The notes under the pieces are model-generated. The model saw only the letters and a list, made by a program, of their open reading frames with translations. It had not been told where the DNA came from and ran no database searches. Positions 1 through 41,416 of a stretch of 41,416 nucleotides of DNA are shown here, in pieces; the first letter of the stretch is position 1; the number at the start of each line of letters is the position of its first letter. The stretch lies in assembly GCA_011176615.1 (NCBI GenBank), contig DUEG01000015.1, positions 1 through 41,416 on the forward strand. Direction: 5' to 3'. The position numbers and the translations under genes were made by a program. The stretch comes from Anaerolineae bacterium (GTDB lineage: Bacteria; Chloroflexota; Anaerolineae; Anaerolineales; UBA11858).

Positions 1-391
1 GCGCCATGAATAGGGAGAATTATAGTGTTCGTAATTGTCCATTTCAAATATCCCTTCTTTTTTGACAGTTCGAAACAAAGCCATCAAACCGTTAACCAAA
101 TTCCGATTTAATTATTCGAAGTTGATATGAAATTCCTCGTAAATTTTATTATGTGTTCCTTTTTCTTTGACCAAAGTTCAGAAAAGTTATATGCGGTCTT
201 CTTTTTCACTCAATTATTGAGTAAAAGAAGGAAACTTTGTTTCCATATATTTCTTCGTATGATATTATAATATTATGTGTCTCAATCAGGGTGTATATCA
301 TCCAAGACATTTTAGCAATTAGCACAAAATATCATTTGCTTTTTTGTTATTGACTATATAATTGCAAATGATTATTTAAGGAGAAATTACT

Positions 392-2272
392 CTGGAAACT
401 CATAATACAACACATAATCTGCTCCCAGACGATAATGAGAAAACAGCACAATTAAAACCGGGGACAATCCTCGAGGGACGCTACTTGATTGAAGGTATTC
501 TAGGCGTTGGAGGGATGGGTGCCGTTTATAGCGCAAGGGACATGCGTTTTAATGTAGTGAAAAATGTCGCTGTAAAAGAGATGATCAACAAGGCTCGCAA
601 TGAACTAGTGCGTGAAACTATTATTAAAAACTTTGAACGCGAAGCGAACATTTTAGCAACACTTAGTCACCAAGCAATTCCAACCATTTATGATTACTTT
701 ACTCGGAATAACCGATCTTATTTGGTGATGGAATTGATCAATGGGAAAAACCTCGAATTGCTCATGGCAGAGAATAAAGGGTTTTTCCCTGAAACCCAAA
801 TAATTGCTTGGACTATTGAACTATGTGATGTCTTGACCCATTTACACAATCATCTCCCCACTCCAATTATTTTCCGAGACATGAAACCCGCAAATATTAT
901 TATTAATCAAGAAAATCATGTCGTTTTAGTGGATTTTGGAATTGCAAAAACCTTTCAGGCTGGAATAAAAGGAACCATGATAGGAACAGAGGGATATTCT
1001 CCACCTGAACAATACCGGGGCGAAGCGACCCCCCTCGTAGACATCTATGCACTTGGTGCAACCTTACATCACTTACTAACCAAAAAAGACCCTCGCGTTG
1101 AGGCTCCCTTCACATTTTCTGATAGACCTATACGAAAATTCAATCCAAATGTCTCAGAAGAATTTGAAGCATTAGTCAACAAAGCACTGCAGTACGATCC
1201 AGAAGCCCGATTTCAATCTGCTACTGAGATGAAGGACGCCCTTATGGGTGTTGCAAAGAAAACAGGTATTTTATCTGATGTATCTTCACCATTTGTAAGT
1301 TATATCAATAATCAAAACGTAAAGCCAGCTTGGGTTTTCGCATGCGAAGATGAAATTCGCGGAACACCATCTGTTTCTGATGGAGTGCTATATGTTGGTT
1401 CTTATGATAACAATTTATATGCATTAAATGCAGAAACAGGTGATTTTGTTTGGAAATATCCTACAGATGGCGGTATTGTTTGCAAACCAGCAATTTTCCA
1501 GAATAATGTATTCTTCGGTTCTGAAGATGGGCAATTACATGTCGTATCATCCCACTCCGGAAGAATAGTCTGGACTTATTACACTGACATGCCAATTCGC
1601 TCAAGCCCAATAATAGAAGAACAGCATGTTTTTATAGGCTCGGATGACGGTAATCTACATGTAGTAAATGCCAACAATGGACGTAGAGTATTGCTAATTG
1701 ATACAGGTTCACCAATTCGCTCTACACCCACTATTTTCAATGAATATGTTTACTTTAGCAATCAAGGGGGCGATTTCTGGTGTACGGACTTTAGAGGAAA
1801 CGTAAAATGGCGGACAAAGGCAAAAAGAGCTATTACAGGTTCCGCATATATTAGTGAAGATATTGTTTATTACAATTCAATGGATTCCACTCTTTACGCC
1901 GCAGATGCGCTCTCTGGATGGGTTATCTGGCGCTATCGTCTGGGTAAGGGGTCAATATCAACCCCCACAGGGATTGAACACTTCGTCTTTACTGGAAGCA
2001 TAGACCATAATATTTACGCGTTAGACAAGCGAACAGGGAAAGAAGTCTGGCGTTATACTACCGAACACCAAGTCACCGGGTCCCCTATTATTTACAAAGA
2101 CTCACTTTTCTGTGGAAGTGTTGATGGGAATTTGTATTGTCTAGAATACAAAACAGGGAGATTGCTTTGGCAGTATAAGACTGAAGGTCCAATTACAAGT
2201 ACACCCACAATTAATAATAATATGCTTTATTTAACTTCTTTGGATAATAAAGTCTATGCCATTCCAGTATAG
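392..2272 (+). CDS. Serine/threonine protein kinase with C-terminal PQQ-like beta-propeller
   Basis: GVGGMGAVY P-loop, VAVKEM lysine, FRDMKPANI catalytic loop, VDFG, GTEGYSPPEQY; then about 7-8 repeats of the GSxDGxLYxLxxxTGxxxW type. The ORF track starts at TTG 485, but the frame stays open upstream (GTILEGRYLIEG) to CTG 392, preceded by AAGGAGA; in-frame TAA at 377-379. Confidence 0.93.
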   Translation: METHNTTHNLLPDDNEKTAQLKPGTILEGRYLIEGILGVGGMGAVYSARDMRFNVVKNVAVKEMINKARNELVRETIIKNFEREANILATLSHQAIPTIYDYFTRNNRSYLVMELINGKNLELLMAENKGFFPETQIIAWTIELCDVLTHLHNHLPTPIIFRDMKPANIIINQENHVVLVDFGIAKTFQAGIKGTMIGTEGYSPPEQYRGEATPLVDIYALGATLHHLLTKKDPRVEAPFTFSDRPIRKFNPNVSEEFEALVNKALQYDPEARFQSATEMKDALMGVAKKTGILSDVSSPFVSYINNQNVKPAWVFACEDEIRGTPSVSDGVLYVGSYDNNLYALNAETGDFVWKYPTDGGIVCKPAIFQNNVFFGSEDGQLHVVSSHSGRIVWTYYTDMPIRSSPIIEEQHVFIGSDDGNLHVVNANNGRRVLLIDTGSPIRSTPTIFNEYVYFSNQGGDFWCTDFRGNVKWRTKAKRAITGSAYISEDIVYYNSMDSTLYAADALSGWVIWRYRLGKGSISTPTGIEHFVFTGSIDHNIYALDKRTGKEVWRYTTEHQVTGSPIIYKDSLFCGSVDGNLYCLEYKTGRLLWQYKTEGPITSTPTINNNMLYLTSLDNKVYAIPV

Positions 2273-2301
2273 GAAGAATAATACATCGGGAGAATTCATC
2301 A

Positions 2302-3237
2302 GTGTTTAACTATATTAAGAAAATAATACAAAATATATATTCCGAAGGTAAAACAACATTTGGCACAGTTGAATCACCGCCTCATCATGCCAACATGGAC
2401 ACTAAGCCTCTTTCACCTGAAGACCTTAAACAAGTCCTGTTGCTTAAACCCAAAGAAAAAGAACCCAAGCAATTAATAGTATCAGCCAGACAATCCGTTG
2501 GGATGGAGCGAGATCATAATGAGGACTCAATATTTAGTCTTACAGTTAACCTAGGAAACAATACGGGTTCAACGCTATTTGGATTTTATATCGTAGCAGA
2601 TGGAATGGGGGGACATTTACATGGAGAAATTGCAAGTGCAACTGCAGTGCGTTCAATGTCCAATCATGTAATTAAAGAATTATATAATCCTTTATTCGGA
2701 GAAAAGCCATCTATTCCTAATGAATCAATAGCAGAGATCCTTAAAAAGGGAGTAATTAGCGCACATGAATCTATTCTCGAAAAAACAAGCGGTGGAGGCA
2801 CCACTTTAACTTCCATCTTTATTCTTAAAAGTCAAATGGTAATCACACACGTGGGAGATAGCCGTGTTTACAAAGTTGATAATAACGGTACGATGGAAAT
2901 ACTAACCCGTGATCACTCACTTGTAAATAGGCTAGTAGAACTTGGTCAAATTACTACGAAAGAAGCAGCGGTTCATCCCCAAAGAAATGTTTTATACCGG
3001 GCTCTTGGGCAAGGCGAACCTTTTGAACCGGATATAATTACTAGTCCACTTCCAGAAACCGGCTATTTACTCATCTGCTCAGATGGTTTATGGGGAGTTG
3101 TTCCAAAGGACAAAATTGGAAAAACTATCAGTGATATGAATAATCCTTTCAACGCAAGCAAAAAGTTAGTCGAGTTAGCGAATGCTGCTGGAGGTCCTGA
3201 TAATATTTCTGTGATTCTAATTAAATTATCTAATTGA
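2302..3237 (+). CDS. PP2C-family protein serine/threonine phosphatase
   Basis: PP2C motifs: VADGMGGHLHGE, HVGDSRVY, CSDGLWG, GGPDNISV; GTG start. Confidence 0.95.
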   Translation: MFNYIKKIIQNIYSEGKTTFGTVESPPHHANMDTKPLSPEDLKQVLLLKPKEKEPKQLIVSARQSVGMERDHNEDSIFSLTVNLGNNTGSTLFGFYIVADGMGGHLHGEIASATAVRSMSNHVIKELYNPLFGEKPSIPNESIAEILKKGVISAHESILEKTSGGGTTLTSIFILKSQMVITHVGDSRVYKVDNNGTMEILTRDHSLVNRLVELGQITTKEAAVHPQRNVLYRALGQGEPFEPDIITSPLPETGYLLICSDGLWGVVPKDKIGKTISDMNNPFNASKKLVELANAAGGPDNISVILIKLSN

Positions 3238-3253
3238 CAAAACAATAAAGACT

Positions 3254-4738
3254 ATGCCTTCAAAAATAGATTTATACAATCAATTAGGAATATCAAAAAA
3301 CGCAACTCCAGAGGAAATAAAACAAGCGTTTTTCCAATCTGCGCGTCGTCTGCATCCTGATGTAAACATCCAATCCAATGCCAATGAACAATTTCTATTG
3401 ATAAAAGAGGCTTATGAAATATTGTCTAATCCTCAAAAAAGAGCAAAATATGACAATAATTATATTCGCGAAATTACCAAATCACCCGTCAATATAGAAA
3501 TTCTATATAGCCGCAATGAAATCCTACGGCTTACCGAGAAACAGCTAATTTATACTCTTCTTGATATCCATTTTTACTCAGATAACGATCAAGAAACCGC
3601 TACGAGAATACCAATTAATGCTGCAATTGTACTAGATGTCTCTACATCAATGCGCGGATCTCGACTTCAAGCGATTAAAAGCACAACTGCCGAGATTATT
3701 CACAAACTAACTTCTAATGACATATTGTCAATTGTCAGTTTTAGTGACCGGAGCAAAGTAATCATTCCAGCGTCTCATCCTGATGCGGCACATAGTCTTG
3801 AACCCAATATTCGTCGATTACAAACTCATGGTGGAACAGAGATTTTTCAAGGTCTGCTAGCAGGTTTTTCTGAAATACGAAAAAATCTATCTGCACGCTA
3901 CCATAATCATATAATTCTTATCACAGATGGTAGAACTTATGGCGATGAAATTGCTTGTTTAGATTTAGCAGACCAATGTGCTTCTCTTGGTGTCGCTATT
4001 AGTTGTTTAGGAATTGGTAGCGAATGGAATGATGAATTTTTAGATGAACTTGCAAAACGCACTGGAGGAACAAGCAAGTATGTTGCAACATCACGGGGAA
4101 TTAATGATATTCTCCCTAATATATTTACAGAACTCGAACGGGTAGTAGCTGCTCGAATTGAATTTGATTTTAACCTGGGCACAGGGGTAGATTTGCTCTA
4201 TGCTTTTCGAATTCATCCGGAATTAGGAGTACTTCCATTAACATCACCCATCCAATTTGGCGGTTGCCCCAAAGATTCTTTCCAACGAATATTATTTGAA
4301 TTTCAAGTTTCACCGTTAAATCAAGATATAAAGCACTTTTTGCTACTTTCTGGAGAACTAAAGATTAATATTCCTCAAGTATCCGAATCAAATTATCAGA
4401 TTCCATTATCATTTATCCAAAAAGTGAGTAATTCTCCAGAACAGCCCATCCCTCCCCCACAACTCATTGTTGAATCAATGTCAAAATTAACTCTTTACCG
4501 AATGCATGAACGTGCTAATAAGTTTTTTGTGGAAGGAAAAATTGATGAAGCAAAAGAGCAACTTCAAAATCTAGCGACTCATCTCCTCTCAAAAGGAGAA
4601 AACAAACTTTCAAAAACTGTCCTCCTGGAAGTTGAACATCTTGAAAAGCAAAAACGCTACAGCGATTCAGGTAACAAAGAAATAAAATATGGTACTCGGG
4701 CATTATTATTGCCCAATAAGAATAATGCCGAGAGGTGA
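3254..4738 (+). CDS. J-domain (DnaJ-like) plus von Willebrand factor A domain fusion protein
   Basis: N-term J-domain with HPD (SARRLHPDVN...AYEILSNPQKRAKYD), then VWA with MIDAS-like DVSTSM, GGTEI and ITDG. Confidence 0.92.
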   Translation: MPSKIDLYNQLGISKNATPEEIKQAFFQSARRLHPDVNIQSNANEQFLLIKEAYEILSNPQKRAKYDNNYIREITKSPVNIEILYSRNEILRLTEKQLIYTLLDIHFYSDNDQETATRIPINAAIVLDVSTSMRGSRLQAIKSTTAEIIHKLTSNDILSIVSFSDRSKVIIPASHPDAAHSLEPNIRRLQTHGGTEIFQGLLAGFSEIRKNLSARYHNHIILITDGRTYGDEIACLDLADQCASLGVAISCLGIGSEWNDEFLDELAKRTGGTSKYVATSRGINDILPNIFTELERVVAARIEFDFNLGTGVDLLYAFRIHPELGVLPLTSPIQFGGCPKDSFQRILFEFQVSPLNQDIKHFLLLSGELKINIPQVSESNYQIPLSFIQKVSNSPEQPIPPPQLIVESMSKLTLYRMHERANKFFVEGKIDEAKEQLQNLATHLLSKGENKLSKTVLLEVEHLEKQKRYSDSGNKEIKYGTRALLLPNKNNAER

Positions 4739-5253
4739 ATATGATCAAGTGCCCAAATTGTAATCATGAAGAGCCATATGGCACCCTATTTTGTAGTAAA
4801 TGTGGTGCCCGATTAGTTCCTAACGATACTGAAAATACCGAAAACAATCAAAGTGGTTCTCAAATACCAAACTTTGAGGATACTAATATTTTAGACCGCC
4901 CTGTACCTCCTATAGATTTACTAGATTACCCTGCATTACTTTTCATTGTTTCATCTAATGTATATATTCCTATAGAAGAAGATAACGATTTTACATTAGG
5001 ACGAGTCTCAAAAGACCAACCACTTGTGCCTGATATTGATTTAACCCCTTATAACGCCTATGAAGAAGGAGTGTCGCGTCTCCATGCTTCTATTAAGTTC
5101 TCCAATGGAAATTGTATAATTACTGATCTCGGGTCTGTCAATGGCACCAAAATCAATGGGAAACGGATTATATCAAACCAGGCAATGAATTTATCCGATG
5201 GCGATATGATTTCTCTCGGTCAATTTAAAATGCTAGTAATCATAAACAATTGA
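4735..5253 (+). CDS. Zinc-ribbon plus FHA-domain protein
   Basis: N-term CPNCNHEEPYGTLFCSKCGARL; C-term FHA signature LGR...SRLHA...DLGSVNGTKINGKRI. Starts with a 4-nt GTGA overlap on the previous stop (alternative ATG at 4741). Confidence 0.9.
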   Translation: MNMIKCPNCNHEEPYGTLFCSKCGARLVPNDTENTENNQSGSQIPNFEDTNILDRPVPPIDLLDYPALLFIVSSNVYIPIEEDNDFTLGRVSKDQPLVPDIDLTPYNAYEEGVSRLHASIKFSNGNCIITDLGSVNGTKINGKRIISNQAMNLSDGDMISLGQFKMLVIINN

Positions 5254-5267
5254 GAATTGGAGGCATT

Positions 5268-5507
5268 ATGGCAATCCAGGCAATATTACACATAAAAAGC
5301 GAGGAACCAATAATGGGAGAACTTGATGATCTTCCTTCTCTGGGTGATACTTTGATTAAGGTAAATAATCCTAGGCAAAAAGATGGAAAAGATCTTTATT
5401 ATATTGAAATGGACGTGGTTACAGTTTATTGGCCAATTGAGAGATTAAATTTCATTGAAATACTACCAACCGAGGATGAAGAAATCATCGGTTTTGTCAG
5501 GGAGTAA
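5268..5507 (+). CDS. Conserved-looking hypothetical protein (about 80 aa)
   Basis: ORF tightly packed between the FHA gene and the response regulator; ATG 5268 follows GAATTGGAGG. Track start is 5250. Confidence 0.65.
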   Translation: MAIQAILHIKSEEPIMGELDDLPSLGDTLIKVNNPRQKDGKDLYYIEMDVVTVYWPIERLNFIEILPTEDEEIIGFVRE

Positions 5508-5510
5508 ATA

Positions 5511-6224
5511 ATGAAATATCAAACGAAAAAACGTCACTTGATACTTGTTGTCGATGACGAAAAAAGAATGGTCCGTTTTATCCGTTTAAACCTTGAACAC
5601 GATGGCTTCCAAGTATTAAGCGCCTATTCAGGTATGCAAGCACTTGACCGTGTTCGAACAGCATTGCCTGATTTGGTCTTATTAGATATTATGCTTCCAG
5701 ATTTAGATGGCTTTGAAGTATTACGCCGAATCCGAGAAGTAAGTTCTGTGCCAGTAATCATGCTCACAGCAAAAAGCGAGGAGGATGATCGTGTACGCGG
5801 GCTTGAAATGGGGGCAGACGACTATATTACAAAACCATTCAGCCCTCGAGAATTAGTCAGTAGGGTTAGAGCCGTCCTCCGTCGTATTGAAACATTAACA
5901 GATAGTACTTCTGATGTCATTGAAGTTGACGACCGCTTAAAATTAGATTTTGGGCGTAGAGAAATTTGGGTTGATGGCAAACTTACCAAACTAAGACCAA
6001 CTGAATACCGTCTACTCTATCATCTTGTTCAAAATGCTGGATGGGTTTTAACGCATGAACAACTGCTTACTAAAGTGTGGGGGTATGAATACCGAGATGA
6101 ACCTCATTATGTTCGCTTATATATCAACTATTTAAGGAAAAAAATCGAAAAAGATCCAGCAAATCCAAAATATATTCTCACAGAACGTGGAGTGGGATAT
6201 CGATTTGTAGATTTTCATAGATAA
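5511..6224 (+). CDS. OmpR/PhoB-family response regulator
   Basis: Receiver DD...LDIMLPD...K plus C-term winged helix ([26 protein letters not shown]...[14 protein letters not shown]...TERGVGYRF). Confidence 0.95.
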
Positions 6225-6259
6225 GTTTCTATACTCTCAGAAATTTTGACAAATTGCTA

Positions 6260-6296
6260 ATATACAGTTTATGTTTTTTTAACATAAACTGTATAT
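6260..6296. terminator. Perfect inverted repeat, 16-bp arms (possible terminator or operator)
   Basis: atatacagtttatgtt (6260-6275) / aacataaactgtatat (6281-6296), ttttt loop; no strong T tract after the stem. Confidence 0.5.
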
Positions 6297-6377
6297 TCTA
6301 TATATCGTAAGAAACAATTTGGCTACTTCATAAGTTTTAAATTGAAGGTGCAAAAGATAAGTATGAAGGAGGTAGAA

Positions 6378-6818
6378 ATGGCAAATTTAACTCGATTTGA
6401 ACCTTTACATGAAATAATCTCTCTACGAGAAGCGATGGATCGATTATTTAACGATGCTTTTACTAGACCGCTGTCCCTTGTACCGGATTCGCGGCAGCCA
6501 CTAGTGGATATCTACCAAACAAAAGATGAAATAGTCGTAAAAGCCACGGTGCCCGGTGTTAAACCTGAAGACATTGACGTATCCATAACTAATGACCTTC
6601 TTACTATTAAAGGTGAATTTAAGGAAGAGAAGAAAATAGAAGAGGCAACCTATACTTTACAGGAACATCAATACGGTAAATTTGAGCGAGCGCTACCACT
6701 CCCGGTACCTGTGAAAACAGCCGATGCAAAAGCAACTTACAAAGATGGCGTCCTCACTTTGTATTTACCAAAAGTAGAAGAGGTTCGTCCAAAAACAATA
6801 AAGGTCAACGTAAAATAA
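6378..6818 (+). CDS. Hsp20/alpha-crystallin small heat shock protein
   Basis: PLVDIYQTKDEIVVKATVPGVKPEDIDVSITNDLLTIKGE...ATYKDGVLTLYLPK; ATG 6378 has AAGGAGGT upstream. Confidence 0.95.
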   Translation: MANLTRFEPLHEIISLREAMDRLFNDAFTRPLSLVPDSRQPLVDIYQTKDEIVVKATVPGVKPEDIDVSITNDLLTIKGEFKEEKKIEEATYTLQEHQYGKFERALPLPVPVKTADAKATYKDGVLTLYLPKVEEVRPKTIKVNVK

Positions 6819-6837
6819 TTTCTGTAAATCAAAGTAA

Positions 6838-6865
6838 ACCTGGGGAGATATATCTCTCTCCAGGT
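6838..6865. terminator. Hairpin downstream of hsp20
   Basis: acctggggagatatatctctctccaggt inverted repeat with a small bulge. Confidence 0.4.
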
Positions 6866-6891
6866 ATTGATTCATCTAAAAGTGTGAAATT

Positions 6892-7095
6892 ATGCCAACT
6901 TATGAATTTATTTGCAAAGAATGTGGATTAAGGTTCACGAAAAGTTATCACTTTGGAGAAAATTTGGATAAAGCCATTTGCCCTAATGGGCACATGAACG
7001 CGCAGCGAATATATTCTCCTCCCTCAATTATTTTTAAAGGGAATGGTTGGTATATAACAGATAGTAAATCTCATAAAAAAAACACAAATTCCTAA
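6892..7095 (+). CDS. FmdB-family zinc-ribbon protein
   Basis: MPTYEFICKECGLRF...ICPNGH...YSPPSIIFKGNGWYITD pattern. Confidence 0.85.
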   Translation: MPTYEFICKECGLRFTKSYHFGENLDKAICPNGHMNAQRIYSPPSIIFKGNGWYITDSKSHKKNTNS

Positions 7096-7126
7096 AGATA
7101 CTCAACATAACAAAAACAAAGTGGTC

Positions 7127-7176
7127 TTGTCAGTCCGTAAAGACTAGACTATACTCACCGTATAAGGAGAGTATAG
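7127..7176 (+). promoter_or_regulatory. Candidate sigma70-type promoter with inverted repeat over the -10/RBS
   Basis: TTGTCA (7127-7132), 17-nt spacer, TATACT (7150-7155); CTATACTC 7149-7156 / GAGTATAG 7169-7176 flank the SD just before ATG 7177. Confidence 0.55.
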
Positions 7177-7833
7177 ATGGCTAAAAAGCGCATCCTTTTA
7201 GTTGACGATCACGAAATTGTCCGTTTGGGGTTAAAAGCACTGCTCGATCGCCATCCTCAATTTGAAGTCGTTGCAGAAGCAGCCACTGCACATGAAGCCA
7301 TTGACCGTGTAGAACAATACTTTCCAGATGTAGTTGTCATGGACATACGTCTCCCAGGCGGTTCTGGAATAGAGGCATGCGAGGAAATTACCAAAAAATA
7401 TCCGAATACTAAAGTAATCATGCTCACATCTTATGCCGAGGATGAAATGTTATTCTCGTCGATCCGTGCTGGAGCAGCAGGTTATGTTCTCAAACAAATA
7501 GGGGGGGAAGACTTAATTCGGGCAATTGAAGCAATTGGACGCGGAGAAGCGCTGCTAGATCCAGCAGTTACCCAACGTATCTTCCAAGAAGTCCGAAAGG
7601 CTGCTAAAGAAGAGGAAGCATCTGCTTTCGCCGCTCTTACACAACAAGAACGCCATGTGTTATTACTTGTTTCAGAAGGAAAAACAAATCGCGAAATTGC
7701 AAAGGCGCTGTTCCTAGGAGAGGGTACAGTCCGAAACTATGTAAGCAGTATTCTTTCTAAACTTGAGGTTAGCAATAGAGCTGAGGCTGCTGCATACGCT
7801 GTCGAACATAACCTCCGCAATCATCTACAATAA
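7177..7833 (+). CDS. NarL/FixJ-family (LuxR-type HTH) response regulator
   Basis: [14 protein letters not shown]...VVMDIRLPG receiver; [46 protein letters not shown]. Confidence 0.96.
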
Positions 7834-7878
7834 AATATTCTTCCCATTTCCCTATAAACGTTTATTCCCCCCTTTAGT

Positions 7879-8226
7879 CTATTTTCTTATCAGCACACCT
7901 TCACAAAGATCTCGAAGGTATTCCCAGTTATAAATTCCAAAGTCGTGGCCGTCTTCCCAACCAATCGTAATACCATAAGTACCTGTTTGTACAATTGATT
8001 TCATCCTAGTTTTCGGAGAATCCTCTTCCGGAAGATCAAAGACAACTGGGTCAGGACCATGCCCCATATTCTCGTGACCGCCTCTACATTCGGCACAAGG
8101 ACATGCGTTTCTTAGTAGCGAAAATGTTAATTCACATGTCATATTATCGTTCCACACGATAATTAATTTTCTCTGTTCTCGAATTGCTGTGATTTGTTTT
8201 GGTGTTATTTCCATCGTGTTCTCCAC
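7879..8226 (-). CDS. DUF971 / gamma-butyrobetaine hydroxylase-like N-terminal domain protein
   Basis: MEITPKQITAIREQRKLIIVWNDNMTCELTFSLLRNACPCAECRGGHE... pattern; start GTG 8226 or ATG 8214. Confidence 0.8.
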   Translation of the reverse strand: MENTMEITPKQITAIREQRKLIIVWNDNMTCELTFSLLRNACPCAECRGGHENMGHGPDPVVFDLPEEDSPKTRMKSIVQTGTYGITIGWEDGHDFGIYNWEYLRDLCEGVLIRK

Positions 8227-8234
8227 ATTGTTTT

Positions 8235-8723
8235 TTATGGTTGTTGGACTACTTCTAAATAATCTTGCACTGCCCATCCAGAACGATAAGCATCCGTTGG
8301 CGCTGATAACTCCCACCACAAATAACCATCACTCTCTTCTGGGCCATCCTTTACAACAAATATCTCTGATTCAAGTCCCAAAAATGATATTTCTCCATCA
8401 AGCCCTGATGATGAGCGAATTCTCAACCCCTTTCCTCCCGTACCAACTACTTGGACATATGCTCCAATAGATATCTCTTTGCCTTTGGTGCCTCCTCCCT
8501 CTTGATTATCATTAGGAGTTATGGATGGGACAATTGCTGGAACAGGGGTGACAGTTGGGATAAATGGAATAGTTGTTATACAAGCAGTAATATTATATGT
8601 CTCAACCATAGTAGGCTTTGTAATAGCAAGCAAGACCCATGACATAGCAACCAACAAGACTCCTGCGAAGATCGACCCGAATATTAAACCTGGATTGAGT
8701 ATTAAAGAAAAAATCTTTCTCAT
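8235..8723 (-). CDS. Membrane-anchored bacterial SH3-like domain protein
   Basis: N-term hydrophobic helix, then AYVQVVGTGGKGLRIRSSSGLDGEISFLGLESEIFVVKDGPEESDGYLWWELSAP. Confidence 0.75.
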   Translation of the reverse strand: MRKIFSLILNPGLIFGSIFAGVLLVAMSWVLLAITKPTMVETYNITACITTIPFIPTVTPVPAIVPSITPNDNQEGGGTKGKEISIGAYVQVVGTGGKGLRIRSSSGLDGEISFLGLESEIFVVKDGPEESDGYLWWELSAPTDAYRSGWAVQDYLEVVQQP

Positions 8724-8732
8724 ATTTTTGTT

Positions 8733-9674
8733 TTACTTTTCCTTAAATAATATTCCTGGTGCTTCTGATGGTATAAGTACGCGCAGCGCTTCTGGTTTTA
8801 CAAATATCTCAACCTTATGTTCTACATTCATAGGTTCGCCATCATGTTGCAAATATAATTGGGAATCTGCTTCTAGGCACAACTCTCTAAACGAAACCTT
8901 CCTCACATCCTGAGAATTTACATGCTTTCCGGATAATAGGTTCCAAACATGTTTTATCGTTTCCTGTATCGTATCTCCAGCGAATAGCCATAAGTCCATC
9001 TCTCCGTCATTGAGACATGCACCAGGGGAAATCTTAGCAATCCCACCAGCGTATAAATGAATATTACTTGTGATTGCAACAACGTATCGCCCGCTAATTT
9101 GCTCGCCGTCCGCAACGATTTTTAAGTTCATGCCGCGCCAAAAACTTGCACTTCGAACTGCTTGAGCAGCATACTGCGCTATTGCAAAATGCTTTTCCAA
9201 TCGACTTCGAGGTTCAATATGATGTACGATTAACGCATCTAAACCAATCCCAGCCCAAAGCAAAAAAGGAAAACCGTTACAAATGCCAACATCAACATTC
9301 TTTACCACGCCCCTTGAGAGAATACGAGCCGTTTCTTCTAAAGCAGTTAAATTTGTCCATGATAACCCAGGAAGTCCCAATTCTTGTGCCCATACATTAG
9401 CTGTGCCTGCAGGTAATACAGCTAATGCAGTATTACTTCCTGCAAGACCCGCAACAGCATAACCAATAGAACCATCTCCACCAGCAATAAACAGTGTATC
9501 GACTTTCATTTGAACTGCTTGCTTAGCCAAATTGGTTATATTCGGTCCACCACTCGTTTTAATTAGTTCGATTTTCCATCCATTTTCTTTCAGGACGGAG
9601 GCGGCTCTTTCAGTAAGCATCTTTGACGGAAATCTACCTGCAGCAGGATTGTATAGTATTTGAGCATTTTTCAT
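8733..9674 (-). CDS. Diacylglycerol/lipid kinase family protein
   Basis: YNPAAGR, FIAGGDGSIGYAVAGL, LPAGTANVWAQELGLP. Confidence 0.92.
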   Translation of the reverse strand: MKNAQILYNPAAGRFPSKMLTERAASVLKENGWKIELIKTSGGPNITNLAKQAVQMKVDTLFIAGGDGSIGYAVAGLAGSNTALAVLPAGTANVWAQELGLPGLSWTNLTALEETARILSRGVVKNVDVGICNGFPFLLWAGIGLDALIVHHIEPRSRLEKHFAIAQYAAQAVRSASFWRGMNLKIVADGEQISGRYVVAITSNIHLYAGGIAKISPGACLNDGEMDLWLFAGDTIQETIKHVWNLLSGKHVNSQDVRKVSFRELCLEADSQLYLQHDGEPMNVEHKVEIFVKPEALRVLIPSEAPGILFKEK

Positions 9675-9828
9675 AATTTAATAATTTTAATCCAGTTTTG
9701 TAAAAATAGTGGCTTTTTCTTTTAATTAAAACCCCTTATTTGATTCGTCGTTGTGAAAATATTTTTCATTGGTTAGCATGTTTACACTAAAATGGTAAAA
9801 TTGCTCATAGATATATGGAGAACACTTC

Positions 9829-10875
9829 ATGATTGATAACAGCATTCTTAACGATCGATATCAATTAATTGAACCTCGAGGTAAGGGTGGTATGGCAATC
9901 GTTTATCGAGGTAAAGATCTAATGCTGGAAAGGACAGTAGCGGTAAAGATTCTTAGACAAAGCTTCTCACAAAGCCCAGCCTTCCGAGAAAGATTCCGTC
10001 AAGAAGCTAAGGCTGCTGCTAATCTATCGCATCCTAATATCGTAACGGTCTACGATTTTGGATGGGATAAGGATTATTTCTTTATTGTTATGGAATATAT
10101 TCCTGGTATCGATCTGAAGAAATGGGTTCATTATCATGGAAGATTATCGCAAAAGGAAAGTCTATCATTAATAATTCAGGCGTGTGCAGGAATTGGCTAT
10201 GCGCATCGAGCAGGTCTCGTCCACTGTGATATCAAACCTCAAAATATGCTTGTCACACCTGATAAACGGTTAATGGTAACGGATTTTGGTATTGCACGAG
10301 CACTTGCATCTATTCACCCAGGAGAAAAATTAGATATTGTTTGGGGCTCTCCTCAATATATTTCTCCCGAACAAGCCGCCGGTTTAGCCCCTTCACCAGC
10401 ATCTGATGTTTATAGTTTAGGCGTTGTTCTCTACGAATTATTAACTGCGAAATTGCCATTCACTTCACAAAACCCAACTGAATTGGTACATTTACATCGT
10501 GAAGTTATCCCCACTTCCCCGAAGTCAATCAATCCCCAAATATCAAACGAATTAGACACTATAATCATGAAGGTTCTTGCAAAAGAGCCATCAGCGCGAT
10601 ACCGTACAGCCGATCAATTAGGTCGAGTTCTTATCACAATTACAAAAGACAATACTCTTGTTCCATCATCTCCCCCTAAAAATCCTTTTACTACCCGAAG
10701 AATAATTCCCTCTGCATCGCCGATACAATCAGATGATTTTGCGGAAAAATCTACGTCAGCCATTAATATTGATTGGATCACTATCTTATTAGGATTTATC
10801 TCATTACTTGCTCTTGGGGGACTTATTCCATTTTGGTTATGGGTCTATTTGCGCATAAACCCGCCTTTTTCATAA
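9829..10875 (+). CDS. Serine/threonine protein kinase with C-terminal transmembrane segment
   Basis: GKGGMAIVYRG, VAVKIL, HCDIKPQN, DFGIA, GSPQYISPEQ; C-term hydrophobic WITILLGFISLLALGGLIPFWLWVYL. Confidence 0.96.
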   Translation: MIDNSILNDRYQLIEPRGKGGMAIVYRGKDLMLERTVAVKILRQSFSQSPAFRERFRQEAKAAANLSHPNIVTVYDFGWDKDYFFIVMEYIPGIDLKKWVHYHGRLSQKESLSLIIQACAGIGYAHRAGLVHCDIKPQNMLVTPDKRLMVTDFGIARALASIHPGEKLDIVWGSPQYISPEQAAGLAPSPASDVYSLGVVLYELLTAKLPFTSQNPTELVHLHREVIPTSPKSINPQISNELDTIIMKVLAKEPSARYRTADQLGRVLITITKDNTLVPSSPPKNPFTTRRIIPSASPIQSDDFAEKSTSAINIDWITILLGFISLLALGGLIPFWLWVYLRINPPFS

Positions 10876-10985
10876 ACGATCTGCTTTCGCTAAAAATCTA
10901 ATTTCGTAACCTTGTCATTCTATAAACCATCAATTATGATACAGCCGCTTGATGGAATTGATAATCATTGTAAAGTACCAGCACA

Positions 10986-11029
10986 TTAAAAAAACAGATT
11001 GTAGCATTTATAATTTTAATCTGCTACAA
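10986..11029 (-). terminator. Probable intrinsic terminator of rpmB
   Basis: On the minus strand TTGTAGCA...TGCTACAA stem followed by TCTGTTTTTTT. Confidence 0.6.
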
Positions 11030-11067
11030 CCAATCTTTACAATATATTTATATTGTTATTTTATTTT

Positions 11068-11250
11068 TTAGACAGTTTTCGAAAGTGTACGAATACAACG
11101 AGTACAAAGTACTTTTTGGACTTTTCGCCCATTTTCATATATAGTAACTTTCTGAAGATTTGGTTTAAAAGTCCTCAACGTTGCCTTTTTTGACCAAGGT
11201 CTATTCTTCCCGAATTTAGTTTCTTTACCACACATTTCACATTTAGCCAT
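11068..11250 (-). CDS. rpmB: 50S ribosomal protein L28
   Basis: [56 protein letters not shown]; start set at MAKCE. Confidence 0.95.
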
Positions 11251-11419
11251 CTTTCTTTTCCTTTCCAACAATCGTGCAAATTAATCTAAAATTTGTAAAT
11301 AGCCATATAATATAAAAACAAATATAATAACAACAATGTTCACTTAGAGCAAGCCGAGCAATATTACCACAATTCGTATCCTCAAACAAGATAAGTTGTT
11401 ATAGATTCAAGAGGCAAAC

Positions 11420-11776
11420 ATGACAAATGATCAAACAGCACTGGGTAAAATCAATATATCTCCAAAAGCAATTGCTTCAATCACTTCCCATGCAGCTGAG
11501 CAGTCCTATGGCGTAGTGGGATTAGCATCTAAGAATATAGTTGATGGTATAGCAAATTTATTAACTAAAGATCCGACGCGAGGCGTTGATGTTCATTATG
11601 ATGGTGAACATATTAACATTGATATTTACATCATCATCGAGTATGGCACTCGAATAAAGTCCGTGGCTACAAGTGTAGCCAATACAGTGCGATTCAATGT
11701 TGAAAAAGCGATTGGGTTGCCTGTCAATGAAGTCAATGTTCATGTCCAAGGGCTCCGGATAAGTGATATCGACTAA
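11420..11776 (+). CDS. Asp23/Gls24 family envelope stress response protein
   Basis: GKINISPKAIASITSHAAEQSYGVVGLAS...DIYIIIEYGTRIKSVATSVANTVRFNVEKAIGLPVNEVNVHVQGL. Confidence 0.93.
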   Translation: MTNDQTALGKINISPKAIASITSHAAEQSYGVVGLASKNIVDGIANLLTKDPTRGVDVHYDGEHINIDIYIIIEYGTRIKSVATSVANTVRFNVEKAIGLPVNEVNVHVQGLRISDID

Positions 11777-11849
11777 ACAGTTAATATAATGGATAGAATT
11801 ATTATTACGGTCTTTCATCGAAAAGAATTCGCAAGAGGAGCACTTATTC

Positions 11850-13538
11850 ATGAGTTCTGAATCACAAAATAAGGGGCAGGTTGAACTATTTAAACACAGC
11901 AGTGATCACCCTATTGATGGAATGGCATTAAAAAAACTGGCATCTGCTGGTTTAAAATGGTTGAAAACAAATCAAGAAGTTGTTAACTCCCTAAACGTGT
12001 TCCCTGTTCCAGATGGTGATACAGGTACAAATATGGTGCTCACTATGCAATCCGCTTTCGACGAGATTGCTGATTCGCCAGAAGAAAATATCGGAAAAAT
12101 GGCACAGAAACTATCACATGGGGCATTGATGGGGGCAAGAGGAAACTCCGGTGTGATTCTCTCACAGATCTTGCGTGGTTTTGCGCGAGCATTAGACGAT
12201 AATGAAACCTTAGATATCCCCACCCTAGTCAAAGGCTTAATTGAAGCAAAGGAAACAGCATATAAAGGGGTTGTCCGCCCTGTTGAAGGTACAATCTTAA
12301 CAGTTGCAAAGGATATAGCCATCGCTGCAGAATTTGCTCAATTCAATACAGATGATCCTATATTATTTTTACAGAAAATCGTTGAAGCAGCAGACCAATC
12401 CGTTCAAAAAACTCCCGATCTACTCCCTGTACTCAAAGAGGCAGGCGTTGTTGATTCAGGAGGTAAGGGTCTCTTCTATCTTTTTGAAGGGATGCTTAAA
12501 TATATTAAGGGTGAGCCGTTGGATACTTCATCCACAATTATCCAACCTATTAGCGCATTGAATCTAGAAAACACGTTGGAATCGATTGAGCCTGGGCAAG
12601 ATTTCGAAGTTGTTGTTGATTTTTCGCCTAACAAAAAATTGAATTTAGAGAAATTTTACAGTGACTTAGAACAAATGGGAACATCCATACAGGTTGGCGA
12701 AGGCGATGGGATGTACCGTATGCATATTCATGTACCAACTGAGAAACGTTATGAGCCAATAGATTATACAATGACCCTAGGCACAATCAAACAAGTTCAC
12801 CTTGAAAACTTAGTTGACCAAATAAGCGAACTCCAAAAATCACGTAATCAAGAAAAGATAGTTTTTACACCTGTCGAACCAGGACAAATAGCAGTTATTG
12901 CTGTTTCACCGGGGAAAGGACTTACAAGAGTATTCGCAAGTCTCGGAGTTACTGCAATTGTTGCCGGGGGGCAAACAATGAATCCAAGCACAAAGGAAAT
13001 CATTGCTGCGTTTGACAACTTGCCCGCTAACAAAATTATCATCTTGCCTAATAATAAAAATATCATTATGGCTGCAGAGGCAGCCAAGGATGTTACCGTA
13101 AAAACCGTTGCGGTAATTCCTAGCAAAACTGTACCAGAGGGCTTGTCAGCAATGTTAAGGTACGTACCAGATGGCGACTTTACAACAATTGTAAAAGACA
13201 TGAACGATGCGCTTGATGACGTAGAAACTGGCGAAATCACAACTGCTACGCGTGATGTCGAGATAGATGGTGTCCAAGTTAAAAGAGGCGAAATTATTGC
13301 ATTGCTCAATGGCAAATTATTGCTTTCTGCCAAAAGTCTCGAAGATGGCTGTCTTAAATTTCTCGAAAAGGCTAAGGTTGAAGAATTTGAATTAATTACT
13401 TTGTTCTATGGGGAAAACATAAAGAAATCAGAAGCAAATAGAATTGTGGACCTAATTAGAAACAAATATCCTAATTTAGATATTGAAGTTCAAGAAGGTG
13501 GACAACCCCATTACCAATTTATAATTTCTCTGGAATAA
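11850..13538 (+). CDS. DAK2-domain fatty acid kinase subunit FakA-like (YloV family)
   Basis: NSLNVFPVPDGDTGTNMVLTM, GARGNSGVILSQILRGFA, VDSGGKGL, plus YloV-type C-term region. Confidence 0.94.
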   Translation: MSSESQNKGQVELFKHSSDHPIDGMALKKLASAGLKWLKTNQEVVNSLNVFPVPDGDTGTNMVLTMQSAFDEIADSPEENIGKMAQKLSHGALMGARGNSGVILSQILRGFARALDDNETLDIPTLVKGLIEAKETAYKGVVRPVEGTILTVAKDIAIAAEFAQFNTDDPILFLQKIVEAADQSVQKTPDLLPVLKEAGVVDSGGKGLFYLFEGMLKYIKGEPLDTSSTIIQPISALNLENTLESIEPGQDFEVVVDFSPNKKLNLEKFYSDLEQMGTSIQVGEGDGMYRMHIHVPTEKRYEPIDYTMTLGTIKQVHLENLVDQISELQKSRNQEKIVFTPVEPGQIAVIAVSPGKGLTRVFASLGVTAIVAGGQTMNPSTKEIIAAFDNLPANKIIILPNNKNIIMAAEAAKDVTVKTVAVIPSKTVPEGLSAMLRYVPDGDFTTIVKDMNDALDDVETGEITTATRDVEIDGVQVKRGEIIALLNGKLLLSAKSLEDGCLKFLEKAKVEEFELITLFYGENIKKSEANRIVDLIRNKYPNLDIEVQEGGQPHYQFIISLE

Positions 13539-13555
13539 TGGAAAACTCTTAATTA

Positions 13556-14386
13556 ATGAAAACAGCAATAGTCACCGATAGTACATCTGACATTCCTGAA
13601 AATATTGCGGAAAAATATAACATTTCAATAATTCCAGCAATCCTAGTTGTTAATGGTAAAAGTTATAAAGACGGAGAAGGCATAACTCGCAAACAATTTT
13701 ATGAGGAATTACCTCATCTAACAATTCCTCCAACAACAGCAACACCGCCATTAAACGCATTTCAAGATGTATATGAAACCCTACTGTCTTCTGGATATAC
13801 AAATATCATTTCCGTACATGTTGCAAAATCATTGAGCGGGATTTATAACACCGCTTTGTTAGCAGCAAGAACATTCAACAATAAAATTCATGTAATTGAC
13901 AGCGAGCAGATTTCATTGGGTTTAGGGTTTCAAGCAATAATTGCTGCAGAACAAGCAATTCAAGGTATCCAAGTTAATCCTATTCTCGATAAGATATCCA
14001 CAATACAAAGCAAAATCAGAGTATTTGCAATGTTAGACACAGTAGATTACCTTCGTAGAAGTGGACGAGTCTCCTGGGCAAAAGCGAGAATTAGTTCCTT
14101 ATTAAGGATCAAACCTTTTATCGAGTTGCGAAAAGGGTTTGTATATAATGTCGGACAAGTCCGCACACGCCGAAAAGGAATTATCCGCCTTAAATCAATG
14201 CTTGATAAACTCGGGGCAATTGAAAGACTTGCAGTTCTCCATTCCAACGCCGAATCTGACGCACTTGGTTTTGCTTCAGATTTGGTCAATACAGTTTCCT
14301 CACACCCAATAATCGTAAATGTTACAACGATCCTTGGTACACATGTTGGTCCAAATGGATTAGGCTTTGCCACAGTCTTGGCATAA
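13556..14386 (+). CDS. DegV family (FakB-like) fatty-acid-binding protein
   Basis: IVTDSTSDIPENIAEKYNISIIPAILVVNGKSYKDGEGITRKQFYEEL; LDTVDYLRRSGRVSWAKA. Confidence 0.95.
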   Translation: MKTAIVTDSTSDIPENIAEKYNISIIPAILVVNGKSYKDGEGITRKQFYEELPHLTIPPTTATPPLNAFQDVYETLLSSGYTNIISVHVAKSLSGIYNTALLAARTFNNKIHVIDSEQISLGLGFQAIIAAEQAIQGIQVNPILDKISTIQSKIRVFAMLDTVDYLRRSGRVSWAKARISSLLRIKPFIELRKGFVYNVGQVRTRRKGIIRLKSMLDKLGAIERLAVLHSNAESDALGFASDLVNTVSSHPIIVNVTTILGTHVGPNGLGFATVLA

Positions 14387-14484
14387 TCCAATAAATAATC
14401 AACCTCAAATCGCTCAATTAAACTGGTAAAATAATCTTATCTTTGCACTATCATTAAATTATTCGCGCTATTAGAATATTCAAT

Positions 14485-16962
14485 ATGAAACCATCCATCG
14501 AAAAACTTAAAAAATTCTTTAAACTAGAAGAAGAGAGGGGCTACGACGATAAGGCTGTTATGGGTGGGCTGGAGGGTATACTTGATTCTTGGATCGCAGA
14601 TGCACGCGCTGACGGTATTGGTGAGGATTTAATAAAAGTTGTTTCTAGCAGATTAAGAGATTATCAACGGCTTAGCAAGGTTTCCCGTGAAGAAATCTTA
14701 AACGGTTTATGGAAGCGTATCTCACAAGAATTTGATTTAGATTCACTCCAAAAACTTCCGAAACATGCATCTGAACCCCGCAAACAGCGCACAAAAAAAC
14801 AAGAAACTCAGATTTCGAAACCTGAAATTGTAAAGTCCATCCCCTCTTCTTCATCTCTACTAATTGTAGAAACCAAAGACGATCACCTTGCTGCACTTGA
14901 TGCACCCGTCTCTGTTCTTCAGGGTATTGGTCCAAAATATGCAAAAGGTTTGAGCAAGATTGGTGTCCTTACACTTTCGGATCTTCTTTATCATTTTCCT
15001 AGACGCTATGATGATTATTCAAAACTAAAGACCATTAATCGATTACGTTATGGCGAACAAGTTACGCTTATCGGAACCGTCCAATCTTCACAAACCCGTA
15101 AATTACAAGGCGGAAAATTAAAACTCGTCGAAGCCATTATTTCTGATGGCAGCGGTGCTATACGCGCAACCTGGTTCAACCAACCATGGATCCAGCAATA
15201 CCTTAGATCAGGGTCTCAAGTAGTCCTCGCAGGCAAGATTGATCAGTACTTAGGACGATTAACATTGAATAATCCGGAATTAGAACAATTAGACCAAGAA
15301 AATTTACATACCAATCGGATTGTTCCAGTTTATCCCTTGACGTCATCTATTAGACAGAAAAAACTTCGGTCAATCATCAACCAAGTAGTTTCTTATTGGG
15401 CGCCGAGGATTAAAGACTATCTTCCTGAAAACATAAAAACCGGGGAAAATCTAATGGATTTGCAATCAGCGTTGTTACAAATCCATTTTCCTGATTCAAT
15501 GGATTCCCTTGAGGCTGCTCGTACAAGATTAGCATTTGACGAAATCTTTATGCTCCAATTAGGAGTCCTGGAACAAAAATGGGCATGGCAAAATCAAATC
15601 GCTCGAATATACCAAGCAGAGGATTATTGGATCAACGAAAGATTAAACAATTTGCCTTTCTCATTAACAAAGGCGCAAAAATCTGCTCTAGGGGACATTT
15701 TAAAAGATCTCTCTTCTGGACATCCGATGAATCGACTTCTTCAAGGTGATGTTGGCTCCGGAAAGACAATCGTGGCTGCTCTCGCCATCGCTGTCGTCAC
15801 ATCCCAAAAAGGACAAGCCGCATTGATGGCTCCGACAAGTATTCTAGCAGAGCAACATTATAAAACGATCACCCGTACTTTATCTCAATCTGACGCGGTT
15901 TTAATGCCTAGCCAGATACGGCTCCTTGTCGGTGCTACACCCGCAGCAGAAAAAGAAGAAATCATTAATAACCTAGCAAACGGATCTATTAAAGTTATTA
16001 TCGGAACGCACGCACTTATTGAAGAACCAATTCATTTTCAGAATTTACAATTAGCGGTTATTGATGAACAGCATCGTTTTGGCGTTGAGCAGAGAGCAGC
16101 ACTTCGGGAAAAGGGTAAAAACCCACATATTCTCGTAATGACCGCTACGCCAATACCTCGTTCGCTCTCTTTAACAATTTATGGCGACCTAGATATTTCT
16201 ATTATCGATGAGATGCCTCCTGGTCGTCAGGAGATCGTTACACGACTTCTTTCCCCCATCCAACACGAGATCGCCTATAGACTTATTCAAAGAGAAGTTG
16301 GCAAAGGTCGCCAAGTATATATGGTTTATCCACTAATAGACGAAAGTAGTCTATCAGAATTTAAAGCCGCAGTAAAAGAACACAAACGACTACAAGATGA
16401 GATTTTTCCAAACTACAGAATCGGTTTGTTACATGGTAGACTTAAACCATCCGAAAAAGAAGTCATCATGGCAAGATTCCGAGACGGAGATTACGATATT
16501 CTTGTAACTACTTCGGTTATCGAGGTCGGCGTGGACGTTCCTAATGCCACAGTAATGATCATTGAAGGGGCGAATAGATTCGGGCTTGCTCAATTACACC
16601 AATTCCGCGGTCGCGTTGGTCGAGGGGAAGATAAATCTTATTGTATTCTTATCCCTCAAAACGAAGATGCCATTGAAAACAAACGCCTTAAAGCCATTGT
16701 GGAAACAAATGACGGATTTGTCTTGGCTGAAAAAGACCTTGAGCAAAGAGGACCCGGCGAGTTCTTAGGCACTCGCCAATCAGGATATACTAATTTACGC
16801 TTAGCAAGCATTACGGATACAAAACTCATTCAAAAAGCAAGACATCAAGCGCTCAAGTTATTTGAGTCTGACCCTAAATTTCAATCACCTGAACATCAAC
16901 TTCTCAGAAAGGCAATGAGAAAGTTTTGGGGCGAAAATCATGACTATGGTGAAATCAGTTAA
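14485..16962 (+). CDS. recG: ATP-dependent DNA helicase RecG
   Basis: OB-fold wedge, GDVGSGKT Walker A, DEQHRFGV, MTATPIPRSL, FRGRVGRG, PGEFLGTRQSG. Confidence 0.97.
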   Translation: MKPSIEKLKKFFKLEEERGYDDKAVMGGLEGILDSWIADARADGIGEDLIKVVSSRLRDYQRLSKVSREEILNGLWKRISQEFDLDSLQKLPKHASEPRKQRTKKQETQISKPEIVKSIPSSSSLLIVETKDDHLAALDAPVSVLQGIGPKYAKGLSKIGVLTLSDLLYHFPRRYDDYSKLKTINRLRYGEQVTLIGTVQSSQTRKLQGGKLKLVEAIISDGSGAIRATWFNQPWIQQYLRSGSQVVLAGKIDQYLGRLTLNNPELEQLDQENLHTNRIVPVYPLTSSIRQKKLRSIINQVVSYWAPRIKDYLPENIKTGENLMDLQSALLQIHFPDSMDSLEAARTRLAFDEIFMLQLGVLEQKWAWQNQIARIYQAEDYWINERLNNLPFSLTKAQKSALGDILKDLSSGHPMNRLLQGDVGSGKTIVAALAIAVVTSQKGQAALMAPTSILAEQHYKTITRTLSQSDAVLMPSQIRLLVGATPAAEKEEIINNLANGSIKVIIGTHALIEEPIHFQNLQLAVIDEQHRFGVEQRAALREKGKNPHILVMTATPIPRSLSLTIYGDLDISIIDEMPPGRQEIVTRLLSPIQHEIAYRLIQREVGKGRQVYMVYPLIDESSLSEFKAAVKEHKRLQDEIFPNYRIGLLHGRLKPSEKEVIMARFRDGDYDILVTTSVIEVGVDVPNATVMIIEGANRFGLAQLHQFRGRVGRGEDKSYCILIPQNEDAIENKRLKAIVETNDGFVLAEKDLEQRGPGEFLGTRQSGYTNLRLASITDTKLIQKARHQALKLFESDPKFQSPEHQLLRKAMRKFWGENHDYGEIS

Positions 16963-16983
16963 ATTATCGAGCAAAGGACATTT

Positions 16984-17508
16984 ATGATACGAGCAGTTTT
17001 TCCCGGTACTTTTGACCCAATCCACTACGGACATATCAATATCGCTATTAGAGCATCACGACTTTTTAGAGAAGTCGTTGTGGCGGTTTATGACAGACCT
17101 TTGAAAAACATATTATTTTCACCTGAGATGCGAATTCTTTTAGCGACAAAATCATTCGAGGGCTATCCAAACATCCAAGTTGTCGGATATAGTGGACTTA
17201 CTGTGGAGTTCTGTCGTAAAATCAATGCACAGGTAATTGTGCGTGGATTACGTGTATTTTCTGATTTCGAGTACGAATTCCGCATGGCACTTGCTAATCA
17301 TCGACTTGCACCAGAAATTGAAGTCGTCTCGCTAATTACAAACGAAGAACACACTTTTTTGTCTGGCACGACTGTTAGAGAAATCGCATCTCTTGGCGGA
17401 GATATTAGCAGTCTCGTTCCCCCTTATGTCGAAGTAGCCTTAAAAAATAAATTTCAGGAGCTTGGAGATAGTCAAGACATTGTCCCAACTTCTTCTTTAA
17501 GAGATTGA
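16984..17508 (+). CDS. coaD: Pantetheine-phosphate adenylyltransferase
   Basis: FPGTFDPIHYGH, VRGLR..SDFEYEFRMALANHRLAPEIEVVSL, ISGT-like FLSGTTVREIASLGGDISSLVP. Confidence 0.96.
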   Translation: MIRAVFPGTFDPIHYGHINIAIRASRLFREVVVAVYDRPLKNILFSPEMRILLATKSFEGYPNIQVVGYSGLTVEFCRKINAQVIVRGLRVFSDFEYEFRMALANHRLAPEIEVVSLITNEEHTFLSGTTVREIASLGGDISSLVPPYVEVALKNKFQELGDSQDIVPTSSLRD

Positions 17509-17652
17509 TTATAATGTTAGCTAAGAATAATACTCTAATAAATTTTTTCGCTCCTTATATAAGTATCATTTTTCTATATTCTTTGGCTTAATTATTGCAA
17601 TGGTAAAATATAACAATAATTATATTGCCCTAAAATTTGATAACAAGCATCA

Positions 17653-18183
17653 ATGTCGGGAAGGGTGTTTATGGACATATTACATTTAGTAGACAGAATG
17701 GAAGAGCTCTTCAACCATGGTCGTCCAATACCATTCACACGAAGTGTCATCGTAGATGAAGATCGCATGCTAGATCTCATCGACCAAATGCGTGTTGCTA
17801 TCCCTGAAGAAGTAAAAAAGGCTCAACAAATTCTTGTCCAAAAAGATCGCATACTTGCACAAGCACAAGAAGAGGCTAATAGAACTGTACAAATCGCAAG
17901 AGAAAAGAGCGAGCAACTCGTGGAACGAGATAGCATTGTTCAAGCAGCAAAAGTACGCGCAGAACAAATCGAAGCGCAAATTTTGGAGGACATCGATCAA
18001 ACCCGCAAAGATGCTGATCAATATGTAATCGAAACACTAACGCAACTCGAAAAAGAATTAGAACGCATCTTAATCCAAGCAAGAAATGGCATTAAAGCGC
18101 TTGAACAACAAAATGACCTCAATTCTGAGCCTGATCCAACCGAAGATATCAATACCGAATTCGATGAAATTGAACATATATAA
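17653..18183 (+). CDS. Coiled-coil protein resembling ATP synthase subunit b / DivIVA helical region
   Basis: Long charged helical stretch AQEEANRTVQIAREKSEQLVERDSIVQAAKVRAEQIEAQILEDIDQTRKDADQYVIETL; likely start ATG 17671. Confidence 0.75.
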   Translation: MSGRVFMDILHLVDRMEELFNHGRPIPFTRSVIVDEDRMLDLIDQMRVAIPEEVKKAQQILVQKDRILAQAQEEANRTVQIAREKSEQLVERDSIVQAAKVRAEQIEAQILEDIDQTRKDADQYVIETLTQLEKELERILIQARNGIKALEQQNDLNSEPDPTEDINTEFDEIEHI

Positions 18184-18206
18184 TGGGAAATCATCCGGCA
18201 TTATTA

Positions 18207-18245
18207 AAAAGCACCTCTCCGATTAATTTTCCATGAGGTGCTTTT
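18207..18245 (+). terminator. Intrinsic terminator
   Basis: aaaagcacctc...gaggtgctttt inverted repeat ending in TTTT. Confidence 0.75.
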
Positions 18246-18426
18246 GTCTAAGAATATCTAGTTACTTGGATTAAAATGCTCTCCTTTATATCTATTTTTT
18301 TGACTTCCACACAAACCCCAAGGAAACGTAAATTTTTGAGCCAAACTTATTGATTACATTAAAACTGATAGTTGCATGAAACAATAATCTAATTAAATTA
18401 TTAATAGGCAGGAAAGGTGGTCATAA

Positions 18427-19578
18427 ATGGATTTCAAACTTTCTGAAGAACAACAGATGTGGCGCGATACAGTACATCGTTTTGTCGAAAAAGAAGTAAA
18501 ACCCCGTGCGGCGGAATTATCAGAGGCTCAAGAATTAAATTGGTCTGCTATTCGAAAGATGGGCCAACTTGGTCTGCTTGGTTTAAATATTCCCGAGGAA
18601 TATGGGGGAAATGGCTTGGATGCTATCAGTGCTGCAATTGCTATTGAAGAACTCGGCTGGGGAGATGGCGGTACTGCTCTCGTAATAGCCGCCCATACAG
18701 GTTTAGGTTGCTGGCCAATCGTTAAATTTGGCACCGAAAAACAAAAACAAAAATATCTTTCCGTAGCAACTAGCGGGAAAAGCAAATTATCTTCCCTCGC
18801 CCTAACCGAACCCGGCGCTGGATCTGATCTAAAAGGCATAAAAACACGTGCTGAGTTAAAAGGAAACGAGTGGGTTATCAATGGATCAAAAATGTGGATC
18901 ACAAATGCTGGTGATGCTGACTACATTATCACACTAGTGAGAACACCCCCGTTCACTGGCTCCCATTCAATGAGCATGATCATTGTTCCTACCCAGAGTA
19001 AAGGATTAATCATAGCGCCCCCTGAAAATAAGATGGGTCTAGGTACATGTCACAGCTATGCGATTAACTTTGATAATGTTCATGTTCCTAAAGAAAATCT
19101 ACTTGGTGAAGAAGGGATGGGACTACGTCAAACTTTACAAACACTAGACGGAGGACGGATTAGCATAGGTGCAATCTCGGTGGGAATTGCCCAGTCAGCA
19201 ATGGAAGAAGCCATTCGTTATGCAAAACAAAGGCAGGCATTCGGTCATACAATTACACAATTCCAAGCAATTCAATGGATGATTGCGGATGCTGGTACAG
19301 AAATCTATGCATCAAGATTGATGATCTATCATGCTGCTTGGCTTAAAAACAAAGGAAAACCATACACAAAAGAGGGAGCAATGGCAAAACTATTTGCTAC
19401 TGAGATGGCGGAACGAGTAACTCGTAATGCAATCCAGATACATGGCGGTTATGGTTACAGCAAAGAGTTCCCTGTTGAACGTATGTATCGAGATGCGCGC
19501 TTAATGACAATCGGAGAAGGGACAAGTGAGGTTCAGCGGTTAGTTATCGCAAGGAAATTGTTAAAGGAGTTTGATTAA
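18427..19578 (+). CDS. Acyl-CoA dehydrogenase
   Basis: ALTEPGAGSDLKGIKTRAE, GSKMWITNAGDADY, RQAFGHTITQFQAIQWMIADA, IHGGYGYSKEFPVERMYRDARLMTIGEGTSEVQRLVIAR. Confidence 0.97.
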   Translation: MDFKLSEEQQMWRDTVHRFVEKEVKPRAAELSEAQELNWSAIRKMGQLGLLGLNIPEEYGGNGLDAISAAIAIEELGWGDGGTALVIAAHTGLGCWPIVKFGTEKQKQKYLSVATSGKSKLSSLALTEPGAGSDLKGIKTRAELKGNEWVINGSKMWITNAGDADYIITLVRTPPFTGSHSMSMIIVPTQSKGLIIAPPENKMGLGTCHSYAINFDNVHVPKENLLGEEGMGLRQTLQTLDGGRISIGAISVGIAQSAMEEAIRYAKQRQAFGHTITQFQAIQWMIADAGTEIYASRLMIYHAAWLKNKGKPYTKEGAMAKLFATEMAERVTRNAIQIHGGYGYSKEFPVERMYRDARLMTIGEGTSEVQRLVIARKLLKEFD

Positions 19579-19587
19579 ACCAAAAAG

Positions 19588-19617
19588 GCGAAAGCCACAT
19601 ATAAAAGTGGCTTTCGC
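19588..19617. terminator. Hairpin terminator between convergent genes
   Basis: gcgaaagccac (19588-19598) / gtggctttcgc (19607-19617), perfect 11-bp arms. Confidence 0.7.
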
Positions 19618-19644
19618 TTCATTTCTGCATGGTAATTAAAATTT

Positions 19645-19863
19645 CTATTCTTTTTTAGTGATATACGATTTATAGATGTAGTACCACGCAATACAGAGTA
19701 CTGCAGCAATAAGCATCGCTGCCCAAAAACGCCATTGACCAAGAATAAGCAATCCTGTTCCTAATACGCCCCCAACATAAACGGCTGCAGCAGCAAAAAT
19801 GATAACAAATGTCCCAAAAAGCCAAAATTTCATGAGTTTTAACATTTTATCAGGGTCTTTCAT
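19645..19863 (-). CDS. Small two-TM membrane protein (hypothetical)
   Basis: Two hydrophobic stretches (FWLFGTFVIIFAAAAVYVGGVLGTGLLIL and WAAMLIAAVLCIAWYYIY). Confidence 0.65.
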   Translation of the reverse strand: MKDPDKMLKLMKFWLFGTFVIIFAAAAVYVGGVLGTGLLILGQWRFWAAMLIAAVLCIAWYYIYKSYITKKE

Positions 19864-20050
19864 TTATCATATACCTCACTTTCATCTTGTTTTTCTCGTA
19901 TAGCCTAATTATTTTATCATAATCCCCACTTCCCAATGCAATAATGGGACATGCTTCTTGTTTACAATTTTGCAAGTATTTGCAATTCCTTAAGGGTATT
20001 CTGCTGCAATTGCTTTGATTGTCAAGGCGCCCCACTCTCTTGGCGGCCAA
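19850..20050 (-). CDS. Small Cys-containing hypothetical protein overlapping lepB 3' end
   Basis: Contains RNCKYLQNCKQEACPIIALGSGDYDKIIRLYEKNKM; overlaps the lepB stop and the next start; true start uncertain. Confidence 0.45.
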   Translation of the reverse strand: MAAKRVGRLDNQSNCSRIPLRNCKYLQNCKQEACPIIALGSGDYDKIIRLYEKNKMKVRYMINERP

Positions 20051-20592
20051 TACACAAAGATCGCTTTGCCAATTACATTCTCAAACGGCACCATACCCCA
20101 AGCCCTTGAATCAGAAGAATTTCCACGATTGTCGCCCATTACAAAAAGATTTCCTTCTGGCACTTTCCATTTTCCGCTCTTACCCCCCGTATTTCTAATA
20201 TAAGGCTCTTTAATTCTTTCCCCATTTATAAATACATTCCCATCCTGGATTCGAATATCGTCTCCAGGTAATCCTATCACTCTCTTAATATATGGTTCAG
20301 GAGAATAAAACGGCGGATTGAAGACAATAATATCCCCTCGATCAACCCCTTTAAACTTATACACAACTCTGCTTACAACAACAAAATCATCGGGTTTTAA
20401 TGTCTCGCGCATGCTTACAGATTCAACACGAATTCTTGCAGAGAGAAAATTTATTATAAAAAAAATTATGAGTGACAGAACTATTGTCTGACTGATATCT
20501 TTCAAAACCTGATGCGGAGACTCACCACCCTGCTCTTCTTCAATCTCATCTGGAAACATTTCTGAGCGATAGATATTCATATTAATTCTCAA
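19990..20592 (-). CDS. lepB: Signal peptidase I
   Basis: TM near N-term, VESVSMRETLKPDDFVVVSR (Ser), GDIIVFNPP, YIKRVIGLPGDDI (Lys), FVMGDNRGNSSDSRAWG. Start ATG 20580 or TTG 20592. Confidence 0.96.
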   Translation of the reverse strand: MRINMNIYRSEMFPDEIEEEQGGESPHQVLKDISQTIVLSLIIFFIINFLSARIRVESVSMRETLKPDDFVVVSRVVYKFKGVDRGDIIVFNPPFYSPEPYIKRVIGLPGDDIRIQDGNVFINGERIKEPYIRNTGGKSGKWKVPEGNLFVMGDNRGNSSDSRAWGMVPFENVIGKAIFVYWPPREWGALTIKAIAAEYP

Positions 20593-21113
20593 GAATCAGA
20601 ATTGATATCCGCAGCATGATGTTCCATTTCAGCATCAGGTTCATCTCTCAACAAGTGAACTGCATGGGGTATCACTGGAATAACAACATTTAAATTTTCT
20701 GCTGCCCCTCTTACACTGCCAGGGAGATTAATAATCAATGTCTTTTTTCTGATGCCAACGACTGCACGAGAAAGCATCGCATGGAGAGTAACTTTTAGGC
20801 TTTCCGCTCGCATTTTTTCTGCTAACCCAGGTGCCTCTCTATCAATAACAGCCTTTGTTGCTTCTGGTGTTATATCCCGCAAACCAAATCCTGTGCCGCC
20901 TGTCGTAATAATTACATCAAACGCTTCAGAATCGCTCCACTCCATTAATTTATCTTTGATGGCTAAGAATTCATCCGGGATAATATCGACTTTAATAATC
21001 TCCCATTTTTGTTCGCGGACGATTTTTGCCAAATTCGGACCAGTGATATCGTCTCTTTCACCTCGTGAAGAACGATCGGATATAGTTAATATCCCGATCC
21101 TTATAGAGATCAT
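20589..21113 (-). CDS. MogA/MoaB family molybdenum cofactor biosynthesis protein
   Basis: ILTISDRSSRGERDDITGP, IITTGGTGFGLRDITPEAT, LINLPGSVRGAAENL. Start at MISIRIGI (21113), ATGA overlap with the upstream stop. Confidence 0.93.
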   Translation of the reverse strand: MISIRIGILTISDRSSRGERDDITGPNLAKIVREQKWEIIKVDIIPDEFLAIKDKLMEWSDSEAFDVIITTGGTGFGLRDITPEATKAVIDREAPGLAEKMRAESLKVTLHAMLSRAVVGIRKKTLIINLPGSVRGAAENLNVVIPVIPHAVHLLRDEPDAEMEHHAADINSDS

Positions 21114-22858
21114 TCCTCCTCTCCAACAAGTTTTTTCCAAGGCCCGTGAATGCCGTCATCGGTTACCCCAAAGTAATATCTAAAACTCCCGTTCATCTTT
21201 TGAATCAGATCATACCTCTGAATATTCCCGCGTTTATGACGTGCTATAATCCCCAAATTTCCCTGCCAATGGATATCCGCCTTTTGTATTTCTTTTGGTA
21301 AGCTACGGTATCTCATGATTGCTTGGTGCCACAACTTTCTCGCAGATTTGCGAGTTACATTCTTAACAACATTTCCATTGCGCAAATCGCGGACAGTGTA
21401 ATATTCAGTTCCACTTCTAACTTCCATCGAAACAATCTCAACACCTGTACGAGGAGCGTGTATCGATTCTTCTAAAGGCACTCCTATAGTGTCTTGAGAA
21501 TCCTTTCTATTAATAACCTCAGGTATATGAGTGCGCTGGCTTGTTAAGCTCTCCTTTCCTCTAATCACCAAATCAACAATTTCATCTCTAACCGCAAGAC
21601 CCGTTTCTGATTCAGTTCGAACATAGATTTTATTATCGTCCACCGCATAAGGTGGATCTGTTCCCCTTGGAACAATGACTCTTATAATTTTCTTTCCATT
21701 AATTGGATGAGAATCATAAGTACAGTTTAATGGTGGGCTAATTCTATTACTTACTTCTTTCTCTAGAAGTGCAATTGCTTTATCAGTATCTTCAACACCT
21801 ATAATTGGTCGTTTCGGATTGCTATGGATACCAATATACAACGTGCCACCATTAGTGTTCGCAAATGCGCAGATATCCGCAATAACAGCATATAATTTTC
21901 CCCCGCGAATAGTCATCCCTTCGTGAAAATCCTGGATGATATTCGCGCCCTCGTCTTGTGCACCCCGTATAAAATCAAACACAGGACCAGCTTTTTGCTG
22001 GTGGGGGCGTGTTCTCATGAAATCATTACTTTCGAATAATTCTTTTAACTCCTCAAATGAAAGTGATCGCATGCGAACATCGGTGGCGCGACTACCAACA
22101 CCCAGCACTTTTGCCCGCAAAGGATCTGGTTCTATACGATGTGCATCCGATCCTTGGATACAATGCATTCGTCGAGGATATTCTGGTTTAGATCCATTAA
22201 AAAACGTGGCTGTTGCTCGTTTCCCTTTACTCTCTAAATCAGTTACCTCAAGCGCATGTAAATTTGGGTCTTGGGTGTAAGCAATTTTAGTTTGTCCTCC
22301 AATCGGAAAGCCACGCATAGCAACACCGTGATTCGAGTTCGCGTGCGCGGCAATAACAATTCCTCCTGCCATATTGATTGTTCGATATACTGTCAATACA
22401 TCAGCGCTTGCACCTATGGTTACTGATCCCGAATCCAGTTGATCTGCCGGAATATTCAAATTCAATAAGATATGTTCGATTTCTCTAATCGGCTTATCGG
22501 GAGAAAATATTCCCAAGATATGAAAACCGAATGTCGCGGTAAATTCGAAGCCTGGCAAAACCAAGATTTTTTTTAGGTACCGTCGATATTCATTCAATCT
22601 TATCTTTTCTTCAGGTAATAGCCGATTTAATTGCTCCAACAATTCCAGTTGCCTTATTTCTTCCTGCATTCCACGGTATCCAGCAACTGTATTATGGTCC
22701 GTAAAAGCCAGAATATCTATCCCCCTCTTCTCTGCAGCAGATAAAATATCTAAATAAGTAACATCTTTTTGCTGGTAATCACTAGATGCGGGTGTATGTA
22801 TATGTAAGTCAATTGTATACCAGTTCATTTTCATTTTTTTTATAGTTTTTCTTTTCAC
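21110..22858 (-). CDS. PHP-domain phosphoesterase fused to AlbA_2 (Schlafen-type) domain
   Basis: PHP motifs DLHIHTPASS, FTDHNTVAGY, HANSNHG, GSDAHRI; then ICAFANTNGGTLYIGIHSNPKRPIIGVED...PPYAVDDNKIYVRTESETGLA (AlbA_2-like); C-term unknown segment. Confidence 0.88.
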   Translation of the reverse strand: MKRKTIKKMKMNWYTIDLHIHTPASSDYQQKDVTYLDILSAAEKRGIDILAFTDHNTVAGYRGMQEEIRQLELLEQLNRLLPEEKIRLNEYRRYLKKILVLPGFEFTATFGFHILGIFSPDKPIREIEHILLNLNIPADQLDSGSVTIGASADVLTVYRTINMAGGIVIAAHANSNHGVAMRGFPIGGQTKIAYTQDPNLHALEVTDLESKGKRATATFFNGSKPEYPRRMHCIQGSDAHRIEPDPLRAKVLGVGSRATDVRMRSLSFEELKELFESNDFMRTRPHQQKAGPVFDFIRGAQDEGANIIQDFHEGMTIRGGKLYAVIADICAFANTNGGTLYIGIHSNPKRPIIGVEDTDKAIALLEKEVSNRISPPLNCTYDSHPINGKKIIRVIVPRGTDPPYAVDDNKIYVRTESETGLAVRDEIVDLVIRGKESLTSQRTHIPEVINRKDSQDTIGVPLEESIHAPRTGVEIVSMEVRSGTEYYTVRDLRNGNVVKNVTRKSARKLWHQAIMRYRSLPKEIQKADIHWQGNLGIIARHKRGNIQRYDLIQKMNGSFRYYFGVTDDGIHGPWKKLVGEEE

Positions 22859-22913
22859 CTATATTAATCCATTTACCTGTAATCCCTCTAAAAAACCATC
22901 GCAGGGATTATTC

Positions 22914-23153
22914 TCACATTAATCTTGTATCTAATTTCCCGATTAATTCATTAGGCATTTTTAGTTTTGCAATAAAATCATCTGCTCTAATATTTAAGCA
23001 CTCATCCATTAAGTAAATACTTGACTGCAAAATTTCTTTCAAGTCATCATTTAATGTATTATGCCTGAATTTTTTCAAAATATACAAACCTTTGTATTCT
23101 TTTGTGTCCTTATGTCCTATGGAAACGCCAAAGAGAATAACATCGGATATTTC
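22914..23153 (-). pseudogene. Possible gene remnant (about 79-codon open frame lacking an early start)
   Basis: Minus strand reads DVILFGVSIGHKDTKEYKGLYILKKFRHNTLNDDLKEILQSSIYLMDECLNIRADDFIAKLKMPNELIGKLDTRLM then TGA (22914-22916); TAA just upstream at 23154-23156. Confidence 0.35.
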
Positions 23154-23330
23154 TTATCTTGCTTGATTTAGAATGATCTCCTTTCAATCGATCGAAATTA
23201 CATGATTCTCTTCGTATTTAATAAATATAGAAAGAAGGTCTCATATAACCTGATTGTTATAAATCAAAAGGTTGTCTTCCATTTTTAACACATAATTCAA
23301 TAATTAACGTCAACAAACTATAACACATAT

Positions 23331-25904
23331 TTAATCTAATTTTTCATTCCTTTTAGTATGTTTTTTTATCGGTTTTGGGGGTTCTAATGCAGCGTCCAAT
23401 ACCTGATCAACAGTCTCGACAAAAATAAACTTAATCGACTCCTTTACTTCTTCAGGTAAATCCTCGAGATCCGCTTTGTTTCGTTTTGGCAAAATAATTG
23501 TATCCAAGCCGAATCTGTGAGCGGCTAATACTTTCTCTTTAATTCCTCCAACTGGTAATACTTGACCACGCAGGGTAATTTCTCCTGTCATTCCAACTTT
23601 CGATTTTACTGGTCTTCCTGAAAACAACGAAACCAATGCTGTTGCTATTGTTACACCAGCGGATGGACCATCTTTTGGCTGGGCACCAGCGGGAATGTGT
23701 AAATGTATATCCGAATGTTCGAAGAAATTTGTCTCAAGATTCAATTTATCTGCTCGTGAACGCACGAAGGATAAAGCAGCTTTAGCAGACTCTTGCATAA
23801 CATCCCCTAATTGTCCCGTCATTTGGAATCCCTTGCTTCCTGGCATCCGCGTAGCCTCAATAAACAATACTTCACCACCAGTTGGTGTCCAAGCCAATCC
23901 AGTAGCAACACCAGGAATAGATGTTCGAATTGCAGCCTCCTCAGGACCATAATATTTTGGTCTTCCGAGAAATTCACTAACAATTTTAGGGGTTATTTCA
24001 ACACTGACATGCTTGTCTTCTGCAATTCGTGTGGCTACCTTTCGGCAGACTGCACCAATTCCTCGTTCCAAGCCACGAACGCCTGCTTCTCTCGTATAAG
24101 ACCTTATTATCTTTAAAAGACTCCCGTCAGTAAATGATATTTCTTCTTGTTTCAAACCATTTTCACGAATTTGACGAGGAATTAGGTACCCCCTTGCAAT
24201 TTTCACTTTCTCCCCTTCAGTATAACCTGATAGTGTGATAATCTCCATTCGATCTCTCAGTGGTATCGGGATCGCGTCTAACCAATTTGCTGTGGTAATA
24301 AACATCACTTGAGAAAGATCGAATGCAACTTCTAGGTAGTGATCACGAAATTCCCCATTTTGCTCAGGATCTAAAACTTCCAACAAAGCAGAGGCGGGGT
24401 CACCTTGAAAACTCGTGCTTAGTTTATCGATTTCATCGAGCATAAACACGGGATTATTTGATTCCACTCTTCTTATCGCCTGCAAAATTCTTCCAGGCAT
24501 TGCCCCAATATAGGTACGACGATGCCCGCGTATCTCGGCTTCATCACGCACACCCCCCAATGAAATTCGTGTAAACTTCCTTCCCATTGCACGAGCAATT
24601 GATCTTCCGAGCGATGTTTTTCCTACGCCAGGAGGACCAACAAAGCACAAAATGACACCTTCGCGTATATGCCTAATCTCATCATCGTATGGGGTAGTAA
24701 TCTCTTCTTTTCGTTCAATTCTTAACTTACGGACAGCAAGAAATTCGAGAATACGCTCTTTAATATCTTCAAGCCCATAATGGTCATGGTCAAGAACTTC
24801 TCTAGCATGCTTGATATCAAGATCATCTTGAGTGCCTTTAGACCACGGTAATGAAACAAGCCAATCCAGATAAGTACGAATCACGCCATATTCTGCTGCG
24901 GCTGTCGGAAGTCGCGATAACCTATCTAGTTCGTGCTTTGCTTGTTTTTCTGCCTCTTCAGGCAATTTCGCATCTTCGATGCGCTTACGGAATTCTTCTA
25001 CCTCAACCGTTTGTTCATCCCCCTCACCAAGTTCTTTACGAATAGCCTTCAATTGTTCCCGCAGGAAATATTCCCTTTGAACTTTCTCTATCTCAGATCT
25101 TGCTTCATTTTGGATTTTTTTCCCGATTTCCAAAACCTCAATCTCATGCGCCAACAACCCAACCAATTTATGCAATTTGTCCTTGACAGAATCAAGTTCC
25201 AATATCTCTTGCGAATCTTCTAGCTCCATGCGCTGAAAATTTGCAATTGTATATACAACTTGTATCGGATTCTCCAGCGCTAGGATTGATTCAATCAGTT
25301 CTCTTGGAATAGAAGGAACCATCTCCGCTATATGAGCAAACTGCTCTTTAGCATTTCTTGCCAATGCCTCGACTTCCAAATTTTCTTCAATGGTTTCGGG
25401 AATAAGTTTTATCCTTGCTTTCAGGTAAGGTTCTTCCTGCAAATATTCTTCCACCTGAAATCTCCGAGCACCTTGAATCAATAAGCGGATTGTCCCATCA
25501 GGGGCACGAAACAATCGATGGACAGTTGCTATAGTTCCCACTTCATATAAATCATCAGGCAACGGCGTTTCCAATTCTGGCTTCTTTGAAGCAATCAACC
25601 CAATCAAACGATTGTCACTTGCCATCACATCGTCAATTAATCGAATAGACCGAGGTTGACCAATTGTTAAGGGAACAGCCGTTTCTGGATAAACAACTAA
25701 CCCACGTAAAGGCAAAATTGGTAGTTCTGAAGGTAGATCATCAATCGCTTTATTCTTAGTTTCATTACTTTCCTGATTGTCTTTACTTTCATCTATTACT
25801 TTTGGAACAATAGATTTAAGGACAAAATCATCAAAGCTCAATTTTGCATTATCCATCCTATTAATCAATTTTTGATACTTCAGATTCCATTTTATTATTG
25901 ACAT
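23331..25904 (-). CDS. lon: Lon protease (ATP-dependent, S16)
   Basis: [48 protein letters not shown], catalytic [33 protein letters not shown]. Start uncertain (MDNAKLSF is also plausible). Confidence 0.97.
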
Positions 25905-25911
25905 ATTCTAT

Positions 25912-26337
25912 TCACTGATCAATCCAAATTCTTTGTGGTTCTGCTTTGGGTAATATGACCTTTAGAAATCCCTCTTGGTATTCAGCAACGATTTGTTCAG
26001 AAAGAATTAAACATGGCAAATTAACCTGGATTATAAAAAACCCAAAATTAATTTCCATTTGCTGATATGCACGTTTTTCAGCATCATCCTTCCGGATACC
26101 CCGAATAATTAGTAATTGACCATCCAACGTAATTGCAAAATCGTTTCCGTTCATTCCAGCAATCTCAACCCGTACTACAACCTCATTCTCAGTTTCATAG
26201 ACATCAGTCGGTGGTCTCCACTTATAGGAATGCTGGATTATTTGCCAATGAATGCCTTGAAAATTGTTTTCTCGGCGTTCCTTTGATACTATTCCCTCCC
26301 CCGAACGGGATTTTTCTACTAAAATCAATCTAGCCAT
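25912..26337 (-). CDS. Hsp20/alpha-crystallin family protein
   Basis: WRPPTDVYETENEVVVRVEIAGMNGNDFAITLDGQLLIIRGIRK...EYQEGFLKVILPKA. Confidence 0.92.
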   Translation of the reverse strand: MARLILVEKSRSGEGIVSKERRENNFQGIHWQIIQHSYKWRPPTDVYETENEVVVRVEIAGMNGNDFAITLDGQLLIIRGIRKDDAEKRAYQQMEINFGFFIIQVNLPCLILSEQIVAEYQEGFLKVILPKAEPQRIWIDQ

Positions 26338-26546
26338 GTGGTTGCTCCAGATTTACACTTTTTCTTACTCGTCGCAAAACCTTGTTCCGCAGAAACAGTT
26401 TTTCTTTACGATACCTCATACACATAACGGTCATCCGGAATAATATTTTTATTATACCTTCAAAAAAACCATTCCAATGTAAAAACTAAGTAAGATTAAA
26501 CCTTACAAAAATGCTCCGATCGATACATTAATCGGAGCTCCAAAGG

Positions 26547-26619
26547 CGCCCCCGGTGCGACTCGAACGCACAACCGTCGGATTAGAAGTCCGGTGCTCTA
26601 TCCATTGAGCTACGGGGGC
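26547..26619 (-). tRNA. tRNA-Arg (anticodon TCT)
   Basis: GCCCCCG TA GCTCAATGGATAGAGC A CCGGA CTTCTAA TCCGA CGGTT GTGCG TTCGAGT CGCAC CGGGGGC G; cloverleaf folds with one C-A mismatch at 27-43; CCA not encoded. Confidence 0.95.
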
Positions 26620-26635
26620 ATTAGAATAAAGTGCT

Positions 26636-27076
26636 CTAACCCTCTGAGTAAGGACGAATCCCTTTATAAACCCTCTTTCCAGAAATTGTTCTCAATATGA
26701 TCATAGCCGGTCTATGTAATTTTTCTGAAAGTTCGATGGGAGTCATATGTGCATTCCCCGATGCCAGAAACGAACGGAATATCCCCTCCACAAGCGAAGT
26801 TTGTTCTGTTATGAAATCCTCCTGTTTTGCACAGTGATTAATCAATATATGCAGAAGTCCATCAACTCGCTGCACTTCCGCAGTATCTGGATCAATCCAA
26901 TCTACTAATTCATTACTACCTATATCTGCGAATGCTTCCTTGTGCTCAGGACATAAACAACTTAATAAATGAACTCTCCATTCTCTATCATTTTGCTGCC
27001 ACCAATTAAAATCGATATGAAAAGGCGTGTTTAATGTTGGTTTCGCCAAACTATAACGTTTTACTTCTGCCACCAT
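26636..27076 (-). CDS. Hypothetical protein, possible C-terminal winged-helix
   Basis: Intact ORF; MTPIELSEKLHRPAMIILRTISGKRVYKGIRPY resembles a short HTH tail; co-directional with the 528-aa gene. Confidence 0.7.
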   Translation of the reverse strand: MVAEVKRYSLAKPTLNTPFHIDFNWWQQNDREWRVHLLSCLCPEHKEAFADIGSNELVDWIDPDTAEVQRVDGLLHILINHCAKQEDFITEQTSLVEGIFRSFLASGNAHMTPIELSEKLHRPAMIILRTISGKRVYKGIRPYSEG

Positions 27077-27126
27077 ATCGCTCCTTCATAAAAATTATTT
27101 GTCTCCAGTGTTTACTAAAAAATCGT

Positions 27127-28713
27127 TTACTGCTTCTCGACTTCTGAATCATCGAACCGATAATGTAGATCTCCAACATGCTCAAACCAAGGCCTAGAGG
27201 CTAATAACGCCATGATTGGGCCAGGTGGACATCTGCGTACCAAATTCATTGCAGCATATAGTTCCGTAATATGAACATGCGACTGAGGATTTAATTTTGT
27301 TAATTCCCTGATAATATCAACAACTATCCTCTCAAATGCAACATTTGGTTTATTCATGCGTTCCCAAACCTCATCAATAGCATCTGGATCCGGAACAGCA
27401 ATAGCCAAACTATCATCATAAACTGCTGTGATAATCTGTTTTAGCAATGCAAAGACCATTCCACCATCAGCCCCAACAAGAACTGTACGTAGCCAGTCTT
27501 TACTAGATCGCTGAGAATTTACCTGAATAATGACTTCTCCGGCTTTTTCTCCATTAATAATGTGGATTAGACTACCTGGCATTAAACCTCGTTCTTTATA
27601 CCATTCTGCTAACCCGAATACATATCCTCTGTCCCTTACAACCCAACCCGGGAATTTTTCCCCGGTATTTCCATCGACGAAAATAAATCGAATCCTGGGT
27701 GATTCATAGGCTGTTGGGAAGAATGGTTTTATTCTTGGCGTGAGTGGAATTGTTCCCGATCGAATATGAGGATATATAAGCCTAATTGTAATTTCTTTAA
27801 TTTGAGGACCTCTTTCCAGATTTGGAGACAATTCATCGTCCAATTCTTTCTCGAGTGCAATCATCTCATCAGAGAGTACTCTTTGATCATATTCGATTGG
27901 AGTATAGCGCAGAAACTTTGGGGTTTTCCTAACCTCTTCTGGTTCAAGTCTATGCAAAAACCATTGAACCTCTCCGGCTGGACCAACTTCATCAAAACGC
28001 TCGTCCTCTTCTAGGGCAAGGTCAAGTGAAAATTCAATAAGTTTCTGATTTTCATCAGCGCCCAATTCAATCTCTTTGATAAGAGCGGATGTTGATAATG
28101 GGCCACCATTTGCCATATCCAATACTGCTTCTGCAAGATTAAGATGACCAGCATTCACGTTGACCAACAATGCTCTTGGAAACCAGCGCCCTGCAATCCG
28201 AACAAAATCATCTTCTTCGCGAAGTCCTTCCTCCAATTTATTGAGCAGGTATTCACCATGAATATTAATGATGGTATTTGTTTCAGGCACATTGCCTTCA
28301 GTCTGATTGGATTCAAAATTCAATTGATGTTCTTCTACTCCAGAAGCAAATTCCTTCGTCTCCGAACCATCAAATTGAACTTTAATGACTTTGAATTTAC
28401 CTACGTCCGGATTCATTCCTTCTCGCACACTTATTACTTTCGCCTTCTTCCAACCTAACGCAGGGAACACTAACTTTTGCCCTTTCTTATAATGCCCTTT
28501 TGGCAAATAAATATCCCCACCCGAGAGCACTTGTTCCTTCGCAGCCTTTATTTCCCGACGTATCCTTTCCTCAACTAGAATAGCAAGCAATTCATCAGGA
28601 GTTTTTGGTGACTCAACTTCAAGAAGATATGAATACAGAAATTCGATATCATCTTCCTGTATGGAAAATTCATCCCAATAATTCTCTTTTATCGCTATTG
28701 GTGCTGCACCCAT
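27127..28713 (-). CDS. Hypothetical protein, 528 aa, with KOW/SH3-like and HARE-HTH-like segments
   Basis: GQKLVFPALGWKKAKVISVREG (SH3/KOW-like), PLSTSALIKEIEL...SLDLALEEDERFDEVGPAGEVQWFLHRLEP (HARE-HTH-like). Confidence 0.75.
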   Translation of the reverse strand: MGAAPIAIKENYWDEFSIQEDDIEFLYSYLLEVESPKTPDELLAILVEERIRREIKAAKEQVLSGGDIYLPKGHYKKGQKLVFPALGWKKAKVISVREGMNPDVGKFKVIKVQFDGSETKEFASGVEEHQLNFESNQTEGNVPETNTIINIHGEYLLNKLEEGLREEDDFVRIAGRWFPRALLVNVNAGHLNLAEAVLDMANGGPLSTSALIKEIELGADENQKLIEFSLDLALEEDERFDEVGPAGEVQWFLHRLEPEEVRKTPKFLRYTPIEYDQRVLSDEMIALEKELDDELSPNLERGPQIKEITIRLIYPHIRSGTIPLTPRIKPFFPTAYESPRIRFIFVDGNTGEKFPGWVVRDRGYVFGLAEWYKERGLMPGSLIHIINGEKAGEVIIQVNSQRSSKDWLRTVLVGADGGMVFALLKQIITAVYDDSLAIAVPDPDAIDEVWERMNKPNVAFERIVVDIIRELTKLNPQSHVHITELYAAMNLVRRCPPGPIMALLASRPWFEHVGDLHYRFDDSEVEKQ

Positions 28714-28855
28714 TTATTGTGTCCTTTAATAAAATAAACTTTCAGATAAAAACCAAGTTGCTTTTTTATCCAGACAATATTATACTCGACACTGATAAAG
28801 AGACAAGGCAATCTAACCAACATACTAATAATGTGTGGGAAAGGTCAGTTTAATC

Positions 28856-29104
28856 GTGAATAATCAAGATTGGGTAAAAATCACGGAAGTCCCTGGTGAT
28901 ATTCAAGGGGAAATCATTAAAGGTTTACTTAATGCAAATAGCATCCCAACACAACTAAACCAAGAGGGAGCTGGACGTGCTTACGGCATTATGTCTGGAC
29001 CATTGGGTGCAGTCCAAATTTTTGTTCCAAAAGAATTCGCGGAAGATGCAAAACAAATCCTGAAAGACTATGAACAAGGCAAATACGAAGAAGACGCCCG
29101 GTAG
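28856..29104 (+). CDS. DUF2007-like putative signal-transducing protein
   Basis: WVKITEVPGDIQGEIIKGLLNANSIPTQL...GAVQIFVPKEFAEDAKQILKDY; GTG start 28856 likely (track start 28835). Confidence 0.8.
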   Translation: MNNQDWVKITEVPGDIQGEIIKGLLNANSIPTQLNQEGAGRAYGIMSGPLGAVQIFVPKEFAEDAKQILKDYEQGKYEEDAR

Positions 29105-29126
29105 TATTATTGGGTAATTTTATTCT

Positions 29127-30530
29127 TTAAGGAAATTCCTTCTCTAACCATTCAATTGGATCAACTTGCACACCCCCAGCCCATACTTCCCAATGAAGAT
29201 GGGGTCCGGTAACACGCCCTGTTGAACCGACCTTCCCAATCAATTGCCCTGGCTTTACAATATCACCAACATTGACTAGCGTTTCGGATTGGTGCGCGTA
29301 TGCAGTGTAAACGCCCCAACCATGGTTGATAACCGTTGCATTTCCGTGAATAGTTGATTCCCCCACATATACAACAACCCCTTTTGCGGCGGCGAATATA
29401 TCATTTCCTACTTGCCCGCAAAAATCTAAACCAGTGTGAAAATATATATATGGACTGCCATTAAACGACCGTCGATTTCCAAATTTCGATGGCCAGCAAT
29501 GACTCAAATAATCTGCGACTGGACTCCGAAATTTCCCTTCCCAGATTCTTTCCGTGAGAGGTTGAAAAAGAGAATCCCAAAATTCATCTTCTTGGGTAGT
29601 AACATCATAGTCAACCGTTTCAGAATTAACAATTAAAGGTGGGTCAAACGGATAATTTCCATCCTGGACATAAACTGATTGTGTAAAATCAATCTCCGTT
29701 CCATTAACTAGCGTTGTCTTAATATTCAAGGGGTAAATCCCTGGTTCAAGCATTGCATGGACGCCCTGCAAAGCAACATAAGAATTTTCATCCAGTTTCC
29801 AAAAAGTGAGTTTATTTCCAACAAAATCGCCCTTTATATTATTTAGTGTTAGAGGCGTACTTATCAATATCACCATTGTTCGCCCTTGAATAACGGGCAT
29901 TTCTTTTAAGGCATAGTTAACTTCGGGAGTAAATGATTCTCTGTTGAAATTATTTTCAATTGATGGAAAATATAATACATCACCTGGCAGAACACTTTCC
30001 GAACTTAGCAAGGTATTAAATGACAACAGCGACCAAGGATCTACTCCTGCCTTCAACCCAACTTCTAAGAGCGTTTCACCTTTCTCCAAAATAGTCTTGG
30101 ATTCGGATGGCACATCCTTTACTTCATTATTCACCGGAATGATTAGAGAATATCCTGCGTAAACTTCACTAGGCGAAGTTAAATGATTGAGTCTTACCAA
30201 CTCTTGCTCAGAAATATTGAATTTCTCGCTAAGTTTGTGTATCGTTTCTCCAAATGCTACCTGGTATGTTTCCAGTACACCATCGACCCCTTCATACCCA
30301 GGTATTACAATCTTTGCTCCAACGTTTAGAAGGTTTGGGTTTTGTATCTGGTTATATGCTATCAAATCATTAATGGGCATTCGAAAACTTTTAGCAATAC
30401 TAAATAGCGTATCTCCCGATTGGACAATATAGACGGGTCCAGGCGGTAATTCTTCTTGCGCTCTAACTACTCTAAACGGGATAATGACAAGAAAAGATAA
30501 TAAAATAAGGCACAATCTGCGATTATTCAA
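29127..30530 (-). CDS. LysM-repeat M23-family peptidase
   Basis: N-term signal-like segment, LysM repeats (YIVQSGDTLFSIAKSFRMP..., YQVAFGETIHKLSEKF..., ILEKGETLLEVGLKAG), HTGLDF...HLHWE M23 metal ligands; TTG start overlapping the previous stop. Confidence 0.95.
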   Translation of the reverse strand: MNNRRLCLILLSFLVIIPFRVVRAQEELPPGPVYIVQSGDTLFSIAKSFRMPINDLIAYNQIQNPNLLNVGAKIVIPGYEGVDGVLETYQVAFGETIHKLSEKFNISEQELVRLNHLTSPSEVYAGYSLIIPVNNEVKDVPSESKTILEKGETLLEVGLKAGVDPWSLLSFNTLLSSESVLPGDVLYFPSIENNFNRESFTPEVNYALKEMPVIQGRTMVILISTPLTLNNIKGDFVGNKLTFWKLDENSYVALQGVHAMLEPGIYPLNIKTTLVNGTEIDFTQSVYVQDGNYPFDPPLIVNSETVDYDVTTQEDEFWDSLFQPLTERIWEGKFRSPVADYLSHCWPSKFGNRRSFNGSPYIYFHTGLDFCGQVGNDIFAAAKGVVVYVGESTIHGNATVINHGWGVYTAYAHQSETLVNVGDIVKPGQLIGKVGSTGRVTGPHLHWEVWAGGVQVDPIEWLEKEFP

Positions 30531-30885
30531 ATGAGATTATATCTCCGATATTAAATGAACTAAAACATTCTTCTGATAATTCTAATGTGTATAGAGCGGG
30601 TTTTTTGGGAATATAAATAGGCATCCAAGGTTTTGCTAATATAGTGTCCACAACTCGTTTTTTCTTGTCTAACCAGATGATAGTCAGGTTAGTAAAAACA
30701 AACATCATGTGGATAGCAGAATCCATTTTGCTCTCGCGTTTCTGTACCATAAGTAAACCCCTACTCTTAGGTACTGACTTGTAAAACATCAAACCCCGCA
30801 TCTTACATAAAAAATTCTCGCAGTATTTTACTTTGATATCTGCAATCTGCGGATTGTTAAGATTAGTTATTTTGATTTCTTCCAT
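30523..30885 (-). CDS. DUF192 family protein
   Basis: VKYCENFLCKMRGLMFYKSVPKSRGLLMVQKRESKMDSAIHMMFVFTNLTIIWLDKKKRVVDTILAKPW. Confidence 0.85.
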   Translation of the reverse strand: MEEIKITNLNNPQIADIKVKYCENFLCKMRGLMFYKSVPKSRGLLMVQKRESKMDSAIHMMFVFTNLTIIWLDKKKRVVDTILAKPWMPIYIPKKPALYTLELSEECFSSFNIGDIISFE

Positions 30886-30934
30886 TATCCAAACGAAACC
30901 CCCAAAATGGAGGTTATGTACTCATATTCTAGCA

Positions 30935-31351
30935 TTATAAATTAGTTACTTCGCTACTAGAATCAGCCTCTCCCTGAGAAAGTACTCTCTCCACGCTTTG
31001 AATTAATTCCTGAGGGCTAAAGGGCTTGGAAATATAATCGTTAACTTTTGCAATATGGAGACCTAATACCTTATCGATGGCTTGCGCCTTCGCTGTTACC
31101 ACAATCACGGGGATATCGTCTGTTGAAGAATCCGATTTCAACTGTTGGTATACGTCCCAACCATCCAAATCCGGCATCATTAAATCCAACAGAACAAGGT
31201 CTGGTTTTTGACTTTTAATTAAGTTTATGCCATTCCGCCCACCTGATGCCCCTGTAACTATATAACCCTTGCTCTCCAAGATCAACCGAACTAAGTCAAT
31301 CATCTCGGGTTCATCTTCCACATAAATAATATGTTTTTCTTCTTTTGGCAT
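30935..31351 (-). CDS. Single-domain CheY-like response regulator
   Basis: IIYVEDEPEMIDLVRLIL...PDLVLLDLMMPDLDGWDVYQQL...VVTAKAQ...ISKPFSPQEL. Confidence 0.95.
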   Translation of the reverse strand: MPKEEKHIIYVEDEPEMIDLVRLILESKGYIVTGASGGRNGINLIKSQKPDLVLLDLMMPDLDGWDVYQQLKSDSSTDDIPVIVVTAKAQAIDKVLGLHIAKVNDYISKPFSPQELIQSVERVLSQGEADSSSEVTNL

Positions 31352-31407
31352 CCATGCCTCCTGCAGCGCGAATTCGTTGATTTTAGTTTACCACAAGTAA
31401 TATTCCC

Positions 31408-31436
31408 TTGTCAGAGAACTATGGCTGGGCTATAAT
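31408..31436 (+). promoter_or_regulatory. Candidate sigma70-type promoter of efp
   Basis: TTGTCA (31408-31413), 17-nt spacer, TATAAT (31431-31436); about 80-nt leader before ATG 31522. Confidence 0.65.
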
Positions 31437-31521
31437 CACACGTCGTTACAAATATATTTGGATCAGCAATCCTCCATTTGGCGCGCCTCAAATAAATTAA
31501 ACTAGAAATAAAGGGAATATA

Positions 31522-32079
31522 ATGATTGACGTTAATGATCTAAGAAAAGGCATAACATTTGAGAAAGATAATGATATATATAAGGTTTTAGAGTATACAC
31601 ATCATAAACCGGGACGTGGTAAGGCAACAATCCGGGTCAAAGCAAGAAACCTGCGAAAAGGCACAACTCTAGACATGAGTTTTATCTCGGGTGACCGTGT
31701 TCAAGACATCCGGCTCGATCATCACAATGTTCAATATCTATACAAAGATGGCAATTCCTATATTTTCATGGACTTAGAAACCTATGAACAACCTTCAATT
31801 CCCAGCGATCTAATTGAAGATGTTGTGCCATATTTAAAAGAGGGGATGGAAGTTAAACTAACATTCTTCGGTAACGAACCACTTGATATTGATCTTCCTA
31901 CAACTATTGATCTAAAAGTTGTACGAGCGGAAGCATCTGCAAAAGGTGATACCGCTACAGGGGTAACTAAGAAAGTAGAGACTGAAACTGGATTAATCGT
32001 TGATGTTCCAGGTTTTGTAAAAGTTGATGACACTATTCGTGTTGATACTCGAAACGGGTCTTACGTTACTCGTGTTTAA
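31522..32079 (+). CDS. efp: Translation elongation factor P
   Basis: MIDVNDLRKGITFEKDNDIYKVLEYTHHKPGRGKATIRVKARNLRKGTTL...TRNGSYVTRV. Confidence 0.97.
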   Translation: MIDVNDLRKGITFEKDNDIYKVLEYTHHKPGRGKATIRVKARNLRKGTTLDMSFISGDRVQDIRLDHHNVQYLYKDGNSYIFMDLETYEQPSIPSDLIEDVVPYLKEGMEVKLTFFGNEPLDIDLPTTIDLKVVRAEASAKGDTATGVTKKVETETGLIVDVPGFVKVDDTIRVDTRNGSYVTRV

Positions 32080-32147
32080 ATTTTAGACTGTTTTTCTTCC
32101 TATTAAAACTGAAAGTCGCAAAGTCCATTTTTTCCATTATATTGACA

Positions 32148-32156
32148 TGCTATAAT
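32148..32156 (+). promoter_or_regulatory. Candidate extended -10 promoter (TGC TATAAT)
   Basis: TGCTATAAT ends 7 nt before ATG 32164; no SD visible. Confidence 0.45.
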
Positions 32157-32163
32157 TCCATAC

Positions 32164-32517
32164 ATGCGTACACCATCCGGTAAAGACTGCAAATTTTTTT
32201 ATGGTGATTATTTCAGAGGCCGTAATAAAGAAGAATGCAGATTATTTCTTGGTACACAATATGAATATCAATGGAACGCTAATTTATGTCTCACTTGTCC
32301 AGTACCAGATATTTTGCTAGCAAATGCTTGTGAGCACATGATCCTCACAGGGAAAATAGTGAAACCGTTTTTCATATTGAAAGCAAGAGTCGAAATTTCA
32401 GCATTCTGTAACAAAACCAAGCAAGTTGTTGATAAACCATATATCGGCTGTGGTGAATGCCATTCACTTCCATCAATCTTCAATAAGGCGAACGATGACT
32501 CTTACAATACTGATTGA
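32164..32517 (+). CDS. Eight-cysteine small protein, putative metal-binding (hypothetical)
   Basis: DCKFFYGDYFRGRNKEEC...CLTCPVPDILLANAC...FC...GCGECH; overlaps the HAD gene start. Confidence 0.7.
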   Translation: MRTPSGKDCKFFYGDYFRGRNKEECRLFLGTQYEYQWNANLCLTCPVPDILLANACEHMILTGKIVKPFFILKARVEISAFCNKTKQVVDKPYIGCGECHSLPSIFNKANDDSYNTD

Positions 32518-33703
32518 TCTTGACGATACATTACTTGATAATGATATGGGGGTTTTCCTTCCTAATTACCTGAATACCCTAGGGAACTTCATGGCTTCTA
32601 CAATTGACCCCAATATCCTCTCCTCTGCATTAAGAAGAGGAACAAGCAAGATGTTTGAAAACAATTCGATTGACCGAACCCTTAAAAGTGTCTTCAACGA
32701 TTTTTTCTATAGTAACATCGACTTTAAGGAAGACCAAATTGGAAACTTAATTAATGATTTCTACAAAAACGAATTCCCAAAATTAAAAAACATAACAAAA
32801 CCAATTCCCGAGGCTAAAACATTTATCGATCGTGCTCTTGAGCGTAAATATCGGATTGGAATTGCTACCAACCCTTTATTCCCGCGCACAGCCATTATCC
32901 AGCGCCTTCAATGGGCAGGTTTGGACTCGAATAAATATGATTTCGCCCTAATTCCATCGTACGCAGATTTTCATTTTGCAAAACCAAACCCTGCATATTT
33001 TGCAGAGTTTATTTCAAGAATAGGCTGGCCAGAAGATCCTATCATCATGATAGGCAATGATCCCGAACATGATATCCAAGGCGCCAAAAACTTCGGAATA
33101 CCTGCTTTCCAAATAATCAAACACGACATAAGCACAAAATCCAACCTCACAAAAAGATATGGACAAGGGAGTATCAATTCTGTATTTGATTGGATTGATC
33201 GATTCAATGTTAAAGACTTGTCCCCAAATTTCGAAAAACGAACTTCAATCATTGCACAACTTAAAGGAATCCCCGCAGCAATTGACACGATTTATAATCA
33301 AACCAATACTTCTTCTTGGAATGCGCACCCCAATAAAAACGAACGGGGATTGCTTGAAATTTTATGCCATGTCAGAGACGTTGAAAAAGAAGTAAATATT
33401 CCACGCATCAAAAAAATCTTAAATGAGACTAACCCCTTCATCTCTGAGACCGACATAGATCAATGGCTTGAAACAAGGAAATATCAAGAACAAAACAAGC
33501 ATTCTGCACTCCCTGAATACTTAAATGCTCGCAAGGAAACCATCGCATTAATTGAGAATATGTCAGACTTAGATTGGAAACGACCTGCTAATCATGCTTT
33601 ACTTGGCACAACTTCATTGCACGAACTTATCCGAATGATAAATCAACATGACCGTCTTATTATTCGTCAGATTCATCAAGTAATCACGGAACCAACCAAC
33701 TAA
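32495..33703 (+). CDS. HAD-family hydrolase with C-terminal DinB-like domain
   Basis: ILIDLDDTLLDND (motif I), GIATNP, KPNPAYF, MIGNDPEHDIQGAKNFGIP; C-term DinB-like four-helix pattern. Start ATG 32495 (MTLTILID). Confidence 0.88.
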   Translation: MTLTILIDLDDTLLDNDMGVFLPNYLNTLGNFMASTIDPNILSSALRRGTSKMFENNSIDRTLKSVFNDFFYSNIDFKEDQIGNLINDFYKNEFPKLKNITKPIPEAKTFIDRALERKYRIGIATNPLFPRTAIIQRLQWAGLDSNKYDFALIPSYADFHFAKPNPAYFAEFISRIGWPEDPIIMIGNDPEHDIQGAKNFGIPAFQIIKHDISTKSNLTKRYGQGSINSVFDWIDRFNVKDLSPNFEKRTSIIAQLKGIPAAIDTIYNQTNTSSWNAHPNKNERGLLEILCHVRDVEKEVNIPRIKKILNETNPFISETDIDQWLETRKYQEQNKHSALPEYLNARKETIALIENMSDLDWKRPANHALLGTTSLHELIRMINQHDRLIIRQIHQVITEPTN

Positions 33704-33719
33704 TATTCAGTTGATAGTA

Positions 33720-33755
33720 TAAAAATCCCCAGAGTCATTATCCTTCTCCGGGGAT
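33720..33755 (-). terminator. Intrinsic terminator for the minus-strand LysM gene
   Basis: atcccc...ggggat; on the minus strand the stem is followed by TTTTTA. Confidence 0.6.
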
Positions 33756-33774
33756 CGCGTATCTTTAAAAGTAA

Positions 33775-34161
33775 TTACCTCTTAAAATCAGGAATAATCA
33801 GTTCCATACCAGGTCGTATGATATTTGGATTGTCCCCAATAATTTCCTTATTTGCTTCATAAATAATCATCCATTTGTCTTTCGCCGCCGAACCGTAATA
33901 CTTCAATGAAATATGGCTTAAGGTTTCGTCTGATTGAACAACATGCTTCCTGGCTTTCTTTTGTGCTTTTGCTAATTCTTTTACTTTCCTTAGTTTGTCT
34001 ACTGAAATTTCCTGTCCGGGTCTACCTGACATCGGCTTTCCCTTATTAACTCTTTCTGATGGGTTAGGACTACCTTCTTTGCCATCTTGCCCACTTGCAT
34101 GCGATTTCATAAGTCCTTTTGCTCTATCAAATAAATCTTTATCTTTGATATTTGCTGTCAT
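33775..34161 (-). CDS. LysM-domain protein
   Basis: C-term HVVQSDETLSHISLKYYGSAAKDKWMIIYEANKEIIGDNPNIIRPGMELIIP. Confidence 0.88.
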   Translation of the reverse strand: MTANIKDKDLFDRAKGLMKSHASGQDGKEGSPNPSERVNKGKPMSGRPGQEISVDKLRKVKELAKAQKKARKHVVQSDETLSHISLKYYGSAAKDKWMIIYEANKEIIGDNPNIIRPGMELIIPDFKR

Positions 34162-34195
34162 ACTTTCCTCTATTATTAGTGATGCTTATCTGTAA

Positions 34196-34411
34196 TTATT
34201 TGTCTGTTTTATTAAAAAACCCACCAAGTCCCTTAGCAATATTCTCTATCGTGTCAATTGTTTGCTCATTATCTAAAAAACCTTGCAGATTTCCACCAAT
34301 TGGGGATGGCAACTTGTCATCCAGATAATTCAACACGGTCACGACCACTTTTTTCGCTAACTCTTCTGATATATCCGTTTTCTCAACAACTACTTTAATT
34401 ATTTCGTCCAT
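34196..34411 (-). CDS. Small helical hypothetical protein
   Basis: 71-aa ORF MDEIIKVVVEKTDISEELAKKVVVTVLNYLDDKLP..., co-directional with LysM gene. Confidence 0.7.
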   Translation of the reverse strand: MDEIIKVVVEKTDISEELAKKVVVTVLNYLDDKLPSPIGGNLQGFLDNEQTIDTIENIAKGLGGFFNKTDK

Positions 34412-34505
34412 TTAATTGATCCTCCTTTTTTTGAAAAAACATTCCAACATAAAAATGCTATAATCATTCGAAAAAACTCTCCTTTTTTCTTTTTGTGAGG
34501 ATTCT

Positions 34506-35300
34506 GTGGATAATACTCTTGTATTTCGTAACCATCTGACATTAATTACAGGTTCAGGAAGAGGTATCGGTAAAGAAATTGCAATCCACTTTGCAAAAAA
34601 TGGATCAGATATAGTAATAAACTTTTTCCGAAATCGAAAACCCGCGGAAGAAACAGCCAAGATAATTCACGATCTTGGAAGAAAAGTATGCCTGGTTAAA
34701 GCAAATATTGGCGATATTGATGAATTAAACCACCTATTTGATATAGTTGAAACGAAATTCGGCTATCTCGATAATTTTATTCACAATGCTGCTTCTGGTT
34801 ATAACCGCCCAGCACTTGAACAACGCGGAAAAGGTTGGGACTGGACAATGAACATTAACGCTCGCTCTCTTCTTTTTGCAGCACAACGAGCCGTTCCTTT
34901 AATGAAAAAACGAGGTGGGGGTGCTATCGTAAGCATATCAAGCCCCGGTTCTTCTAGGGTTATTCCTGACTATATCGTTGTCGGTGCCAGCAAGGCTGCG
35001 CTAGAATCCATTACGCGGTATTTAGCAATTGAACTCGCTCAATATAAAATAGTTGTCAATGCAGTATCCCCGGGCATTGTCCTCACGGATGCCTTAAAAC
35101 ATTTTAATCTAATCAGAAAAGAAGAGGATTTGATTACAAAAGTCAGAAAGTTAACGCCTGCAGGTCGCCTTGTAACCCCAAACGACATTGCTGAAGCCGT
35201 TTCATTTTTATGTTCCCCGGCGGCTTATATGATTCGAGGACAAACACTCGTCGTAGATGGCGGCTACACCCTACCATTGACTAGTGTAACCAACGAATAA
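34506..35300 (+). CDS. SDR-family oxidoreductase, FabL-like enoyl-ACP reductase III
   Basis: TGSGRGIGKEIA, HNAASGYNRPALEQRGKGWDWTMNIN, Y-X6-K (YIVVGASK), TDALKHF; GTG start, TGCTATAAT at 34456-34464 upstream. Confidence 0.88.
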   Translation: MDNTLVFRNHLTLITGSGRGIGKEIAIHFAKNGSDIVINFFRNRKPAEETAKIIHDLGRKVCLVKANIGDIDELNHLFDIVETKFGYLDNFIHNAASGYNRPALEQRGKGWDWTMNINARSLLFAAQRAVPLMKKRGGGAIVSISSPGSSRVIPDYIVVGASKAALESITRYLAIELAQYKIVVNAVSPGIVLTDALKHFNLIRKEEDLITKVRKLTPAGRLVTPNDIAEAVSFLCSPAAYMIRGQTLVVDGGYTLPLTSVTNE

Positions 35301-35512
35301 TTCTCCTTTCTCCTATTCATTGTTTAACTATTACAACTGTAAATTTCATGATCAATATTGTTGATAAATTCCGCCCTGCAATAAAAGATATGGATTTTCT
35401 CTTAAACTTTCAATTATTCAAAAGCAGAAGACTCCTAACTAATTATTTACAAAATATCATCATCTATTCAAAAAATTTGTAACTATTTATCACAAATTTA
35501 TTATTTCCTTAG

Positions 35513-36145
35513 TCACACCCCAACCAACACCGCTCGGGCAGGAGCCCCATCCGCACCACTTATTTTTAATGGTAAGCAATAAAGCGTATAGCGCCCCTGA
35601 GAAACTTCAGACAGATCTAATCCTTCAATTACAATTACGCCTGCACCCAACAAAATTTGATGAACAGGCTTGGTATTTTTATAAGGAGAAACAGAAAGAT
35701 AATCAACACCCACGACTTTAACACCACGTTTAACCAGATAAGTTGCTGCATCTGGACTTAATGCCACATAATCTGTATGGAAATCTTTATCCCCTTTTGC
35801 CCAAAAATCAGAATTCTTCGTTTTAAACAAGATTCGGCGTGTTCTAGGAGGAATGTCTGCCGTTTTTAATAATTCAGCAGTTATTATGTCAGCATTAGGA
35901 AAACATTTAACATAGGCTCTTCCCATTAAGGTTTTCACAGGAACTTTATCCACAGTCATTGCCCCATTAATAAAGTGATGCGGTGCATCAATATGTGTTC
36001 CTGTGTGAGCAGACATTGACAACTGTGTAATATTCGATTCTTCTCCATTAGAGATAGAACTAATTTTTTCTAAATGCACACGTGGATCGCCAGGCCAAGT
36101 TGGCATTGTCCCTGCGATTGTTAAAGTAATATCATATATGTTCAT
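35513..36145 (-). CDS. Cyclase family protein (kynurenine formamidase-like)
   Basis: YDITLTIAGTMPTWPGDP, MSAHTGTHIDAPHHF, DYVALSPDAATYLVKRGVKVVGVDYLSVSP. Confidence 0.92.
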   Translation of the reverse strand: MNIYDITLTIAGTMPTWPGDPRVHLEKISSISNGEESNITQLSMSAHTGTHIDAPHHFINGAMTVDKVPVKTLMGRAYVKCFPNADIITAELLKTADIPPRTRRILFKTKNSDFWAKGDKDFHTDYVALSPDAATYLVKRGVKVVGVDYLSVSPYKNTKPVHQILLGAGVIVIEGLDLSEVSQGRYTLYCLPLKISGADGAPARAVLVGV

Positions 36146-36297
36146 ATTGCTCCTTCCTAACTCTTAAAAAAAGTATATATCATCGTATAAAAATAATCAA
36201 ATACAATTTATATTGTTATTCCCAATGAGCAATCCACATGTATTTAATTACCCCTTTAATTTGCCTCCCTGATCGTCAAAGTTATCAAAAACCACTC

Positions 36298-37233
36298 CTA
36301 TGACTTCTTTACAATATTCTGGATCAGAACACGTCTCCAATTCTCGCCTACCAGGTAATCCAAACGCTTTGAAAACCTAGATGGCATTAGGTTAAGTAAT
36401 CTCGGTATCGTGTCAAGTGAACAAGTCCTGTTTGTTGCTAAATAATCTAACCAATAAACAGACACTGGCGCCGTAGGTAGTAAAGATTCAATTAAAACCG
36501 TAATCATACGCAACAAAGGTGGACTAACCGAAACCATCATCCTATTCGTGCCTAATTTTCCCAAGATTAATTTTACGACCTCATGATAATTTAAAAATTC
36601 AGGGCCTCCCAATTCAATCATTTTATTTGAAATATCACGATTTTCCAATGCCCACACCAAACACTTAACCAAATCTTCTACCCAAAGCGGTTGAATCAGA
36701 ATATCACCTTTTCCAGGCATAAAAAAAATAATGGGAACTGCTTTAATTATTTGCGCAATGGAAGTTGTAAACCCGTCGCCCTTTCCAAAAACAATTGACG
36801 TCCTAAATATTGTGTATGGGATTTTGCTCTTTCTAATATATTCCTCTGCAATCGCTTTTGCCTTAAATACTGGGTATGCTGAAGCGCGGTCTGCCCCAAT
36901 ATGACTTAGATAGAATATTTTCTTTACATTCGCATCCTCTGCAGCGTGGATGATTGCTCTTGTCCCCTCAACATCCACTTTTAGCAGGTTTTCTTTGATT
37001 CCTTGTCTCTCTATACCAACAAGATGGAAAACCGTGTCTACGTCGACCATGGCTGCTCTTAACCCCCTTTCATCCTGAAGGCTTGCAACAGCAACATTTA
37101 CTTTAACGCCATGTGGTAATCGTGGAGATTTTTTTGAAGGACGAATCAATACCCTGACAGGATACCCTGCCTCAACCAAGGTCCTGATTAAAGCCTTTCC
37201 AATAAATCCTGTTCCACCAGTAACAAGGATCAT
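36298..37233 (-). CDS. NAD(P)-binding NAD-dependent epimerase/NmrA-like (NDUFA9-type)
   Basis: MILVTGGTGFIGKALIRTLVEAGYPVRVLIR; YPVFKAKAIAEEYIRKSKIPYTIFRTSIVFG. Confidence 0.92.
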   Translation of the reverse strand: MILVTGGTGFIGKALIRTLVEAGYPVRVLIRPSKKSPRLPHGVKVNVAVASLQDERGLRAAMVDVDTVFHLVGIERQGIKENLLKVDVEGTRAIIHAAEDANVKKIFYLSHIGADRASAYPVFKAKAIAEEYIRKSKIPYTIFRTSIVFGKGDGFTTSIAQIIKAVPIIFFMPGKGDILIQPLWVEDLVKCLVWALENRDISNKMIELGGPEFLNYHEVVKLILGKLGTNRMMVSVSPPLLRMITVLIESLLPTAPVSVYWLDYLATNRTCSLDTIPRLLNLMPSRFSKRLDYLVGENWRRVLIQNIVKKS

Positions 37234-37366
37234 AAAACACTCACGCTAATTGGATAAATACATTTCTACCCAAGATTTACTGGATTATAGCATGTCACAA
37301 ATTGGCATATCTCTTGCATCATCATAGACCATAATTCAATAATTTTCTAAAAAATGAAGGCAAATC

Positions 37367-38605
37367 ATGGAAAGACTTGGATTCCACTATTATCCAGACA
37401 CAAATCATTATCGCCAAAGCGATTTAAATAAATGGTTACCCGAATTAATTAACCTTGGTGCATCATGGTTAGTAATGCATGCGCCCTATAAGAGAGCAAT
37501 ACCTGAATTCTTTATAAAAGGATTGATCAAATCAGGCATAAATCCTATCCTTCAATATAATATGAAAATTGATCAATCGAGCAATACAGATGATTTCAAT
37601 GTAATTCTACACGCCTATGCGAAGTGGGGAGTGAAAAATATAATTTTTTTTGATCGTCCCAATATGCAGGCGAGTTGGTCTCCATCTCTTTGGCTCAAAT
37701 ACGACCCAGTCGATAAATTCCTGGACATCTTCGCACCTTTAGCGAAGCAACTGATTAGCCATAAAATTACACCCCTTTTCCCACCATTGGAACCAGGCGG
37801 TGACTATTGGGACACAGCATTTCTAAGATCGGCTCTTCAGGGTTTATCACGCCGAGGCGAGAAGGATATCTTGGACAAATTAGTCATCACTTGTTATTCA
37901 TCTCCGAGATCAAAACCATTGAACTGGGGCGCCGGCGGACAAGAACGTTGGCCCGATTCTCGTCCTTATTCGAAATCAGCCAAAGGTCAGGATCATTTCG
38001 GATTTCGAATTTTCGATTGGTATATAACAATAGTCAAAGCAGTATTAATGGAAACCAAACCCGTCTTTTTATTGGGTCTTAATGGGGAAGGTTATAGAAA
38101 GCAGAGTAATCCGTACCTAGATATCGCAAAACTATTAGCATATGAAGAATTAAAAGATGTAGATCCACTCCCTAACGAGATTATTGGTGGCGCGTTTGAA
38201 CTTCCCCAATTCACTAAAAATCAAGAAATTTATTCCAAGAATATTTCAACCTTAAACGAAGAAAAAATTATCAAATCAATAAAAGAATGGATCATTGAAC
38301 GAGATAGGTCGTCCAGCAAGGAACCCATTTCCACATTTAGAATTAAACATTACCTGCTCCTCCCCACTTATGATTGGGGTATTGCAGATTGGCATCTCGA
38401 TGTAATTCGTCCCTATGTAAAAAAATATAAACCTACAATTGGATATTCATTAATCGAAGCGTCTCACGCTCAACGCGTTACCGTTATTGGCGGTAATCAA
38501 CTATTTCCAGAAGAAGAATTAAGAAAACTTCGTAATAATGGCGTTGTTGTAGAGCGAATCGAAGGGGACGGTACAGAAATTGCAACAGTATTAGCAAAAC
38601 ATTAA
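37367..38605 (+). CDS. Hypothetical protein, possible TIM-barrel/glycosidase-like fold
   Basis: 412-aa ORF; GFHYYPD, WLVMHAPYKRAIPEFFIKGLIKSGINPILQYN, periodic beta/alpha pattern. Confidence 0.7.
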   Translation: MERLGFHYYPDTNHYRQSDLNKWLPELINLGASWLVMHAPYKRAIPEFFIKGLIKSGINPILQYNMKIDQSSNTDDFNVILHAYAKWGVKNIIFFDRPNMQASWSPSLWLKYDPVDKFLDIFAPLAKQLISHKITPLFPPLEPGGDYWDTAFLRSALQGLSRRGEKDILDKLVITCYSSPRSKPLNWGAGGQERWPDSRPYSKSAKGQDHFGFRIFDWYITIVKAVLMETKPVFLLGLNGEGYRKQSNPYLDIAKLLAYEELKDVDPLPNEIIGGAFELPQFTKNQEIYSKNISTLNEEKIIKSIKEWIIERDRSSSKEPISTFRIKHYLLLPTYDWGIADWHLDVIRPYVKKYKPTIGYSLIEASHAQRVTVIGGNQLFPEEELRKLRNNGVVVERIEGDGTEIATVLAKH

Positions 38606-38632
38606 TTGGTCATTTTATCAAAGAGGAAAGCC

Positions 38633-39796
38633 ATGTTATTAGATAAATACGCCGCACCCACAAAACCAAATCGCATAATCGAATCTTCAAACAAGAGCGA
38701 AGCCCCAATCCACAAGCCGGTTCTCAAAGTCCTTGGGCTTGGAGGAGGTGGCAGCAATGCTGTTGACAGAATGCTTGAGCTAGGAATAGAGGGTGTTGAA
38801 TTTATCATTGCGAATACTGATCGCCAAGCCCTCGAACAAAGTTATGCACAACATAAGATCCAACTTGGGCCTAAGTTAACCAGGGGATTAGGCGCAGGTG
38901 GGGATCCTCAAGTAGGACAGGCTGCTGCTCAAGAAAGTTGGAAAGAAATTGAGAAAGCACTTGCAGGCGCTGATATGGTTTTTCTAACCGCCGGTATGGG
39001 AGGCGGAACAGGGACTGGTTCTATTCCAATTGCTGCAAAAATCGCTCGTTCTCAGGGGGCTGTCACAATTGCTATTGTTACAACCCCATTCTCTTTTGAG
39101 ATGGGCGCCAGGCAAAAAAACGCAGCAAATGGGCTTGCGCTTCTGCGTAAAAACACAGATACGCTTATCGCCATTCCAAACGATCGACTTTTATATGTCG
39201 CTCCAAAAGACTTGCCCTTAGATACAGCATTCCGCCTTGCAGACGATGTTCTTCGCCAAGCAGTACAGGCGATTACCGAGCTCATTACTATCCCCGGATT
39301 AATCAATGTGGATTTTGCACATATCCGAAGGTTGATGCAACTAGGTGGTGGCGCTTTGATGGCTATTGGTAATGGCGAAGGAGAGAACAAAGCATTATCC
39401 GCAGTAAAGCAAGCGCTCAATCATCCTTTATTAGAATCAATCTCAATTGATCGTGCAGCAGGCATCATTGCAAGTTTTAATGCTGGCGATGATCTTGCTC
39501 TTTCAGATGTTAGCGACGCACTAAATTATCTGCAAGAACAAACTTACCCAGAAACCGAAATTATTTTGGGCGCAACGCAAAAACCCGAACAAAATGGACA
39601 GGTTCAAGTGATTTTGGTTGTTACAGGAATAGGAGCGCCTTCATTGGAGGATATTCTACCCGGATCAGAGCGATACGCTGTACAAAGTGACTCTTTGGTC
39701 AAGAGAAACATCTTCGATAATCTTCCAACCAGAGAACAACCCTCCACGATAGACAAAGCAAATTTGGACCTACCTGCTTTTCTCAGAAGAAGATAA
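38633..39796 (+). CDS. ftsZ: FtsZ-family tubulin-like GTPase (divergent T7 loop)
   Basis: [35 protein letters not shown] tubulin signature, C-term [13 protein letters not shown] 38633 with AGAGGAAAG SD; T7 loop reads NVDFAH. Confidence 0.93.
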
Positions 39797-39817
39797 TACT
39801 TACCAATGGAATCAATT

Positions 39818-40069
39818 ATGGATAACAAGACTATCAGCACTGTTAATAGGAAGGTCTACCAAAAGTATCCTGAAACAAAGGGTATCAAACCTAAAATTAA
39901 AAAACAATCTTTAGCAAAGGGTTCTTCAAGAAATAGTGTTTCAGGCAAAAATCTTGTATTCACTTATCATATCAAAGCAGTTACCTCCAATGGTAAAAGT
40001 CTCAACAAGTACGTTCGTGCAGTGGTTAATGAATCAGGAAAAATAGTAAAAATTAGCACTTCTAAATAA
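39818..40069 (+). CDS. Small basic hypothetical protein
   Basis: MDNKTISTVNRKVYQKYPE...NLVFTYHIKAVTSNGKSLNKYVRAVVNESGKIVKIS; starts just after ftsZ. Confidence 0.6.
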   Translation: MDNKTISTVNRKVYQKYPETKGIKPKIKKQSLAKGSSRNSVSGKNLVFTYHIKAVTSNGKSLNKYVRAVVNESGKIVKISTSK

Positions 40070-40085
40070 GAACAGGGTAAACACT

Positions 40086-40304
40086 ATGCAAACGAGAATG
40101 GTATACGAAAAAATTGAATTAAAAATGTGGCGATTATTAATACCCTTAATGGACGACCTCAAAGAATATTCACCACGTATCCAAAAAATAGTATCTTCCA
40201 TAAAATCAATGAATGTTTCAAGGTCAATTATTATAATTGCTGCTATTGCGTTGTCCGGACTTCTTGTTGGATTTCTCTCCGCAATTCTATTAGGATTATC
40301 CTAA
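40086..40304 (+). CDS. Small single-TM hypothetical protein
   Basis: C-term hydrophobic SIIIIAAIALSGLLVGFLSAILLGLS. Confidence 0.6.
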   Translation: MQTRMVYEKIELKMWRLLIPLMDDLKEYSPRIQKIVSSIKSMNVSRSIIIIAAIALSGLLVGFLSAILLGLS

Positions 40305-40333
40305 CAGAAGTTGAGAAATATATCATTATCCCA

Positions 40334-40360
40334 AAATGTAGTGCTTACATTTAATAAGCA
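40334..40360. repeat. Overlapping inverted repeats (candidate operator)
   Basis: AAATGTA-N5-TACATTT (40334-40352), overlapped by TGCTTA...TAAGCA (40342-40360). Confidence 0.4.
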
Positions 40361-40449
40361 TTGCATTTTTAATTTAAATCAAACAAATTGTTCATCACCA
40401 TAGAATCACATGTCTGGTAAAATTTTGATGTGAATAAATTTTTTACACT

Positions 40450-40462
40450 TATAATGTACATT
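40450..40462 (+). promoter_or_regulatory. Candidate -10 element with overlapping AATGTACATT palindrome
   Basis: TATAAT at 40450-40455 overlaps AATGTACATT 40453-40462, upstream of ATG 40532; -35 is weak (TTGATG, 19-nt spacer). Confidence 0.4.
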
Positions 40463-40531
40463 ACATTTTAATAACCATGATTGGGGTGGCAATAATCCAA
40501 AGATAAGGATTATTTAAAAAATCAGAATCTA

Positions 40532-41290
40532 ATGAAGACATCATCGCCTCGTCATTTTATTAAATTGATCTTGATTTTATCCTTTTTCCTTCTGTGCCTA
40601 ATATTGGGTTTCCGAGGAGGAGTTCTCTACAACCGTCTTAAAGGCGAAAATACGCCATATTCTACAATTACAGCGGCACCTACTCTTCCGCACCCTTTAA
40701 CCGAGCAAGAAAATATTTTACTAATCCTTATTGACGATATAACAAAACCACAGCCAACTCTTTTTGGAACCTGGCTCTTAATTAAAACTGAAACACCTCC
40801 AAAATTAATTTTTCTACCTATTTACCCATCAACTGACAACATCAACACTAAATTGGATGAAAACTTAAATCAATCTTTCAGCCTTAATAAATCAAATTTT
40901 CCGAATCAACAATATTGGAATGAACTCATTGCTCATAAATACTGGTGGAACAATTATATATTGTTAGATATAGAGGCTCTTAGCACTATCATTGATTCAA
41001 TTGGCGGAATTACTTACGAAAAAAAACGCTTAAGTGGTGACGATTTATTATCATTACTAACTGCAAAATCAGACAAATCAGAATTTTCAATGGACGGACA
41101 ATACTTTATAACGAAAGCAATATGTAATCAAATGCAGAAACATGAAGAAAAGAACCCTGTTGATTCGATATTCAAACAATCATCTAAAGGGATAATAACT
41201 GATTTTAATCCCAACGAATTAACAAAACGCTGGAACAACATCATTCAAGGACAATCACAATTTAGTTGTGAATTTCCATCCTTTCCCTGA
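40532..41290 (+). CDS. Membrane-anchored protein with divergent LytR-CpsA-Psr (LCP)-like domain
   Basis: N-term TM (LILILSFFLLCLILGFRGG), ENILLILIDD, NYILLDIEALSTIIDSIGGITYE; canonical PRD-type arginine segment not seen. Confidence 0.6.
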   Translation: MKTSSPRHFIKLILILSFFLLCLILGFRGGVLYNRLKGENTPYSTITAAPTLPHPLTEQENILLILIDDITKPQPTLFGTWLLIKTETPPKLIFLPIYPSTDNINTKLDENLNQSFSLNKSNFPNQQYWNELIAHKYWWNNYILLDIEALSTIIDSIGGITYEKKRLSGDDLLSLLTAKSDKSEFSMDGQYFITKAICNQMQKHEEKNPVDSIFKQSSKGIITDFNPNELTKRWNNIIQGQSQFSCEFPSFP

Positions 41291-41416
41291 TGCATAACCC
41301 AGGAAGTTCGTAAAACATATACATCAACCCATACTCCGCTTGGGCAATCATTTTTCCTGATCGCAGGATTTATCACACTTAAATTTTCTTGTCCACCATA
41401 AATAATTTATCCAATA

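Follow-up and report, generated by a model that had tools for sequence, protein, structure and literature searches.

The window, meaning the whole stretch of 41,416 nucleotides that was analysed, contains a tight run of six genes that encode, in order, a kinase with a beta-propeller, a PP2C phosphatase, a protein joining a J-domain to a VWA domain (J-VWA), a Zn-ribbon-FHA protein, a protein of 80 amino acids and an OmpR-type regulator, and that is followed by a gene for HSP20. Their positions, and those of the features within J-VWA, are collected in Table 1.

Table 1. Genes of the J-VWA operon, and features of the J-VWA protein, with their positions in the window
Feature	Position	Strand	Basis or remark
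Ser/Thr kinase with C-terminal PQQ-type beta-propeller	392..2272	+	Pfam Pkinase 2e-41
PP2C phosphatase	2302..3237	+	Stp1_PP2C 6.1e-63; catalytic motifs kept across family
J-VWA protein, ArnB-like scaffold (modelled) with N-terminal J-domain	3254..4738	+	494 aa; start ATG
J-domain, residues 1-74	3254..3475	+	Pfam DnaJ E 4.7e-21; AF2 helices
HPD motif, residues 34-36	3353..3361	+	HPD in 116/119 J-VWA proteins with detectable J
VWA domain, residues 121-296	3614..4141	+	Pfam VWA 1e-18; MIDAS D128/S130/S132/T195/D225
Beta-sandwich half, residues 297-392 (other strands 79-107)	4142..4429	+	AF2; ArnB fold match
C-terminal helical bundle, residues 403-483	4460..4702	+	AF2; ArnB fold match
T481 codon, candidate phospho-switch in K-x-IKYG-T-R-A-L	4694..4696	+	Thr in 58/58 homologues
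Zn-ribbon-FHA protein, ArnA-like	4741..5253	+	FHA 1.5e-15; ArnA best PDB profile match
79-80-aa conserved protein, predicted Sm/LSm-like fold	5268..5507	+	AF2 pLDDT 89.2
OmpR-type response regulator, MtrA/RpaB/YycF-like	5511..6224	+	phospho-Asp motif in 102/102 relatives
HSP20 small heat-shock protein, downstream of operon	6378..6818	+	Pfam HSP20 9.3e-21; ORF from TTG 6342

The J-VWA protein and its operon

The sequence-only reading of this DNA had recognized an HPD-containing J-domain and a MIDAS-type VWA domain in a single frame, and this is borne out by the Pfam matches (DnaJ over residues 6-67, VWA over residues 124-286) and by the residues that do not vary. In an alignment of 18 diverse J-VWA relatives the HPD and all MIDAS residues (D128-x-S130-x-S132, T195 and D225) are invariant, the latter also in a second alignment (A3), and the metal site on which that reading depended is intact, with all five residues present in the window protein. 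An AlphaFold2 model of J-VWA, made from an alignment of 58 homologues (mean pLDDT 90.8), has J-type helices at residues 7-11, 19-33, 43-58 and 60-74 followed by an alternating VWA; the segment on whose fold the earlier reading had staked itself is modelled as a J fold. No Pfam match to the zinc finger or the C-terminal substrate domains of DnaJ was found in the window protein, and as far as sequence can tell it falls within the definition of a class C J-protein.

The neighbouring genes are conserved in their own motifs. Translation of the kinase probably begins at CTG 392, which follows AAGGAG (window 378-394), since starting at the first ATG, GTG or TTG codon (TTG 485) would remove the first strand of the kinase fold. 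Its catalytic loop reads FRD, not HRD, in all 103 relatives, and DFG is kept in 102 of them. The PP2C motifs are complete in 102 of 113 relatives, and the four zinc-ligand cysteines of the Zn-ribbon-FHA protein are present in 115 of 116; the reading frame of the latter opens at GTG 4735, and ATG 4741 agrees with the alignment. The 80-residue protein gives a five-stranded AlphaFold2 model for which the Foldseek matches listed are of the Sm/LSm type (best E 5e-3), a resemblance at the level of fold only, and the window copy matches no Pfam family and no PDB sequence. This protein is highly conserved, and may give a phospho-signalling operon an Sm-like member. The regulator is of the MtrA/RpaB/WalR type, nearest to the MtrA, RpaB and YycF models with scores below their cut-offs.

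That neither dnaK nor grpE lies in the window had also been noted earlier, and this agrees with the annotated window genes and with genome searches that place both elsewhere. In the same genome, contig C81 carries a grpE-dnaK-dnaJ cluster, C125 encodes a further DnaK, and C77 encodes a CbpA-like J-protein. The genome thus encodes, in two DnaK proteins and GrpE, candidate partners for J-VWA, as the proposed recruitment of Hsp70 would call for.

Distribution of the fusion and history of its J-domain

Full-length J-VWA is present in about 100 of 151 genomes of the same order, as counted among the matches listed in a genome search; these relatives are mostly 34-48% identical and, again among the matches listed, fall in 11 of the 15 families of the order. 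An independent scan of named genomes, made with alignment A2 because the 18-member A1 was too diverse for scanning, returned 484 relatives, and the best 80 of these were analysed as loci. All 80 named loci have J and VWA in one chain; by their titles they belong to Chloroflexota, mainly Anaerolineae, and include the cultured Anaerolinea thermolimosa IMO-1. The six genes occur complete and in order in 72 of these best 80, and the other eight are mostly short contigs or flanks. Recurrence of the fusion in so many same-order genomes and in every named locus is far above chance, and rules out an assembly artefact or a chance frame. A tblastn search of plasmids with J-VWA found matches to the VWA alone, all of them short of 80% query coverage; beyond the same-order genomes, the scan for the fusion covered these plasmids and the best 80 of the 484 loci, and a restriction of the fusion to Chloroflexota is not claimed. 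The domains of J-VWA, the ArnAB system and J-proteins are each known; of the conserved J-VWA fusion, or of a Chloroflexota operon of this kind, no description was found in the open-access literature searched.

Within the J-domain, Y/F at position 25 and F at position 47 (E. coli DnaJ numbering) are kept in J-VWA. Two further positions are altered: position 26, which is R in 30/30 canonical J-domains of the same phylum, is F, R, H, L or Y in J-VWA, and position 48, K in 30/30 of the canonical domains, is L in 90 of 116 J-VWA proteins. Pairing with DnaK may therefore be weak or selective. These same changes would also fit a J-like segment whose role lies in binding or structure and which does little through Hsp70, and so would the loss of J or of HPD in several lineages that retain the operon. 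A purely structural role, however, would not explain why HPD persists over great divergence in nearly every J-VWA protein with a detectable J (Table 1), and a J-domain of this kind is considered very unlikely.

The lineages without J or without HPD were placed on a tree of the core. Family f2 keeps the operon but has no J, and the same holds for five operons from other, Chloroflexia-like families of the phylum; with the root of this tree uncertain, such J-less families are compatible either with loss of J or with never having had it. In the f10, f20 and f24 lineages HPD has been lost with the rest of the operon in place. Five loci (L106, L109, L110, L059 and L072) have a J segment lacking HPD and an intact operon, and are natural dead-J variants. 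Retention of the operon in several lineages that lack J, or whose J lacks HPD, marks the J-domain as an addition to a module older than itself, and the core can work without Hsp70. Late addition of J-domains has been described for class C proteins (PMC8215388). In a tree of J-domains, all 45 from J-VWA lie on one side of a split from DnaJ and CbpA (support 93/84; recovered in 96% of bootstrap trees), which suggests that the J-domain of J-VWA probably had a single origin, a conclusion that the shortness of the domain and the presence of long branches keep from being firm.

Resemblance to ArnA-ArnB and to other systems

Among the closest known systems is ArnA-ArnB of the Sulfolobus archaellum regulatory network (PDB 8s05, 5a8i; paralogue 5a8j). 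There, the kinase ArnC phosphorylates threonines in the C-terminal helical bundle of ArnB, the FHA domain of ArnA binds the phosphorylated threonines, and the ArnA Zn finger docks on the ArnB beta-sandwich and bundle; the ArnB core in turn resembles Sec23/Sec24 (PMC12852372, PMC6509490). J-VWA was compared with ArnB by a Foldseek search of its model against the PDB and by profile searches for sequence. The top structural match is 4fx5, a Catenulispora VWA protein that aligns by sequence with the VWA core of J-VWA and not with its J-domain; 4fx5 and E. coli YfbK have the same tripartite core as J-VWA and an ArnB-like architecture (PMC12852372). Next comes ArnB itself in the ArnAB complex 8s05 (target TM 0.76), with 424 alignment columns against the 381 residues of 8s05_A, and then the ArnB paralogue vWA2 (5a8j; target TM 0.69), nearly the whole target being aligned in either case. 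By sequence, the VWA part of the J-VWA family profile matches ArnB (E 1.3e-23). As modelled, the core of J-VWA is ArnB/Sec23-24-like and has the tripartite fold of ArnB, with a VWA domain inserted in a beta-sandwich and a helical bundle at the C-terminus.

The Zn-finger-FHA partner has its counterpart in the gene directly 3' of J-VWA. ArnA is the best PDB match of the Zn-ribbon-FHA profile (E 5.6e-16), aligned over positions 3-165 of 171 through both Zn finger and FHA, while the other PDB matches listed align by the FHA part only; some caution applies to this ranking, as the PDB may contain few Zn-ribbon-FHA proteins. In the C-terminal bundle of J-VWA, T481 is the only Ser/Thr that is invariant in the 58 homologues, and is followed by R482 (57/58) and, at +3, L484 (54/58). 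An FHA domain could plausibly bind a phosphothreonine that has Leu at +3, and the conservation pattern hints at FHA binding that would depend on phosphorylation of T481. The two systems further have in common a Hanks kinase and a Ser/Thr phosphatase in the circuit, with C-terminal threonines as the candidate switch.

The two systems also differ. ArnB_C of Pfam/InterPro is unmatched in the window J-VWA up to E 1 and is not among the 25 most frequent families of the 58 homologues, and the phosphatase is a PP2C, whereas that of ArnAB is a PP2A. Unlike ArnAB, the system is bacterial, carries an added J-domain, has a kinase with a beta-propeller in place of the OB/TPR-like region of the Arn kinase, and is encoded in a single operon that includes genes for a response regulator and an Sm-like protein. 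Because ArnB_C is unmatched and the phosphatase differs, the system is filed as ArnAB-like, not as ArnAB, though fold and partner architecture are common to both. The earlier identification of a VWA domain stands but was incomplete, and the interpretation built on it is supported in part; it had missed the ArnB-type core, the ArnA-like partner, the invariant T481, the conserved operon and the lineages in which that operon persists with J or HPD lacking.

Other systems share single elements. In class C J-proteins such as DjlA and HscB an HPD J-domain is likewise joined to another module, and the DnaJ zinc finger and C-terminal substrate domains are likewise lacking; unlike theirs, the J-domain of J-VWA is joined to an ArnB-type scaffold (as modelled) within a phospho-signalling operon. 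Kinase, PP2C and VWA genes are linked in the TerY-P triad. They are linked also in the GAP1-N2 systems described by Kaur et al. 2020 (PMC7159879), and some of those loci additionally carry a gene for an FNIII protein with a fused DnaJ domain. The J-VWA operon differs from both in having no GTPase, MoxR or TerY match and in having J and VWA in one chain. Assignment to the TerY-P triad was rejected, no TerY model having matched the window J-VWA, as was assignment to a MoxR-vWA ternary system, no AAA+ match having been found among the eight genes scanned around J-VWA. AfsK of Streptomyces is, like the operon kinase, a Hanks kinase with a C-terminal PQQ-type propeller; unlike AfsK, the operon kinase has FRD in place of HRD and scores 180.7 bits with the AfsK model, whose cut-off is 1300. 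The threonine-phosphorylation pathway of T6SS was dismissed on a score of 33.3 bits for TIGR03354 (TagH/Fha), with a cut-off of 120.25, and a known anti-phage defence system on the lack of any PADLOC model match for J-VWA. The PADLOC matches of the operon kinase are mainly to kinase models, over the kinase domain.

Phosphorylation, Hsp70 and the possible output of the operon

The best reading of these findings, favoured by a little over even chances, is that J-VWA has the central place among the products of a six-gene operon for phospho-signalling, and acts as an ArnAB-like scaffold that is switched by phosphorylation and recruits Hsp70 to a bound partner. We infer both the gating by phosphorylation and the stimulation of Hsp70; the kinase/PP2C/FHA operon makes phosphorylation control of J-VWA likely. 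By analogy with ArnAB and with J-proteins in general, the steps might run as follows. The beta-propeller kinase would phosphorylate the C-terminal bundle of J-VWA, with T481 as the leading candidate, and PP2C would reverse this. The Zn-ribbon-FHA protein, docked weakly on J-VWA by its ribbon, would bind tightly through its FHA domain after phosphorylation, as ArnA does with ArnB, and the scaffold would be rearranged by this binding in a way that determines what is accessible to the MIDAS face or to the J-domain. The J-domain would deliver DnaK-ATP to the bound partner, which Hsp70 could then remodel or release. The operon's own response regulator would carry the output, and its targets might include stress genes, for instance the adjoining HSP20. 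Against this reading, T481 belongs to the final helix of the model and may have a structural role.

Without such gating, J-VWA could be an ordinary class C co-chaperone in which the J-domain calls in DnaK so that clients of the VWA scaffold are folded or assembled. Conservation of HPD and of the core J contacts, the grpE-dnaK-dnaJ genes of the genome and the precedent of late J add-ons among class C proteins would all suit this explanation, which nevertheless is quite unlikely, as the strict kinase/PP2C/FHA operon, the ArnA-like partner and the invariant threonine indicate that phosphorylation matters. Both an ungated co-chaperone and a non-functional J-domain are less likely than either the ArnAB-like switch or a sensor of chaperone load.

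Such a sensor is the main rival, and would have the signalling complex itself as the client of the J-domain. Free DnaK on J-VWA would hold one state; misfolded proteins would draw DnaK off and free J-VWA, the balance of kinase and PP2C would shift, and the regulator would induce stress genes. Titration of DnaK is an established logic in other bacteria, the last gene of the operon encodes a DNA-binding regulator, and an HSP20 gene comes directly 3' of the operon, both in the window and in 27 of the best 80 named loci (out of 484), at 99-266 bp from the regulator in the 26 loci measured. Most loci, however, have no HSP20 linkage, and the Chloroflexia-like operons examined (stretch read) have neither J nor a linked HSP20, so that a J-less version of the switch exists. 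A sensor of chaperone load is on balance unlikely.

In the scaffold favoured above, a single protein seems to couple chaperone action to signalling by phosphorylation. A more specific form of it is put forward tentatively: J-VWA may be a phosphorylation-gated Hsp70 recruiter, in which kinase, phosphatase and FHA binding set when the J-domain hands the bound partner to DnaK, so that Hsp70 would actively reset a bacterial Ser/Thr signalling complex or let the complex sense chaperone load. Should the mechanism prove right, gene order and architecture would tie a bacterial J-protein into a switch made up of Ser/Thr kinase, phosphatase and FHA protein, and how signalling decides where Hsp70 acts would become directly testable with six small genes. 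Nature has already supplied the experiments, in lineages whose J-domain is present, dead or missing, and the ArnAB/Sec23-24-type scaffold, studied so far in Sulfolobus, would be extended to a conserved operon of a bacterial phylum.

Several related genes lie outside the operon. The window has a second Ser/Thr kinase gene at 9829-10875, and kinases akin to it are found several kb from the J-VWA operon in L038, L041 and L045, among others. A Lon protease adjoins another HSP20 gene on the minus strand (window 23331-26337). Finally, four same-order genomes (L063, L064, L065 and L066) have a second gene cluster, without J, that encodes up to three VWA proteins, a PP2C, a kinase and Zn-ribbon-FHA proteins, together with a protein of about 950 amino acids with two FHA matches.
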